Shown here piece after piece: positions 1 through 64,000 of a DNA stretch of 64,000 nucleotides. The stretch covers positions 1 through 64,000 of the forward strand of contig NZ_BSTR01000014.1 of the NCBI RefSeq assembly GCF_030269645.1, given 5' to 3'. The notes under the pieces are model-generated. The model saw only the letters and a list, made by a program, of their open reading frames with translations. It made no database searches and was not told the DNA's origin. Positions within the stretch are counted from its first letter, which is position 1. Every line of letters starts with the position of its first letter. The position numbers were made by a program, and so were the translations under genes. The DNA comes from Actinokineospora sp. NBRC 105648. GTDB lineage: Bacteria > Actinomycetota > Actinomycetes > Mycobacteriales > Pseudonocardiaceae.

Positions 1-105
1 ATCAACCGGCTCAAACGCCACCGTGCCGTGGCCACCCGGTACGACAAGCTGGCCGTGCGCTACGAAGCCACCGTCTATGTCGCCGCGATCAACGAATGGC
101 TCTGA
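1..105 (+). mobile_element. C-terminal end of an IS5-family transposase (partial)
   Basis: An open frame runs in from the left edge and stops at 103-105, giving 34 residues that end in VAAINEWL. This basic tail with an Asn-Glu-Trp-Leu end resembles the C-terminus of IS5-type DDE transposases common in actinomycetes. The catalytic domain lies outside the window, so it cannot be judged whether the element is intact. No clear terminal inverted repeat can be defined from one end alone. Confidence 0.65.
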
Positions 106-123
106 TCGACTTCGATACAGGCC

Positions 124-903
124 CTAGAGGCGGCGGTTGGCCAGGACGGGGATGGCGGCTCGGGTGGTTTCCACTGACTCCGCGTCGATCTCGACCACGA
201 CCAAGCCTGGTTCCGCTGTCAGCTGTGCCGTGATCTCGCCGCGGGGGTTCGCGGCGGTGCTGTAGCCGATGCCGAGTGGTGCTGTGCCGGTGATCGGGCC
301 CGGGTCGGCCTGGGCCGCGGTGAGCAGCCAGGAGGTCGAGTCCAGTGCACGGGCCCGCACCAGCAGCTCCCACTGCTCGCGTTTTCCCGGTCCCGCTCCC
401 CACGACGCGCCCAGGAGCACCGCTGTCGCGCCCTTGTCCGCCAAGGCACGGAACAGCTCGGGGAAGCGGATGTCGTAGCAGGTGGCCACGCCGAACGTCA
501 CGTCGTCCACGGTGAAGGTCACGACCGCCGAGCCCGGGGCGACCGTGCGGGACTCGGCGAAGCCGAAGGCGTCGAACAGGTGGATCTTGTCGTAGCCGAG
601 GTGGTGGTCGCGGCCGGTGATCAGCGTGGTGTTGGCCACGCGGCCGTCCGGGGCCGGAGTGAACATGCCGGCCGAGACGACCACGTCGGCCGACCGGGCG
701 ATCTCGGCGACCGCGGTTGCCCAGGGGCCGTCCAGGGGCTCGGCCAGCGGGGCCAGCGGGACCGCGAAGTTGGCCATCGTGGCCTCGGGGAAGACGACGA
801 CGGTGGCGCCCCGTGCGGCTGCCTCGGCCACGCCGGTCCGGATGAGGGACAGGTTCGCCGCGGGGTCCGGGGTGGAATTGATCTGGCACAGCGCAACGCG
901 CAC
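124..903 (-). CDS. Carbon-nitrogen hydrolase (nitrilase superfamily)
   Basis: The 259-residue protein has the full nitrilase-superfamily Glu-Lys-Cys triad: Glu40 in VVFPEAT, Lys106 in YDKIHLF and Cys142 in TCYDIRFPEL. The family cleaves non-peptide C-N bonds such as amides. Length and motif spacing fit the small cytoplasmic omega-amidase/deaminated-glutathione-amidase-like branch, but the substrate cannot be read from sequence. It is transcribed away from the solute-binding protein gene at 939, sharing a very short intergenic region. The start is the ATG that gives the typical MRVALCQIN opening strand. Confidence 0.85.
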   Translation of the reverse strand: MRVALCQINSTPDPAANLSLIRTGVAEAAARGATVVVFPEATMANFAVPLAPLAEPLDGPWATAVAEIARSADVVVSAGMFTPAPDGRVANTTLITGRDHHLGYDKIHLFDAFGFAESRTVAPGSAVVTFTVDDVTFGVATCYDIRFPELFRALADKGATAVLLGASWGAGPGKREQWELLVRARALDSTSWLLTAAQADPGPITGTAPLGIGYSTAANPRGEITAQLTAEPGLVVVEIDAESVETTRAAIPVLANRRL

Positions 904-924
904 GGTCGCTCCCTCGATGTCGAC

Positions 925-930
925 TAGTGT
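925..930 (+). promoter_or_regulatory. Candidate -10 box of a leaderless promoter for the solute-binding protein
   Basis: TAGTGT ends 8 nt before the GTG at 939. No Shine-Dalgarno sequence precedes any start candidate, so a leaderless mRNA starting at or near 939 is a reasonable reading. No clear -35 is seen. Confidence 0.35.
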
Positions 931-938
931 CGATCCTC

Positions 939-2441
939 GTGCCGATACTGCCGCGCCGTCTCGCGATGTCCTCCGCCGCGGTGTTCACCATTGTGCTCGC
1001 GCTCGCCAGCTGCACCGCCGACGCCACCCCGCCCGCCTCGGGCGACCCGGCGGGGACGTCGCTGGTCATCGGGGTCGCCGACGAACCCGCCTCGCTCGAC
1101 CCGGTGCTGGGGTACGCGCCGCTGGGGGCCGCGCAGATCTTCGACGGGCTCGTCGAGCACCAGGCCGCGGGGACGTTGCGCCCGGTGCTGGCCACCGCGC
1201 TCCCGCAGCCCTCGTCCGACGGTCGGTCGTGGACGGTCGACCTGCGCGACGACGTCTCCTTCACCGACGGCAGCGCCCTCGACGCCGCCGCGGTCGTGGC
1301 CACCTACCGCCGGGTGCTGGAGCCGGGAGCGCCGTTGCGCGACCGGTTCTGGATGCTCGGCGCGGTGACCGCCGTCGACCAGGACACCGTGCGGTTCGAC
1401 CTCAAGCAGGCGTGCGCCTATTTCCCCGACCTGCTCGTCCTCGGCATCCGCGCCGGAACCCCGGACGCCCCGGTCGGCACCGGGCCGTACAAGGTCGCCG
1501 ACTGGCAGCGCGGCAAGCGGCTCGTGCTCACCGCGAACAAGGCCTATTTCGGCACCCGCCCCGCCATCACCACGGTGACCGTCGAGTTTCTCCCCGACGA
1601 CGAGGTGCGCGCCCAGCGGATGCGCGACGGCAAGCTCGACGGCGTGGGGCTGCCCGCCAGGCTGGCGGCCCCGTTCGCCGCGATCGACGGCCTCACCGTG
1701 GTCGAGCACAGCAGCGCCGACCTGCGCGCGGTCACCTTCAGCGACCGGGGACCCACCGCCGACCCCGCCGTGCGGCTCGCGCTGAACCTCGCCGTCGACC
1801 GCCAGGCCGTGATCGGTTCGGCACTCGCGGGTGAGGGCACCCCGGTGTCGCTGCCGATGCCGCCCGCCCTGGCCGAGTTCACCGAGCCCGGCGCGCGGAT
1901 CGACTACGACCTCGTCCGAGCCCAGTTCCTCCTGGACGCCGCGGGCTGGGTCCTCGGTTCGGACGGTGTGCGGGCCAAGGGGCCGACGCGGGCGTCGTTC
2001 ACCATCGGCTACCCGGTGGCCGACGTCGTCTCGCGGGACTTGGTGGCCGCCTTCGCCGCGGCCGCGAAGCGGATCGGGATAGCGGTCACCGCACGCCCGA
2101 CTGCCCTGACCGAGCCCCTGGTCGACCCCCGGCTGATCGCCTTCGGCGACCCGTTCGACCCCGACCCGGCGCTCTACCCGGTGCTGCACCCGGCAGGCGG
2201 CGACCTGGCCAAGGCGCTCGACGCCGAGCGCGCCACCACCGACCCGGCCCAGCGCGCGGTCGCGTTCCGCGCCCTGCAGCGGGCCTACCAGGCGGCGCCC
2301 ACGATGGCGGTGCTGGTCGCGCCCCGGCACAGCTACGTCATGCGGCAGAACTGGAACGGCTACCAGCCCGTGGTCGACGCCACGGGGACCGACCACACCT
2401 GGGGAGCATGGTGGAACCTGTCGAGCTGGACACCCCGTTGA
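939..2441 (+). CDS. ABC transporter substrate-binding lipoprotein, family 5
   Basis: About 500 residues. The N-terminus has arginines, a hydrophobic stretch and a lipobox ending LALASC (Cys25 from GTG 939), so it should be a lipid-anchored extracellular protein. The body matches family 5 (peptide/nickel/oligosaccharide) solute-binding proteins, including the N-terminal DEPASLDPVLGY-type strand, the GTGPYKV segment and LALNLAVDR. No permease or ATPase genes lie nearby, so the ligand is unknown and the protein may work with a transporter encoded elsewhere. GTG 927 is an alternative start. The 3' end overlaps the next gene by 34 bp. Confidence 0.85.
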   Translation: MPILPRRLAMSSAAVFTIVLALASCTADATPPASGDPAGTSLVIGVADEPASLDPVLGYAPLGAAQIFDGLVEHQAAGTLRPVLATALPQPSSDGRSWTVDLRDDVSFTDGSALDAAAVVATYRRVLEPGAPLRDRFWMLGAVTAVDQDTVRFDLKQACAYFPDLLVLGIRAGTPDAPVGTGPYKVADWQRGKRLVLTANKAYFGTRPAITTVTVEFLPDDEVRAQRMRDGKLDGVGLPARLAAPFAAIDGLTVVEHSSADLRAVTFSDRGPTADPAVRLALNLAVDRQAVIGSALAGEGTPVSLPMPPALAEFTEPGARIDYDLVRAQFLLDAAGWVLGSDGVRAKGPTRASFTIGYPVADVVSRDLVAAFAAAAKRIGIAVTARPTALTEPLVDPRLIAFGDPFDPDPALYPVLHPAGGDLAKALDAERATTDPAQRAVAFRALQRAYQAAPTMAVLVAPRHSYVMRQNWNGYQPVVDATGTDHTWGAWWNLSSWTPR

Positions 2442-3616
2442 CCGCGGCCATCGACCTCGACCGGGTGCGCGCGGACACCCCAGGCTGCCTGGACCGGGTC
2501 TTCCTGGACAGCGCGGGCTCGTCGCTGCCGCCGCGCCCGGTGCTCGACGAGGTGGTGGGGCACCTGCGTCGGGAGGCTGAGATCGGTGGCTACCTGGCTG
2601 CCGCCGAGCGTGCTGAGGACCTCGAGGACGGCTACCGCGTTTTAGCCGAATTGCTCGGCTGCGCGCCAAGCGAAATTGCCTTCACCGATAGCGCTACCCG
2701 CTCCTGGTTGGCGGCGCTCGACGCTGTCCCACTCGGTCCGGGAGACCGCGTGCTCACTACCGAAGCCGAGTACGGCGGCAACGCTATCCCGCTGCTGCGC
2801 CTGGCCGCCCAGGTCGGCGCCTCCGTCGAGCCGGTGCCGTCAGGCCCGGACGGGCTCTTGGACGTGGTCGCGCTGCGCGAGCGGCTCGACGAGCGGGTCA
2901 AGCTCGTCTCGCTCGTGCACGTGCCGACCAACGGCGGCCTGGTCAACCCGGTCGCCGAGGCCGCCAAGGCGGCGCACGAGGTGGGCGCGCTGGTGCTGCT
3001 CGACGCGTGCCAGTCGATCGGCCAGCTCCCGGTCTCGCTCACCGACCTGGGCGTGGACATCATCACCGGCACCGGCCGCAAGTGGCTGCGTGGTCCGCGC
3101 GGCACCGGCGTGCTGGCCGTCCGCCGCGACGTCCTGGGCCGCCTGCGGCCTCGACTGGTCGACCTGCGCGGCGGTGTCTGGACCGGCCCCGCCGAGTTCG
3201 AGCTGCGCCCCGACGCGCGGGTGTTCGAGCTGTGGGAGAGCAGCGTCGCCGACCGGCTGGGCCTCATCGGCGCCGCCCGCTACGCCCTGGCGCTGGGACT
3301 GCCCGCGATCGAGGCGGCGGTGGCCGACCGCGCCGGGCGGCTGCGCGCCGGGCTTGCCGAAGTGCCCGGCGTCGAGGTGCGCGACCTGGGCGACCGCCCG
3401 TGCGGGCTGGTGAGCTTCACCGTCGAGGACACCGAGGCCGAGGCGGTCAAGGCCGCGCTGGCGGACAAGGACATCTCCGTCACCGTCAGCCGCAGACCCT
3501 CAACCCGCTACGACATGACCCGGCGCGGGCTGGTCGAGCTGGTCCGGGCGTCGCCGCACTACTTCGTCACCCCCGAGCAGATCGACACGGCGGTGGCCGC
3601 GGTGGCGGCCCTGTGA
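2408..3616 (+). CDS. PLP-dependent aminotransferase, class V (cysteine desulfurase/EgtE-like fold)
   Basis: The 402-residue protein has the class V fold: the PLP ring-stacking Asp199 and Gln202 in LLDACQSIGQ and the Schiff-base Lys225 in TGTGRKWLRGPRGTG. The family includes cysteine desulfurases, isopenicillin N epimerases and the ergothioneine C-S lyase EgtE. No ergothioneine genes are nearby, so the substrate is open. The ATG at 2408 follows GGGGAG and lies inside the end of the preceding gene, suggesting translational coupling. Residue 79 is encoded by TTA (2642-2644), a very rare codon here. The surrounding 80 bases (about 2640-2720) are visibly less GC-rich than the rest of the gene. Confidence 0.85.
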   Translation: MVEPVELDTPLTAAIDLDRVRADTPGCLDRVFLDSAGSSLPPRPVLDEVVGHLRREAEIGGYLAAAERAEDLEDGYRVLAELLGCAPSEIAFTDSATRSWLAALDAVPLGPGDRVLTTEAEYGGNAIPLLRLAAQVGASVEPVPSGPDGLLDVVALRERLDERVKLVSLVHVPTNGGLVNPVAEAAKAAHEVGALVLLDACQSIGQLPVSLTDLGVDIITGTGRKWLRGPRGTGVLAVRRDVLGRLRPRLVDLRGGVWTGPAEFELRPDARVFELWESSVADRLGLIGAARYALALGLPAIEAAVADRAGRLRAGLAEVPGVEVRDLGDRPCGLVSFTVEDTEAEAVKAALADKDISVTVSRRPSTRYDMTRRGLVELVRASPHYFVTPEQIDTAVAAVAAL

Positions 3617-3655
3617 CCTGTGGTACCGGCTGAGCCCACGCACATGCGCAGCGCA

Positions 3656-3661
3656 TATTCT
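3656..3661 (+). promoter_or_regulatory. Candidate -10 box for the hisD operon
   Basis: TATTCT lies 33 nt before the hisD ATG and would give a short leader that includes the Shine-Dalgarno stretch GGAAAGGA at 3682-3689. The -35 is not obvious. Confidence 0.3.
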
Positions 3662-3693
3662 TGGCGGGTCCACTCGTTCCTGGAAAGGACCCC

Positions 3694-6714
<3,021 letters not shown>

Positions 6715-6715
<1 letters not shown>

Positions 6716-6876
6716 TGGGCAAGGACGTCGCGGTCATCGGTCTGATCGCGCTGGCGGGCATCCTCATCGGCGGCGTGTACACGACCTGGAAGACCGCGAA
6801 GGTGATGGCGGGCATCCTGCTCGTCCTGGCGCTGCTCGCCGCGGGCGGTGCGATCGCCTGGTACGTGTCCGGGTGA
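6715..6876 (+). CDS. Small membrane protein in the his operon
   Basis: A 53-residue protein starting at GTG 6715, which shares one base with the hisB stop codon. It has two predicted membrane segments (about residues 5-21 and 32-50) separated by a short polar turn containing TTWKTAK. No functional motif is visible. Its coupling to hisB on one side and to the next gene by four bases on the other indicates a real expressed gene. The function is unknown. Confidence 0.75.
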
Positions 6877-7492
6877 GCCGGGTCGCGGTCTGGGTGCGTG
6901 AGCCGCTGCCGGAGGTCCAGGACCGGCTGCGCCTGCTCGGTGCCCGGCCGCGGCTGCTGGTGCCCACGCCCAACGGGACGTTCGTGCTCGGTCCGGCGCC
7001 GCCGACGGGCGCACGGTCGACGACACCCGGGCGGTGCTCGGTGGCGTCGGTCTGGAGTGGACACCCGGGGGCGTTCGCCTGTCCGGCACGGATTACCTGG
7101 GTGTCGACGGGCCCGCGGACGAGCTGTTCGAGCGGGCCGGGTCGCCCGCCGAGGCCGAGGCGCTGCGGCGGATCGCCGCGGGGATGGCCGACGCGCACGT
7201 CCCGGTGTTCCCGAGGCCCCGCTGGGAGTCGCTGGTGGGCGAGGCCCGACGGGGGCGGCGGAGGAACCCGCCCGGTGGGTTCGGCTTGATCGTGCTCGCG
7301 CCACTGCTGACACTGTTGGTCGGCGCGGTGGCGATCCTGCTCGTCCCCGGCGTGCTGCGCCAGCCGCTGTCCTGGGTCGCGCTGGTGGCGTTCCTGGGGT
7401 GCGGGTGGGGTCTCGTCGAGGGGGTTCAGGTGATCCGCAGGCGGTCGCTCGAATCGCCGGTGCACGACCTGATGGGCGTGCTGGAGCACTGA
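6873..7492 (+). pseudogene. Frameshifted membrane protein gene in the his operon
   Basis: Reading from GTG 6873 gives MSRVAVWVREPLPEVQDRL and continues to a GPAPP segment, where sensible coding stops. Sensible coding resumes in the -1 frame at about 7004 with DGRTVDDTRAVLGG and runs to the stop at 7490-7492. One missing C in the run near 7002-7004 would join the halves into a 206-residue protein with a soluble N-terminal part and two C-terminal membrane segments (about 7276-7434). Either a real one-base deletion or a sequencing error fits. No slippery heptamer is visible. Confidence 0.7.
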
Positions 7493-7514
7493 ACCGCCGC
7501 GCTGGTGCCGGAGT

Positions 7515-7979
7515 TCAGCTGATGCCGCCCTCGGTGCTCGCCTTCAACCGCGGCGCGCCGGGGCCGAAGCTGGACATCCGGTCGTCGTCGTTGACCAGGC
7601 CGCAGGACTTGAGTGACAGGCAGCCGCAGCCGATGCAGGACGTGAGGTTGTCTCGCAACCGTTGCAGCGAGTCGATTCGAGCCTCGAGCTCGCCACGCCA
7701 GGCCTTGGAAAGCCGCGCCCAGTCGACCTTGGTGGGGGTGCGCCGCTCGGGCAGGGTCTCCAGCGCGTCGTGGATCTCCTCCAGGGTGAGGCCGACGCGC
7801 TGGGCCGTGCGGATGAACGCGAGTCTGCGCAGCACCGCGCGGGGGTAGCGGCGCTGGTTGCCCGCCGTGCGCTCCGAGGCGATCAGGCCGCGCTCCTCGT
7901 AGAAGCGCAGCGCCGTGTGCGGGACCCCGCTGCGGTCGGCGACCTCGCCGATGGTCAGCGTCTCGGGCAGTTTGGACAC
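7515..7979 (-). CDS. soxR: Redox-sensing MerR-family regulator SoxR
   Basis: 154 residues. An N-terminal MerR winged helix-turn-helix (TIGEVADRSGVPHTALRFYEERGL) is followed by a dimerisation helix and the [2Fe-2S] cluster motif with Cys115, Cys118, Cys120 and Cys126 (C-x2-C-x-C-x5-C), which is diagnostic for SoxR. In actinomycetes SoxR responds to redox-cycling metabolites and activates a few oxidoreductase and exporter genes. It lies on the minus strand between his-locus segments, with no obvious target gene adjacent. Confidence 0.93.
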   Translation of the reverse strand: MSKLPETLTIGEVADRSGVPHTALRFYEERGLIASERTAGNQRRYPRAVLRRLAFIRTAQRVGLTLEEIHDALETLPERRTPTKVDWARLSKAWRGELEARIDSLQRLRDNLTSCIGCGCLSLKSCGLVNDDDRMSSFGPGAPRLKASTEGGIS

Positions 7980-8001
7980 CCCGCCGAGCCTACCGGGGAC
8001 C

Positions 8002-8532
8002 TCAAGGTAGATCGAGGTACCGAGCGGGTACGTGCGCGCAGAGCCAAACGCCGTTGGCGCTGACGTGGAACACGTGGCCGTCGGCGACCATCTCGGCCGC
8101 GGCCACGGTCAGCACCACCGGCTTGCCGTGGCGGGCGCCGACGTTGACCGCGGTCTCCACGGTGGCGGAGAGGTGCACGTGCTGCCGCCGCATCGGCAGC
8201 AGGCCCTCGGCGCGGATCGCGGGCAGCACCGCGGCGACGGTGCCGTGGTAGAGCACCCGCGGTGGCACCGCCGGTGGTAGGCCCAGGTCGACCGGCACGC
8301 TGTGGCCCTGGCTGGCCCGGATCCGGGTGCCGGTCGCGTCGAAGGCGAACCGGGTCTTGTTGTTCTCCGCGACCACCCGGTCGAGGGCCGGGCGGGTGAT
8401 GCGCAGGGCGGCGAGCAGGTCGTCGACGGCCACCCAGCCCGCCGGGTCGAGCGTCAGGCCCGCGCTGCCGGGATCGTGCCGAAGGACCTTGGAGAGCCTC
8501 TTGGAGAGGCGAATGATGTTCTTGTCTTCCAT
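8002..8532 (-). CDS. kptA: RNA 2'-phosphotransferase, Tpt1/KptA family
   Basis: 176 residues from the ATG at 8532, which gives the family start MEDKNIIRLSKRLSKVLRH. The LYHGT segment, the QHVHLS motif and the C-terminal NGVWL strand mark the NAD-dependent Tpt1 fold that removes an internal RNA 2'-phosphate. The role of such enzymes in bacteria lacking tRNA-splicing ligases that leave a 2'-phosphate is not settled. The gene is divergent from the split transketolase at 8618. A longer in-frame start exists but would overlap that gene and add low-quality sequence. Confidence 0.88.
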   Translation of the reverse strand: MEDKNIIRLSKRLSKVLRHDPGSAGLTLDPAGWVAVDDLLAALRITRPALDRVVAENNKTRFAFDATGTRIRASQGHSVPVDLGLPPAVPPRVLYHGTVAAVLPAIRAEGLLPMRRQHVHLSATVETAVNVGARHGKPVVLTVAAAEMVADGHVFHVSANGVWLCAHVPARYLDLP

Positions 8533-8580
8533 TTCACCGCTATCCCACCACACCACCGCGCCACCGCGCACCGGGTTTCC

Positions 8581-8611
8581 TTGACCTCCACCGAACTCCA
8601 GGTTGCACGCT
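8581..8611 (+). promoter_or_regulatory. Candidate promoter for the transketolase pair
   Basis: TTGACC at 8581-8586 and CACGCT at 8606-8611 are separated by 19 bp, and the -10 ends 6 nt before the ATG at 8618. The arrangement fits a leaderless transcript. Confidence 0.35.
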
Positions 8612-8617
8612 GGCGGC

Positions 8618-9304
8618 ATGACTGACACCGCGTACGCCGACCTGGCGCCGCTGCTGCGCCGGATGTCCGGTGATGAGAAGCACGACTGGTCCGCCCTGTC
8701 CACCCTCGACGTGCTGTGGGTGCTCTACGACCGGGTGCTGCGGGTCCCGCCCGACCGGCTCGACGACCCCGACCGCGACCGGTTCCTGCTGTCCAAGGGC
8801 CACGGCCCGATGGCCTTCTACGCCGTGCTCGCCGCCAAGGGGTTCCTTGATCCCTCCACTTTGGACACCTGGGCCGAGTTCGGGTCGCCGCTGGGCCGGC
8901 ACCCGGACCGGGTGCTGGTGCCCGGCGCGGAGATCGGTTCCGGGTCGCTGGGGCACGGCCTGGCCATCGGCGTCGGGCAGGCGTTCGGCGTCCGCTCGCG
9001 CGGGGCCGGGGTGGTCGTGCTGGTGGGCGACGGCGAGCTCGACGAGGGCAGCAACCATGAGGCGATCGCGGTGGCGGGCCGGTTCGGCCTGGACAACCTC
9101 ACCGCGGTGGTCGTGGACAACCACAACGCCGACCACGGTTGGCCGGGCGGCATCGAGACCCGCTTCACCGTGGAGAACTGGGCGAGCGCGGTGGTCCCCG
9201 GGCGCGACCACGACGCGCTGCACGCGGCGTTCACGTCGTCGCATCCCGGCAGACCGCTCGTGGTGGTCGCCGACATCGACGCGGAGCTGGAGGGGGACCG
9301 ATGA
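8618..9304 (+). CDS. Transketolase, N-terminal (TPP-binding) subunit
   Basis: 228 residues, equal to the first domain of transketolase. The thiamine-diphosphate/Mg motif GDGELDEGSNHEA (about residues 137-149) is intact, as are SKGHG near residue 60 and GSLGHGLAIGVG. It ends with a four-base ATGA overlap into the C-terminal subunit gene. Together they form a split transketolase-like enzyme. Such two-gene forms occur in archaea and in actinobacterial secondary or sugar metabolism, and the actual sugar substrate is unknown. Confidence 0.88.
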   Translation: MTDTAYADLAPLLRRMSGDEKHDWSALSTLDVLWVLYDRVLRVPPDRLDDPDRDRFLLSKGHGPMAFYAVLAAKGFLDPSTLDTWAEFGSPLGRHPDRVLVPGAEIGSGSLGHGLAIGVGQAFGVRSRGAGVVVLVGDGELDEGSNHEAIAVAGRFGLDNLTAVVVDNHNADHGWPGGIETRFTVENWASAVVPGRDHDALHAAFTSSHPGRPLVVVADIDAELEGDR

Positions 9305-10212
9305 CCACCGTCAGCACGCCGACGATGCGGGAGGCATTCGTGCACACCATGGTCGAGGCGATCGAGGCCGACGAGCGGGTGGCGCTGGTGCTGGCGACCA
9401 TCTCCTCGTCGCTGTTCGCCGCCCAGCACGCCGCCTACCCCGATCGGGTGATCAACGTCGGTATCCGCGAGCAGGCGATGATCGGCGTGGCGAGCGGGCT
9501 GGCGCTGACCGGGCACCGGGTGGTCGCGCACTCCTACGCGCCGTTCCTCGTCGAGCGGCCCTACGAGCAGGTGAAGCTCGACCTCGGCCACCAGGACGTG
9601 GGCGCCGTGCTGGTGAGCGTCGGCGCGTCCCACGACGACCCGCGGATGGGCCGCACCCACCAGGCACCCGCGGACGTGGCGCTGTTCGACACGCTGCCCG
9701 GCTGGTCGGTGCACGTGCCGGGACACCCCGGCGAGGTCGGGCCGCTGCTGCGGGCGGCGCTCGCCGGGACGGGGCGGGAGTACGTGCGGCTCACGACACG
9801 GTCGAACGCCGCCCCGATGCCGGTGACCGCGGGGTTCGCCCCGGTGCGGCACGGGAGCCTCGGGGTGGTGGTCGCCGTGGGCCCCGTGCTGGACGCGGTG
9901 CTGGCGGCGACGGAGGGACTTGACGTGACGGTGCTCTACGCCGCCACGGTCCGGCCGTTCGACCGGGTGGGTCTGCGGGCCGCGGTGGGGTCGTCGGCGC
10001 CGAGCGTGGTGCTGGTCGAGCCCTACCTGCGGGGGACGTCGGCGGGTGAAGTCGCCGAAACGCTCGTGGACGTGCCGCACCGCCAGTTGTCGATCGGGGT
10101 GCGGCGGGACGCCGAGATCCGCGCGTACGGCAGCACGGCCCAGCACGACGAGGTGCACGGCCTCGACGCGGCTGGGATCGGGCGGGCTGTTCGGACGTTC
10201 CTGCTCAGCTGA
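9301..10212 (+). CDS. Transketolase, C-terminal subunit
   Basis: 303 residues starting at ATG 9301 inside the overlap with the upstream subunit. It contains the pyrimidine-binding domain (GIREQAMIGVASGLALTGHRVV, with the conserved Glu) and a transketolase C-terminal domain (VTVLYAATVRPFD, VVLVEPY). It needs the upstream subunit for a complete active site. The last 8 bases overlap the convergent gene at 10205. Confidence 0.87.
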   Translation: MTTVSTPTMREAFVHTMVEAIEADERVALVLATISSSLFAAQHAAYPDRVINVGIREQAMIGVASGLALTGHRVVAHSYAPFLVERPYEQVKLDLGHQDVGAVLVSVGASHDDPRMGRTHQAPADVALFDTLPGWSVHVPGHPGEVGPLLRAALAGTGREYVRLTTRSNAAPMPVTAGFAPVRHGSLGVVVAVGPVLDAVLAATEGLDVTVLYAATVRPFDRVGLRAAVGSSAPSVVLVEPYLRGTSAGEVAETLVDVPHRQLSIGVRRDAEIRAYGSTAQHDEVHGLDAAGIGRAVRTFLLS

Positions 10213-10477
10213 CGAGCAGGTCCGAGCGTGCGGGCCGGTGGTGGCCGCGTGACGGTTCGGTGAGCGCGAGCGCTTCCCGGGCCGTGCGCGGGCCGTCGTA
10301 CGGGTCGGCGGGCGGGATGACCAACGCCGCCGCGACACCGATCCAGATCAGCGCCAGCGGCGCGGGCCACAGCACCCACTCGCTGATCGCCAGGTACCCG
10401 TTCACCGCGGCCGCCGCGACCAGGACTGCCGCCAAGAGCCAGCGCACCGGTCTCCGGTCCAGGGTTCGAGTAGTCAA
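10205..10477 (-). CDS. Small two-segment membrane protein
   Basis: 90 residues from a TTG start at 10477 preceded by GGAGGG with a 6-nt gap, which is a good ribosome binding site. Two hydrophobic segments (about residues 12-32 and 38-55) are followed by a polar tail. No family could be assigned with confidence. The gene is convergent with the transketolase pair, overlapping it by 8 bp, and divergent from hisH. Confidence 0.6.
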   Translation of the reverse strand: MTTRTLDRRPVRWLLAAVLVAAAAVNGYLAISEWVLWPAPLALIWIGVAAALVIPPADPYDGPRTAREALALTEPSRGHHRPARSDLLVS

Positions 10478-10588
10478 GGTTCGCCCTCCGTCAAGGTCCC
10501 CCGACCCAGCACTCGCGCGGTAAGTACCCGATCGAGTGACAGCCCAATCCCTCGACAGTGTCACGTTTAGGTCACGGCGGCCGCCGAC

Positions 10589-10594
10589 TACGCT
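10589..10594 (+). promoter_or_regulatory. Candidate -10 box of a leaderless hisH promoter
   Basis: TACGCT ends 6 nt before the hisH GTG and no Shine-Dalgarno is present. Just upstream, GTCACG occurs twice as a direct repeat (about 10559-10576), a possible activator site. Confidence 0.45.
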
Positions 10595-10600
10595 TGGCCC

Positions 10601-11236
10601 GTGACACGAGTCGTCGTCTTGGACTACGGATCCGGGAACCTGCGCTCGGCTGAGCGCGCGCTGCGGCGGGTGGGCGCCGAGGTCGAGGTGACCGGGGACT
10701 TCGCCACCGCGGTGGAGTGCGACGCCCTCGTCGTGCCCGGCGTCGGTGCCTACGCCGCCTGCATGGCGGGCCTGCGCGAGGTGCGCGGCGACCGGATCAT
10801 CGGGCGGCGCCTGGCCGGTGGCCGCCCGGTGCTGGGGATCTGCGTGGGCATGCAGATCCTGTTCGACCGGGGCATCGAGCACGGTGTCGAGTCCGAGGGC
10901 TGCGCGCAGTGGCCCGGCGTGGTCGACCGGCTTGAGGCCGACGTGGTGCCGCACATGGGCTGGAACACCGTGCGCGCGCCGGAGGAGTCGGTGCTGTTCG
11001 CGGGCATGGCGCCGGACACCCGGTTCTACTTCGTGCACTCCTACGCCGCCCGAAAGTGGGAGCTGCACCCCGAGCCGCCGATGATCCCGCCGCTGGTGAC
11101 CTGGGCGACGCACGGTGACGACTTCGTGGCCGCCGCCGAGAACGGTCCGCTCTCGGCCACCCAGTTCCACCCGGAGAAGTCCGGTGACGCCGGGGCGCAG
11201 CTGCTCGAGAACTGGCTCAAGGACGTCACCCGATGA
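10601..11236 (+). CDS. hisH: Imidazole glycerol phosphate synthase, glutamine amidotransferase subunit
   Basis: 211-residue class I glutaminase. The nucleophile Cys lies in [13 protein letters not shown], and the His and Glu of the triad in QFHPEKSG near the C-terminus. It feeds ammonia to HisF, whose gene lies about 11.5 kb downstream. The GTG start is supported by the [13 protein letters not shown] first strand and the -10 box just before it. The stop overlaps the next small gene by four bases. Confidence 0.95.
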
Positions 11237-11508
11237 CCGACCCCGAGATCCAGGGGGTGGCGGGCACACCCGCCAAGCGCAAGCCCACGCCCCGCAAGAC
11301 GGGATCCCGGACGACGAGCGCTCGAAAACCAACGACCCGGCGCAAGAAAGCCACGTCGACCACGCTCGGCGCCGCCGTCGGCGCGGCCATCGCGGGCGTG
11401 CTGTCCGGGCTGCTCGGCTCGGTGCCGTGGTGGCTGTGGGTCGTGCTGCTGGCGGTCGGCCTCGGCGTCGGATACCTGGTGCACCGCCGCGCGGAGGCCA
11501 AACCCTAG
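11233..11508 (+). CDS. Small Lys/Arg-rich membrane protein between hisH and priA
   Basis: 91 residues. A basic, Pro/Thr-rich N-terminal half (about residues 14-45) leads into two membrane segments with a Trp-Trp-Leu-Trp turn between them, then a short basic tail. It starts in the ATGA overlap with hisH. Related small proteins are common at this place in actinobacterial his operons. The function is unknown. Confidence 0.78.
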
Positions 11509-11511
11509 GCT
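11506..11511 (+). promoter_or_regulatory. Candidate -10 box of a leaderless priA promoter
   Basis: TAGGCT overlaps the stop of the preceding gene and ends 6 nt before GTG 11518. It supports 11518 rather than 11512 as the start and suggests that priA has its own promoter inside the operon. Confidence 0.45.
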
Positions 11512-11517
11512 GTGCGG

Positions 11518-12246
11518 GTGAGCTTCTACCTGCTTCCCGCCGTCGACGTCGCCTACGGCCAAGCCGTCCGCCTGACCCAGGGGGAGGCGGGCACCGAGAC
11601 GACCTACGGCTCGCCGCTCGAGGCCGCGCTGGCCTGGCAGACCGACGGCGCCGAGTGGGTGCACCTGGTCGACCTCGACGCCGCGTTCGGCCGGGGCGAC
11701 AACCGCGAGCTGGTGGCCGAGGTCGTCGGCAGGCTCGACGTCGCGGTCGAGCTCTCCGGCGGCATCCGCGACGACGAGTCGCTGGCCGCCGCGCTGGCCA
11801 CCGGCTGCACCCGGGTCAACCTGGGCACCGCCGCCCTGGAGAACCCCGAGTGGTGCGCCACGGCGATCGCCCGGTACGGCGACCAGGTCGCGGTCGGCCT
11901 GGACGTGCGGATCACCGACGGCGACCACCGGGTGGCCACCCGGGGCTGGACCAAGGACGGCGGCGACCTCTGGGAGGTGCTCGCCCGGCTCGATCGGGAC
12001 GGTTGCTCCCGCTACGTGGTCACTGACGTGAGCAAGGACGGCACCCTGCAGGGCCCGAACACCGACCTGCTGCGCGCGGTGTGCGAGCGCACCGAGGCGC
12101 CGGTGGTCGCGTCCGGTGGGGTGTCCAGTGTGGACGACCTGCGCGCGCTCGCGGCCCTCGCGCCGCTGGGCGTCGAGGGCGCGATCGTCGGCAAGGCGCT
12201 CTACGCCGGGAACTTCACGCTGCCGGAGGCCCTTGCCGCGGTGTGA
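11518..12246 (+). CDS. priA: Bifunctional HisA/TrpF isomerase PriA
   Basis: 242-residue (beta/alpha)8 barrel. The acid/base pair is Asp10 in LLPAVDVA and Asp170 in [15 protein letters not shown]. In actinobacteria this enzyme acts on both ProFAR (histidine) and phosphoribosyl-anthranilate (tryptophan). No separate trpF lies in the his/trp locus, which agrees with the dual role. GTG 11518 is preferred over GTG 11512 because it gives the usual MSFxLLPAVDV start and fits the -10 box. The 3' end overlaps the convergent oxidoreductase gene by 32 bp. Confidence 0.94.
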
Positions 12247-12610
12247 TCGCGATGCCGATCGTGCCGTCGGCGCCCCGGCGCAGCTTGCTCCCGGCGATGG
12301 TGAGCCAGCCGAGCACCCCGTACTTGCGCTGGATGATCTTGCGCGCGCGCTCGGAGCCCGCCGCGTCCAGCAACCGCGCGCTACCCGGCACCGACGGCCC
12401 GGACGGCCGCCCGCGCAGGTCGCACGGCGCGAGCTCCACCCGGTCGCTGTTGCGGATCCGCTTGACCTTCCCGGAGCCGCGGACGGTCCACACCAGCAGT
12501 TCCGCGCCGTCGGTGGCCGCCCACACCGGGGTGGGCACGGCGGTGCCGTCGCGCTTGAAGGTCGTGACCAACACGTACTTGCCCTGGCCCAGGCGGGTGA
12601 CCTCGTCCAT
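12215..12610 (-). CDS. PPOX-class F420-dependent oxidoreductase-like protein
   Basis: 131 residues forming a split-barrel flavin/F420-binding fold: [23 protein letters not shown], then [25 protein letters not shown] and a C-terminal KYGVLGW segment. This matches the Rv-type F420-binding PPOX family abundant in actinobacteria, which reduce small electrophiles or quinones. The cofactor is inferred from the family. It is the first gene of the block that interrupts the his locus. Confidence 0.82.
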
Positions 12611-12662
12611 GCCCGCAGGCTACCGCGCGGTCGGGGGTTGAACCTCACGTAGCGGGAGGTCT

Positions 12663-12668
12663 TACGGT
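12663..12668 (+). promoter_or_regulatory. Candidate -10 box of a leaderless MerR-gene promoter
   Basis: TACGGT ends 7 nt before GTG 12676. The preceding bases (TCACGTAGCGGGAGG area, 12645-12661) may hold the operator typical of MerR promoters, but no clear dyad is seen. Confidence 0.35.
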
Positions 12669-12675
12669 TGATCAC

Positions 12676-13437
12676 GTGACTGACGGGGGAGCGCGATGGA
12701 GTGTCGGGGCGCTGGCGAAGGCGTCCGGGCTGACGGTCCGGGCACTGCACCACTACGACGAGCTCGGCCTGCTGCGGCCCAGCGCCCGGACCGAGTCCGG
12801 GCACCGGCGCTACACCGAGGCCGACCTGCGCCGGCTCTACCAGATCCGGTTGCTGCGCGAGCTGGGCATCCCGCTCGACGACATCGCCGAGCTGCTCACC
12901 GACCCGACGGCGGTCCGCGATGTGCTGGCGCGCAGGCTGGAGCAGATCGAGGACGAGCAGTGGCGGCTCTCGCTGCTGGGCAGCCAGGTCCGCAACCTGA
13001 TGGAACAGGTGGACGGGTCGTGGCGGCCGGACTCCGGTGAGCTGCTGGCCCAGATCGGCCGCGCGAGCGTCTTCCACGACGGTCTGAGCCGGGAGCAGCG
13101 CACGGCCTTGGCGGAGCAGTCGGACCGGATCGGCCCGGATGCCCGCCGCTGGCTGGACGCCGAGTGGCCCCTGGTGCTGACCAGGCTGGCCGAACACTGC
13201 CGGGCGGGCACACCGCCGGAGGATCCCGAGGTGCAGGCGACCGCGCGCAGGCTGGTCGACGTCGTCGCCATGTTCACCGGCGGCGACCAAGAGCTGGTCA
13301 CCTCGGTGGCGGGCTTCTTCCGCGAACACGGCCACGGCATGTTGCGGGACGCGCGGGTGGGCCAGCCGGACCTCGGACTCGGCGACGAACTGTGGGACTA
13401 CGTGAGCCAGGTGTACGGGAACCTGGCCGGAAACTGA
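12676..13437 (+). CDS. MerR-family regulator with TipAS-like C-terminal domain
   Basis: 253 residues. An N-terminal MerR helix-turn-helix (SVGALAKASGLTVRALHHYDELGLLRPSAR) and a coiled coil (to about residue 110) are followed by an all-helical C-terminal region ending LWDYVSQVYGNLAGN. That region resembles the TipAS ligand-binding domain of multidrug-sensing MerR proteins. The gene lies 13 bp upstream of a secreted hydrolase on the same strand, which may be its target. Confidence 0.83.
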   Translation: MTDGGARWSVGALAKASGLTVRALHHYDELGLLRPSARTESGHRRYTEADLRRLYQIRLLRELGIPLDDIAELLTDPTAVRDVLARRLEQIEDEQWRLSLLGSQVRNLMEQVDGSWRPDSGELLAQIGRASVFHDGLSREQRTALAEQSDRIGPDARRWLDAEWPLVLTRLAEHCRAGTPPEDPEVQATARRLVDVVAMFTGGDQELVTSVAGFFREHGHGMLRDARVGQPDLGLGDELWDYVSQVYGNLAGN

Positions 13438-13450
13438 GATGGGGGAACAC

Positions 13451-14587
13451 ATGTTGCGCAAAGCTCTTGCCATGGCCGCCGCGCTGACGATCGCGGGCGG
13501 TGGCATCGCCTCGGCTGATCCGCTGGTACCCACGCTGCCGGAACTCTCCGGGCCGCACGCGGTCGGAGTGGTCGACCTGCACCTGGTCGACAGGTCCAGG
13601 CCTGATCCGTGGAACCCGGCGTTGCCCGTCAGGGACGTGGTGGTGTCGGTGTTCTACCCGGCCGCGAAGGTGCGGGGTTACCCGCTCGCGCCGGAGATGT
13701 CGGAGCGGGCGGCTACCAGGTTCGCGTCTTTGGACATCGGTATCCTGCACCCGCAGTTCCCGCACGAGGCGCAGCAAGGGGTGTCCTGGAAGGACATCCG
13801 GACGCACGCGCACGTGGGCGCGCCCGGTTTGCCCGGACGACGGCCGGTTCTGTTGTACAGCCCGGGTTTGGTCGACCCGAGGACGATCGGGGCGTCGCTG
13901 GCCGAGGACCTGGCCAGCCGGGGGTACGTGGTGGTGACCATCGACCACCCGGGCGAGACCAGCGAGGTCGACATCCCTGGTGGGGAGGTGCGCGACTTCG
14001 GCCTGAACGGCATCCCGAGCCTCGATCCCGCGCTGTACCGCCGGGTGATGGCCACCCGGCTGGCGGACACCAGGTTCGTGCTGGACTCGTTGCGGGACTT
14101 GCCGTTGCCGCGCGGGGTGGCACTGGATCCGCGGCGGATCGGGATGTACGGCCAGGGGTCGGGCGGGTCGACAGCGGCGGAGGCGATGTTCGAGGACCGG
14201 CGGATCGACGCGGCGGTGAACCTGGAGGGGTTCCTGGACTACCACCCGGAAACCGTTGGGGGAGAAGGGGAGTTGCTGCCCGTGGCGGCGTGCGGGGTGG
14301 ATCGGCCGTTGTTGCTGTGGGGGAGCTCGGGGTTCCAGAACGCGCGCTACGACCGGGCTTGGTCGGCGGTGCAGGCGCGGTCGAGGTCGGTGCGGCGGCA
14401 GGTGATGGCTGACGCCGGGCACTGGGTGTTCACCGACTTCGGGTCGGTGGTACCGCAGGTGCAGGCGGCCGGGTTGATCTCGGCGGAGGGGCGGGTGTCG
14501 CTGGTGGGGGCGGTGTCGCCTGGGCGGTCGGTGCGGGAGGTGCGGGACGGGGTGGCTGGGTTCTTCGATCGGCACTTGCGGTCTTGA
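13451..14587 (+). CDS. Secreted alpha/beta hydrolase (PAF-acetylhydrolase/lipase-like)
   Basis: 378 residues from ATG 13451, which has GGGGGAA upstream. ATG 13439 is an alternative. The N-terminus is a Sec signal peptide ending near IASADP. The nucleophile Ser237 lies in YGQGSGGSTAAEAM, with an oxyanion region at RPVLLYSPG. DAGHWVFTD near the C-terminus supplies a likely catalytic His. The overall layout resembles platelet-activating-factor acetylhydrolase-type lipases. Expected to be exported and to cleave an ester of unknown identity. Confidence 0.82.
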   Translation: MLRKALAMAAALTIAGGGIASADPLVPTLPELSGPHAVGVVDLHLVDRSRPDPWNPALPVRDVVVSVFYPAAKVRGYPLAPEMSERAATRFASLDIGILHPQFPHEAQQGVSWKDIRTHAHVGAPGLPGRRPVLLYSPGLVDPRTIGASLAEDLASRGYVVVTIDHPGETSEVDIPGGEVRDFGLNGIPSLDPALYRRVMATRLADTRFVLDSLRDLPLPRGVALDPRRIGMYGQGSGGSTAAEAMFEDRRIDAAVNLEGFLDYHPETVGGEGELLPVAACGVDRPLLLWGSSGFQNARYDRAWSAVQARSRSVRRQVMADAGHWVFTDFGSVVPQVQAAGLISAEGRVSLVGAVSPGRSVREVRDGVAGFFDRHLRS

Positions 14588-14594
14588 TGTGCTG

Positions 14595-14627
14595 GCGCCG
14601 GCGGCATGGGGGGTGTGCCGTCGGCGC
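14595..14627. terminator. Hairpin downstream of the hydrolase gene
   Basis: GCGCCGGCGGCA (14595-14606) pairs with TGCCGTCGGCGC (14616-14627) through 12 bp with one G-T pair and a 9-nt loop, 8 bp after the hydrolase stop. No T-tract follows, as is common for actinobacterial terminators. Confidence 0.5.
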
Positions 14628-14692
14628 TTGCTTGCGTGGTGCTTGGTGTTCTGGGGCGGTCCGTTGCAGCCCGGTGCTCACTAGCGTTGTTG

Positions 14693-14836
14693 TGCTCGAT
14701 CGGGTGGAGTGGCTTTGTTTGGGGCCCCTAAGAAAAGAGGCGCCGGGGTGAAGCGGGTGGGGAAGGGATCACCCACGCCTGGGTCAGGCTAGCGCCTCTT
14801 TTCTCCCCAAACAAAGCCACTCCACCCAATCGAGCA
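14693..14836 (-). repeat. Covarying hairpin element, copy A
   Basis: A 144-bp near-palindrome in the 404-bp gap between two convergent genes. Outer arms start at TGCTCGAT and end at ATCGAGCA and pair over about 28 bp. The inner 12-bp helix is GAAAAGAGGCGC (14732-14743) with GCGCCTCTTTTC (14792-14803). The minus strand is the orientation that matches copies B and D by core similarity. In that strand the single outer-helix mismatch is T-G. It sits 3' of the minus-strand ArsR/SRPBCC operon. Copy A differs from the others in both helices, and each change is matched on the partner arm. Confidence 0.85.
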
Positions 14837-14950
14837 GGTGTGCTGTGCGCGAGCGGTTCCAGCTGGGTGGAGGAGGAGGGCGGAAGAAGGGCGGGAGGAC
14901 GGTTGCTTGTCGGCCTCCTGCTTGCCTTCTGCCTCCTGCCATTGGAGCCT

Positions 14951-14982
14951 GAGAGGGGCAGCGCCTAGGTGCTGCCCCTCTC
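14951..14982. terminator. Hairpin at the 3' end of the SRPBCC gene
   Basis: GAGAGGGGCAGC (14951-14962) pairs perfectly with GCTGCCCCTCTC (14971-14982) around an 8-nt loop, 9 bp beyond the stop of the minus-strand gene. It is a probable terminator for the ArsR operon. Confidence 0.6.
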
Positions 14983-14991
14983 CTTTGTGGA

Positions 14992-15471
14992 CTAGCCTTC
15001 GATGGTCTTCAGGACCTCGGCGAGGCGGTCCATGGAGTCGCGGATGCCGTGTTCCATGCCGTTGGCGATGTGCTGGTCCCTGGCCTCGACGGACAGGCCG
15101 ACTGAGACGCTGTGGACGGTGGTCCTGCCGTTGTGCTCGGTGAAGTCGATCTTCTCCAGGGCGACGTCGCCGGGCATGCCCTCGAACTCGAAGGTCTGGA
15201 TGATCCCGTCGGCGAGTGACGGCGTGCCGTGGAAGACGCCTCGGAACGTGTACTCGCCGCCTTCGGGGTCGGTGTGGATGTAGCGGTAGCCGCCCGCGTG
15301 GTGCAGGGTCCAGTTGTCGACCTTCATGGTCAGCCTGCGGGGGCCGAGCCACTGCGCGACCAGGTCCGGGTCGGTGTAGGCGCGGAAGACCAGGGCGGCG
15401 GGGGCGTCGAACTCGCGGGTGATCTCGACGCTGTGCGAGCCGGGCCGGGCGGTGATGACGGTGTCGCTCAT
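14992..15471 (-). CDS. SRPBCC-domain protein (AHSA1/CalC-like)
   Basis: 159 residues from ATG 15471. SITREF-DAPAALVFRAYTDPDLVAQWLGPRRL and later GGYRYIHTDPEGGEYTFRGVF are the hallmarks of the activator-of-Hsp90-ATPase-like START superfamily, a hydrophobic-cavity fold. The start overlaps the stop of the upstream ArsR gene (ATGA). ArsR plus SRPBCC pairs are common in actinobacteria, but the ligand and role are not known. Confidence 0.88.
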   Translation of the reverse strand: MSDTVITARPGSHSVEITREFDAPAALVFRAYTDPDLVAQWLGPRRLTMKVDNWTLHHAGGYRYIHTDPEGGEYTFRGVFHGTPSLADGIIQTFEFEGMPGDVALEKIDFTEHNGRTTVHSVSVGLSVEARDQHIANGMEHGIRDSMDRLAEVLKTIEG

Positions 15472-15848
15472 GGGTTCTCCTCGGTGTCCTTGTTCTCGGT
15501 GTCGTTGTCTTCGGTGTTGTCTTGTTCGGTCTGCTGCAGCTGGCTGAGCAGGTCGTCGAGCCGGTTGTGGCTCTCGGTCCAGTACTCGCGGTAGCTCGCC
15601 AGCCATTCGGTCGCGTCGAGCAAGGGTTGTGCCTCCAGGTGGCTGAGGCGGGCGGTCGCCTGGCGGCTGCGCGAGATGAGCCCGGCCTGCTCGAGCACCT
15701 TGAGGTGCCGCGAGACCGCCGGTTGCGACATCGCGAACGGTGCCGCGAGCTCGGCCACGTTGGCGTCGCCGGTGCGCAACCGCAGCAGGATCGCCCGCCG
15801 GGTCGGGTCGGCGAGGGCCCCGAACACGGCGCTCAGCTGGTCTGTCAT
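15468..15848 (-). CDS. ArsR-family transcriptional regulator
   Basis: 126 residues with a winged helix-turn-helix (LSAVFGALADPTRRAILLRL, then MSQPAVSRHLKVLEQAGLI). No metal-binding Cys pair is visible, so it belongs to the non-metal ArsR group that partners with SRPBCC proteins. The acidic C-terminal tail is rich in Glu, Asp, Asn and Thr. It is coupled to the SRPBCC gene and probably autoregulates from the short region before 15848. Confidence 0.88.
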   Translation of the reverse strand: MTDQLSAVFGALADPTRRAILLRLRTGDANVAELAAPFAMSQPAVSRHLKVLEQAGLISRSRQATARLSHLEAQPLLDATEWLASYREYWTESHNRLDDLLSQLQQTEQDNTEDNDTENKDTEENP

Positions 15849-15926
15849 CCATAACCGTTTCGTTCTAGAAGGGATGTGTTAAGGATGCATCGGGGTGGCG
15901 GATCCGTCAAGGGGGGCTTCGGATCG

Positions 15927-15948
15927 AGTTCCGATGAAGTTCACGCGA
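15927..15948 (+). promoter_or_regulatory. Candidate PHO box upstream of phoD
   Basis: Two adjacent 11-bp units, AGTTCCGATGA (15927-15937) and AGTTCACGCGA (15938-15948), repeat the GTTC core at exactly 11-bp spacing. This is the layout of the actinobacterial PhoP-binding PHO box (GTTCACC-type direct repeats). The site ends 44 bp before the phoD start. PhoD is an established PhoP target in Streptomyces, so phosphate control is likely. Confidence 0.5.
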
Positions 15949-15992
15949 TCAGTGGGTGTGACACTTACCTTGCCGGTGTATCACTGACAGGC

Positions 15993-17630
15993 GTGACTCC
16001 CACCACCCCGTTCGACCGCCGCGTCTTCCTCAAGTCCTCCGCCGTCGCCGGTGGCGCGCTGCTGGTCCCCGCCGCGCTCGCGGGCACCGCCAACGCCGCC
16101 GCCGTGCCGCAGTTCGCCCACGGTGTCGCCTCCGGTGACCCGCTGCCCGACGGTGTCCTGCTCTGGACCCGCGTCACCCCCACCCCCGAATCCGCCCCCG
16201 GCTCCGGTGTCGGCCCCGCCGTCGAGGTTCGCTGGGAGGTGGCCACCGACTCCGCGTTCGCCTCGGTCGTGCGGTCCGGCGCCGTCCAGACCGGGCCCGA
16301 CCGCGACCACACCGTCAAGGTCGCCGTCGCGGGGCTGAGCCCGGCGACCACCTACTTCTACCGCTTCACCCTCGACGGTGTGCGCTCCTCGACCGGCCGC
16401 ACCCGCACCGCGCCCTCGGTGAACGCCGACGTCAGCAAGCTGCGCCTGGGCCTGGTCTCCTGCTCCAACTGGCAGGCGGGCTACTTCTCGGCCTACCGGC
16501 ACCTCGCCGCGCGCACCGACCTCGACGGCGTGCTGCACGTGGGTGACTACCTCTACGAGTACCAGGTGGGCGGTTTCGGTGCGCGGGGCGTCACCATCCG
16601 CCCGCACCAGCCCGCCACCGAGGTGCTCACCCTTGCCGACTACCGGCGCAGGCACGCCCAGTACAAGACCGACCCCGACCTGACCGCGCTGCACGCCGCA
16701 CAGCCCTGGTTCATCACCTGGGACGATCATGAGTACGCCAACGACACCTGGTCCGGCGGTGCCGACAACCACCAGCCGAACGAGGGCGACTGGAACGCGC
16801 GCAAGGCCGCCGCCCGGCAGGCGTACTTCGAGTGGATGCCGGTCCGCCAGGGGCCCGGTGGGGAGATCTACCGCCGGTTCCGCTGGGGTAGGCTGGCTGA
16901 ACTGTCCCTTTTGGACCTGCGCAGCTACCGCTCCAAGCAGACCACCCCGTCCAGCGGCGACCCGGCCGACCCGAGCCGGACGATCACCGGCGACGCGCAG
17001 ATGGACTGGCTCAAGGGCGGCCTGGCGGGCACCGACGCGAAGTGGAAGCTGGTCGGCAACTCGGTGATGATCACGCCGATCTCGCTGGGCAACGTCGAGT
17101 CGCGCTTCCTGGAGTCGCTGGGCTCCCTGCTCGGCCTGCCGATCGGCAGCGTCGCCGCCAACGCCGACGCCTGGGACGGCTACACCGCCGACCGCCAGGA
17201 ACTGCTCGGCCACCTCAAGGACAACCGGGTCAAGAACACGGTCTTCCTGACCGGCGACATCCACTCCTCCTGGGGCGCCGACATCCCGCTGGACCGTTCG
17301 AGCTACTGGTGGAACGGCAACTCGGTGGCCACCGAGTTCGTCACCACCTCGGTCACCAGCGACAACATCGACGACCTGCTCAAGGTCGACCCGCGCACGC
17401 TGTCCGTGGCCGCCGAGACCGCGCTGTACGCGGGGAACTGGCACCTCAAGTACATCGAGCTGGACTCGCACGGCTACTCGGTGGTCGACGTCAACCCCCA
17501 GCGCGTCCAGACCGACTGGTACTACGTGGCCGACCGCCTCAGCCCGACCTCCGGGGTCAAGTACGCCAAGTCCCTGGCCACCGCCGACGGCACGCAGAAG
17601 GTCAAGTCCGCGACCGGCCCGGTCGCCTGA
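15993..17630 (+). CDS. phoD: Alkaline phosphatase PhoD (Tat-exported phosphodiesterase/phosphatase)
   Basis: 545 residues from GTG 15993. A twin-arginine signal (RRVFLKSS then a hydrophobic stretch to GTANA) indicates Tat export in folded form. Next come a fibronectin-like N-terminal domain and the PhoD metallophosphatase core, with LVSCSNWQ, HVGDYLYEY, ITWDDHEYANDTW and FLTGDIHSSW supplying Fe/Ca ligands. It releases phosphate from extracellular phosphoesters. The upstream PHO-like repeats suggest induction by phosphate limitation. Confidence 0.92.
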   Translation: MTPTTPFDRRVFLKSSAVAGGALLVPAALAGTANAAAVPQFAHGVASGDPLPDGVLLWTRVTPTPESAPGSGVGPAVEVRWEVATDSAFASVVRSGAVQTGPDRDHTVKVAVAGLSPATTYFYRFTLDGVRSSTGRTRTAPSVNADVSKLRLGLVSCSNWQAGYFSAYRHLAARTDLDGVLHVGDYLYEYQVGGFGARGVTIRPHQPATEVLTLADYRRRHAQYKTDPDLTALHAAQPWFITWDDHEYANDTWSGGADNHQPNEGDWNARKAAARQAYFEWMPVRQGPGGEIYRRFRWGRLAELSLLDLRSYRSKQTTPSSGDPADPSRTITGDAQMDWLKGGLAGTDAKWKLVGNSVMITPISLGNVESRFLESLGSLLGLPIGSVAANADAWDGYTADRQELLGHLKDNRVKNTVFLTGDIHSSWGADIPLDRSSYWWNGNSVATEFVTTSVTSDNIDDLLKVDPRTLSVAAETALYAGNWHLKYIELDSHGYSVVDVNPQRVQTDWYYVADRLSPTSGVKYAKSLATADGTQKVKSATGPVA

Positions 17631-17633
17631 GCC

Positions 17634-17670
17634 CTTCCGCGGGTGGGCGGCCTCAGCCCACCCGCGGAAG
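17634..17670. terminator. Bidirectional hairpin between phoD and the lipoprotein gene
   Basis: CTTCCGCGGGTGGGC (17634-17648) pairs perfectly with GCCCACCCGCGGAAG (17656-17670) with a 7-nt loop. The loop holds the stop codon of the minus-strand lipoprotein gene, so one hairpin serves both convergent genes. Confidence 0.75.
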
Positions 17671-18591
17671 CCCGGCCCAGACCTGCTCGGCGAGCCCGGT
17701 GGCCCGGTCGCACACCTGCGCCATCACACCACCCTTGACAGCCAGGGTGAGCCTCACGTTCTCCCGCGCCCCACCGGCCCCGAACGGGATGTGGGTCGTG
17801 TTCAAGACGCAGTGCACCTCACTGCCACCCGGCAACTCCAGCCGCCCGGTAGGCCGACCAGCGACCGGCCGCTGCGGCGCACCGAACGGGGCAGACGAGC
17901 CGACGCCAAAGCTGATCCGCAGGGTCGTGGTGGCGTCCGTCCACTCGCACATGTGCTCGGCGGGCCAGTTCCGGTACTTCGGGAACGAGTCCGCGACCGT
18001 CCGGGGGAGCGCGCCGCAAGCGTTCGCGGTCGCCACCGAGTTGGCCGGGAACACGCGATGCCGCACGGCGGACGGCCCCTTGGCCAACCGCTCGAGCACC
18101 TTCGCGAACCCCCTGTCCAACGCCTCACACAGGCCGGCAGGCTTGGGCCCCTCGGTCGGCTGGCGAGCTTGGGCGGTCAGGGCCATCTTGTCGTCGACCA
18201 ACACCAGCCTGCCGCAGGGAACCAACGGCGCACTGTAGCGAGCGTGCCGAAAACCCTTCTCGCTCTTGATACTCGAGTGATCCTCGATCTGCGCCAACCA
18301 CTCGACCAGCCCGACCGAGAAGACCGACGGACCACCCCCACCGGGGTTCACGGTGAACGCGCACTCGTCCAGCGAACCCGGATCCATCGCCCGATCAGCG
18401 CCGAAGTCGACGGGCTCGACCAGGGAACAGGGGTCCAGCGTGGTCAGATCACCGAGCGCGGCAGCCACGTCGACGCTGGACGGAACGTAGTCCGGGACGG
18501 GCTTGGCAGCGGACGGGGGTGGGGAGACGACCTCGGTGCAGCCGGCGGCGAACACGGCCAAACACAGCAGTAACAGAAGCTTGAGCCGCAT
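17653..18591 (-). CDS. DUF3558-type lipoprotein
   Basis: 312 residues. MRLKLLLLLCLAVFAAGC is a lipoprotein signal with Cys18 as the lipidated residue, followed by a Pro/Ser-rich spacer. The mature part appears to hold two related halves, each with LDPCSLV/ACGALPRTV-type helices and a Cys pair (DECAFTV, MCEWTDA), as in DUF3558 surface lipoproteins. It should be anchored on the outer face of the membrane. The molecular role of this family is unknown. Confidence 0.75.
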   Translation of the reverse strand: MRLKLLLLLCLAVFAAGCTEVVSPPPSAAKPVPDYVPSSVDVAAALGDLTTLDPCSLVEPVDFGADRAMDPGSLDECAFTVNPGGGGPSVFSVGLVEWLAQIEDHSSIKSEKGFRHARYSAPLVPCGRLVLVDDKMALTAQARQPTEGPKPAGLCEALDRGFAKVLERLAKGPSAVRHRVFPANSVATANACGALPRTVADSFPKYRNWPAEHMCEWTDATTTLRISFGVGSSAPFGAPQRPVAGRPTGRLELPGGSEVHCVLNTTHIPFGAGGARENVRLTLAVKGGVMAQVCDRATGLAEQVWAGLPRVG

Positions 18592-18776
18592 GTCCTTCGA
18601 TCCCCCCGAGAGATGTGCCCTCACCACTGGCGGGCCGGATCCTACAAGAGGCTAACCCCAACCCATCGCGACTTGGCAGAGGTCCTTAGGTCCCAAGCCC
18701 CACGCAGCCAAGCCGACACGATCTCTAATTCTCTCTAGATCTGAAGCCCTACGCTTCGCAACACCCGTTACGGATG

Positions 18777-18917
18777 TGCTCGATTCAGTGGACTCGCTTC
18801 GTGTGGGGGGAGAGCACCGCTAAACTTGCCGTGTGGTGGGGATGCCCTTCACCCGCCCTTTTTTCACCACCGCGGTGCTCTAGGGGCCCCGCACGAAGTG
18901 AGTTCACTGAATCGAGC
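18777..18917 (+). repeat. Covarying hairpin element, copy B
   Basis: 141 bp. Outer arms begin TGCTCGAT and end ATCGAGC and pair over about 28 bp. The three deviations inside this helix are all G-T pairs in the plus strand. The outermost T faces a C at the very tip. The inner helix is GAGCACCGC (18812-18820) with GCGGTGCTC (18872-18880), perfect. The 3' side between the helices reads TAGGGGCCCC, whose CCCC pairs with GGGG on the 5' side and leaves a TAGGGG bulge. The apical part carries GATGCCCTTCACCC. Confidence 0.85.
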
Positions 18918-18997
18918 CCGCTCTTACTCGGGTCCACACGGCGTGCGACCCTCATCGACCGGGCGTAGCTCATACAGGTTGCCCGACTAAGACGCAG

Positions 18998-19139
18998 GCT
19001 CGATCTGGCGAACTCCCTTTGCGCGGGGCCCCTAGAGCACCGCTGTGGGGAAAAAGCGTGGGGTGAAGGGCATCCCCACCACCAGGTCAAGGTTAGCGGC
19101 ACTCCTCCCCCACACAAAGGGAGTCCGCCAGATCGAGCA
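18998..19139 (-). repeat. Covarying hairpin element, copy C
   Basis: 142 bp, inverted relative to copy B. The inner helix arms are GAGCACCGC (19035-19043) and GCGGCACTC (19096-19104). Read on the minus strand (the B orientation), the two imperfect pairs of this helix and the three in the outer helix are all G-T. Read on the plus strand they would all be A-C. The TAGGGGCCCC and CCCTTC core segments are conserved. It lies 3' of the minus-strand protein gene at 19330, with a 29-bp tandem repeat in between. Confidence 0.85.
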
Positions 19140-19195
19140 TGTCCGTAACGGGTGTTGCGTTCCGTAGGGCTTGAGAATTAGGGAATGAAGGGCAA

Positions 19196-19294
19196 AGGGA
19201 TGGAGATTTAAGGGTGAAGAGCTAAGGGATGGAGATTTAGGGGTGAAGAGCTAAGGGATGGAGATTTGGGTTGAAGAGCCGAGTCAAGGGATGG
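19196..19294 (+). repeat. 29-bp tandem repeat (about 3.3 copies)
   Basis: Units starting AGGGATGG lie at 19196, 19225, 19254 and 19287. The first two periods are exactly 29 bp and the third is 33. Each unit reads AGGGATGGAGATTT followed by a GGTGAAGAGCTA-type second half. Units are contiguous with no spacers. The array is unusually AT-rich for this chromosome. Confidence 0.9.
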
Positions 19295-19329
19295 AAAACC
19301 TGCAACCGAAGAGGGAGGATGTCACAGTG

Positions 19330-19911
19330 TCAGCCTGTGTACAGGATCAAGCTGTAAGCGCTCAGTACGGGCTTGAGTGGGGCGAAGTATCCTGTGCCGC
19401 CGGAGGTGCAATTCCCTGAACCGCCCACGATGATGCCCTGCGCTTGTCCGCCGGACATGACTGGTGCGCCGGTGTCGCCCGGTTCGACGCAGAGGTTCGT
19501 CCGGGTGAGTCCGGTTAGTGTGCCGCCGGGGAAGTTCACCGTTTGGTTCTTGGCCTGGATGGTCCCGCAGCGCCAGCCGGTGGTTGGTCCGTAGCGGCAC
19601 ACCGGAGCGCCGATCGGGGCCTCGGTCGCGCCCTTGACCGTTGTCGTGGTTCCGGGTCCGTTGCGCACCAACGGTGTCGAGGTGGAGCCTGCCGGTGCGG
19701 GTACCACGCCCAGCGGTCCGCTGGTGCCCGAGCAGGTGCCGGTGGTGATGATCGAGCGGGCGCCTGCCGCGTTGTGGGCGTTGAAGCCGATCACGCATTG
19801 CTTGGTGCCCAACAGGATCCGGTCGCCGCCGACGAGGATCTGGCCTGCTGCTGCCGTTGGTGCGGTGAGGACGATCAGGACTAGGGCGGTCAACGTGGCG
19901 AGAACCCGCAT
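19330..19911 (-). CDS. Secreted S1-family (streptogrisin-like) protein lacking catalytic His and Ser
   Basis: 193 residues with a Sec signal peptide (cleavage near TAAAG). The fold markers of chymotrypsin-like S1 proteases are present: the CVIGFNA start strand, the Cys pair near residue 60, GWRCGTIQ, and GDTGAPV near the C-terminus. At the two key positions the usual AGHC reads TGTC (Thr59 for His) and the usual GDSGGP reads GDTGAP (Thr147 for Ser). With both replaced it should not be a classical serine protease. It may be a binding or decoy protein, or a Thr-based variant. The reading frame is intact. Confidence 0.75.
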   Translation of the reverse strand: MRVLATLTALVLIVLTAPTAAAGQILVGGDRILLGTKQCVIGFNAHNAAGARSIITTGTCSGTSGPLGVVPAPAGSTSTPLVRNGPGTTTTVKGATEAPIGAPVCRYGPTTGWRCGTIQAKNQTVNFPGGTLTGLTRTNLCVEPGDTGAPVMSGGQAQGIIVGGSGNCTSGGTGYFAPLKPVLSAYSLILYTG

Positions 19912-20001
19912 GGTGCCTGCCTTCCCGAGTGGCCGATGGGTCGACGGTAGGCGCCGTACCGGGGTGCGGGAAGCCGCTGATCGGACGAGGGTGTTCCCGT
20001 T

Positions 20002-20736
20002 CTAGGGGGTGCGGCGGCGCAGTGTGCTCGCGCCGAGTACCAGGGCGAGCAGTGCGCAGGCGGCCACGATCACCAGGTTGCGGACCAGCGTGCCGTCCAC
20101 CTCGGCCGAGCGGGTCACCTGGGTGAGTGCGTCGACCGCGTAGGACAGCGGCATCACGTCGGACAGCCAGTTCAACAGCCACCCCATGTTCTCGCGCGGC
20201 TGGAGCAGTCCGCAGAGCAGGAACTGCGGTAGGACGAACAGCGGCATGAACTGGATCGCCTGGAACTCGCTGGTGGCGAAGGCGCTCACCAGCAGGCCCA
20301 GGGCCATGCCGAGCAGCGCGTCCAGCACCGCGATCAACAGCAGTGTCCACACCGAACCGGTCACCTCGAGTCCCAGCCACAGCACCGAGACCGTGGTGGC
20401 GATGCCGACCTGGGCCACGGCCAGCGCGCCGAAGGCCACCGCGTAGCCCAGGATCAGGTCGAACCGGCCCATCGGCATGGTCATCAGCCGTTCCAGGGTC
20501 GCGGTGGTGCGCTCGCGCAGCGTGGTGACCGAGGCGACCAGGAACATGATCACGAACGGGAAGACCCCGAGCAAGGCGGGGGCGGTGTGGCTGAAGAGCT
20601 GCTCGCTGTTGAACACGAAGCGCAGCAGGGTCATCAGGAGGGTGGGGACCAGCAGCAGCATCACGACCGTGCGCGGGTCGTGCTTGAGCTGGGTCAGGAT
20701 GCGCCGCGCGGTCGCGGCGGTGATGGCCGCGCTCAC
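20002..20736 (-). CDS. ABC-2 type transporter permease
   Basis: 244 residues with six hydrophobic segments, and VTTLRERTTATLERLMTMPMGRFDLILGY, typical of the ABC-2 (drug-export/NodJ-like) permease signature. GTG 20736 overlaps the stop of the ATPase gene by three bases, so the two form one exporter. The substrate is unknown. Such pairs often export drugs or lipids. Confidence 0.87.
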   Translation of the reverse strand: MSAAITAATARRILTQLKHDPRTVVMLLLVPTLLMTLLRFVFNSEQLFSHTAPALLGVFPFVIMFLVASVTTLRERTTATLERLMTMPMGRFDLILGYAVAFGALAVAQVGIATTVSVLWLGLEVTGSVWTLLLIAVLDALLGMALGLLVSAFATSEFQAIQFMPLFVLPQFLLCGLLQPRENMGWLLNWLSDVMPLSYAVDALTQVTRSAEVDGTLVRNLVIVAACALLALVLGASTLRRRTP

Positions 20737-21464
20737 GCCGCCGCCTCCGTGGTCCGGACCAGGTGCAGGAAGGCCTGCTCCAGGTCGTCCTGCCCGGTCG
20801 CGGCGCGCAGGCCGTCCGGGGTGTCGTCGGCGAGGACGAGGCCCTCGCGCATCAGCAGCAGCCGGTCGCAGCGGGCCGCCTCGTCCATCACGTGGCTGGA
20901 GACCAGCAGTGTGGTGCCCGCGGCGGCGAGCCGGTGGAACAGCCGCCACAGGTCGTCGCGCAGCACCGGGTCGAGGCCGACCGTCGGCTCGTCGAGGACC
21001 AGCAGGTCGGGGGAGCCGAGCAGGGCCACGGCCAGGTTCGCCCGACCGCGCTGTCCGCCGGAGAGGCTCCCGACGAGCTGGTCGGCGCGCGCGGTCAGGT
21101 CGACGTCGGCGAGCACCCGGGCCACGTCGGTGGCGGGCGCGCCGAGCACGGCGGCGAAGTAGCGCAGGCACTCGGCGACGGTCAGGTCGGCGTAGACCGC
21201 CGGGTTCTGGGTGGCGTAGCCGATCCGGCTGCGCAACGACGGGTGGCCCGCGGGCTCGCCCAGCACTTCGACGGTGCCGCCCGCGACGACCTGCACCCCC
21301 ACGACGGCGCGCATCAGGGTGGTCTTCCCGCAGCCACTGGGCCCGAGCAGGCCGGTGACCGAGCCGCGCGGGATGTCGAAACCGACGCCGCGCAGCACCT
21401 CCCGACCACCGCGGACCACGGTCAGGCCCGCGGCCCGGAGGGCGCTGACCGGTGAATTAGTCAT
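20733..21464 (-). CDS. ABC transporter ATP-binding protein
   Basis: 243 residues with Walker A GPSGCGKTTL (from residue 41), signature LSGGQRGRANLAVALL, Walker B LLVLDEPTVGLDP and a switch His in VSSHVMDEAARCDRLLLM. It matches the DrrA/NodI-like exporters that pair with ABC-2 permeases. The start ATG at 21464 follows a short divergent intergenic region shared with the gene at 21561. Confidence 0.9.
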   Translation of the reverse strand: MTNSPVSALRAAGLTVVRGGREVLRGVGFDIPRGSVTGLLGPSGCGKTTLMRAVVGVQVVAGGTVEVLGEPAGHPSLRSRIGYATQNPAVYADLTVAECLRYFAAVLGAPATDVARVLADVDLTARADQLVGSLSGGQRGRANLAVALLGSPDLLVLDEPTVGLDPVLRDDLWRLFHRLAAAGTTLLVSSHVMDEAARCDRLLLMREGLVLADDTPDGLRAATGQDDLEQAFLHLVRTTEAAA

Positions 21465-21560
21465 GCGTTTAATTCTGCGCGCGCTGAGTTTCCCCCGTCA
21501 AGCCCTTCTCCACCGGCGGTGAACGTCCTAGCGTGATCACCCTCACCGACCGGAGGTTCG

Positions 21561-22085
21561 ATGCCCGCCGACTTAGCCCTGTCCGCGCTGCTCCAGGACT
21601 TGGCCGACGTTCGCCACCGGCTCCGCGGCGACTCCGCGCCCGCCACCTTCCTGGCCCGGCTGCGCGAGGGGGTCGAGGCCTGGGACACCGCCATCGCGGG
21701 CCTGGACGCCGGTGGTGACGCCGCCGACGCGCTGGACCTGGTGGAGCGCGCCTTCGACATGGAGCCGGACTTCGCCGAGGACACCCGGTTGGCCACCGAG
21801 ATGACCCAGTTGGGGGTCGCCACCCCGGCACACCGCTTCCTGGTCGGTCTCGCGCCGATCCGCCGCGACCTGGTCCGGGCCAACCAGCGCGTGGTGACCC
21901 AGCTGCGCCGCGCCGTCGCGCTGGAGCGCCGCACCAGCAGTCGCTGGCGCGGCACCGAGGGCCGGGCCGCCGCCCTGGTCGACCGGGACCTCCAGCTCGA
22001 GGAGGTCCGGGTGCTGGCCAAGACCACCCTGGACCCGATCGTCGAACTGGGCGAGCGCTTCGACACCTGGCGCCTGGCCCGCTGA
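21561..22085 (+). CDS. Hypothetical helical protein
   Basis: 174 residues, with a start supported by GGAGG 6 nt upstream. The sequence is rich in Ala, Arg and Glu, predicted mostly helical, with heptad-like runs (RRDLVRANQRVVTQLRRAVALERR, then DRDLQLEEVRVLAKTTLDPIVELGERF) that may form a coiled coil. No signal, membrane segment or catalytic motif is seen. It is divergent from the ABC exporter and convergent with the TetR gene. Confidence 0.7.
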   Translation: MPADLALSALLQDLADVRHRLRGDSAPATFLARLREGVEAWDTAIAGLDAGGDAADALDLVERAFDMEPDFAEDTRLATEMTQLGVATPAHRFLVGLAPIRRDLVRANQRVVTQLRRAVALERRTSSRWRGTEGRAAALVDRDLQLEEVRVLAKTTLDPIVELGERFDTWRLAR

Positions 22086-22149
22086 CCGCGCGCCGGTCGA
22101 TCCGCCGACCCGACCGTCGACCAGTCCGCCGATCAGTCCACTGTGGAGC

Positions 22150-22722
22150 TCAACCCTCCAGGTAGTGCTGCAGGACCGGTGCCACCACGGCGATCAGCTC
22201 CTCGTCCGGTGCCGAGGCCAGCGGCTCGACCCGCACGACGTAGCGGACCATGGCCAGCCCGACCAGGTGCGCGGCCAGCGCGGTGGCGCGCAGCCGCGGG
22301 ACCCCCAGCGCCTCGGTGACCCGGCCCAGCACGGCCCGCTCCAGGAACTGGCGCAGCAGGTCGGCGGCCTGCTCGTTGGTCGAGACCGAGCGGATCAGGG
22401 CCAGGAAGGCCTTCGACGGCTCCGGCGCGCCCCACAGCGCCAGGAACATCCGCAGCAGCCGCTCGCCGACCTGGGCCCGCGGCCCGGCCAGGATCGTGGC
22501 CACCAGCGCGCCCGGGTCGACCGGGAAGTCCAGCGCGGCCGCGAAGACCTGGTCCTTCGACCCGAAGAAGTGGTGCACCAGCGACGGGTTCACCCCGGCC
22601 TCGCCCGCGATGCCGCGGATCGTGGCCCCGTCGTAGCCGTGCGCGCCGAACTGGGCGCGCGCGGCGGCCAGGATGTGCGCCCTGGTCTCCGTGGGCCCCG
22701 GCCTGCGCCCGGTCTTGGCCAT
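22150..22722 (-). CDS. TetR-family transcriptional regulator
   Basis: 190 residues. The N-terminal helix-turn-helix ([52 protein letters not shown]) is the TetR signature. The C-terminal ligand domain is of the TetR_C group common in actinobacteria. It closely resembles the regulator at 24622 in size and layout. It is divergent from hisF. A candidate target is unknown. Confidence 0.9.
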
Positions 22723-22762
22723 CGGCCCCCCTCGTGGTCGTGGGTCCAGTATCGCCGCCCCG

Positions 22763-22768
22763 TAGGCT
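22763..22768 (+). promoter_or_regulatory. Candidate -10 box of a leaderless hisF promoter
   Basis: TAGGCT, the same hexamer as before priA, ends 7 nt before the hisF ATG. No Shine-Dalgarno sequence is present. Confidence 0.45.
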
Positions 22769-22775
22769 CGGGGTC

Positions 22776-23549
22776 ATGTCAGTAGCGGTTCGCGTGATCC
22801 CCTGCCTCGACGTCGACAACGGCCGGGTGGTGAAGGGGGTCAACTTCACCGACCTGGTCGACGCGGGCGACCCGGTCGCACTGGCCGCCGCCTACGACGC
22901 CGAGGGCGCCGACGAGCTGACCTTCCTGGACGTCACCGCGTCCTCTTCGGACCGCGAGACCACCTTCGACGTCGTCCGGCGGACCGCCGAACAGGTCTTC
23001 ATCCCGCTGACCGTGGGCGGCGGCGTGCGCACGGTCGCCGACATCGACAAGCTGCTGCGCGCGGGCGCGGACAAGGTGGGCGTCAACACCGCCGCCATCG
23101 CCCGCCCGGAGTTCCTCCGCGAGGCGTCCCTGCGCTACGGCGCCCAGTGCGTCGTGCTCTCGGTCGACGCCAGGCGCGTCCCGGAGGGATCGGCCCCCAC
23201 CCCGTCCGGCTTCGAGGTCACCACACACGGCGGCAGACGCGGCACCGGCATCGACGCGGTCGAGTGGGCCGCGCGCGGCCAAGAACTGGGCGTCGGCGAG
23301 ATCCTGCTCAACTCGATGGACGCAGACGGCACCAAGGCGGGCTTCGACCTGGACCTGATCCGCATGGTCCGGGCCAGGGTGGACGTGCCGCTGATCGCCA
23401 GCGGGGGAGCGGGCGCCCTGGAACACTTCCCGCCCGCCATCGCCCAGGGCGCGGACGCGGTGCTCGCGGCCAGCGTCTTCCACTTCGGCCACCTGCGGAT
23501 CGGCGAGGTCAAGGAGACACTGCGCGCGGCCGGGGCGGAAGTCCGGTGA
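22776..23549 (+). CDS. hisF: Imidazole glycerol phosphate synthase, cyclase subunit
   Basis: 257-residue (beta/alpha)8 barrel that closes the imidazole ring using ammonia from HisH. Catalytic Asp12 lies in [18 protein letters not shown] and Asp131 in VLSVDARR. The C-terminal phosphate loop [12 protein letters not shown] is present. ATG 22776 gives the typical start. The stop overlaps the next gene by four bases. Confidence 0.96.
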
Positions 23550-23911
23550 CCAAGCGACCGCTGGAGATCCGCGTCGCCGCCACGATCCTGGCGGCCGCGG
23601 CCGTGGCGTTCGTGGCACTGGGCCTGGTCGGGCTCGCCGCGGGCACCGGCTCACTCCGGTTCCCGATCCTGCTGGCGGTGATCGGCCTGCTCGCCGCCGC
23701 CAGCATCCTGTTCGGCCTACCCCGCGCGGGCGGCCTGGTGATCGGCTTCGCCTCCCTGGCCGCGATCGCCCAAGTCCTGATCGCCCTGGGCGACCTCCCC
23801 GCCTGGGTCCGCGTCGGCACGGGCGTCCTGGCCGCCGCGCACGCCTACGTGGTGGTCCTGCTCCTCACCCGCCCGGCCCGGGAATTCCTCGCGAAAGGCA
23901 CTGCGTCGTGA
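23546..23911 (+). CDS. Small membrane protein between hisF and hisI
   Basis: 121 residues with four hydrophobic segments (about residues 9-30, 36-54, 60-78, 85-107) and basic ends. GTG 23546 sits in the hisF stop overlap, and its own stop overlaps the hisI GTG by four bases, so all three should be co-translated. No family motif is recognised. Confidence 0.78.
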
Positions 23912-24246
23912 CCGAGCTCGACCCACAGATCGCCGGACTGCTCAAGCGCAACGCCGAAGGACTGGTGTGCGCGGTGGTGCAACAGCACGGAACCGGCGAG
24001 GTGCTGATGGTGGCCTGGATGAACGACGAGGCACTCCGCCTAACGCTGGAAACCCGCCAGGCCACTTACTTCTCCCGCAGCCGCAACGAGTTGTGGGTTA
24101 AGGGAGCCACCTCCGGCAACACACAGAAGGTAGTGTCAGCCCGCCTGGACTGCGACGGAGACACGGTGCTCCTAGTGGTAGACCAGGCAGGCGTCGCCTG
24201 CCACACCGGCGACCGAACGTGCTTCGACGCACGAGTCCTGATCTAG
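23908..24246 (+). CDS. hisI: Phosphoribosyl-AMP cyclohydrolase
   Basis: 112 residues, the monofunctional HisI form without a HisE domain. The WMNDEAL motif, [19 protein letters not shown] and the metal-ligand segments DCDGD and CHTGDRTCF are present. It opens the adenine ring of PR-AMP. GTG 23908 overlaps the preceding gene. hisG and hisE are not in this window. Confidence 0.95.
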
Positions 24247-24281
24247 CCAAGACTCCCTTGCGTTTGTTCACCACCTACTAA

Positions 24282-24380
24282 ACCGCAGCGGATAGGCCGT
24301 CCCCGCTGGTACCGCAGCGGATAGGCCGCCCTCGCTGGTACCTCAGCGGAGAGGCCGCCCCTGCTGGTACCGGCGGCCCC
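24282..24380 (+). repeat. 29-bp tandem repeat (about 3.4 copies)
   Basis: Units starting ACC(G/T)CAGCGGA lie at 24282, 24311 and 24340, with a partial fourth at 24369. All periods are exactly 29 bp. Each unit reads roughly ACCGCAGCGGATAGGCCG plus a C-rich GCTGGT end. Units are contiguous. The array sits between the hisI stop and hairpin copy D. Confidence 0.9.
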
Positions 24381-24388
24381 GCTACGGA

Positions 24389-24530
24389 TGCTCGATCTAG
24401 TGGACTCGCTTCGTGTGGGGGGAGAGCACCGCTAAACTCGCCGGTGGTGGGGAATGCCCTTCACCCGCCCTTTTTTTCACCACCGCGGTGCTCTAGGGGC
24501 CCCACACGAAGCGAGTTCACTAGATCGAGC
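24389..24530 (+). repeat. Covarying hairpin element, copy D
   Basis: 142 bp. Outer arms begin TGCTCGAT and end ATCGAGC, with a single G-T pair inside about 28 bp. Inner helix GAGCACCGC (24424-24432) with GCGGTGCTC (24485-24493) is perfect. TAGGGGCCCC and the apical CCCTTCACCCGCC are identical to copy B. It lies in the 375-bp gap 3' of hisI in the same orientation. The remaining 24531-24621 shows no gene. Confidence 0.85.
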
Positions 24531-24621
24531 CCGCGCTTGTAACCCGGGCAACGAAGACGGCAACGCGAAAACGAGCCCACCAAAATCAAGCCCACGCTCG
24601 AACCCCAGGCAACAAAGCAAT

Positions 24622-25233
24622 TCAGTCAATAGACCCAGTCAGATAGCGCTGGACCGTAGGCCCAACAGCCTTCACCAGCACCTCCACCCCAGCCGACGCC
24701 ACCGGTTCGAACCGCGCCACATACCGAACCACTCCAAGCCCGATCATCTGCGTGGCGAGCAGGTTCGCGCGCAGCTCCGCCGAGTCGTCCGCCACCTCGG
24801 TCAGCTGACCGAAGACGCTGCGCTGGAAGAACTCCTTGAGCGCCGAGGCCACCCGCTCGCGCGACGCCACGCTGCGGATCAGGGCCGCGAAGATGCCGCC
24901 GTCCTGGACGTCCCACGAGGTCAGGAAGGTCCGCACGACCCGTTCGCCCAGGGTGTCGAGATCCCCCTTGGCCAGCTCGGCGATTCGTTCCTGCGGGTTG
25001 AACGGCAGCTCGAGGACCGCCTCGGTGAACAGGGACTCCTTGCCGCCGAACCAGTGGTTGACCATGGCCGGGTCCACTTCGGCGCGTCGGGCGATGGCCC
25101 GGACCGTGGCGTTGTCGTAGCCCTGTTCGCTGAAGACCTCGCGGGCGGCGGTGAGGAGGGCGGCGCGGGTGTCGGTGCCGCCGGGGCGCCTGCCCCGCCT
25201 GCGTTCGCCGTCCTGGTTGGTCGGAGTCGTCAC
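24622..25233 (-). CDS. TetR-family transcriptional regulator
   Basis: 203 residues from GTG 25233. The DNA-binding part is DTRAALLTAAREVFSEQGYDNATVRAIARRAEVDPAMVNHWFGGKESLF, with the C-terminal domain like that of the regulator at 22150 (shared GERVVRTFL and Y-x-T/E-G ends), so the two are probably paralogues. An arginine-rich N-terminal arm precedes the helix-turn-helix. It is divergent from trpE, and a dyad at 25266 may be its operator. Confidence 0.88.
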   Translation of the reverse strand: MTTPTNQDGERRRGRRPGGTDTRAALLTAAREVFSEQGYDNATVRAIARRAEVDPAMVNHWFGGKESLFTEAVLELPFNPQERIAELAKGDLDTLGERVVRTFLTSWDVQDGGIFAALIRSVASRERVASALKEFFQRSVFGQLTEVADDSAELRANLLATQMIGLGVVRYVARFEPVASAGVEVLVKAVGPTVQRYLTGSID

Positions 25234-25265
25234 CGGACCATCATGGACTACGCCGGGTGAATATC

Positions 25266-25277
25266 CAACACCTGTTG
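25266..25277. promoter_or_regulatory. Candidate TetR operator between the TetR gene and trpE
   Basis: CAACACCTGTTG has 5-bp arms CAACA/TGTTG around CC, in an AT-richer patch 33 bp before the TetR start. A TetR repressor bound here could affect both its own gene and trpE. Confidence 0.35.
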
Positions 25278-25314
25278 AATTAACCCGACGGCCAACCCCG
25301 CGTCGGCCGCACGG

Positions 25315-25320
25315 CAGAAT
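25315..25320 (+). promoter_or_regulatory. Candidate -10 box of a leaderless trpE promoter
   Basis: CAGAAT ends 6 nt before ATG 25327, and no Shine-Dalgarno is present. There is no room or sequence for a Trp-rich attenuator peptide upstream. Confidence 0.35.
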
Positions 25321-25326
25321 GGCGCC

Positions 25327-26883
25327 ATGGTCAGTGCGATCGGCATCCCGACTCGGCCCGCGTCGACGAGTGGCATGGGTGAGGTGAGCCCCACCCGTGA
25401 GCAGTTCCACGCGCTCGCCGCGGACCGGCGCGTCATCCCGGTGGTGCGCCGGGTGCTCGCCGACGCCGAGACCCCGGTCGGGGTCTACCGCAAGCTCGCG
25501 GGGGACCGGCCGGGCACCTTCCTGCTGGAGTCCGCCGAGAACGGGCGCTCCTGGTCGCGCTGGTCGTTCGTCGGCGTGCGCAGCCCGGCCGCGCTCACCG
25601 CCACCGGCGGCGAGGCGCACTGGACCGGCACCCCGCCCACCGGCCTGCCCGCGGGCGGCGACCCGCTCGACGCGCTGCGCGAGACCGTCCGGCTGCTGCA
25701 CAGCGACCCGCTGCCCGGCCTGCCGCCGCTCACCGGCGGCATGGTGGGCTTCATCGGCTACGACGCCGTGCGCAGGCTCGAACGGCTCCCCGAGCTGGCC
25801 GAGGACGACCTCCAGCTGCCCGAGCTGGTGATGCTGCTGGCCACCGACCTGGCCGCGCTCGACCACCACGAGGGCACCATCACCCTGATCGCCAACGCGG
25901 TGAACTGGGACGACTCGCCCGAGCGGGTGGACGCCGCCTACGACGACGCCGTCGCCCGGCTCGACGCCATGGTCCTGGGCCTGCAGACGCCGGCCGCGCC
26001 CACCGCCGCCACCTACGAGCGCCCGCGCCCCGAGTACACCCGCAGGCGCACGCCCGCCGACTACCAGGGCGCCGTGCTCGCGGCCAAGGAGGCCATCCGG
26101 GCCGGGGAGGCGTTCCAGGTCGTGGTCTCGCAGCGGTTCGAGATGCGCACCGACGCCGACCCGCTCGACATCTACCGGGTGCTGCGCACGACCAACCCCA
26201 GCCCCTACATGTACCTGCTGCGGCTGGACGGGTTCAGCATCGTCGGCTCCAGCCCGGAGGCCCTGGTCACCGTGCGCGACGGCCGGGCGACCACGCACCC
26301 GATCGCGGGCACCCGCTGGCGCGGGGTGGACCCGGAGGAGGACCAGGTCCTGGAGAAGGACCTGCTCGCCGACGAGAAAGAGCGCGCCGAGCACGTCATG
26401 CTGGTCGACCTGGGCCGCAACGACCTGGGCCGGGTGTGCAAGCCGGGCACCGTGCAGGTGGTCGACTTCTTCCGGGTCGAGCGCTACAGCCACGTCATGC
26501 ACATCGTCTCCACCGTCACCGGCGAGCTGGCCGAGGGCAAGACGGCCTTCGACGCGGTCGCGGCCTGCTTCCCGGCGGGCACCCTGTCCGGCGCGCCCAA
26601 ACCGCGCGCGATGGAGCTCATCGAGGAGCTCGAACCGACTCGGCGCGGGCTCTACGGCGGCATCGTCGGCTACCTGGACTTCGCGGGCGACGCCGACACC
26701 GCCATCGCGATCCGCACCGCCCTGGTGCGCGACGGGGTGGCCTACGTGCAGGCGGGCGCGGGCGTGGTGGCCGACTCCGACCCGGCCGCCGAGGACACCG
26801 AGTGCGTCAACAAGGCGGGCGCGGTGCTCGCCGCGGTCGCCACCGCCGAGACGCTGCGCCCGGCCACCGGTACCCGTGCCTGA
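25327..26883 (+). CDS. trpE: Anthranilate synthase component I
   Basis: 518 residues. TFLLES is the tryptophan feedback site motif. The chorismate-binding core includes [39 protein letters not shown] and [22 protein letters not shown]. No glutaminase domain is fused, so TrpG must come from elsewhere. It converts chorismate to anthranilate. ATG 25327 is used because of the -10 box 6 nt upstream. ATG 25375 or GTG 25384 would give the more usual short N-terminus and remain possible. Confidence 0.94.
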
Positions 26884-27394
26884 GTCCCGCCGTCCACTGT
26901 GGACGGTCGTCGTCCTGCTGCCGCTGGCCGCCGCGGCGCTCTGGGGCGCCGCGCGGTTGCCGTGGGGCTCGGCCGTTCGGAGCAGACCGGGTACCGACGT
27001 CACGACCAACGCCGACATCCCGGGGGCCGAACTCGCCCCCGCGCTGGTCCCGTTGGCCGTGCTGGCGCTGGCCGCGGTGGCAGGCTCGCTGGCGGTGAGT
27101 GGGTCATGGCGGCGGGTGCTCGGCGCCGTCGTGGTCGCGGCCGGGCTGGTCCCGGTCTGGACCGGGTTCCTCGCGCACGCCGACACCGACGCGTTCGCCG
27201 GGCGCGCGCTGGCCGTCGTCGGGGGGGTGCTGATGGTCGCCGCGGGCGCGCTGCTCGCGGTGCGCGGTCACCGGATGCCCCGGCTCGGCGGGCGCTACCG
27301 CAGCCCAGGCGCGGCAAAGGAGTCCGCGCGCACCGAGGCGGACCTGTGGCAGGCGCTGAGCGAGGGAGAGGACCCCACGGCGGCGGACCGCTGA
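26876..27394 (+). CDS. Trp-operon-associated membrane protein (TIGR02234-like)
   Basis: 172 residues, GTG 26876 overlapping the trpE stop by 8 bp. Four hydrophobic segments and a cytoplasmic C-terminal tail ending in Glu/Asp-rich sequence match the Trp-region membrane protein found between trpE and trpC across actinobacteria (for example Rv1610). It is suspected to assist in tryptophan metabolism or transport, but its function is not established. Confidence 0.85.
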
Positions 27395-27504
27395 AGCGTG
27401 ACCCGGTGCCGGGGCGGGGGAAGGGCCGGAGTTAGCATCAATTCGGCGGGAAGGGGCAATGCTGTGAGGGACTACACGAGCGTGACGTCAGGCCGGGGTG
27501 GCAA

Positions 27505-28310
27505 GTGAGCACACTGGACTCGATCATCGACGGTGTCCGGGAAGACCTCGCCGTCCGCGAGGCGGCGGTTCCCTTCGACACCATCAAGGAACTCGCGACC
27601 AGGGCCGCGCCGCCGCGCGACGCGATGACCGCGCTACGCGGTTCCGACGTCGGCGTGATCGCCGAGGTCAAGCGGCGCAGCCCGTCCAAGGGGGATCTGG
27701 CCTCGATCGCCGACCCGGCCGCGCTGGCCAAGGACTACGAGGCCGCGGGCGCCCGGGTGATCAGCGTGCTCACCGAGCAGCGCCGCTTCGGCGGCTCGCT
27801 GGCCGACTTCGACGCGGTGCGCGCCCAGGTCGACATCCCGTTGCTGCGCAAGGACTTCGTCGTCAGCCCGTACCAGGTGCACGAGGCCCGCGCGCACGGC
27901 GCCGACCTGGTGCTGCTGATCGTGGCCGCGCTGGAGCAGAACGCGCTGGCGTCCCTGCTGGACCGGGTCGAGTCGCTCGGCATGACCGCGCTGGTCGAGG
28001 TGCACACCGCCGAGGAGGCCGACCGGGCGCTGGAGGCGGGCGCGCGGGTCATCGGTGTCAACGCCCGCAACCTGCACACCCTGGAGGTCGACCGGGACGT
28101 CTTCGGCAGGCTGGCCCCCGGGCTGCCGCCGGAGACGGTGAAGATCGCCGAGTCCGGCGTGCGCGGCCCCAGCGACCTGATGACCTACGCGGGCGCCGGT
28201 GCCGACGCGGTGCTGGTCGGCGAGGGCCTGGTGGCCACCGACGACCCCAAGGCCGCGCTGGTCAAGCTGGTCACCGCCGGTTCGCACCCGGCCTGCCCGC
28301 GGCCCGGCCG

Positions 28311-28314
<4 letters not shown>
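27505..28314 (+). CDS. trpC: Indole-3-glycerol phosphate synthase
   Basis: 269-residue TIM barrel. The N-terminal helix is followed by [13 protein letters not shown] (catalytic Lys), [25 protein letters not shown] and the phosphate-binding ESGVRG and VGEGLV. It converts CdRP to indole glycerol phosphate. The last residues run into the trpB start with a four-base overlap. Confidence 0.95.
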
Positions 28315-29551
<1,237 letters not shown>

Positions 29552-29552
<1 letters not shown>

Positions 29553-30346
29553 TGGGCAGGCTGGACCCGGTCTTCGCGCGCACCCGCGAGGAGGGCCGCG
29601 GCGCGCTGATCGGTTACCTGCCCGCGGGCTTCCCCACCGTGGACGGCTCGGTCGAGCTGCTGCGCGGCATGGTCGAGGCGGGCTGCGACTTGGTCGAGGT
29701 CGGCGTGCCGTACTCCGACCCGGTGATGGACGGCCCGACCATCCAGGCCGCCGCCGACCGGGCGCTCAGGTCCGGCTTCCGGCTGCGCGACCTGTTCACC
29801 GTGGTCGAGGCGGTGTCCTCGGCGGGTGGCCAGGCCGTGGTGATGACCTACTGGAACCCGGTGCACCGCTACGGCGTGGACGCCTTCGCCCGCGACCTGG
29901 CCGCCGCGGGCGGCCTGGGCCTCATCACCCCGGACCTCATCCCGGACGAGGCGGACGACTGGCTGACCGCCTCCGAGGCGCACGACCTGGACCGGATCTT
30001 CCTGGTCGCCCCGTCGTCCTCGGAGGAGCGCATCGCGCTGACCACCGCGGCGTCCTCGGGGTTCGTGTACGCCACGGCGGTCATGGGCGTCACCGGCGCC
30101 CGCGACGCGGTCGGCGGGCTGGCCCCCGGGCTGGTCGAGCGCACCCGCGCGCACACGACGCTGCCGATCGGCGTGGGGCTGGGCGTGCGGTCGGGCGAGC
30201 AGGCCGCCGAGGTGGTCTCCTTCGCCGACGCGGTGATCGTCGGGTCGGCGTTCGTGGCCCGCGCCGAGGCGGGCGTGGAGTCGGTCCGCGAGCTGACGGC
30301 GGAGCTGGCCGCGGGCGTCCGGAAGGCCCCGTCCCCGATCGGGTGA
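29552..30346 (+). CDS. trpA: Tryptophan synthase alpha subunit
   Basis: 264-residue TIM barrel that releases indole into the TrpB tunnel. Catalytic Glu49 and Asp60 lie in LVEVGVPYSDPVMDGP, followed by VMTYWNPVHRYG and the phosphate-binding GVGLGVRSGEQAAEV. ATG 29552 overlaps the trpB stop by one base, so the two subunits should be made in matching amounts. Confidence 0.96.
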
Positions 30347-30396
30347 TCTCGCGCCAGGACCCGCGCTGAGCGGCGACTTCTGTCGGTGCGCCCCCG

Positions 30397-30402
30397 GACG
30401 CT
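30397..30402 (+). promoter_or_regulatory. Candidate -10 box of the Uma2 gene
   Basis: GACGCT ends 6 nt before GTG 30409. It is a weak match (first T missing) but in the same position as the other leaderless promoters in this window. Confidence 0.25.
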
Positions 30403-30408
30403 GTCCCC

Positions 30409-30930
30409 GTGCGCATTCAGACGGTGACCACCGCGGAGTTCTTCACCTTGCCCGAGGACAACGGGCAGCGGGTCGAACTGGTCGACGGGGCCTTGGTCGT
30501 GAGCCCGTGCGCGGGCGGGCGGCACCAGCGCCTGGTCACCCGGCTGGTGATCGATCTCGACCAGGCCGTGCCTGGGGAGTTCGAGGTGCTGGTCGGCGTC
30601 AACGTCAAGCTGAACGCCCAGCGCGTGGTCATCCCCGACGCGGTGGTGACCAACGCACCGGGGCACGACGCCCTGTACTACGACGCCGCGGACATGGCGG
30701 TGGTGGTCGAGGTGATGTCACCGTCGTCGCGGTCGTTCGACAAGGCGCACAAGATGGCGTTGTTCGCCGAGGCGCGGATCCCGTTCTACCTCTTGGTCGA
30801 CCCGGCGGTCCGGCCCGCGGCGGCGACCCTGTACCGCCTCGTCGGCTCGGACTACGCGCCGGTCGCGATCAGCTCCGACGGGTGGCTGCGGTCCACCGAA
30901 CCATTCCCGATTGATCTCAAACTGGACTAG
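30409..30930 (+). CDS. Uma2-family (DUF820) restriction-endonuclease-like protein
   Basis: 173 residues. The PD-(D/E)XK-type fold markers of Uma2 proteins are present: RVELVDGALVVSP, then VVIPDAVVTN, VVVEVMSPSSRSFDKAHKMALFAEARIPFYLLVDP. The family is greatly expanded in actinobacteria and cyanobacteria. Nuclease activity is predicted from the fold, but the biological role is unknown. No partner toxin, antitoxin or methylase is adjacent. Confidence 0.88.
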   Translation: MRIQTVTTAEFFTLPEDNGQRVELVDGALVVSPCAGGRHQRLVTRLVIDLDQAVPGEFEVLVGVNVKLNAQRVVIPDAVVTNAPGHDALYYDAADMAVVVEVMSPSSRSFDKAHKMALFAEARIPFYLLVDPAVRPAAATLYRLVGSDYAPVAISSDGWLRSTEPFPIDLKLD

Positions 30931-30967
30931 GTCCCGACCTCTTCACTGTCGCGACACCCCCCACCGT

Positions 30968-30973
30968 TACGGT
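30968..30973 (+). promoter_or_regulatory. Candidate -10 box of a leaderless lgt promoter
   Basis: TACGGT ends 7 nt before GTG 30981, the same hexamer and spacing as before the MerR gene at 12676. It favours 30981 over GTG 30972 as the start. Confidence 0.45.
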
Positions 30974-30980
30974 GGGGGCC

Positions 30981-32204
30981 GTGACGAGCGCCCCCACCCA
31001 CTTCCTGGCGAGCATCCCCAGCCCCGACCGGGGCGTGTGGGAGATCGATCTCGGAGTCCTCACCATCCCGCTGCGGGCCTACGCGCTGTGCATCATCGCC
31101 GGGATCATCGTGGCGATCTGGTGGGGGGAGAAGCGGTTCACCGCCCGCGGCGGCCAGCCCGGTGTGGTGATCGACGTCGCGGTGTTCGCGGTGCCGTTCG
31201 GCCTGGTCGGCGGCAGGCTCTACCACGTCGCCACCGACTACTACCGGTACTTCGGCCCGGGGAAGAACCCGCTCAACGCGCTGCGGATCTGGGACGGCGG
31301 GCTCGGTATCTGGGGGGCCATCGCACTCGGGGCGGTGGGGGCGTGGATCGGCTGCAGGCGCAAGGGTGTGCCGCTGCCCGTCTTCGCCGACGCGATCGCG
31401 CCCGGCATCGTCACCGCGCAGGCCATCGGCCGCATCGGCAACTACTTCAACCAGGAGCTCTACGGCGGTCCCACGGACCTGCCCTGGGGCCTGGAGATCT
31501 ACCGCCGGGTCAACGAGTTCGGCCAGGACGACCCGCTGGGCGGCGTCGCCGTCGACCACACCCTGGTCGACGGCAGCCCGGTGCACCCGACGTTCCTCTA
31601 CGAGCTCATCTGGAACCTGCTCATCGCCCTGGTCGTCGTGCTGGCCGACCGCAGGTTCCGGCTCGGGCACGGTCGCGCGTTCGCCATCTACGTGGCCGGC
31701 TACACCGTCGGCCGCGGCCTGATCGAGCTGATGCGCACCGACCCGGCCACCATGGTGGCCGGCCTGCGGATCAACGTCTGGACCTCGATCCTGCTCTTCG
31801 CCGGGGCCGTCGTGTACTTCGTCCTGGCGGCCAAGCGCGGCCCCCGCGAGGACCTCTCCGTCCTGGCGACCGACCTCGGCCAGTCCGACGACCAGACCGA
31901 CGACGATCCGGACAAGGCTGACAAGCCGGACAAGGCTGATGGCGAGTCCGACGACGGTGCCGAGAAGCCGGACGAGGCCGAAGCCGACAATGCCAACGTG
32001 GTCGAGGACGGCGACGCGGCTGCCAAGAAGACCGCCGACACCACCGCTGACACCGACACCACCGCCGATGCCGCCGCCGACACCGACACCGACGCCCCGG
32101 CCGAGGCCGATCGCGTGCGGGAGCACGACGAAGCGGCCGTCGTACCGGCGGGTGCCGCGGAGAAGCAGGCGAAGAAGGACACGGCCGACCGCGCCGACGA
32201 CTAG
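30981..32204 (+). CDS. lgt: Prolipoprotein diacylglyceryl transferase
   Basis: 407 residues. Seven membrane segments and the Lgt signature GRIGNYFNQELYGGPT with its essential Arg/Asn/Glu are present, as are GGRLYHV and HPTFLYELIWN. It transfers diacylglycerol to the lipobox Cys of prolipoproteins, such as those at 939 and 17653. From about residue 293 on, the protein is a 110-residue cytoplasmic tail rich in Asp, Ala, Lys, Thr and Glu with short repeats (DKADKPDKAD, TADTDTTADA). C-terminal tails occur in other actinobacterial Lgt proteins. Confidence 0.94.
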   Translation: MTSAPTHFLASIPSPDRGVWEIDLGVLTIPLRAYALCIIAGIIVAIWWGEKRFTARGGQPGVVIDVAVFAVPFGLVGGRLYHVATDYYRYFGPGKNPLNALRIWDGGLGIWGAIALGAVGAWIGCRRKGVPLPVFADAIAPGIVTAQAIGRIGNYFNQELYGGPTDLPWGLEIYRRVNEFGQDDPLGGVAVDHTLVDGSPVHPTFLYELIWNLLIALVVVLADRRFRLGHGRAFAIYVAGYTVGRGLIELMRTDPATMVAGLRINVWTSILLFAGAVVYFVLAAKRGPREDLSVLATDLGQSDDQTDDDPDKADKPDKADGESDDGAEKPDEAEADNANVVEDGDAAAKKTADTTADTDTTADAAADTDTDAPAEADRVREHDEAAVVPAGAAEKQAKKDTADRADD

Positions 32205-32324
32205 GCGCCCGGGCACCGTCCCGGGCGAACTCCGCCCCGTGGCGTGCCGTCCGGGGCGTGCGGCACCGGCGGGTACGTGCCTGCTCGGTTATGCTTGCCG
32301 GACAAGAGGATGATTCTCTCTGGG

Positions 32325-32346
32325 CACGGCGGAGCAGACCGCCGTG
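32325..32346 (+). promoter_or_regulatory. Leader hairpin upstream of gltB
   Basis: CACGGCGG (32325-32332) pairs perfectly with CCGCCGTG (32339-32346) around the 6-nt loop AGCAGA. It lies in the 307-bp gap between lgt and gltB. TATGCT at 32290-32295 could be a -10 box upstream of it. A second small palindrome, CCCCATGGGG, lies about 20 bp downstream. No T-tract follows, so a role as a structured mRNA leader is as likely as termination of lgt. Confidence 0.35.
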
Positions 32347-32511
32347 ATCCCCGCGGCGTCGCGCCCCATGGGGTGTATCCGGGCTCGGCGACGGTGTCTC
32401 GCTCGTTTCCGGACTGTTAAGCTCGGGTCACCACGCGGGCCGCTGCCGTCCCGCGCCCAGCTCCGGCGACCCACCGGCTGAGCGCGCGATCGCAGAAGGA
32501 GGCCCTTCCCC

Positions 32512-35500
32512 ATGTTGTTCTCCGCTCTCCCGCGCCCGCAGGGCCTCTACGACCCGGCCGCCGAGCGGGACGCCTGCGGGGTGGCGATGGTGGCCGACAT
32601 CAAGGGCAGGCGCTCGCACGGCATCGTCCTGGACGCGCTCACCGCGCTGGCCAACCTGGAGCACCGCGGGGCCGCCGGGGCCGAGCCCACCAGCGGCGAC
32701 GGCGCGGGCATCCTGGTCCAGCTCCCCGACGACCTGCTGCGCGCCGAGGTCGGCTTCACCCTCCCCGAGCCGGACGCGCACGGTGCGCACGGCTACGCCA
32801 CCGGCCTGGCCTTCCTGCCCGCCGAGGCCGCCGAGCGCGAGCACGCCGTCGCCCTGGTCGAGCGGATCGCGGCCGAGGAGGGTCTGCGGGTGCTGGGGTG
32901 GCGCGCGGTGCCGGTCGAGGTGGACGGTGCCGACATCGGTCCGACCGCGCGCTCGGTCATGCCCCACTTCGCCATGCCGTTCGTGGCCGGGCACCCGGAC
33001 GCCGACGGCGACTGTCCCACCGGCATCGACCTCGACCGGCTCGCCTTCTGCCTGCGCAAGCGTGTGGAGCACGAGAGCGCCGCGGCGGGCTGCGGCACCT
33101 ACTTCCCGTCGTTGTCGGCGCGCACGATGGTCTACAAGGGAATGCTGACCACCGCGCAGCTGCCCGCGTTCTTCCCGGACCTGCGCGACCCGCGGCTGCG
33201 CAGCGCCATCGCGCTGGTGCACTCGCGCTTCTCCACCAACACGTTCCCGTCCTGGCCGCTGGCGCACCCGTTCCGGTTCGTCGCGCACAACGGCGAGATC
33301 AACACCGTGCGCGGCAACCGGAACCGGATGCGCGCCCGGGAGGCGCTGCTCGGCTCGGCGCTGCTGCCCGGCGACCTGGCCCGGCTCTCCCCGGTCGTCG
33401 ACCCGGACGGCTCGGACTCGGCCTCGTTCGACGAGGTGCTCGAGCTGCTGCACCTGGGCGGGCGGTCGCTGCCGCACGCGGTGCTGATGATGATCCCGGA
33501 GGCGTGGGAGAACCACACCGGGATGGACCCGGCCCAGCGCGCGTTCTACCAGTTCCACGCGAGCCTGATGGAGCCGTGGGACGGGCCCGCCTGCGTCACC
33601 TTCACCGACGGCGCCCTGGTCGGCGCGGTGCTCGACCGCAACGGCCTGCGGCCCGCGCGCTGGTGGCGGCTGGCCGACGACCGCGTGGTGCTGGCCAGCG
33701 AGACCGGCGTGCTCGACGTGCCGCCGGATCAGGTGGTGGCCAAGGGCAGGCTGCAACCGGGCCGGATGTTCCTGGTGGACACCGCGGCGGGTCGGATCGT
33801 CGACGACCACGAGGTCAAGGCCGCCCTGGCGAGCGCGCTGCCGTACGAGGAGTGGCTGCACGCCGGGCTGCTCAAGATCGCCGACCTGCCCGACCGCGAG
33901 CACGTGGTGCAGACCCACGAGTCGGTGCGCCGCCGCCAGCTCACCTTCGGCTACACCGAGGAGGAGCTCAAGGTCCTGCTCACCCCGATGGCCGTCACCG
34001 GGGCCGAGCCGATCGGGTCGATGGGCACCGACACCCCGCCCGCCGCGCTCTCCCAGCGGCCGCGGCTGCTCTACGACTACTTCAAGCAGAACTTCGCCCA
34101 GGTGACCAACCCGCCGCTGGACGCCATCCGCGAGGAGATCGTCACCTCGGTGCAGCGGATCATGGGCCCGGAGCAGAACCTGCTGGAGCCCGGTCCGGCC
34201 TCCTGCAGGCACATCCAGCTGCCCTACCCGGTGGTGGACAACGACGAGCTGGCCAAGCTGATCCACGTCAACGACGACGGCGACCTGCCCGGCTACGCCT
34301 GCACTGTCCTCTCCGGACTGTATGAAGTGGACGGTGGCGGCCCGGCGCTGGCCGCCGCGGTGGCCGCGGTGCGCGAGCAGGCCTCGGCCGCGATCGCGGC
34401 GGGCGCGCGCACGCTGGTGCTCTCCGACCGCGACTCCGACCACCGGCTGGCGCCGATCCCGTCGCTGCTGCTGGTCTCGGCGGTGCACCACCACCTGGTC
34501 CGCACCCGGGAGCGGCTGCGGGTCGCGCTGGTGGTGGAGAGCGGCGACGCCCGCGAGGTGCACCACATCGCGCTGCTGCTGGGCTACGGCGCGGCCGCGG
34601 TGAACCCGTACCTGGCGTTCGAGACCATCGAGGACCTGATCGCCCGCGGCGCGGTCACCGGCGTCGAGCCGCGCGCGGCGGTGCGCAACTACGTCCAGGC
34701 GCTGGTCAAGGGCGTCCTGAAGATCATGTCCAAGATGGGCATCTCGACCGTCGGCGCCTACACCGCCGCGCAGGTCTTCGAGTCGCTCGGCCTGGCCGAG
34801 GACCTGCTGGCCGAGTACTTCACCGGCACCACCTCCAAGCTCGGCGGCGTCGGTCTCGACGTGCTCGCCCGCGAGGCGCGGGCCCGCCACCGCCGCGCGC
34901 ACCCGGACAATCCGACAGACCGCTCGCACCGCGGCCTGGAGGTCGGCGGCGAGTACGCCTACCGGCGCGAGGGCGAGCTGCACCTGTTCACCCCGGAGAC
35001 GGTGTTCCTGCTCCAGCACGCGACCCGCACCGGCCGCGCCGAGGTCTACCGCGAGTACACCGCCGAGGTGGAGCGGCTCAACCGCGCGGGCGGTGCGCTG
35101 CGCGGCCTCTTCGCCTTCGAGGAGGGTGAGCGCCCGCCGGTGCCGATCGACGAGGTCGAGCCGGTCGAGGCGATCCTGACCCGGTTCAACACCGGCGCGA
35201 TGTCCTACGGCTCGATCTCCGCCGAGGCGCACGAGACGCTGGCGATCGCGATGAACCGGATCGGCGGCCGGTCCAACACCGGTGAGGGCGGTGAGGACCC
35301 GGAGCGGCTCTACGACCCGGCCCGCCGGTCGGCGATCAAGCAGGTGGCGTCCGGTCGGTTCGGGGTGACCAGCGAGTACCTGGTCAACGCCGACGACATC
35401 CAGATCAAGATGGCCCAGGGCGCCAAGCCCGGCGAGGGCGGCCAGCTGCCGCCGAACAAGGTGTACCCGTGGATCGCGCGCACCCGCCACTCCACGCCCG

Positions 35501-37072
35501 GGGTCGGGTTGATCTCCCCGCCGCCGCACCACGACATCTACTCCATCGAGGACCTCGCGCAGCTGATCCACGACCTGAAGAACGCCAACGAGAACGCCCG
35601 CGTGCACGTCAAGCTGGTGTCCGAGGTCGGGGTCGGCACGGTGGCGGCCGGGGTGTCCAAGGCGCACGCCGACGTGGTGCTGATCTCCGGGCACGACGGC
35701 GGCACCGGCGCCTCGCCGCTGAACTCGCTCAAGCACGCGGGCACGCCCTGGGAGATCGGCCTGGCCGAGACCCAGCAGACCCTCATGCTCAACGGCCTGC
35801 GCGACCGGATCACCGTCCAGGTCGACGGCGCGCTCAAGACCGGCCGCGACGTCGTGGTGGCCGCGCTGCTGGGCGCCGAGGAGTACGGCTTCGCGACCGC
35901 ACCGCTCATCGTGGCGGGTTGCGTGATGATGCGCGTCTGCCACCTGGACACCTGCCCGGTCGGCGTGGCGACGCAGAACCCGGTGCTGCGCGAGCGCTAC
36001 ACGGGTCAGGCCGAGCACATCGTGAACTACTTCCGGTTCGTGGCCGGGGAAGTGCGCGAACACCTGGCCGCGCTGGGCTTCCGCACGCTCGACGACGCCA
36101 TCGGCCACGCCGAGCTGCTGCGCACCGACGACGCCGTCGAGCACTGGAAGGCCCAGGGCCTCGACCTCACGCCGGTCTTCGCCGTCCCGCGGACCCGGTA
36201 CGGCACCGCCCGCCGCCGGGTGCGCGGGCAGGACCACGGGCTGGCGCACGCGTTAGACCGCACGCTGGTCCAGCTGTCGTCGGCCGCGCTGGAGGACGCG
36301 CACCCGGTGCGGCTGGAACTGCCGGTGCGCAACGTCAACCGCACCGTCGGCACCCTGCTGGGCTCGGAGGTCACCCGCCGCTTCGGCGGCGACGGGCTGC
36401 CGCCCGGCACCATCCACATTGGACTCACCGGCTCGGCGGGCCAGTCGCTGGGCGCCTTCCTGCCGCGCGGGATCACCCTCGACCTGGCGGGCGACGCCAA
36501 CGACTACGTCGGCAAGGGCCTCTCCGGCGGTCGGATCGTCGTGCGCCCGCACCCGGACGCGGTGTTCGCCGCCGAGGAGCAGGTCATCGCGGGCAACGTC
36601 ATCGCCTACGGCGCCACCGCGGGCGAGGTCTTCCTGCGCGGGCGGGTGGGGGAGCGGTTCGGCGTGCGCAACTCGGGCGCGGTGATCGTCGCCGAGGGCG
36701 TCGGCGACCACGCCTTCGAGTACATGACCGGCGGCCACGCGGTCGTGCTCGGGCCCACCGGCCGCAACCTCGCCGCGGGCATGTCCGGCGGGGTGGCGTT
36801 CGTGCTCGACCTCGACCCCGCGCTGGTCAACACCGCGATGGTCGAGCTGCAGGAGCCGGGTCCGGACGACCTGCGGCTGCTCCGCGACACCGTCGCGCGC
36901 CACCACGAGCTGACCGGTTCGGCGGTGGCGGCCTCCCTGCTAGGCGACTGGACCCGCCGCGCCGCCGGGTTCACCAAGGTCATGCCGCGCGACTACCAGC
37001 GGGTGCTGGCCGCCATGCGGCTGGCCACGGCCGAGGGCCGCGACGTCGACCAGGCGATCATGGAGGCCTCCC

Positions 37073-37080
<8 letters not shown>
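32512..37080 (+). CDS. gltB: Glutamate synthase (NADPH), large subunit
   Basis: 1522 residues. A 21-residue propeptide precedes Cys22 (DACGVAM), the N-terminal glutaminase nucleophile. Then come the class II amidotransferase domain, the central domain, the FMN-binding TIM barrel ([28 protein letters not shown], 3Fe-4S Cys set in [17 protein letters not shown]) and the C-terminal beta-helix ([24 protein letters not shown]). It makes two glutamates from glutamine and 2-oxoglutarate. AGAAGGAGG precedes the ATG. gltD overlaps by 8 bp. Confidence 0.97.
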
Positions 37081-38593
<1,513 letters not shown>

Positions 38594-38633
38594 CCCGGTC
38601 CACACCGGAGGCTTCCACGGTTAACTCTGGTCA

Positions 38634-38647
38634 AAAGTCCGGACTTT
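38634..38647. promoter_or_regulatory. 14-bp perfect palindrome, candidate operator
   Basis: AAAGTCCGGACTTT lies in the 237-bp gap between gltD and the class IV aminotransferase gene. It is AT-richer than its surroundings and has no T-tract, so an operator is more likely than a terminator. The regulator is unknown. Nothing else is seen in the gap. Confidence 0.35.
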
Positions 38648-38830
38648 ATGGCCGGTTGGGATGTAGGCGCGCCCGCCCGCCGCGGCCAAGATCGAGCGCA
38701 CGGGCCCGGACCGCCGCGGGCTCGGCCCGACTCTCCCCTGGTGGGGGAGCGCTCCGGCGGGGCCTGGTCGGCACCGGGCCCCGCCGGGTCGACACCCGTT
38801 GCGCGCGAGGGCATGCGAGACTCCGTGGCG

Positions 38831-39622
38831 ATGAGCGCGCAGCCTGACCTCCCCAACGACAGCGACCGGTTCCGGGCGATGGCCCTGGTCAACTACGGCC
38901 ACTTCACCTCGATGCGGGTGGCCGGCGGCCGGGTGCGCGGGCTGGCCAGACACCTGGAGCGGCTCGACCGCGACGCCCGGGTCGTCTTCGGCCGCGGCCT
39001 CGACGAGGACCGGGTCCGCGCCGCGATCCGCGCCGCCGTGGCCGGGGTCGACCGACCGGTGGCCGCGCGGGTCACCGCGCACGCGCCCGGGTTCGACCCG
39101 CGCAGCCCTGAGTCCGATGTCGAGCCCGAGGTCGTGGTCACCCTCGGCGAGCTCCCCGCGGCCCGGCCGGAGCCGCTGCGCGTGCGCACCGCCGGCTACC
39201 AGCGCGACCTGCCGCAGGTGAAGCACGTCGGCACGTTCGGCCTGTTCTACCAGCGCAGGCTCGCCCGCGCGGCCGGGTTCGACGACGTCCTGTTCGTCAC
39301 CCCGGACGGCCAGGTGAGCGAGGGCTCCACCTGGAACGTGTGCTTCCTCGACGGCGACACCGTGGTCTGGCCCAGTGCCCCGGCGCTGCCCGGCATCTCG
39401 ATGGGCCTGGTGCAGAGCGGGCTGCTCCGGCTCGGTGCCGAGGTGCGGGTGCGGCCGGTGCTGGTCGAGGAGCTGCCCGGGTTCCGCGCCGCCTTCGCCA
39501 CCAACGCGCTGAGCCCGGTGCGCCCGATCAGCCACGTCGACGACACCGCCTACCAGCCCGACGACACCGCGGCGGCCCGGTTGCTGCGCTGCCACGACCT
39601 GACCGCGGGGGAGCGGGTGTGA
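38831..39622 (+). CDS. Aminotransferase class IV (BCAT/ADCL-like fold)
   Basis: 263 residues. VKHVGTFGLFYQRR carries the likely PLP Lys. VTPDGQVSEGSTWNVCFLDGD and the C-terminal ATNALSPVRPISHVDD segment match the fold-type IV group that includes branched-chain aminotransferases and aminodeoxychorismate lyase. The substrate is unknown. ATG 38813 is an alternative start. The stop overlaps the DUF2461 gene by four bases. Confidence 0.82.
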   Translation: MSAQPDLPNDSDRFRAMALVNYGHFTSMRVAGGRVRGLARHLERLDRDARVVFGRGLDEDRVRAAIRAAVAGVDRPVAARVTAHAPGFDPRSPESDVEPEVVVTLGELPAARPEPLRVRTAGYQRDLPQVKHVGTFGLFYQRRLARAAGFDDVLFVTPDGQVSEGSTWNVCFLDGDTVVWPSAPALPGISMGLVQSGLLRLGAEVRVRPVLVEELPGFRAAFATNALSPVRPISHVDDTAYQPDDTAAARLLRCHDLTAGERV

Positions 39623-40284
39623 CCGGGTTCGACGGTTTCGGCGAGTACGCGGTCGACTTCTACGACGGCCTGGCCGCGGACAACTCCAAGGCGTACTGGG
39701 ACGCGAACAAGGCGACCTACGACGCCGACGTGCACGCCCCCATGCAGGCGCTGCTCACCGAGCTGGAGAAGGAGTTCGGCGGCGAGTTCGGCAACCCCAA
39801 GGTGTTCCGCCCGTACCGGGACGTGCGCTTCGCCAAGGACAAGACCCCGTACAAGACGCACTGCGGCGGGGTGATCGAGTCCGGTCGCGGCGCGGGCGCC
39901 TACTACGTCGAGGTCGGCCCCGACGGCCTGCGGGTGGGCGGCGGCTGCTTCCACATGGAGTCCGACCAGCTCGCCCGGTTCCGCACGGCGGTCGCCGAGG
40001 AGATCCACGGCGACGTCCTGCGCGGCGTCTTGGCCAAGCTGGAGCGCGGGGGCTGGGAGATCCGCGGCGACCGGCTGCGCACCGCCCCGCGCGGCTACGC
40101 CAAGGACCACCCGCGCATCGACCTCCTGCAGTACCGCTCGGTCTTCGCGGTGCGCGTCTGGGAACCCGACGACACGCTGCACGAACGCGGCTGTTTCACC
40201 CGGGTCCGCACCGCGTGGCGGCAGCTGCGCGAGTTCAACGAATGGGCTCGTGACCACGTGGGCACGTCCGATCGCGGCCGGTAG
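39619..40284 (+). CDS. DUF2461 family protein
   Basis: 221 residues. LAADNSKAYWDANKATYDADVHAPM, then FRPYRDVRFAKDKTPYKTHCGG and a YYVEVGPDGLRVGGGCFHM strand are the DUF2461 hallmarks. The Arg/Lys-rich FRPYRDVRF loop may bind an anionic ligand, but no activity is known. It is translationally coupled to the class IV aminotransferase. Confidence 0.9.
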   Translation: MTGFDGFGEYAVDFYDGLAADNSKAYWDANKATYDADVHAPMQALLTELEKEFGGEFGNPKVFRPYRDVRFAKDKTPYKTHCGGVIESGRGAGAYYVEVGPDGLRVGGGCFHMESDQLARFRTAVAEEIHGDVLRGVLAKLERGGWEIRGDRLRTAPRGYAKDHPRIDLLQYRSVFAVRVWEPDDTLHERGCFTRVRTAWRQLREFNEWARDHVGTSDRGR

Positions 40285-40367
40285 CGGCAACGTTGCCGCA
40301 GGCAGAACACTCTGAATCGAAACGCGCTTTTTCCCGGGGTTTTCGTGATCGGTACAGCCGGCGGGGC

Positions 40368-40373
40368 TAAGCT
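40368..40373 (+). promoter_or_regulatory. Candidate -10 box of the pyk promoter
   Basis: TAAGCT ends 8 nt before GTG 40382, with no Shine-Dalgarno between them. A near-leaderless transcript is likely. Confidence 0.4.
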
Positions 40374-40381
40374 GCTCAGGT

Positions 40382-41806
40382 GTGAGCCGACGAGCGAAGA
40401 TCGTGTGCACTATGGGCCCGGCGACCTCCTCCCCGGAGCGGGTGCGTGACCTGGTCGCGGCGGGCATGGACGTGGCGAGGATGAACTTCAGCCACGGCAG
40501 CCACGGTGACCACAAGCAGGTCTACGACCTGGTGCGCACCGCGGGTGACGAGGCCGGTCGGGCCGTCGGCATCCTGGCCGACCTGCAGGGTCCCAAGATC
40601 CGCCTGGGCACCTTCGCGGGCGGCCCGGTCGAGTGGCGCACCGGCGACGTCGTGCGCATCACCGTCGAGGACGTCGCGGGCACCCACGACCGCGTCTCGA
40701 CCACGTACAAGGGCTTGGCCGAGGACGCCAGGAAGGGCGACCGGCTGCTGGTCGACGACGGCAAGGTCGGTCTAACCGTGGTCGACATCGACGGCCAGGA
40801 CGTGGTCTGCGAGGTCACCGAGGGCGGCCCGGTCAGCAACAACAAGGGCCTCTCGCTGCCCGGCATGGACGTCTCGGTCCCGGCGCTCTCCGAGAAGGAC
40901 ATCGAGGACCTGGAGTTCGCCCTGCACCTGGGCGTGGACTTCATCGCGCTCTCGTTCGTGCGCTCGCCCGCCGACATCGACCTGGTGCACCAGGTGATGG
41001 ACCGGGTCGGCCGGGGCAGGCTGCCGGTGATCGCCAAGCTGGAGAAGCCCGAGGCGGTGGACAACCTCGAGGCCATCGTGCTGGCCTTCGACGGGGTGAT
41101 GGTCGCCCGCGGCGACCTGGGCGTGGAGCTGCCGCTGGAGCAGGTGCCGCTGGTGCAGAAGCGGGCGATCCAGATCGCCCGGGAGAACGCCAAGCCGGTC
41201 ATCGTGGCCACCCAGATGCTCGACTCGATGATCAACAACTCCCGCCCGACCCGGGCCGAGGCCTCGGACGTGGCCAACGCCGTCCTCGACGGCGCCGACG
41301 CCCTGATGCTCTCCGGCGAGACCAGCGTCGGCCGCTACGCCATCGAGTCGGTCCAGACCATGAGCCGCATCGTGGAGGCGGTGGAGGCCGAGGTCCCCAC
41401 GGTCCCCCCGCTCACCCACGTCCCCCGCACCAAGCGCGGCGTGCTGTCCTACGCGGCCCGCGACATCGGCGAGCGCCTCAACGCCAAGGCCCTCGTCGCC
41501 TTCACCCAGTCCGGCGACACGGTCAAGCGCCTGGCCCGCCTGCACACCCACCTGCCGCTGCTGGCCTTCACCCCGGAACCGGGCGTGCGCAGCCAGCTGT
41601 CGCTGACCTGGGGCACCGAGACGTTCCTGGTCCCGGAGGTCGACTCGACCGACCGGATGGTCCGCCAGGTGGACATCTCGATGCTCTCGATCGGCCGCTA
41701 CCAGCCGGGCGACCTCGTGGTGATCGTGGCGGGCTCCCCGCCGGGGACCATCGGCAGCACCAACCTCATCCGCGTCCACCGCCTGGGCGAAGAGGACCAC
41801 GCCTAG
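40382..41806 (+). CDS. pyk: Pyruvate kinase
   Basis: 474 residues. RRAKIVCTMGPATSSPE and MNFSHGSH open the barrel, VIAKLEKPEAVDNLEAI holds the catalytic Lys, MVARGDLGVELPLEQVP and the MLDSMINNSRPTRAEASDVANAVLDGADALMLSGET segment bind metal and phosphoenolpyruvate, and a C-terminal regulatory domain follows. It makes pyruvate and ATP. Its place upstream of tesB is conserved in actinobacteria. The stop overlaps the convergent NB-ARC gene by four bases. Confidence 0.97.
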   Translation: MSRRAKIVCTMGPATSSPERVRDLVAAGMDVARMNFSHGSHGDHKQVYDLVRTAGDEAGRAVGILADLQGPKIRLGTFAGGPVEWRTGDVVRITVEDVAGTHDRVSTTYKGLAEDARKGDRLLVDDGKVGLTVVDIDGQDVVCEVTEGGPVSNNKGLSLPGMDVSVPALSEKDIEDLEFALHLGVDFIALSFVRSPADIDLVHQVMDRVGRGRLPVIAKLEKPEAVDNLEAIVLAFDGVMVARGDLGVELPLEQVPLVQKRAIQIARENAKPVIVATQMLDSMINNSRPTRAEASDVANAVLDGADALMLSGETSVGRYAIESVQTMSRIVEAVEAEVPTVPPLTHVPRTKRGVLSYAARDIGERLNAKALVAFTQSGDTVKRLARLHTHLPLLAFTPEPGVRSQLSLTWGTETFLVPEVDSTDRMVRQVDISMLSIGRYQPGDLVVIVAGSPPGTIGSTNLIRVHRLGEEDHA

Positions 41807-43857
41807 GCCCGCTGGTCGACGACCCGCTGCCAGTGGTCCAGGTTCTCCTGGGTGCCGCGGGTGTGCGGGTGCTCGGGGCCCAGTACTCGGAGTCGATCGG
41901 CGAGCAGGTCGCCGAACGCGGCGCGGGCCCCGGCGGGGTCCCCCGCCTCACCCTGCCAATCGGCCAGGTTGTTGCGCGTGGTGAGGGTCTCAGGGTGGTC
42001 GGGTCCGAAGTCCCGGAGGTAGTCGGTGAGGAGTTCGGCCAGCATCGCCCGGGCTCCCTCGGCGTCGCCGTTGTTGCCCAAGCACCTGGCCACGTTGCTC
42101 CGCACGCTCAGGATGTCCGGGTGGTCGGGTCCGAGCACCCGGACGTAGTCGGCCAGCAGGTCGACCGCCGCTGACAGCGCGGCGGCGGTGTCCGCGCTCT
42201 CGCCCTGCCAGAGCGCGAGGGAGTGCCGGGTGTTGAGCGTGTCGACGGCGTCCGGGCCGAGCACCCGCGTCTGGTCGGCGAGCAACTCGGCCAGCGCCGC
42301 CACGGCCCCTGCCGGATCCCCTGAGATCGCTCGCCAGTTGCCGAGGTCGGCGCGCGTGCCGAGGGTGTCGGGGTGGTCGGGCCCCAGGACCCTGATCTCG
42401 TCGGCGAGCAGCTCCGCCATCGCGGTCAACGCCCCGGCCACGTCCCCCGCCTCGGCCTGCCAGTTGGCGGCGCCGTGCCGGGCGGCCAGCACGTCGACGT
42501 GGTCGCCGCCGAGGAGCATCCGCGCGGTCGCGGCCAGGTCGGCGAAGTAGGCCCTGGCGTCGGCGGGGCGCCCCACCTGGCCCAGGTTGTGGCCTGCCCG
42601 GAACAGCACCGGGTGGCACTGCGGGGCGTACAGGTGGGCAGCGCCGACATCGAGCAGCGCGGCGGTGTTGGTGTAGATCGACGCGAGCGCGGCAGGTCCG
42701 CTCCTCGCCGGCGGCCACGCGTGCAGCAGTGCGTCGGCGGTGACCTTGACCAGTCCCGGCCACTGTGCGTCCTCGATGTCGTGCCGGGTGGCGAGCTGGA
42801 CCAACGCGTGCACGCGAACCGCGACGTGTGCCGCGGACGGTGAGGTGTCGAGGGTCATCAGGTTGGTGCGGTGCAAGCAGCTCAGCGCGTCCCGGGCGTC
42901 GTCGGCCGTGATCGGTCGTTCGGCCGCGGCGGACAGGTGCGTCAGCACGGCTGGGGCGGTGAGCACCGCGAGCGGGATGCCGTTCGGGTCCAGGAGTGCC
43001 GCGACCCGCAGGATCGGGCCTGCCAGGCCGGTCGGTGCCAGGGCATTGGCGTGGTCGACCGACATCGACCATGTGGTGGCGATCGTGTCGTGGCGCTCGT
43101 CCGGCAGCACGTCCGGGAACAGCTGCGAGAGGTGTCGTTCACGCCACCGCCGCAGGTATTCGGTGCAGGTGATCTCGCGGTCGGCGATGTAGACCGCCGC
43201 CTGGCCCAACGCCAGGGGGAGGTGGCCAAGGACGTCGGCCAGTTCCGCGATGCCGGGCCGCAGGTGGGGCTGCTCGGCAAGCATCTCCGCCAGGTAGGCC
43301 GCTGACTCCGCCGGCGAGAACAGGCCCACGTGCACCAGCTTGCGGTTGCCGCCGCGCAGGACGGCGTCGCGGCGGCGGGTGGTCACCACGGTCTGGCCGG
43401 TTTCCGAAGGCCACAGGCCCGCCAGGTCGGCGGGGGACTGGAGGTCGTCGAGGACGATCAGCCAGTTCGGGTTGGTGTTGAGCCATTCCAAGAGGTGGCG
43501 AGGAGTGGCGGTGCCGGTCAGCAACTCCGCCAGGCGGGCGTACTCGGTCTGTACCTGGTCTCGCGACGAAGCCGTGATCCATGCCACGAGGGCTGCTTCG
43601 CTGTGGCGGGCGTGGTCTGCGGCCAGCTGCGTCTTGCCGACGCCGCCCATGCCGGACAGGACCACCGACTCCGTTGCGAGTTCCGGTACGTCCCGTGTCT
43701 GGAAACCGCTGGTGCGGCCCGGAATCAGGCCGAACCGGTACGGCAGCCGCGCTCGGCCCCCGGTGTCACCCAGGTTGACGTCGCCGTGCACCGCGCCCAC
43801 CTGGACGATGTGGCCGGAGTTGTCCCCTCGTGCCACGTTGCGCGTCATGTGCACCAT
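41803..43857 (-). CDS. NB-ARC/TPR (NLR-like STAND) protein with RHIM-like N-terminal motif
   Basis: 684 residues from ATG 43857, with a purine-rich GGGAG site upstream. ATG 43848 is an alternative. Residues 12-29 (DNSGHIVQVGAVHGDVNL) form a short Gly/Val strand-turn-strand with the VQVG core at 18-21, like RHIM and bacterial PP amyloid-signalling motifs. A STAND ATPase follows: Walker A GMGGVGKT (69-76), Walker B LIVLDD (133-138) and a GHLPLAL motif. At least five TPR-like repeats of about 42 residues end the protein, marked by RVLGPDHPDT-type turns. Such proteins sense a ligand through the repeats and oligomerise. The effector partner is not visible nearby. It is divergent from tesB. Confidence 0.85.
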   Translation of the reverse strand: MVHMTRNVARGDNSGHIVQVGAVHGDVNLGDTGGRARLPYRFGLIPGRTSGFQTRDVPELATESVVLSGMGGVGKTQLAADHARHSEAALVAWITASSRDQVQTEYARLAELLTGTATPRHLLEWLNTNPNWLIVLDDLQSPADLAGLWPSETGQTVVTTRRRDAVLRGGNRKLVHVGLFSPAESAAYLAEMLAEQPHLRPGIAELADVLGHLPLALGQAAVYIADREITCTEYLRRWRERHLSQLFPDVLPDERHDTIATTWSMSVDHANALAPTGLAGPILRVAALLDPNGIPLAVLTAPAVLTHLSAAAERPITADDARDALSCLHRTNLMTLDTSPSAAHVAVRVHALVQLATRHDIEDAQWPGLVKVTADALLHAWPPARSGPAALASIYTNTAALLDVGAAHLYAPQCHPVLFRAGHNLGQVGRPADARAYFADLAATARMLLGGDHVDVLAARHGAANWQAEAGDVAGALTAMAELLADEIRVLGPDHPDTLGTRADLGNWRAISGDPAGAVAALAELLADQTRVLGPDAVDTLNTRHSLALWQGESADTAAALSAAVDLLADYVRVLGPDHPDILSVRSNVARCLGNNGDAEGARAMLAELLTDYLRDFGPDHPETLTTRNNLADWQGEAGDPAGARAAFGDLLADRLRVLGPEHPHTRGTQENLDHWQRVVDQRA

Positions 43858-43907
43858 GTTCTCCCACTGCGGGCTCGTGGTGGCCCGCGACGCCGGAACC
43901 CCTGCAC

Positions 43908-43913
43908 TAGCCT
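43908..43913 (+). promoter_or_regulatory. Candidate -10 box of a leaderless tesB promoter
   Basis: TAGCCT ends 7 nt before ATG 43921, with no Shine-Dalgarno. It lies in the 63-bp divergent region shared with the NB-ARC gene. Confidence 0.45.
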
Positions 43914-43920
43914 CGTGCGC

Positions 43921-44856
43921 ATGACCGAAGCCGCTCGCCTGGCCGCCAATGACGAGGTGCCCGTCGACGCGCCGTTGGCGGTTGACGGGGTGCCGCGGGG
44001 GCAGCCCGTGCTCGACCGGCTCGTGGCGCTGCTGGACCTGGAGCGCATCGAGGAGAACATCTACCGCGGGGTGAGTCCCAAGAACTCCACCGTCCGGGTG
44101 TTCGGCGGGCAGGTGGCCGGCCAGGCACTGGTGGCCGCCGGGCGGACCGTGCCTGCCGAACGCGGTGTGCATTCGCTGCACGCGTACTTCATCCGTGGTG
44201 GTGATCCGAGTGTCCCGATCGTGTATGAGGTTGATCGGATCCGTGATGGGCGGTCGTTCACGACCCGGCGGGTGGTGGCGGTCCAGCACGGGAAGGCGAT
44301 CTTCGCGCTGAGCGCGTCGTTCCAGGTCGCCGAGCGCGGGATCGAGCACGCCGACCGGATGCCCGAGGTGCCCGACCCCGAGACCCTGCCCACCCACGGC
44401 GACCGGATGACCCCCGAGCTGCGCGCCAAGTTCGGCGCCTGGGCCGACCGGCCGCGCCCGATCGACGTGCGCTACGTCAGCGAACCCCCCTGGCTCTCCC
44501 GGGAGACCGGGCCGCGCGACTCGCGCAACCAGGTGTGGATGCGGGCCGACGGGAAGCTCGCAGACGACCCGCTGCTGCACGTCTGCGTCCTGGCTTACGC
44601 CTCGGACATGACGCTGCTCGACGGCGCGCTCGCCCGGCACGGCGTGTACTGGGGCACCGACAAGGTCATCGGGGCCAGCCTGGACCACGCGATGTGGTTC
44701 CACCGGCCGTTCCGGGCCGACGAGTGGGTGCTCTACGACTGCGAGTCGCCCAGCGCCTCCGGTGGCCGCGGCCTGGCGACCGGTCGGTTTTTCACCCGCG
44801 ACGGCGCGCTCGTGGCCACCGTCGTGCAGGAGGGCCTGCTCCGCGTCATCGACTGA
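43921..44856 (+). CDS. tesB: Acyl-CoA thioesterase II
   Basis: 311 residues forming a double hot-dog. The first half has FGGQVAGQALVAAGRTVP, HSLHAYFIRGGDPSVPI and FTTRRVVAVQHGKAIF. The second half has LAYASDMTLLDGALARHG, with the catalytic Asp, and SLDHAMWFHRPFRADEWVLYDCESPSASGGRGLATG. It hydrolyses medium- and long-chain acyl-CoA. The pyk-tesB neighbourhood is the same as in mycobacteria, apart from the intervening NB-ARC gene. Confidence 0.95.
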   Translation: MTEAARLAANDEVPVDAPLAVDGVPRGQPVLDRLVALLDLERIEENIYRGVSPKNSTVRVFGGQVAGQALVAAGRTVPAERGVHSLHAYFIRGGDPSVPIVYEVDRIRDGRSFTTRRVVAVQHGKAIFALSASFQVAERGIEHADRMPEVPDPETLPTHGDRMTPELRAKFGAWADRPRPIDVRYVSEPPWLSRETGPRDSRNQVWMRADGKLADDPLLHVCVLAYASDMTLLDGALARHGVYWGTDKVIGASLDHAMWFHRPFRADEWVLYDCESPSASGGRGLATGRFFTRDGALVATVVQEGLLRVID

Positions 44857-44916
44857 GCAGTCGACTGGATCGTTGCCCGCGGAGTCGACTGACCGTCCCT
44901 TGTGGACGGAAAGGGT

Positions 44917-44957
44917 GGCGGGACCGGAACGTCGGGGGGTAGCGCTCCGGTCCCGCC
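44917..44957. terminator. Hairpin between convergent tesB and the CxxC protein gene
   Basis: GGCGGGACCGGA (44917-44928) pairs perfectly with TCCGGTCCCGCC (44946-44957) with a 17-nt loop. It is placed to end transcription from both sides. Confidence 0.6.
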
Positions 44958-45003
44958 GCGCCGGGCGCGGGGGAAGGGGTGGTTCCGGTCCGCGTCCCGG
45001 GTC

Positions 45004-45309
45004 TCAGCCCGCCAGGTGCTCGCGGTAGGAGGTGTCCTCCGTCACCAGCAGGCACAGGTGCGCCGTCAGGTACGCCCGGCACGGCGCGGGCGCCTTGGTG
45101 AACAGCCGGGTGCGGCACGAGGGGCAGCGGCCGCCCGCGTCGGGCCGGTGGTCGTTGAGCAGGGCCTGCAGCGCGGCCACCACCCTGGGCAGCTCGGCGC
45201 GGGCCAACCGGGTGGCGGTGTCGTCGGGGTCGAGCCGGGCCCGGCTGCTGATGTCGGCCAGGTAGCCCTGCAACGAGGCCTCCATGTGCCCGAAGATCGA
45301 CCCGCTCAC
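45004..45309 (-). CDS. Small Cys-containing hypothetical protein
   Basis: 101 residues from GTG 45309, preceded by GGGAGG with a 7-nt gap. A helical N-terminal half is followed by CPSCRTRLFTKAPAPCRAYLTAHLCLLVTED, a CxxC plus two further Cys that could bind zinc. Similar short proteins occur beside XRE/DUF397 regulators in actinomycetes. The function is unknown. It is divergent from the XRE regulator. Confidence 0.65.
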   Translation of the reverse strand: MSGSIFGHMEASLQGYLADISSRARLDPDDTATRLARAELPRVVAALQALLNDHRPDAGGRCPSCRTRLFTKAPAPCRAYLTAHLCLLVTEDTSYREHLAG

Positions 45310-45472
45310 CCGTGCCCTCCCGTCGTGCTCACGCTCAAGTGGACCGGCCAAACGACCGATGACCGTCTAGTGTGCCCATCCGCACCTCGGTACGGTGGTT
45401 TCCGAGTCCCTCGCGTCCGATTCGCAGCCGCACGCTGCCTAATGTGCAGCCTGCTTCCCGGGAACCGCATTT

Positions 45473-45483
45473 TGCAAGTTGCA
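45473..45483. promoter_or_regulatory. Candidate operator in the XRE upstream region
   Basis: TGCAAGTTGCA is a perfect 5-1-5 dyad in the 354-bp gap between the CxxC gene and the XRE regulator. GTTAAG about 45 bp downstream could be a -10 box. XRE/DUF397 regulators often control their own region. No coding signal is seen in the gap. Confidence 0.35.
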
Positions 45484-45663
45484 CCACACGATCGGGTGAC
45501 ATTGCTCCCCGATCCGGTTAAGTACCCACCGACCCGGCCCGGAACCCGGCGACGGGCGCCTTGTGCTGGGGAAGATCAGCACCGAGACTTGCCACGGCGC
45601 GCGCAGGGCGCACCCAACGCTGCGGCCGGTCCCGGGGACGCGGTCGGAAACGAGGTGAAACAC

Positions 45664-46518
45664 GTGGCGCGAGGGCACAGTCCCACGGTTCGTCGCCGCA
45701 GGCTCGCCGCCGAACTGCGGCGATTCCGCGAAGCGGCGGAACTGACCATCGACGAGGTCGGCGAGAAACTGGAATGCTCCGCCTCGAAGATCAGCCGCAT
45801 CGAGACCGGGCACGTCGGGGTGACCCCGCGCGACGTGCGCGACATGCTCGAGCTCTACGGCATCGAGGAGGACAGGCGCGAGGCGCTGGTGCAGCTGGCC
45901 CGCGAAGCGCGCCAGAAGGGCTGGTGGCACTCCTACAACGAGGTGTTCACCGGTTCCTTCGTCGGCCTCGAGGCCGAGGCCTCATCACTGCACACCCACC
46001 AGGCGCTGCTGGTGCCTGGGCTGCTGCAGACCGAGGGGTACACCAAAGCCGTCATCCGGGCGATCCGCCCGGATGCCGATGAGGCCGAGGTCGACCTGCG
46101 GGTGCAGGGCAGGCTGGCACGCCAGCGGCTGCTCACCGACCCGCATCCGCCCGAGTACTGGGCGGTGATCGACGAGGCCGTGCTCCACCGCGTCACCGGC
46201 GGACCCGAGGTCATGCACGCGCAGCTGACCCGGCTCGTCGCGGCGGCGACCATGCCGAATGTGACCCTGCAGGTCGTGCCGTTCGGCGCGGGGGCGCATC
46301 CCGGGATGGAGGGCCCGTTCCTGATCCTGGGTTTCCCGGAACAGGCGGATCCCGATGTCGTCTACGTCGAGAACACCACCTCGGGCGTCTATTTGGAACA
46401 GCCGACCGATGTGCGCCGGTACACGTTGATGTTCGACCATTTGCGGGCGGCGGCGTTGCGACCTGACGACACCGTCGACCTGGTCCAGCGGGCGGCAGAC
46501 AGGCTGACCCGCTATTGA
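45664..46518 (+). CDS. XRE-family regulator with DUF5753 domain
   Basis: 284 residues from GTG 45664, with GAGGTGA upstream. The N-terminal helix-turn-helix (RRRRLAAELRRFREAAELTIDEVGEKLECSASKISRIETGHVGVTP) is followed by DUF5753 (LLVPGLLQTEGYTKAVIRAI, LHRVTGGPEVMHAQLTRLV, LQVVPFGAGAHPGMEGPFLIL). Proteins of this kind form large paralogous sets in filamentous actinomycetes and pair with a DUF397 protein to control development or specialised metabolism. The DUF397 gene follows after 24 bp. Confidence 0.93.
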   Translation: MARGHSPTVRRRRLAAELRRFREAAELTIDEVGEKLECSASKISRIETGHVGVTPRDVRDMLELYGIEEDRREALVQLAREARQKGWWHSYNEVFTGSFVGLEAEASSLHTHQALLVPGLLQTEGYTKAVIRAIRPDADEAEVDLRVQGRLARQRLLTDPHPPEYWAVIDEAVLHRVTGGPEVMHAQLTRLVAAATMPNVTLQVVPFGAGAHPGMEGPFLILGFPEQADPDVVYVENTTSGVYLEQPTDVRRYTLMFDHLRAAALRPDDTVDLVQRAADRLTRY

Positions 46519-46542
46519 AGGAATACACGAGAGGAGTGGGGC

Positions 46543-46749
46543 GTGACCGTTTCTGACCTGGCAGGCGCTGAATGGCGCAAGAGCAGCCGCAGTGGTGCAG
46601 GCAACGACTGCGTGGAGCTCGTGGTCGGCAGAAGCGGCGCAGCGGTGCGTGACTCCAAGAATGCGGAGTTCGGGCACCTGGCGTTCGCGGACATCGAATG
46701 GGCGGCCTTCGTCGGCGCCGTGAAGGACGACTCGCTCGGAGCCGGATAG
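46543..46749 (+). CDS. DUF397 protein, partner of the upstream XRE regulator
   Basis: 68 residues. EWRKSSRSGAGNDCVELVVGRSGAAVRDSKN and the terminal FADIEWAAFVGAVKDD are the full DUF397 consensus. Members act as small partners or antagonists of the adjacent XRE regulator (WhiJ/AbaA-like sets, Scr1/Scr2). GTG 46543 follows GAGAGGAG. Confidence 0.93.
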   Translation: MTVSDLAGAEWRKSSRSGAGNDCVELVVGRSGAAVRDSKNAEFGHLAFADIEWAAFVGAVKDDSLGAG

Positions 46750-46818
46750 CCGGGCTCCGACGGGCGTCCGCGACCGGGATGATCGACAGCACCCCGGTCC
46801 CGGGCCCGGTTCGATGGC

Positions 46819-46843
46819 GGGGCCACGGCGTGGCCGTGGCCCC
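46819..46843. terminator. Strong hairpin after the DUF397 gene
   Basis: GGGGCCACGGC (46819-46829) pairs perfectly with GCCGTGGCCCC (46833-46843) around a GTG loop, 69 bp past the DUF397 stop. No T-tract follows. Confidence 0.55.
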
Positions 46844-46856
46844 GTACCCCGCTCAC

Positions 46857-46952
46857 CCCTTACCCGGTCGACGGGCACGACCCCTTACCCACCTGCTCGC
46901 CACCACCCCCTTACCCGCCCGCGCCGGCACCGCCGACCCCCGTGGGTAAGGG
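46857..46952. promoter_or_regulatory. Cluster of four CCCTTACCC nonamers
   Basis: CCCTTACCC occurs at 46857, 46882 and 46908 (spacings 25 and 26 bp), and its complement GGGTAAGGG at 46944-46952. They fill the 302-bp gap before the small gene at 47052 and the LAL regulator. The regular spacing, about two and a half helical turns, suggests a protein-binding array. The binding factor is unknown. Confidence 0.45.
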
Positions 46953-47051
46953 TCCGCGGGCCAGGACTGCGTGATCACCGGATCCCGCCGCCCGCGGCCT
47001 CAGCGGCAACCTCCTCGGTACCGGCAAGACCGACCGAGGGAGTGAGCAGTG

Positions 47052-47219
47052 ATGGAGTGGACCACCGAGGCCCTGCAGGCCGAGGTCAACTACCGCCGCA
47101 ACGGCACGCTGGACCGCACCAGCAGGTTGCACCTGCGCGAGGTGCGGCGGGTGCCCTGGTGGCGGCGGCTGCGCGAGCAGCGCCCCGACCCGCGCCAGGG
47201 TGACCGCCACGCGGCCTGA
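47052..47219 (+). CDS. Small basic hypothetical protein
   Basis: 55 residues from ATG 47052. The sequence is rich in Arg with a WWRRLREQRPDPRQGD tail, and no membrane segment. It ends 11 bp before the LAL regulator on the same strand, so the two may be co-transcribed. No family is recognised. Codon bias supports coding, but the short length leaves doubt. Confidence 0.5.
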   Translation: MEWTTEALQAEVNYRRNGTLDRTSRLHLREVRRVPWWRRLREQRPDPRQGDRHAA

Positions 47220-47230
47220 GGTGTGCGAGC

Positions 47231-50200
47231 ATGCCTCTCATGCCGCGTCTGGGTTCGGGAATCCCACTGGTCGCGCGCGGTCGCGAACTCCGCAGGCTGC
47301 GCGCGGCGGTCGACGCCGCGGGCACCGGGCGGGCGGCCGCCGTGCTGCTCGCCGGTGACGCGGGCGTCGGCAAGACCAGGATGACCGAGGAAGTCGGTGC
47401 CTACGCCCGCGAGCAGGGGGCGCTGGTGCTCACCGGCCGCTGCCTGGACGCGGGCGAGACCGGCCTGCCGTACCTGCCGGTCGCCGAGGCGCTGGCGCAG
47501 GTGCGCGAACTGGGGGTGGAGCCTGCCCAGGTCCGACCGGCCCTGGGCAGGCTGTTCCCGGATGTCGCGCTGCCCACCGGTCCCGACCCGGGCAGGCTCG
47601 CCTCGGGGATGGCGATCCCGGTCGTCGGCCCGCGCTCGGAGCAGGACATCGGGCAGCTGCAGCTGTTCGACGCGGTGCACGGCCTGCTGACCGACCTCGC
47701 CGAGCAGCGCCCGGTCGTGCTGGTGCTCGAGGACCTGCACTGGGCGGACGGATCCACCCGCAGTCTGCTGTCGTTTCTGTTTTCCCGCTTGCGTTCCCAG
47801 CGCCTGGTGGTGCTGGGCACCTATCGCAGCGACGACCTGCACCGGCGCCACCCGCTGCGCCCGCTGCTCGCCGAATTGGTGCGGCTGCCCCAGGTCGAGC
47901 GGATCGAACTCGCCCCCTTCGGCACGGCCGACGCGCGCGCGTTCGTCACCGCGCTCGCCGAGGACCTGATCACCGAACCGGTGCTGCGCGAAGTGGCGGG
48001 CCGATCAGAGGGCAACGCGTTCTTCGCCGAGGAATTGCTGGCCGCCTATTCCGAGTGCGGCGCGGGAATTCCGGCGACGCTGGTCGACGTCCTCTTGGCG
48101 CGCGTGGAACGGCTCAGCCCCGCGACGCAGAACGTCGTGCGGGTGGCCTCGGTCGCGGGGCGGCGGGTGCCGCACGCGCGGTTGCGGGCGGTGGCCGACC
48201 TCTCCGACACCGACTTGGAGGCCGCGCTCCGCGACGCGGTGGCCCACCACGTGCTGGTGCCCGACGACGGTGACCTCTACACCTTCCGGCACGCCCTGCT
48301 GCGCGAGGCCGTCTACGGCGACCTGCTGCCCGGTGAGCGGGTCCGCCTGCACGCGGCGTACGCGCGGGAACTGGCCGCCGACACCGGCACCCGCGGCATC
48401 GCCGCCGCGCTCGCCCACCACAGCATGGAGAGCCACGCGCTGCCTGCGGCGTTGACCGCCTCGGTTGACGCGGCGTGGGAAGCCGAGCGGCTGGGCGCGC
48501 CCGCGGAGTCGTTGGAGCACCTGGAACGCGCGCTGAAACTCTGGGACGCGGTGCCCGAGGCCGAGCGACCCGGCGACCTCGACGAGTTGACGTTGCTGCG
48601 CCGCGCATCCTGGGTCGCGGGCATGTCCGGCGACCCGGAGCGGGCGATCGCGTTCGCCCGATCGGCGGTCAAGCTGGCAGACGAGACGGTGAGCCCGGAG
48701 CGCGCGGCCAAGCTGCGCCGCAGGCTCGCGCAGGCCCTCTACGCGGTGGACGGCCGGGAAGAGGAGTCGCGGCAGAACATCGAGCAGGCGTGGGAACTGG
48801 TGGCCGAGCGCCCGGCGAGCGCCGACCAGGCCTGGGTGCTGGCGGCCTACGCGACGATCTTGCGCGGCCACGACCGGATGGCGGAGTCGCGCGAACACGC
48901 CGAGCGCGCGGTCACCATCGCCCGCTCGGTCGGCGCCAGCGGCCCGGAGGCCGACGCGCTGATCACGCTGGCGATCCTGGCCGAGTCGGACAACCAGGGC
49001 GCGGAGTCGCGGGAGTGGCTGGTCGAGGCCCGCGACCGGGCCCGCGACGTCGAGGCGATCACCGTCGAGCTGCGGGCGACCTACTCGCTGTGCGTCAGCT
49101 TCTACGAGGCGGGCCTGCTGGCCGAGGCCGCCGCGGTGGCCGCCGAGGGCGTGGCGCGGGCCGGGGCGACCGGGCTCACCTGGAGCACCTACGGCCTGGA
49201 GCTGCGCGTGGTGCAGGTGGTGATCCTCTACGCCAAGGGCGACTGGGACGGCAGCGAGGCGGCCGCGGAACCGCCGGGGCACAAGGTGTCCAGCACGGTG
49301 TCCGCGCGCTTGGCGGTGGTCGGCGCGCACGTGGCGGTGGGTCGCGGGCGCTTCGCCGAGGCCGACCGGCTGGTCACCGAGCTGCGCTCCGACTGGCACC
49401 GGGACCTGCAGATCCCGTTGGTGGCCGGCGGTGTCGGCGCCGAGCTCGCGGCCTGGCGCGGCCGTCCGGAGCGGGCCGTGGAGTGCGTGCGGGAGGCGCT
49501 GGACTGGGTGGCGCAGGCGGGGGAGCAGTGGGTGATGGCCGGGATCCGGATGGCCGCGCTCGGCATCGCCGCGCACGCCGACCTCGCCGTCGCCGCCCGG
49601 CGGACGGCCCACGGGCCGGAGGACGCCGTCGAGGAGGGCGGCAAGCTGGTCGCCCTGGCCCGCAAGACCGCCGAGTTCGGCAGCCCGCGCACCGGCGAGC
49701 TGGGGCCGGAGGGCCGCGCGTGGTTGGCCCGCGCCGAGGCCGAGTACACCCGGCTGACCGGCGACAGCGACGCGGCGAGGTGGCGCACGGCGGTGGCCGC
49801 GTTCGACTACGGCGCGCTCTACGAGCAGGCGGTCTGCCGCAGGCGCCTGGCCGAGGCCCTGCTGGCCGACGACGACCGGGAGGCCGCCGCGGTCGAGCTC
49901 CGCGCGGCCGAGCGGGTCGCCACCCGGCTGGACGCCAAGCCCCTGCTCGACGCGCTGCGCAAGGCGGCCCGGCGCGGCCGGATCCCGCTGGACGAGGCGA
50001 CCGTGATCCGGGACGAGGTCGACCCGTTCACCCCGCGCGAGCGCGCGGTGCTGGGGCTGGTGGCCCTGGGGCGGACCAACCGCCAGGTCGGCGAGGAGCT
50101 GTTCATCAGCGAGAAGACGGTGAGCGTGCACCTGAGCCGGATCATGGCCAAGCTCGGCGCCAGCCGCCGGGCCGAGGCGGTCGCGGTGGCCTACGACCGG

Positions 50201-50245
50201 GGCCTGCTCACCGAGGGTTCGGCCGGACCGGTCGACCGGCGCTGA
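47231..50245 (+). CDS. LAL-family LuxR regulator (large ATPase with C-terminal helix-turn-helix)
   Basis: 1004 residues. Walker A GDAGVGKT (42-49) and Walker B VVLVLEDLHWADGSTRSLL mark the STAND/MalT-like ATPase, followed by a long helical repeat region. The LuxR helix-turn-helix at the end is FTPRERAVLGLVALGRTNRQVGEELFISEKTVSVHLSRIMAKLGASRRAEAVAVA. LAL regulators often act as pathway activators in antibiotic or carbon metabolism. No biosynthetic cluster adjoins, so the target is unknown. ATG 47240 is an alternative start. Confidence 0.92.
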   Translation: MPLMPRLGSGIPLVARGRELRRLRAAVDAAGTGRAAAVLLAGDAGVGKTRMTEEVGAYAREQGALVLTGRCLDAGETGLPYLPVAEALAQVRELGVEPAQVRPALGRLFPDVALPTGPDPGRLASGMAIPVVGPRSEQDIGQLQLFDAVHGLLTDLAEQRPVVLVLEDLHWADGSTRSLLSFLFSRLRSQRLVVLGTYRSDDLHRRHPLRPLLAELVRLPQVERIELAPFGTADARAFVTALAEDLITEPVLREVAGRSEGNAFFAEELLAAYSECGAGIPATLVDVLLARVERLSPATQNVVRVASVAGRRVPHARLRAVADLSDTDLEAALRDAVAHHVLVPDDGDLYTFRHALLREAVYGDLLPGERVRLHAAYARELAADTGTRGIAAALAHHSMESHALPAALTASVDAAWEAERLGAPAESLEHLERALKLWDAVPEAERPGDLDELTLLRRASWVAGMSGDPERAIAFARSAVKLADETVSPERAAKLRRRLAQALYAVDGREEESRQNIEQAWELVAERPASADQAWVLAAYATILRGHDRMAESREHAERAVTIARSVGASGPEADALITLAILAESDNQGAESREWLVEARDRARDVEAITVELRATYSLCVSFYEAGLLAEAAAVAAEGVARAGATGLTWSTYGLELRVVQVVILYAKGDWDGSEAAAEPPGHKVSSTVSARLAVVGAHVAVGRGRFAEADRLVTELRSDWHRDLQIPLVAGGVGAELAAWRGRPERAVECVREALDWVAQAGEQWVMAGIRMAALGIAAHADLAVAARRTAHGPEDAVEEGGKLVALARKTAEFGSPRTGELGPEGRAWLARAEAEYTRLTGDSDAARWRTAVAAFDYGALYEQAVCRRRLAEALLADDDREAAAVELRAAERVATRLDAKPLLDALRKAARRGRIPLDEATVIRDEVDPFTPRERAVLGLVALGRTNRQVGEELFISEKTVSVHLSRIMAKLGASRRAEAVAVAYDRGLLTEGSAGPVDRR

Positions 50246-50369
50246 GCCGAGCACGGTGCCCGCGCACCTGATGTCCTTGCCCCACAACCGAACCGCGGTC
50301 ACGACCGACGAAGTTCGCGCTGTCGGGGAGCGGATCGCCTTGCGCGGGAACGTTCTCAGCGCAGGAGTG

Positions 50370-51440
50370 TCACAGCGCGGGGATGGTCTCCGAGCGGTGG
50401 CTGCCGACGGCGAGCGCGACGCGGAGCATGTCGTCCTCGCGGCGCACCGACACCGGTAGCCCGCACGCGGCCGCGGCGCGCGCGAAGCCGACCTCCGAGG
50501 GCAGGCACCAGGCGATCATGTGCGCGTGGCCCGCCGCCCGGGCCAGGGCGCCCAGCCGGGTGATCAGCGCGGTGCCCAGGCCGCGGCGCTGCCAGGAGTC
50601 CTCGACCAGCACCGAGATCTCCGCCTCGGCCGGGTCGTTGGTGCGGATCAGCTGGGCCATCGCCACGACCTCGGTGCCGCACAGGGCGAGCAGCGTGGTG
50701 CCGCGCGGGGGTTGCAGCAGCCGGTGCAGCCAGCGGCGCGGCAGGGTGCGCAGCCCGGCGTGGTAGCGGGTGAACAGCGTCTGGGCCGAGCACCGGGCGT
50801 GCAGGTCGGCCACCGCGTCGGCATCGGCCGGGGTACCGGGGCGCAGCACGATCCCGGCGCCGTCGGTGGTGATCACCGCGGCGGGGGCGGCCGCGGCCTG
50901 CCCGCCCGCCGTGAGCACCTCGCCGAACGCGGCGACCCTGGCGAGCTCCACCTCGGTGAACGGCGCCCACCCCCGGCGGGCCACGAAGGACGTCCCGTCG
51001 GCGAGCGAGAGCACCGCGCGGTGGCCGCTGGTGTCGGGGGTGACCTGTTCGGTCGCGGGCACGACCGCGTCCGCGCCGATCAGCGTGCGCACCGCCTCGG
51101 CCACACCGGCGGGGTCGCGCAGCGCGTTCCCGACCGCGCGCAGGCCCGCGGTCGTGTGGTCGACGAGGTGCCGCAGGTCCGCCCGGGTGATCCCGACGCA
51201 GCGGCCGCCCTCGGCGCGGATCTCGTCGATGAGGTCGGCGGGCGCGGTGCCCGGGCCGGTGCTCACCACGATCTCGTCGACCACGCCGCCGGGGACCGGC
51301 AGCACGGACAGGGCGAGCACGTTGCAGTCGCGCGCGGCCAGCCGGGTGGTCACCCGGGCGAGCGTGCCCGGGCGGTCGTCGAGCTGGACCCGAAGGCGCC
51401 AGGTCGTGGGCGCGGTGGCGGGGAGGGGGGTCGTGTCCAT
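50370..51440 (-). CDS. ACT-domain GNAT acetyltransferase (amino-acid-regulated protein acetyltransferase type)
   Basis: 356 residues from ATG 51440. The N-terminal part (about 15-80) is an ACT domain: RVQLDDRPGTLARVTTRLAARDCNVLALSV. The C-terminal part (about 200-345) is a GNAT fold with VEDSWQRRGLGTALITRLGALARAAG as the acetyl-CoA loop. ACT-GNAT fusions in actinobacteria are known as lysine acetyltransferases controlled by amino acids. This protein has the same order of domains, so that role is likely but unproven. A linker of about 100 residues separates the domains. Confidence 0.85.
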   Translation of the reverse strand: MDTTPLPATAPTTWRLRVQLDDRPGTLARVTTRLAARDCNVLALSVLPVPGGVVDEIVVSTGPGTAPADLIDEIRAEGGRCVGITRADLRHLVDHTTAGLRAVGNALRDPAGVAEAVRTLIGADAVVPATEQVTPDTSGHRAVLSLADGTSFVARRGWAPFTEVELARVAAFGEVLTAGGQAAAAPAAVITTDGAGIVLRPGTPADADAVADLHARCSAQTLFTRYHAGLRTLPRRWLHRLLQPPRGTTLLALCGTEVVAMAQLIRTNDPAEAEISVLVEDSWQRRGLGTALITRLGALARAAGHAHMIAWCLPSEVGFARAAAACGLPVSVRREDDMLRVALAVGSHRSETIPAL

Positions 51441-51617
51441 GCCGACCAGCCTGCGCGCGCACTGTTGCCGATGGGGGGCGCCGGTGTTTCGGTGGTGTGA
51501 GCGCTGCCGTCCCAGGGTGGAGTCGCCGCCCGATGTGCTGCCCCATCGGTCACGTGGGGTGCCGCCGCGGTGGCCTAGCGTTGGCGGGACCACCTTCCCC
51601 CTGCGTGAGGCGGCGAC

Positions 51618-52151
51618 ATGGTCGGCGATGGGTCCCAGTCGTTCCGGTACCGGTTGGCCGACGTGCCCGTCGCCGGGGCGACGGTGGACATCGGGCACGT
51701 CGCCGTGACCGTCGCGCTGCGGCTCGACGGCGAGCTCGTGGTCCGCGCGACCGCGGCGGCCGCCGACGGCCGCGTCCGGGCCCTGGCCGCCGTGCGCGAG
51801 GTGGCCGCCGGGGTGATGGTGGGCGGTATCGGCTCGGCTGAGGCGCGGATCGCGGCGGGCGCGGACCACCGGTTCGCCCAGCGCGGCCGGGTCTTCCACG
51901 CACCCGACACCGTGGCGTTCACCGGCGACTGCGAGATCGGCTTCACCCGCGGCGACGTGCGGGTGACCGGTCGCGCCCGCTACCGGCTCGACGTCTCGGC
52001 GCTGCCGCACCGCGAACCCGAGCGGGCTCCGTGGGACGGTTCGCCGGACGCGCGCGCCTGGTTCACCCGGCACGACCACGAGCTCTCCGCGATCGGCGTG
52101 CTGGTGCTCGTCGCCGTGCCGTTCACCCCGGGCGCCCTGCTGCACGCCTGA
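51618..52151 (+). CDS. Hypothetical protein beside the eCIS locus
   Basis: 177 residues from ATG 51618, a beta-rich sequence of alternating hydrophobic residues (VAVTVALRLDGELVVRATAAAADGRV) with a second half TGDCEIGFTRGDVRVTGRARYRLDVSALPHREPE and a hydrophobic C-terminus. No signal peptide or known motif. It is convergent with the papain-like gene across a hairpin terminator, so membership in the eCIS is uncertain. Confidence 0.6.
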   Translation: MVGDGSQSFRYRLADVPVAGATVDIGHVAVTVALRLDGELVVRATAAAADGRVRALAAVREVAAGVMVGGIGSAEARIAAGADHRFAQRGRVFHAPDTVAFTGDCEIGFTRGDVRVTGRARYRLDVSALPHREPERAPWDGSPDARAWFTRHDHELSAIGVLVLVAVPFTPGALLHA

Positions 52152-52178
52152 CCCGCGGCGCCACCGGCACCGCGGGTC
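52150..52178. terminator. Hairpin between convergent genes
   Basis: GACCCGCGG (52150-52158) pairs perfectly with CCGCGGGTC (52170-52178) around an 11-nt loop. The left arm begins in the stop codon of the plus-strand gene, and the right arm lies 30 bp past the papain-like gene's stop. Confidence 0.55.
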
Positions 52179-52207
52179 GGGTCCGTGCTGGGCTCTTCGT
52201 ACCGGGC

Positions 52208-52960
52208 TCAGTAGTGCAGCAGGTCCGCGCCGTAGCCCTCGGCCATCTCGTACTGCTGGGTGAAGCTCGCGAAGTCCAGCCAGGACTCGTCGCCGCTGCC
52301 CGCCGGCCACGGGTCGTAGACGTGCACCTCCGCGCCCGCCGAGCCGTTGCGGATCCCGGCGACCACGATGATGTGGTAGGCGTTGCCCGGCACCGGCGTC
52401 CACAGTGGACCGTTGGCGGAGAGCACGTCGGCCCAGCCCTGCTCGGTCCAGCAGGCGCAGTAGACGCTGCCCATGCCCACCTGCTTGCCGATCGGCTCGG
52501 CCTCGTCCCAGGTCTTGCCGTCGTGGTTGGCGCCGGTCTCCTCGCACAGCCGCTCGACGGTGTAGTCCCCGCCGCGGGCGTTGAGCACCATCACCATCGA
52601 CGCCGCCCAGCAGGTGGTCTCGTCCGGCTGGCTGAGCAGGGTGACCGGGAAGTCCACCTCGTGCAGCTGCTGCCCCTGCTCGCCGCCGCTCGAACCGCCA
52701 CCGGAACCGCCACTGGAACCGCCGCTGTCGGACCCGCCGCCGGAGCGGCCGAGCAGGGCGTCCCAGAACGCGGCGTCGACGTTCTGACCCGAGGACAGGC
52801 CGTTCTGGTCGGCGAAGTGGCTCACCGCGCCCGCCGTGGTGTCGTCGAACTCGCCGCTCTCCGGGACGACGCTCTGCTGGTAGTGGTGGTTGAGCATCTG
52901 CTGCAGGTAGGTCACCCACTCCGAGCTCTCGCCGGGGGCCAGGTCGGGCTCGTCTGCCAT
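52208..52960 (-). CDS. Papain-like cysteine peptidase with N-terminal peptidoglycan-binding domain, candidate eCIS effector
   Basis: 250 residues, ATG 52960 after GAGGAGAA. Residues 10-70 form a PGB_1-like peptidoglycan-binding domain (WVTYLQQMLNHHY ... GEFDDTTAGAVSHFADQNGL). A Gly/Ser linker of about 20 residues follows, then a papain-like domain with Cys117 in DETTCWAASMVM, His196 in GNAYHIIVVAG and Asp216 in VHVYDPWP. There is no signal peptide. It is encoded in the DUF4255-PAAR operon, so delivery by the contractile particle, or a role in opening the cell wall, is the best guess. Both are inference. Confidence 0.78.
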   Translation of the reverse strand: MADEPDLAPGESSEWVTYLQQMLNHHYQQSVVPESGEFDDTTAGAVSHFADQNGLSSGQNVDAAFWDALLGRSGGGSDSGGSSGGSGGGSSGGEQGQQLHEVDFPVTLLSQPDETTCWAASMVMVLNARGGDYTVERLCEETGANHDGKTWDEAEPIGKQVGMGSVYCACWTEQGWADVLSANGPLWTPVPGNAYHIIVVAGIRNGSAGAEVHVYDPWPAGSGDESWLDFASFTQQYEMAEGYGADLLHY

Positions 52961-52986
52961 CTCGGTTCTCCTCACATGCCGGGTAC

Positions 52987-53382
52987 CTAGCCGCCGATGT
53001 CCACTGTGGACACGGCGATGATCGATCCGGTCGGTGCCGGGGCCGGGTCGTTGCAGGTCTGCACGGTGTCCCCGGCCCGTGCGGCGGGCTTGTTGTTGAT
53101 CAGGACGGTGCCGCTGCCCTTGATCACCGTGCCCTGGTTGGTCGGCGGCACCTGGAACGTCGCGGGCGGCGGGGCGAGGTGCGGGGGCGCGTTGGTCGCG
53201 GTGGACCCGAGGACCGCGGCCGGCGCGCCCGCGATCAGCACGTCCGCGCTGCACCCGCCGGTGATCGTTCCGGTGAACGGTATCGGCGTCGGGGTGGGGA
53301 CCGGGCCGCCGGGGGAGGGGACGAGGAGGATGTGGATGTCGGTGCCTACGACCTTGTCGCCCATCTTCGCCCCCGGGCTCAC
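52987..53382 (-). CDS. PAAR-domain spike tip protein (Pvc10-like)
   Basis: 131 residues from GTG 53382, overlapping the DUF4255 stop by four bases. GDKVVGTDIHILLVPSPGGPVPTPTPIPFTG, GSTATNAPPHLAPPP, GSGTVLINNKPAARAGDTVQTC are PAAR repeats that fold into the sharp cone capping a VgrG-type spike. In contractile systems it pierces the target membrane and can anchor effectors. The next gene downstream (26 bp) is the papain-like peptidase. Confidence 0.85.
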   Translation of the reverse strand: MSPGAKMGDKVVGTDIHILLVPSPGGPVPTPTPIPFTGTITGGCSADVLIAGAPAAVLGSTATNAPPHLAPPPATFQVPPTNQGTVIKGSGTVLINNKPAARAGDTVQTCNDPAPAPTGSIIAVSTVDIGG

Positions 53383-53978
53383 GAGCGCACCCAGCGCTTG
53401 GCCGCGGCCGGGGCCAGCGGACCGGTGGGCACGTCCTGGCCCGAGCGCAGCGCCATCTTCTCCGCCGGGGGCGCGAGTTCGGTGTCCGGCTCGGGCACGT
53501 ACACCGCGCTCACGGTGATCACGAACGCCGCCCGCGCGGGCATCCCCAGGTTGCTCCACAGGTCGCCCGGGTCCTCATCGGACACCGTCAGCAGGACCTG
53601 CTCGCCGGTCCCGGCCAGCGCGCCGCCGAGGCAGGTGGCGGGGATGGTGTCGGCGAAGACCATGGTGCGCAGGGCCCGGTCGAGCAGCATGTGCTCCTCG
53701 CTGACCTTCGCCGCCCGTGCCGTGACCAAATAGGACAGTGCACAGCGGCGCGTCGGGGACCGCCGGGACAGCAAGGCGCCGCGGCCGTCGCGCACCTCGT
53801 CCCACCCGGACTCGCGCCCGCGCGGGTCGCCGCGCAGCCCGAACAGGAACAGGTCGATGGCCTTGGACGGCCGCTCGGCCTGCCAGGTCGGCTTCGGCGG
53901 GTCCAGGCGCACGGCGGTGCCCTCGGGCAGGGCGCGGCCGAGCAGCGCGCACAGCGCGTCGTCCACCTCGGTGATCAC
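53379..53978 (-). CDS. DUF4255 family protein (Pvc16/tail-cap type)
   Basis: 199 residues from GTG 53978. EVDDALCALLGRALPEGTAVRLDPPKP near the start and the YLVTARAAKVSEEHMLLDRALRTM segment match DUF4255, the Afp16/Pvc16 protein that caps the tube and sheath end in extracellular contractile systems. It is the first gene of the divergent operon facing the sheath gene. Confidence 0.85.
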   Translation of the reverse strand: MITEVDDALCALLGRALPEGTAVRLDPPKPTWQAERPSKAIDLFLFGLRGDPRGRESGWDEVRDGRGALLSRRSPTRRCALSYLVTARAAKVSEEHMLLDRALRTMVFADTIPATCLGGALAGTGEQVLLTVSDEDPGDLWSNLGMPARAAFVITVSAVYVPEPDTELAPPAEKMALRSGQDVPTGPLAPAAAKRWVRS

Positions 53979-54169
53979 GCGTCCAGTCTCGGTCGCCCCG
54001 GGGCCCGCGCACACCGGTCCGCCGCCCGTCCTATCGGCGCGCCCACCCCGCCCGAAGGGGCGGTCCCGGCCGCCCCCGGCCCCGCCCCCGGGCGACTGCG
54101 CGCCCGGAGCGCCCGGGCGCAAGCTCGGAGGCCGGAAGTCGGTAACCGCACGGTGAGGGAGACCCGCAG
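53979..54169. other. Divergent regulatory region of the eCIS locus
   Basis: A 191-bp, extremely GC-rich gap between the DUF4255 gene (minus) and the sheath gene (plus). It contains runs such as GGCCGCCCCCGGCCCCGCC, and the Shine-Dalgarno GGGAGA lies before the sheath ATG. Both operons must start here, but I could not pick a convincing -35/-10 pair or operator. Confidence 0.4.
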
Positions 54170-55705
54170 ATGGCCAGCAGCTACCTCGCGCCCGGTGTCT
54201 ACATGGAGGAGGTGACCTCGGGATCGCGGCCGATCGAGGCCGTGGGCACCGCGGTCGCCGCCTTCGTCGGGTTCGCCGAGCGCGGGCCGGTGCACGAGCC
54301 GGTGCTCGTGACCAACTGGACCCAGTTCAAGGCGAACTTCGGCGACTTCGTGCCCGGCTACTACCTCGCGCACGCGGTCTACGGCTACTTCCAGAACGGC
54401 GGCGGCGTCGCCTACGTGGTGCGCGTCGGCGGCGCGGACGCCGAGACCAACGGCCACACCGAGCGGCGCGCGCTGCCCGCCGCCGAGCTGCCCGCCGCCG
54501 AGGGGCGCCCGGGGCTGACGGTGTCGGCCAGGGAAGCCGAGGCGGGGGAGCTGACCGTCGAGGTGGCGCCCGCGAGCGAGGCGGCCGACGACGCGTTCAA
54601 GCTCGTGGTCAAGCGCGCCGGTGAGCCGGTGGAGACCTTCGACAACCTCACCACCCGGCGCGGGGCCAACAACGTCGCGACCGTGGTGCGCCAGCAGTCC
54701 AAGCTCATCCAGGTCGAGGAGGTCAAGGGCAAGGCCCTGACCGCCCCGGCGCACGGCGAGACCGCGCTGTCCGCGCCGGGCGCCGACCGGCCATCCACAG
54801 TGGACGCCAAGGACTACGTCGGCGACTCGGCCGACCGGACCGGCTTCGGCGGCCTGGAGGCCATCGACGAGGTCACCATGCTCTGCGTGCCCGACCTGAT
54901 GGCCGCCTACCAGCGCGGCGCGCTGACCATGGAGGACGTCAAGGCGGTGCAGCTGGCGATGATCGCGCACTGCGAGCTGATGTCGGACCGGGTCGCCATC
55001 CTCGACGCCCCGCCCGGGCTCAAGGCCCAGGAGGTCAAGGACTGGCGGCAGGACTTCGCGGGCTACGACTCCAAGTACGCCGCGCTGTACTGGCCGTGGA
55101 TCAAGGTGGCCGACCCGGTGGCGGGCAAGCAGGTGTTCGTGCCGCCGAGCGGGCACATGGCGGGCATCTGGGCCCGCAACGACTCCTCGCGCGGCGTGCA
55201 CAAGGCGCCCGCCAACGAGGTGGTGCGCGGCGCGGTCACCCTGGAGCTCAACATCACCAAGGGTGAGCACGACCTGCTCAACCCGATCGCGGTCAACTGC
55301 ATCCGCTCCTTCCGCGGCCAGGGCATCCGGGTGTGGGGCGCGCGCACGCTCTCCAGCGACCCGGAGTGGCGCTACCTCAACGTGCGCAGGCTGTTCAACT
55401 ACGTGGAGAAGTCCATCCTGCAGGGCACGAACTGGGTCGTGTTCGAGCCCAACGACCCCAAGCTGTGGGACTCGGTCAAGCGCACGGTGACCATGTTCCT
55501 GCGCCGGGTCTGGCGCGACGGCGCGCTGTTCGGCCGCCAGCCCAACGAGGCCTTCTTCGTCAAGTGCGACGAGGAGAACAACCCCCCGGAGAACCGCGAC
55601 GCGGGCATCCTCACCGTGGAGATCGGCATCGCGCCGGTCAAGCCCGCGGAGTTCGTGGTGTTCCGCATCTCGCAGTTCGCCGAGGGCGCCGGGCTAGAGG
55701 AATAG
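54170..55705 (+). CDS. Contractile sheath protein (Pvc2-like)
   Basis: 511 residues. The N-terminal YLAPGVYMEEVTSGSRPIEAVGTAVAAFVGFAERGP strand and the C-terminal sheath core (NPIAVNCIRSFRGQGIRVWGARTLSSDPEWRYLNVRRLFNYVEKSI, then VEIGIAPVKPAEFVVFRISQ) are the phage tail sheath family hallmarks. The middle part (about 85-215) is an inserted, less conserved domain. Hundreds of copies surround the tube and drive it out by contraction. It is first in the forward eCIS operon. Confidence 0.95.
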   Translation: MASSYLAPGVYMEEVTSGSRPIEAVGTAVAAFVGFAERGPVHEPVLVTNWTQFKANFGDFVPGYYLAHAVYGYFQNGGGVAYVVRVGGADAETNGHTERRALPAAELPAAEGRPGLTVSAREAEAGELTVEVAPASEAADDAFKLVVKRAGEPVETFDNLTTRRGANNVATVVRQQSKLIQVEEVKGKALTAPAHGETALSAPGADRPSTVDAKDYVGDSADRTGFGGLEAIDEVTMLCVPDLMAAYQRGALTMEDVKAVQLAMIAHCELMSDRVAILDAPPGLKAQEVKDWRQDFAGYDSKYAALYWPWIKVADPVAGKQVFVPPSGHMAGIWARNDSSRGVHKAPANEVVRGAVTLELNITKGEHDLLNPIAVNCIRSFRGQGIRVWGARTLSSDPEWRYLNVRRLFNYVEKSILQGTNWVVFEPNDPKLWDSVKRTVTMFLRRVWRDGALFGRQPNEAFFVKCDEENNPPENRDAGILTVEIGIAPVKPAEFVVFRISQFAEGAGLEE

Positions 55706-55739
55706 CGGTCCCGCAAGACTGTCCTGAAAGGACTACGAC

Positions 55740-56201
55740 ATGGCCGCAGGCCTGAACTCCAACCAGCCCAACGACGCCCTCACCGCGGCGCGGTTCTCCA
55801 TCACCATCGACGGCTACGAGATCGCCTCGTTCTCCGAGCTGCAGGGCATCACCACCGAGGTGGAGCCGGTCGAGCTGATGGAGTCGACCGACAAGGAGGT
55901 GGTGCTCAAGAAGCTGCCCGGCAAGACCAAGCCCGCCACGCTGGTCCTCAAGCGCGGCAAGAACTCCAGCATGGAGCTGTGGGCCTGGCACGAGGCGGTG
56001 CTGATGGGCGACATCGTGGCGGCCCGCAAGAGCTGCTCGCTGATCATGTACGGCACCGACGGCAAACCGGTGGCGCGCTACCACCTGGAGCACGCCTGGC
56101 CGTCCAAGCTGGAGATCGGCGCGCTCAAGGCGGGCTCCAGCGAGGTGCTGATGGAGACGGTGACCATCGTCTCCGAGCGCATCCAGCGGGTGTCGGTGTG
56201 A
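55740..56201 (+). CDS. Inner tube protein (gp19/Hcp-like, Pvc1 type)
   Basis: 153 residues. ARFSITIDGYEIASFSELQGITTEVEPVEL and the VKLERG-like TLVLKRGKNSSMELWAWHEAVL, then ARYHLEHAWPSKLEIGALKAGSSEVLMETVTIVSE, match the T4 gp19-type tube fold that stacks as hexameric rings. It follows the sheath gene by 34 bp with AAAGGAC upstream. Two more tube-like genes occur at 59360 and 59834. Confidence 0.93.
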   Translation: MAAGLNSNQPNDALTAARFSITIDGYEIASFSELQGITTEVEPVELMESTDKEVVLKKLPGKTKPATLVLKRGKNSSMELWAWHEAVLMGDIVAARKSCSLIMYGTDGKPVARYHLEHAWPSKLEIGALKAGSSEVLMETVTIVSERIQRVSV

Positions 56202-56584
56202 GCGTGGACACCGGTCTGCGCACCGAGTACCCGTTCACCCTGCCCCGCGGCTACGTCGACGAGCACGGCACCGTCCACCGCACCGGCGTGATGCGCCTGG
56301 CCACCGCCCGCGACGAGATCACCACGCAGGCGGACCCGCGGTCGAAGCAGAACCCGGCCTACCTGACGGTGCTGCTGCTGGAGCGCACGGTCACCGCGCT
56401 GGGGGAGCTGGCGGCGGTGGACACCTTCGTGGTGGAGAACCTGTTCGCCTCGGACCTGGCGTTCCTGCAGGACCTGTACCGCCGGGTGAACTCGGAGGGG
56501 CACACCGAGGTGGCGGTCGGCTGCCCGCACTGCGGCAAGGAGTTCGCGGTCGACGTCGCCGGTGATGCGCCGGGGGAATCCTGA
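56198..56584 (+). CDS. Tail-assembly-like protein with C-terminal CxxC
   Basis: 128 residues, GTG 56198 in the overlap with the tube gene stop. TEYPFTLPRGYVDEHGTVHRTGVMRLATARDE and LTVLLLERTVTALGELAAVDTFVVENLFASDLAFLQDLYRRVN resemble the phage tail assembly proteins found after the tube gene in actinobacterial eCIS loci. The CPHCGKEF end may bind a metal. A chaperone-like role for tube or tape measure is inferred from position. Confidence 0.75.
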   Translation: MSVDTGLRTEYPFTLPRGYVDEHGTVHRTGVMRLATARDEITTQADPRSKQNPAYLTVLLLERTVTALGELAAVDTFVVENLFASDLAFLQDLYRRVNSEGHTEVAVGCPHCGKEFAVDVAGDAPGES

Positions 56585-56745
56585 GGTACGCGACCGACCG
56601 GCTCTGGGAAGAGGTCGCGTACATCGCTTACTACCTGCACTGGACCTTCGAGTCCATCTTGGACCTGGAACACCCGGTGCGGGACCGGCTGATCACCGAG
56701 ATCGGCCGGATCCACACCAGGCAGAACAACGGAGGGGACCCCTGA
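56581..56745 (+). CDS. DUF6760 family small protein, CTG start
   Basis: 54 residues: LRYATDRLWEEVAYIAYYLHW and then LDLEHPVRDRLITEIGRIHTRQN, the short helical DUF6760 protein found in eCIS operons. The upstream in-frame stop at 56563-56565 leaves no ATG, GTG or TTG before the conserved RYxTDRLxEEVAYIAY segment. CTG 56581, set in a CTGA overlap with the previous gene, is the apparent start, preceded by GGGGGA. The stop overlaps the next ATG by one base. Confidence 0.75.
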   Translation: MRYATDRLWEEVAYIAYYLHWTFESILDLEHPVRDRLITEIGRIHTRQNNGGDP

Positions 56746-59351
56746 TGCGCTGGCCGTTCCGTCACCGGCACCCCTCCGCACCCGCGACGCCCGCGGTGGG
56801 CAGTCCCGGGGTGGGCAGTCCTGCAGTGGGCAGTCCCACGGTGGACAACCCCGCGGTGAGCAGTGCCGTAGTGGACAACCCCGCGATGGGCGGTCTCGTG
56901 GCGGACAACCCTGCGGTGAACAACCCCGGGGTGGCCATCATGGCCGGGGGCGCCGCGGTCGCGGGTACCTCGACCGCGGCCGCCTCGGCAGGGAGCCCGT
57001 CGGCTGGCGCTGCCCCGACTGTCGGCGCCTCCGCGACATCCGCGAACCCTCGGCCGGATCCCGCTCCACCGGCCACTGGCGCGCCTGCGCGGCCGGGGCG
57101 GGACTGGGTCCTGGTCACCCCGCTGCGCCCGACGATCGCCGTCCGCGCCCCGCTGATCGTCCGGCGACCACCCCTGGGCCCACCCCTGCCCGGCGCCCGA
57201 ACGGTGAGCCCGGCCTTGGTCGATCCAGCGGTCGGTCGGGTCGAGGGCCTGGTCACCGCTTACCCCGCCCCGAACCCCGCCGACGGCCCGGGCGACACCA
57301 GGGCAAGCGCGCCGACCCCGACCCTGCCCCCGCCGGTGACCCCGGCTCCGAACTCGACCTCGACCGCCGCCCCGCCCACGACCCCGGCTCGCACTTCCGC
57401 CTCAGCCCTGCCGCCGACCTCGGCTCCGGCTCGCACCTCTGCCCCAGCCCAGCCGCCGACCTCGACCGTGGCTGAGCCCCCACCCCGCACCGCGAGCCGA
57501 TCTCCCGAGCCGCCTCAACCGTTCGTAGACCCAGTCCGGCTTACGGTCCCCAAGCCATCCGGGTCACCCGAGCGCGGCCCCGCCTCGACCCTCTCGCCCC
57601 CTGGTGCCGTCCGCCCGGTCGTCGAGCCGAGCGCTGGAGATCCCCGCACACCCACCCCGCTCACACACCCGACAGTCCCGGCGAGCTCCTCTTCACTCGC
57701 GAGCCCGCCCAGCGATGATCACCCCACCACCGCCGACCGGCCGCCGTCGATCGCGCCCACCAGTGATCACCCGGCCACCCACCCCACATCGCCCACCCCC
57801 GCAAGCGACCCCTCAGCCGATCACCCCTCAGCTGATCACCACGCCCCCAACACCCCCTCGGCGCGTCCCACCCCCGCAACCCCCAGCCCCTCGGCGGACA
57901 CCGCTCCCCGCGCCACACCGCGGATTTCGACCCCCCACCCCCCTCAGGGCATCCCCCACCCTCCCTGGGGGGCGGCCCAAGCCCATCTTACCAAGGGGGA
58001 CGCGCCGATCGGTCCGGCTGACAACCGCCTGTGGACAACTAAGCCACTAGTCCACAGGCCCACCAGGGAAACGGCCCCGGACCCGCGAAAGTTCACTGAG
58101 GCGAGTGACGAGTTCGTTGGGGCCGCGCGGGTCCCGGCGGAGCCGCACCGGGCGCCCGGCTGGATGCGGTACGTGCCCGAGTGGGTCACCCAGCAGCAGC
58201 CCGCCGAGCCCGCGCCGCCACCGGCTCCCATGCCCGCGCGCGGGTTCCAGCGGCCGTCGGTGGGGCAGACGCGCAAACTCGGCCTGGGCGCGCCGATCCC
58301 GCCCGACGCGGTGCCCCCGGGTCGGCCGCCGCCGGACCTGGTCGACGCCATGCGTGCCCGGCACAACATCGACGTCGCCGACGTCCCCGTGCACCGCGGT
58401 CCCCGGGTCGCCGAGGAGGCGCGGGTTCGCGGCGCCCGGGCGTTCGCTGCGGGCGGGGCGGTCTACCTCCCCGACAACGCCGCCCCCGGACTCCTTGCCC
58501 ACGAACTCGTGCACGCTATCCAGCAGCGCAAGTTCGGCGCGTCCCTCCCGGCGGAGGACACGCCCGCGGGCCGCGCGCTCGAGGCCGAAGCGGTCGCCGC
58601 CGAACAACACCACCCGCACGCGGATGTCCGAACAGCACAGTCGACAGTGGACATCCAGGGCCCCGTGCAGCGCGCACCCCTGGCGCCGGAGAACTCCAAG
58701 TTCGAGCCGGCGGAGCGCGAAGAGGTCAGTCGCATCGCCGAGCACGAGGCGCGGGTCGTCGTGGAGGAGTGGACCAACCCGGTCCTCGCCCGCCAGCGCG
58801 AGGAGCAACCCCGCCAGGACCGCGACGAACGCAGGCGCGAACTGCAGGCCGAGGCACTCGATGAAGTCCGCGAGGAGAGCGCCGCCGGGGACGCGGGACC
58901 CACCGAGCTCACCGACGTCCAGCAGGAGCGCATCGAGCGCAGGCTCGACTACGAGGAGCAGACCAGGACCAGGCAGGTCCGGTCGCACTACGCGATCGCC
59001 GCCGGGTACACCAGGGCCGAGCAGGCCAGAGCAGAGCACACGGCGGCGCAAACCAGGGCCGAGGACTCCGGCAAGGACGACCGCGACGTCTTCGCCAAGA
59101 TCGGCATCACCACCGCTGACTTCAAGGAGTCACTCGACCCCGACACCTGGTTCGAGCCGACCGGCCCCGACCAGATGCACGCCGACGCCGACACCCGCGC
59201 GCACGGCAGGCGCGGCGGCGGCGAGATCGACCTCGACCGGATCGACCTCGACGAGCTGTCCACCCGGCTCTACGACCGGTTGCGCAGCAGGCTCCGGCTG
59301 GAGCTCCTGATCGACCGTGAGCGGGCGGGCCTGCTCACCGACTTCCGTTAG
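56745..59351 (+). CDS. DUF4157 (eCIS core) protein with long disordered N-terminus
   Basis: 868 residues. About the first 470 residues are Pro/Ala/Ser/Thr-rich and disordered, beginning with degenerate short repeats (AVGSP, TVDNP, AVNNP types) near residues 14-60. The DUF4157 domain follows, with HELVH at residues 586-590, an HExxH zinc-protease-like motif in LPDNAAPGLLAHELVHAIQQRKFG. The C-terminal part is strongly charged and helical. DUF4157 proteins are near-universal in eCIS loci, though their job is unclear. The repeats suggest a flexible linker. Confidence 0.85.
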   Translation: MRWPFRHRHPSAPATPAVGSPGVGSPAVGSPTVDNPAVSSAVVDNPAMGGLVADNPAVNNPGVAIMAGGAAVAGTSTAAASAGSPSAGAAPTVGASATSANPRPDPAPPATGAPARPGRDWVLVTPLRPTIAVRAPLIVRRPPLGPPLPGARTVSPALVDPAVGRVEGLVTAYPAPNPADGPGDTRASAPTPTLPPPVTPAPNSTSTAAPPTTPARTSASALPPTSAPARTSAPAQPPTSTVAEPPPRTASRSPEPPQPFVDPVRLTVPKPSGSPERGPASTLSPPGAVRPVVEPSAGDPRTPTPLTHPTVPASSSSLASPPSDDHPTTADRPPSIAPTSDHPATHPTSPTPASDPSADHPSADHHAPNTPSARPTPATPSPSADTAPRATPRISTPHPPQGIPHPPWGAAQAHLTKGDAPIGPADNRLWTTKPLVHRPTRETAPDPRKFTEASDEFVGAARVPAEPHRAPGWMRYVPEWVTQQQPAEPAPPPAPMPARGFQRPSVGQTRKLGLGAPIPPDAVPPGRPPPDLVDAMRARHNIDVADVPVHRGPRVAEEARVRGARAFAAGGAVYLPDNAAPGLLAHELVHAIQQRKFGASLPAEDTPAGRALEAEAVAAEQHHPHADVRTAQSTVDIQGPVQRAPLAPENSKFEPAEREEVSRIAEHEARVVVEEWTNPVLARQREEQPRQDRDERRRELQAEALDEVREESAAGDAGPTELTDVQQERIERRLDYEEQTRTRQVRSHYAIAAGYTRAEQARAEHTAAQTRAEDSGKDDRDVFAKIGITTADFKESLDPDTWFEPTGPDQMHADADTRAHGRRGGGEIDLDRIDLDELSTRLYDRLRSRLRLELLIDRERAGLLTDFR

Positions 59352-59359
59352 GAGGCACC

Positions 59360-59824
59360 GTGCTCAGCGACAGCAGCAAGATCGGCCTGAGCAACCGGTT
59401 CGTGGTCGTCGTGCAGAACATGGAGAAGTACAACCTCGGCAGCTGGACCAAGGCCGAGGGCCTCGACGTCAGCTGGGACGTCGCCGAGTACCGCTCCGGC
59501 GACGGCGGCAACGACCGGTTCTACTTCCCCGGCAACACCAAGTACAACAACGTCAAGCTCTCCCGCGCGGTCTCCGACGAGACCACCGCGGTGCGCGACT
59601 GGCTGAACAAGAACTCCTGGGACCACAAGCTCTACGTCGGCACGATCAAGCTGCACACCTCGCTGTTCGACGACGGCGCGATCACCGAGTGGGAGCTGCG
59701 CGACGTGATCCCGGTCAAGTGGGCGATCACCACCATGGACGCGGGCGCCAGCCAGGTCGCCATCGAGACCCTCGAGCTGGCCCACCGCGGCTTCCTCGAG
59801 GACCAGCGCAGGCTCCCGGTCTAG
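59360..59824 (+). CDS. Tube-related protein (gp19 family, Pvc5-like)
   Basis: 154 residues from GTG 59360, preceded by AGGAGG. RFVVVVQNMEKYNLGSWTKAEGLDVSWDVAEYRSGDGGNDRFYFPGNTKYNNVKLSRAV and the end VAIETLELAHRGFL match the gp19-type fold. In Pvc/Afp particles the related proteins form the first tube rings joining spike hub and tube, which is likely here because it lies beside the LysM and spike genes. Confidence 0.88.
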   Translation: MLSDSSKIGLSNRFVVVVQNMEKYNLGSWTKAEGLDVSWDVAEYRSGDGGNDRFYFPGNTKYNNVKLSRAVSDETTAVRDWLNKNSWDHKLYVGTIKLHTSLFDDGAITEWELRDVIPVKWAITTMDAGASQVAIETLELAHRGFLEDQRRLPV

Positions 59825-59833
59825 GGCGCGGAC

Positions 59834-60292
59834 ATGGTCGCACTGCACAGCTTCGAGACGATGCTCGCCCTCACCACCCGGTTCCACGTCACCGTCGACG
59901 GGGTGGACCTCGGCGGCTGGGCCCGCTGCCAGGGGTTGCAGGTGAAGTTCAACCCGGAGGTGGTCAAGGAGGGCGGGAACTACCACTACGAGGCGATCCT
60001 GCCCGGCCAGATCCAGTACCCGAACGTCATCCTGGCCCGGGCGATGAACGCCACCGACACCGCCAAGGTGCAGGCCTGGCTGCGCGACCGCGCCGCGGAG
60101 TGGGTCGACGCGATGAGCAGCGGCGGCGGGGGGACGGCGCAGATCAAGCTGTTCGACGCGCGCGCGGGCGTGGTGGCCACCTGGTCGCTGCGCAACGTCT
60201 ACCCGGCCACCTGGAAGGGCCCGGACCTCGACGCGATGACCATGGGGATCGCCACCGAGACCCTGGAGCTGGCGCACGAGGGATTCCTGTGA
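59834..60292 (+). CDS. Tube-related adaptor protein (gp19 family)
   Basis: 152 residues. TTRFHVTVDGVDLGGWARCQGLQVKFNPEVVKEGG and the end IATETLELAHEGFL are shared with the preceding protein, so the two are paralogues. It probably forms another adaptor ring between hub and tube. It starts at ATG 59834, 9 bp after the previous stop, and is followed 10 bp later by the LysM gene. Confidence 0.88.
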   Translation: MVALHSFETMLALTTRFHVTVDGVDLGGWARCQGLQVKFNPEVVKEGGNYHYEAILPGQIQYPNVILARAMNATDTAKVQAWLRDRAAEWVDAMSSGGGGTAQIKLFDARAGVVATWSLRNVYPATWKGPDLDAMTMGIATETLELAHEGFL

Positions 60293-60302
60293 GGGGGACA
60301 CG

Positions 60303-61085
60303 ATGAGCATCTCCGCCGGATTCGCCGCCGGGGCGGGCGCCGACCTGGCCATCGGCGCCGGGATCGGCATCGCCGCGCTGGCCGGTGCCCGGGTCCCCGC
60401 CTCGCTGCGCTGCACGACCTTCCCGCACCTGGGTTTCGTGCCGTTCGACTTCAACCCCACCGACATCACCATCTCCCGGATGAGCCGCAGCGGCATCCGC
60501 GCCTCCCCGGGCGGCGGGCGCGGCACCACCGGGTCGACCAGCCAGACCACCAAGCAGGTCAAGGGCCCGGACATCACGCTGGCCAAGGTGATCTTCGAGG
60601 GGGCGACCACCAAGCTGCGCTGCGACACCCTGCTCGGCTGGATGTCGCCGGACGCGGGCTTCCTGGGGCAGCTGCTCGCCCTCACCGGGAACAACCTCAA
60701 GACCCAGCCGCCGCAGCTGACCTTCCAGTGGGGTCCGCCGATGATCGGCTTCATGTACACCGTGAAGCTGACCAAGTGCACGGTGAAGTACACCCGGTTC
60801 ACCACCGCGGGCATCCCGGTGCGCGCCGAGGTCGGCCTCACCATGGAGGAGATCCCGACGCTGCTCGGCTCGCTGCCGCAGAACCCGACCTCCGGCGGCC
60901 AGGCGGGCAGGCGCAGGCACACGGTGGCCGCGGGGGAGACGCTGCAGTCGATCGCCACCGCCAACTACGGCAACCCCGGCGCCTGGCGGCGGATCGCCGA
61001 GGTCAACGGCATCCAAGATGCCGCGCGGGTGCGCCCCGGCACCACGGTGTACCTGCCCAACGCCCACGAGCTGAGGGGCGCCTGA
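60303..61085 (+). CDS. LysM-domain hub/baseplate protein (Pvc7-like)
   Basis: 260 residues. A Gly/Ala-rich N-terminus is followed by FVPFDFNPTDITISRMSRSG, then a beta-rich region. The C-terminal LysM domain is at about residues 207-255 (RRHTVAAGETLQSIATANYGNPGAWRRIAEVNGI ... VRPGTTVYLPN). It corresponds to Afp7/Pvc7, which binds the spike base. The LysM fold here is structural in the particle rather than proof of peptidoglycan binding. The stop overlaps the spike gene by one base. Confidence 0.88.
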   Translation: MSISAGFAAGAGADLAIGAGIGIAALAGARVPASLRCTTFPHLGFVPFDFNPTDITISRMSRSGIRASPGGGRGTTGSTSQTTKQVKGPDITLAKVIFEGATTKLRCDTLLGWMSPDAGFLGQLLALTGNNLKTQPPQLTFQWGPPMIGFMYTVKLTKCTVKYTRFTTAGIPVRAEVGLTMEEIPTLLGSLPQNPTSGGQAGRRRHTVAAGETLQSIATANYGNPGAWRRIAEVNGIQDAARVRPGTTVYLPNAHELRGA

Positions 61086-63028
61086 TGCCCGGCGGGCTGC
61101 TCGGCGGCGGCCCGACCTCCGCGCTGGTCTGGCCGGGGGTCAAGATCGGCTCGCCGATCGCGCTCCCGTTGTCCCCCCTGGTGTCGCCGTGCCTGATCCG
61201 GGCCGTGGTCGACACGCACCTGCACCTGCCGGACATGTTCGAGCTGACCTTCCACGACGAGGAGGGCACGGTCATCCCGGACGCGGGCCTCGACATCGGC
61301 ACCGCCGTGGAGATCAGCGCGGGCCGCGCCGACAGCGACAGCACCACCTCGCTGATCAAGGGCGAGGTCACCTCGATCGAGGCCATCTGCCGCGACGGGC
61401 TCGTCTACTCCATCGTGCGTGGTTACGAGAAGGCGCACCGGTTGCAGCGCGCCAAGCGCACTCGCACGTTCGTCAAGATGCGCGACAGCGAGATCGCCGA
61501 GAAGGTCGCCAAGGGGGCCGGGCTGACTGTCGGCAAGGTCGACAAGACCTCCGTCGAGCACGAGCACCTGGCCCAGGTCGCGCAGACCGACTGGGAGTTC
61601 CTCACCCAGCGGGCCCGTGAGATCGGCTTCGAGACCGGTGTAGTGGGCGGGAAGTTCTTCTTCCGCAGGGCTTCCGGCCGCAAGGACGGCGGTGGCGGGA
61701 TGCTCGACGCGATGGCGAGCGCGGCGGCCGGTTTCCTCGGTCTGGGCAGCGGGAAGCTCACCTTCAAGGACAACCTGCTGACGTTCCTGCCGCGGGTGTC
61801 CGCGGCGAACATCACCCCGGACGTGGAGGTCCGGGTCTGGGACCCCAAGGGCGCCCGGGTCGCGGTCGGGACCGCGGACGTGGCCACCGGCACGGCGACG
61901 ATCGACGGCCAGGACCCGGCCGAGCTGGCGAACTCGTTCACCGACGGCCTGCTGCCGATCCCCAAACTCCCGGCCATACCGTCGATCCCGGGGTTGCCGA
62001 AGCTTGACTTCGGACTCCCGGCGAGCAACACCGCCTACCTCGTGGTCGACCGCCCGATCGCCGCGGGCGCCGCCGCGGACGCCGCCGCCGAGGAGGCCGC
62101 CAAGGGCTTGGCCGACCACGTCGCCAGCACGTTCGCCGAGGCCGAGGGGGACGCGCTGGGCGACCCGGCGCTGCAGGCCGGGGCCGAGGTGGAGATCGCG
62201 GGCGTGCCGGAGCGGTTCGCGGGCAAGTGGACGATCACCAACGCCCGGCACGTCTTCGACGCCGAGGAGGACGGCTACCACACCCGGTTCTGGGTCAGCG
62301 GGCGGCAGAACCGCAGTCTGCTCGGCCTCACCACCGGCGGCGCCAAGGCGCCGACGATGTCTGGGGTCGTGTGCGCGGTGGTCACCAACGTGGCGGACCC
62401 GGACAAGAAGGGCCGGGTGAAGGTCGCCCTGCCCTGGCTCGCGGCCAACTACGAGTCCGACTGGGCCCGGGTGGCCCACCCGGGCGCGGGCAGGCGCAGC
62501 GGGACGCTGTTCTCCCCCGAGGTCGGCGACGAGGTGCTGGTCGGCTTCGAGTTCGGCGACCCGCGCCGGCCGTATGTCCTGGGTGGACTGCTCAACGACA
62601 ACACCTCGTTCGGGCACCTGGGTTCCGCGGTCACCGGGTCCGGTGTGGTCACCCAGCGCGGGCTCGCCACGCCCGCGGGCAACCGGTTGCTGTTCACCGA
62701 CGACCTGCCGCCCGGGCCGCCGGGTGCGTTGCCGCCCACCAAGTCCACGATCGTGCTAGGCACCTCGGACGACAAGCTGGCGCTCACCATCGACCAGGTG
62801 GCGGGCACGGTCGCGCTCACCTGCAACCCGGCGCCGCCCGCGAGCCGCACCCCCGCGGGGGCGCTGACCATCGAATGCGGTGGCGCGGGCCAGATCACGA
62901 TCAAGGCCGGGGTCGGCGGGATGAAGCTGGAGACCGACGGGCAGCTCGAGCTCACCGGCAAGCTCGGCGTGAAGGTGTCCAGTCCCGCGGTGACCGAGGT
63001 CAAGGGCTCGCTGCTCAAGCTCAACTAG
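61085..63028 (+). CDS. VgrG-like spike protein (Pvc8-like)
   Basis: 647 residues. The N-terminal gp27-like hub part (about 1-390) is followed by the gp5/VgrG OB-fold region: GVVCAVVTNVADPDKKGRVKVALPWLAANYESDWARVAHPGAG and SPEVGDEVLVGFEFGDPRRPYVLGGL. The C-terminal beta-helix needle ends with the LELTGKLGVKVSSPAVTEVKGS repeats. It forms the trimeric spike that carries the PAAR tip encoded at 52987. An Ala/Glu-rich insert lies at about 315-350. Confidence 0.93.
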   Translation: MPGGLLGGGPTSALVWPGVKIGSPIALPLSPLVSPCLIRAVVDTHLHLPDMFELTFHDEEGTVIPDAGLDIGTAVEISAGRADSDSTTSLIKGEVTSIEAICRDGLVYSIVRGYEKAHRLQRAKRTRTFVKMRDSEIAEKVAKGAGLTVGKVDKTSVEHEHLAQVAQTDWEFLTQRAREIGFETGVVGGKFFFRRASGRKDGGGGMLDAMASAAAGFLGLGSGKLTFKDNLLTFLPRVSAANITPDVEVRVWDPKGARVAVGTADVATGTATIDGQDPAELANSFTDGLLPIPKLPAIPSIPGLPKLDFGLPASNTAYLVVDRPIAAGAAADAAAEEAAKGLADHVASTFAEAEGDALGDPALQAGAEVEIAGVPERFAGKWTITNARHVFDAEEDGYHTRFWVSGRQNRSLLGLTTGGAKAPTMSGVVCAVVTNVADPDKKGRVKVALPWLAANYESDWARVAHPGAGRRSGTLFSPEVGDEVLVGFEFGDPRRPYVLGGLLNDNTSFGHLGSAVTGSGVVTQRGLATPAGNRLLFTDDLPPGPPGALPPTKSTIVLGTSDDKLALTIDQVAGTVALTCNPAPPASRTPAGALTIECGGAGQITIKAGVGGMKLETDGQLELTGKLGVKVSSPAVTEVKGSLLKLN

Positions 63029-63037
63029 GAGGGTCGG

Positions 63038-63445
63038 ATGGCGCAGGACTTCGTCGGCGCGGGCTGGGCGTTCCCGCTCGGGGTCGGGCCGCAGGGCGGG
63101 ATCTCCCTGGTGCGCCGGGAGGTGGAGCTGGAGCAGGCGATGCGGCTGATCCTGGCCACCTACCCCGGCGAGCGGCCGATGCGCCCGCAGTTCGGCAGCC
63201 GCATCCGCGACTTCGTGTTCCGGCCCGCCAACCTCGAGACGGTCGCCGAGCTGTCCCAGGAGGTGCGCGACGCGCTGCTGCGCTGGGAACCGCGGGTGGA
63301 CGTCGAGGGGGTGCGGATCTCCCCGGACCCGGCCGACGGCAGCGTGCTCTACATCGACATCCAGTACCTGGTCAAGGACACCAACGACCGCCGCAACCTG
63401 GTGTTCCCGTTCTACACCATCCCCGAGGACGGGAGTGACTACTGA
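63038..63445 (+). CDS. gp25-like baseplate wedge protein (Pvc9-like)
   Basis: 135 residues. VELEQAMRLILATYPGERPMRPQFGSRIRDFVFRPANLET is the GPW_gp25 signature (the ExxR-type loop with GERPMRPxFG), and RWEPRVDVEGVRI follows. It starts sheath assembly at the baseplate. GGAGGG precedes ATG 63038, and the stop shares one base with the next ATG. Confidence 0.93.
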   Translation: MAQDFVGAGWAFPLGVGPQGGISLVRREVELEQAMRLILATYPGERPMRPQFGSRIRDFVFRPANLETVAELSQEVRDALLRWEPRVDVEGVRISPDPADGSVLYIDIQYLVKDTNDRRNLVFPFYTIPEDGSDY

Positions 63446-64000
63446 TGGCCCTGCCCACGCCCAACCTCGACGACCGCCGGTTCCAGGACCTGGTCGACGA
63501 CGCCAAGCGGATGGTGATGCTGCGCTGTCCGGAGTGGACCGACCACAACGTCTCCGACCCCGGCGTGACGCTGATCGAGACCTTCGCCTTCATGACCGAC
63601 CAGCTGCTGTTCCGGCTCAACCAGGTGCCCGACCGGCTCTACGTCAAGTTCCTGGAGATGATCGGCCTGCGGCTGGTGCCGCCGACGCCCGCGCGGGTGC
63701 CGGTGACGTTCTGGCTGTCCGCGCCCGCGATCACGCCGGTCGGCATCGCCGCGGGCACCTCGGTGGCGACCCCGCGCGACGACACCTCGGCGGCGGTGGT
63801 GTTCAGCACCGGCGCCGACCTGCGGATCATCCCGTGCGCCCTGCGCCGGGTGGCGACCGCGCCGGTGTCGGCCGACGAGCTGGCCGACGAGGTCGTCGAC
63901 CGGACCGACCAGGTCCGGATGGGGACGGCGTTCCCGGCGTTCTCGCCCGTCCCGGCGGTCGGGGAGGCCCTGCTGGTCGGGCTGACCGGCGCGGTGCCGC
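63445..64000 (+). CDS. Baseplate J-like wedge protein (Pvc11-like), 3' end outside the window
   Basis: At least 185 residues from ATG 63445, still open at the right edge. MALPTPNLDDRRFQDLVDDAKRMVMLRCPEWTDHNVSDPGVTLIETFAFMTDQLLFRLNQVPDRLYVKFLEMIGLRLVPPTPARVPVTFWLS-type sequence is typical of the large putative baseplate assembly proteins of eCIS (TIGR02243 family). The remaining baseplate, tape measure and AAA+ ATPase genes are expected downstream. Confidence 0.92.
   Translation, partial: MALPTPNLDDRRFQDLVDDAKRMVMLRCPEWTDHNVSDPGVTLIETFAFMTDQLLFRLNQVPDRLYVKFLEMIGLRLVPPTPARVPVTFWLSAPAITPVGIAAGTSVATPRDDTSAAVVFSTGADLRIIPCALRRVATAPVSADELADEVVDRTDQVRMGTAFPAFSPVPAVGEALLVGLTGAVP

Follow-up and report, generated by a model that had tools for sequence, protein, structure and literature searches.

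A high-copy intergenic repeat of the Pseudonocardiaceae maintains a bulged hairpin on one strand through compensatory change

Here we report a family of intergenic repeats of about 140 bases, dispersed in high copy number in Actinokineospora and in other genera of the Pseudonocardiaceae, which maintain an asymmetric hairpin fold through compensatory change and carry wobble pairs of a kind tolerated by only one strand. The family was found in no catalogue searched and is new to specialists. As a tentative explanation, to which we give somewhat less than an even chance, we propose a non-autonomous repeat, one strand of which forms a bulged hairpin, acting as RNA at gene ends and copied in trans; the folded molecule is probably RNA, the reading that we favor. 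Palindromes scattered through bacterial genomes are commonly regarded as inert remnants of transposons. In the present family, one strand retains an asymmetric fold across many genera despite wide sequence turnover, the action of such repeats as RNA or as single-stranded DNA becomes testable, and a covariance model now exists for annotating the family.

Four copies of the element in the window

The window, the whole 64-kb stretch of DNA that was analyzed, contains four copies, A to D, and their positions and strands as given in a preliminary description were borne out by sequence inspection and by pattern and R1 matches (R1 was built from the four copies). The copies, the parts of copy D, and the adjoining arrays are as follows.

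14693..14836, minus (sense) strand: copy A, 132.3 bits with R1, also seen by fold and pairing
18777..18917, plus strand: copy B, in a convergent pair (plus, then minus) with copy C, 80 nt between them
18998..19139, minus strand: copy C, partner of copy B
19166..19279, minus strand: tandem array of 3.9 copies of a 29-bp unit (different from the unit beside copy D), 5' side of copy C
24282..24372, plus strand: tandem array of 3.1 copies of a 29-bp unit, 5' side of copy D
24389..24530, plus strand: copy D, between hisI-like and trpE-like ORFs
24390..24420, plus strand: outer helix of copy D, left arm, pairing with 24500-24530 (fold and pairing)
24423..24432, plus strand: inner helix of copy D, left arm, pairing with 24485-24494 (fold and pairing)
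24433..24438, plus strand: unpaired TAAACT of copy D
24471..24477, plus strand: T run of copy D, 3' side of the apical hairpin
24495..24499, plus strand: AGGGG bulge of copy D, opposite GG (24421-24422)
24500..24530, plus strand: outer helix of copy D, right arm (fold and pairing)

The pattern TGCTCGAT-N(100-130)-ATCGAGC matched five times in the window, copy A being matched on both strands, and had 0 matches in 100 shuffles of the window. RNA folding of the strand originally proposed gave z-scores of -13.9, -10.7, -8.6, and -10.7 for copies A to D, and 0/200 shuffles folded as well. The opposite strand gave z-scores of -11.8, -8.5, -7.2, and -11.2; that of copy D is slightly better there, though its energy is lower on the proposed strand.

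Conserved architecture and compensatory change

The family unit spans about 115-160 nt and has the form of a bulged hairpin, composed of an outer helix of 18-31 bp, an AGGGG bulge that adjoins GGGG/CCCC, and an inner helix of about 10 bp, which is followed by an unpaired motif, usually like TAARCT (the pattern used to survey it itself fixed part of the motif), and then by an apical hairpin with a T run. This architecture is constant while the helix sequences differ, most paired bases being changed between copies. The joint changes of partner arms noticed at the outset, such as TTCAGTG/CACTGAA in B, TCTAGTG/CACTAGA in D, and TCTGGCG/CGCCAGA in C, are present. Among 21 diverse members, 31 of the 37 pairs had double changes, which 0/500 shuffles reached, and the covariation score was 0.60 compared with 0.20 in shuffles, 0/500 being as high. 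By pair counting with shuffles and slides, 96.0% of 769 cells pair in these members, a figure favored by a structure derived from the same alignment, and 36-50% pair when the alignment is slid by 1-3 columns. The outer helix holds the best conserved pairs, with 98.4% of its cells pairing. The fold is maintained through compensatory change. Other genera have the same architecture with different arm sequences, and a T-C mismatch is found at the same site in 12 of the 22 elements examined (those of other genera and one of G014).

Complementary arms might also be expected of an inert palindromic MITE, in which template-switch correction of imperfect palindromes keeps the arms complementary with no selection on the fold. 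At one locus in sister species (L372 and L376), the outer arms differ by two double changes, both transversions, and by no single change, which is what arm-to-arm copying would give. However, the changed variant is also present at another locus (L378, L382), so it could reflect conversion between copies, and template-switch correction would erase the asymmetric bulges and the recurring T-C mismatch and does not predict the excess of G-T over A-C pairs described below. We regard this explanation as improbable. A conformational switch, with one segment having two alternative partners, was also tried and set aside: a weak test gave a mean run of 6.9 vs 5.9 in shuffled sequences, and across more genera the arrangement fits better, by eye, with a nested hairpin containing a T bulge.

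Wobble pairs of a single strand

The preliminary description had counted ten non-Watson-Crick pairs inside the helices, all of them G-T. No A-C pair was indeed found there, the A-C seen in B, C, and D at the final position inspected being beyond the helix end, while the total needed correction, since the G-T counts are 1 in A, 3 in B, 6 (not 5) in C, and 1 in D. The predominance of G-T persisted in larger sets, with 228 G-T vs 14 A-C in 207 intact elements and 232 vs 3 in 152 unique elements, counted after 20/198 hairpins that were too long or lacked the GGGxCCC core had been dropped; the background of 172 weak palindromes from the same scan had 410 vs 345. When distinct contexts were counted, the numbers were 40 vs 9 in elements and 322 vs 263 in the background (p = 2e-4), and the inner helix had 104 vs 36 cells and 40 vs 7 contexts. 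Eight elements of intermediate score had 19 G-T and 14 A-C, and a simple count in other genera gave 18 G-T, 4 A-C, and 39 transversions, a result that partly reflects pairing extended beyond the helix end.

The wobble pairs are of the kind tolerated by only one strand. Because G-T far exceeds A-C on one strand, unlike in background palindromes, one single strand of fixed polarity is constrained. This part of the original proposal of a structured RNA stands; RNA as the molecule does not follow from the wobble bias, because folded single-stranded DNA of one polarity would give the same bias. Elements antisense to both neighboring genes show the bias as well (24 G-T, 0 A-C), and changes private to one copy (9 G-T, 3 A-C, 7 transversions) are no different from background; in-place selection is therefore poorly supported in Actinokineospora. 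Since the bias is mostly common to related copies and independent of neighboring genes, we infer that a trans-acting system would recognize the folded strand and spread or homogenize the copies.

Neighboring genes and transcript ends

Genes were called by a codon-usage script written for this analysis. As first described, copies A, C, and D lie 3' of a gene in the same orientation, at 155, 190, and 142 nt beyond the stops of same-strand ORFs with Pfam matches to AHSA1, trypsin, and PRA-CH, respectively; copy B is antisense to and upstream of an ORF with a sub-threshold DUF3558 match. The argument for gene ends is weaker than it looks, because between co-directional genes 26 single elements are in sense orientation and 17 in antisense (p = 0.22), the long unselected stretches have 7 in sense and 10 in antisense orientation, and the same wobble bias is seen in elements lying antisense to both neighbors. 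Convergent spacers are enriched, holding 59/112 single elements vs 18% of spacer bases, where the singles come from all loci (many fetched for holding an element) and the spacer bases from loci of at least 20 kb; in these long loci alone, 13/32 elements are convergent.

Under the favored RNA reading, sense transcripts that run through the element, or start inside it, would form the hairpin, which may serve as a barrier or processing site at gene ends, where transcription would stop at the U-tailed apical hairpin or a double-strand RNase would cut the long duplex. A related but unlikely possibility is a dispersed intrinsic terminator, whose apical hairpin and T run end transcripts while the long arms only aid its forming or copying. 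A hairpin followed by T is present on the sense strand of 57/207 elements and the antisense strand of 0/207 (about 2 in base-shuffled sequences), and this restriction, together with the enrichment between convergent genes, is in line with termination and also with the favored RNA reading. If transcripts stopped at the T run, the right arms would not be transcribed, although they belong to the best conserved pairs (98.4% of cells); moreover, the strict hairpin and T test failed in 150/207 elements, and sense orientation is not significant. In 16/16 spacers of the tRNA Gln-Glu locus, the tRNAs are followed by a hairpin distinct from the element (by eye), which also led us to drop a role as tRNA terminator. 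Terminator-like sites in the window, one of which is at 24446-24465 in copy D, numbered 5 vs 3.9 (sd 2.2) in shuffles, not above chance.

Copy number and distribution

The four copies had been presented as a set of four, and the element proved to be a high-copy dispersed repeat with many homologues across the genus and in other genera. The window's genome (8.43 Mb) has at least 150 copies, whole-genome counts being lower bounds because each search scored a limited number of candidates, and about 310 by extrapolation from 20 in 544 kb. The family is present in 15/16 genomes of Actinokineospora, G012 being the exception, and in 10/46 Pseudonocardiaceae genera sampled. The sole R1 match in G012 (L067) was judged to be a G-rich palindrome and discarded; R2 gave 0 matches in G012 among 150 scored candidates. 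Six listed elements of 7 matches were examined in G136, and 7 of 8 in G085, where L380 had no counterpart among the loci compared; L264, at the start of the G005 contig, was left out, and one of six elements of the window's genome in one comparison is an artifact of the B-C inverted pair. Five pattern matches in viral contigs, none forming a long hairpin, were taken as chance. Among 17 neighboring pairs, overlapping loci kept in, 11 are plus then minus, 4 minus then plus, and 2 tandem.

Comparison with known repeats

In agreement with the earlier statement that no described family was known with this layout, no match was found in Rfam or in the literature searched. Rfam gave 0 matches at the gathering score in the window, only tRNAs and one sub-threshold lncRNA match away from the element in 16 loci, and 0 matches up to E 0.1 in 20 loci from other genera. 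The ERIC/IRU and Correia/NEMIS repeats, as described in PMC2229807, have TA ends with target duplications and form a long stem-loop in the transcript, with a possible role in the fate of neighboring mRNA. Our family resembles them in being intergenic, of about 100-200 bp, in many copies, and with a long 5'-to-3' stem-loop, here a predicted fold, and it may share such a role. Unlike them, it is flanked by TA on both sides in 0/161 elements, and its duplications are not longer than those obtained when partners are shuffled. Each element was taken to end where pairing stops, and the real unit could extend further. No report of a strand-specific wobble bias in those repeats was seen in the passages of PMC2229807 consulted. 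Similar to REPINs/BIMEs with RAYT as described in PMC3116915, the elements are extragenic, clustered, and often in inverted pairs; they differ in that a hairpin of about 140 nt with two bulges is one unit, in a genome without Y1 transposase. RAYT (PF01797) had 0 matches in the window's genome and matches in only 2/16 genus genomes, and was rejected as a partner. A reverse-transcriptase partner, with 3 matches in the window's genome and none in 13/16 genus genomes, was likewise rejected.

Single-stranded DNA as the folded molecule

REP, attC, and IS200/IS605 ends are recognized as hairpins. The folded molecule may likewise be single-stranded DNA of one polarity, serving as a mobility intermediate or as a priming or recombination site recognized as a hairpin, a minority possibility that we nevertheless consider substantial. 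DNA hairpins tolerate G-T pairs too, and the wobble bias belongs to the element whatever the neighboring transcription; such a route would also suit the tandem and inverted clusters in G005, with repeat units of about 240-320 bp, and the preference of tandem arrays for the 5' flank (80/151 vs 27/151 on the 3' side). Against it, Y1 transposase is absent from the window's genome and from 14/16 genus genomes, and plasmid records searched with element queries yielded no member. On the G005 contig, 128 of the 150 matches show no strand bias (31/32 and 36/29) when the contig start is assumed to be the origin, and give no sign of a single-stranded DNA route linked to replication.

A more speculative version, which we regard as a long shot, is that the sense strand, once folded, serves as a priming site or hairpin promoter. 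RNA polymerase would then engage the single-stranded element, whose outer duplex contains a TT[G/T]AC-like sequence and whose internal loop keeps a TANNNT-like hexamer open. The single-strand origin ssoA and the single-stranded DNA promoter Frpo are folded strands of one polarity with -35 and -10 boxes at promoter spacing within the fold; our family likewise has a folded strand of one polarity and, by eye, sequences like such boxes, and differs in being chromosomal, of high copy, and not found in the plasmid records searched. If this version were true, the element would be a chromosomal analogue, in hundreds of copies, of plasmid single-strand origins, turning a single-stranded mobile intermediate into duplex, and the 5'-side tandem arrays would be scars of that synthesis. 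By eye and without statistical control, 15-19 nt separate the stem's TT[G/T]AC-like sequence from the TANNNT-like hexamer of the open loop; the survey covered 43 sequences, 2 without the motif and 3 mis-oriented, with a search pattern that fixed part of the motif.

Copies in the window and spread of the family

The four copies of a bulged hairpin repeat of ~140 nt claimed in the preliminary description were confirmed when the window sequence was rechecked:

14693-14836, minus strand, intergenic hairpin copy A
18777-18917, plus strand, intergenic hairpin copy B
18998-19139, minus strand, intergenic hairpin copy C
24389-24530, plus strand, intergenic hairpin copy D

On the strand proposed to carry the structure, here called sense, their folding z-scores range from -8.6 to -13.9, and on the opposite strand from -7.2 to -11.8, where copy D scores slightly stronger; good folding on both strands is expected because a palindrome must fold either way.

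The covariance-model search proposed there found numerous homologues in the same genome, the genus and other genera of Pseudonocardiaceae. The model built from the four copies (R1) matched all 150 candidates scored in the window's own genome, which therefore holds at least 150 copies; 20 copies were counted as hairpins in 544 kb of it, and the genome-wide figure of ~310 is an extrapolation. The element is thus shown to be present in high copy number. R1 was positive in 17 of 41 genomes, comprising all 16 of the genus (with a doubtful match in the congener G012) and one of another genus. A broader model from 21 diverse members (R2) gave no matches among 150 candidates scored in G012, which leaves 15 positive genomes of the genus, including the window's own. 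G012, a congener seemingly without the family, offers a natural comparison for tracing a mobility partner. Across Pseudonocardiaceae, R2 at E <= 1e-5 detected the family in 28 of the 150 genomes searched, representing 10 of 46 genera. At least 52 stretches in named genomes matched a pattern scan, the matches listed coming from Actinokineospora terrae, A. diospyrosa, A. globicatena, A. inagensis and A. auranticolor, as well as one stretch in Actinosynnema sp. ALI-1.44. When 296 genomes sampled across the class were scanned with a strict core pattern, it occurred in the window's own genome alone; variants elsewhere in the class are possible, because this pattern missed a congener too. No Rfam family matched the element in the window or in the element loci, including those of other genera, and the portions of the literature consulted name no such repeat family.

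Architecture and strand-specific fold

The sense strand begins with an outer helix of ~31 bp in Actinokineospora and 18-30 bp elsewhere, usually ending in GGGG, next to which a short 5' stretch faces an AGGGG-like bulge on the 3' side. The left arm of an inner helix of ~10 bp is followed by an unpaired, usually TAARCT-like motif, an apical hairpin carrying a run of T (at least three in 202 of 207 elements) and the return arms. A T-C mismatch occupies a fixed place in the outer helix in 12 of 22 examined elements of other genera and in one of the congener G014, this place being paired in the remaining elements. The single mismatch recurs across several genera (loci L309, L311, L313, L315, L318, L324-L330 except L326b, and L231). 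Promoter-like boxes were also seen within the fold, an observation made without a control.

Mismatches within the helices are strongly polar. The claim that wobbles fall on one strand held in our own pairing of the four copies (11 G-T and 0 A-C inside the helices). A first scan of 1.92 Mb, scoring G-T and A-C equally, found 198 long hairpins, 178 of which were oriented by the core; the 152 unique elements carried 232 G-T, 3 A-C and 26 other non-pairs. In a looser scan of more sequence, 207 unique intact elements had 228 G-T, 14 A-C and 52 transversions, so that the outcome named beforehand as refuting, A-C as common as G-T, did not occur. Eight intermediate-score elements had 19, 14 and 20, respectively, and 172 weak, mostly unrelated palindromes had 410, 345 and 768, so the scan method itself is nearly balanced. 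Counted by distinct contexts, G-T to A-C was 40 to 9 in elements versus 322 to 263 in the background (p = 2e-4); counted by cells, with relatives entering many times, p = 5e-35. For the inner helix the corresponding counts were 104 to 36 by cells and 40 to 7 by contexts.

Covariation was tested on a MAFFT alignment of the 21 diverse members, with 96.0% of 769 cells pairing, a fraction favoured by predicting the structure from the same alignment. Double changes occur at 31 of 37 pairs, and sliding the partners along the alignment lowered pairing to 36-50%. The covariation score was 0.60 versus 0.20 in shuffles, with none of 500 shuffles as high, although related sequences can exceed shuffles. 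These results show that a strand-specific fold is maintained in many lineages, and the proposed structured family is supported.

Gene setting and nature of the folded strand

Neighbour orientations were taken from our own gene caller for 112 single elements. Spacers between convergent genes hold 59 of them while making up 18% of spacer bases, which shows enrichment at gene ends; co-directional neighbours enclose 26 elements in sense and 17 in antisense orientation, and divergent genes enclose the other 10. The 32 elements in loci of at least 20 kb are distributed as 13 convergent, 7 sense, 10 antisense and 2 divergent.

In the favoured, tentative reading the folded molecule would be RNA, possibly acting as a barrier or processing site, in an element that may be moved by some system. 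The main rival is that the folded strand is single-stranded DNA. Elements antisense to both neighbours have 24 G-T and 0 A-C, and changes private to one copy (9 G-T, 3 A-C, 7 transversions) do not differ from background. As antisense elements are equally biased and private changes background-like, the G-T bias is a property of the propagating element, mainly a trait shared by relatives.

Positional stability

Of 797 orthologous spacer pairs compared around hisI in seven genomes, 19 carry an element in one or both spacers; the three pairs with an element in each spacer all come from a single convergent locus. Immediately downstream of hisI an element is present in 3 of 16 genomes, in one of them in the other orientation; 3' of the tRNA Gln-Glu pair it is present in 12 of 16, always in the same orientation and with species-typical sequence. 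In another genus, all six examined of the seven elements of genome G136 have a counterpart in G085, the match extending well past the element in five and being short (283 bp) in L378/L382. These elements are 93-98% identical, versus 59-94% and 53-94% for the 200-bp flanks, unsorted by coding status, and in two of the six pairs one flank is as similar as the element or more. Their outer arms show two single differences, both leaving G-T, and in one pair two double changes; in L379 a G-G mismatch breaks the inner helix. Shortened derivatives with complementary outer arms and a lost core were seen in L259 and in a G015 spacer orthologous to an element of the congener G005.

Ends, clusters and tandem arrays

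Comparison of element flanks revealed no target duplication beyond shuffled flanks, and none of 161 elements was bordered by TA at both ends. In Actinokineospora some tens of flanking bases are repetitive too, and the mobile unit may therefore be larger than the hairpin. In G005, 52 of 128 listed positions fall in 23 clusters, often spaced at 240-320 bp; L254, L256 and L258-L260 are head-to-tail and inverted element arrays, with an exact unit of ~268 bp in L254. Other tandem arrays adjoin the hairpins, on the 5' side in 80 of 151 element flanks versus 27 of 151 on the 3' side, and two lie in the window:

19166-19279, tandem array near hairpin element
24282-24372, tandem array near hairpin element

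The period of such arrays is often 27-30 bp, and their units are unlike each other.
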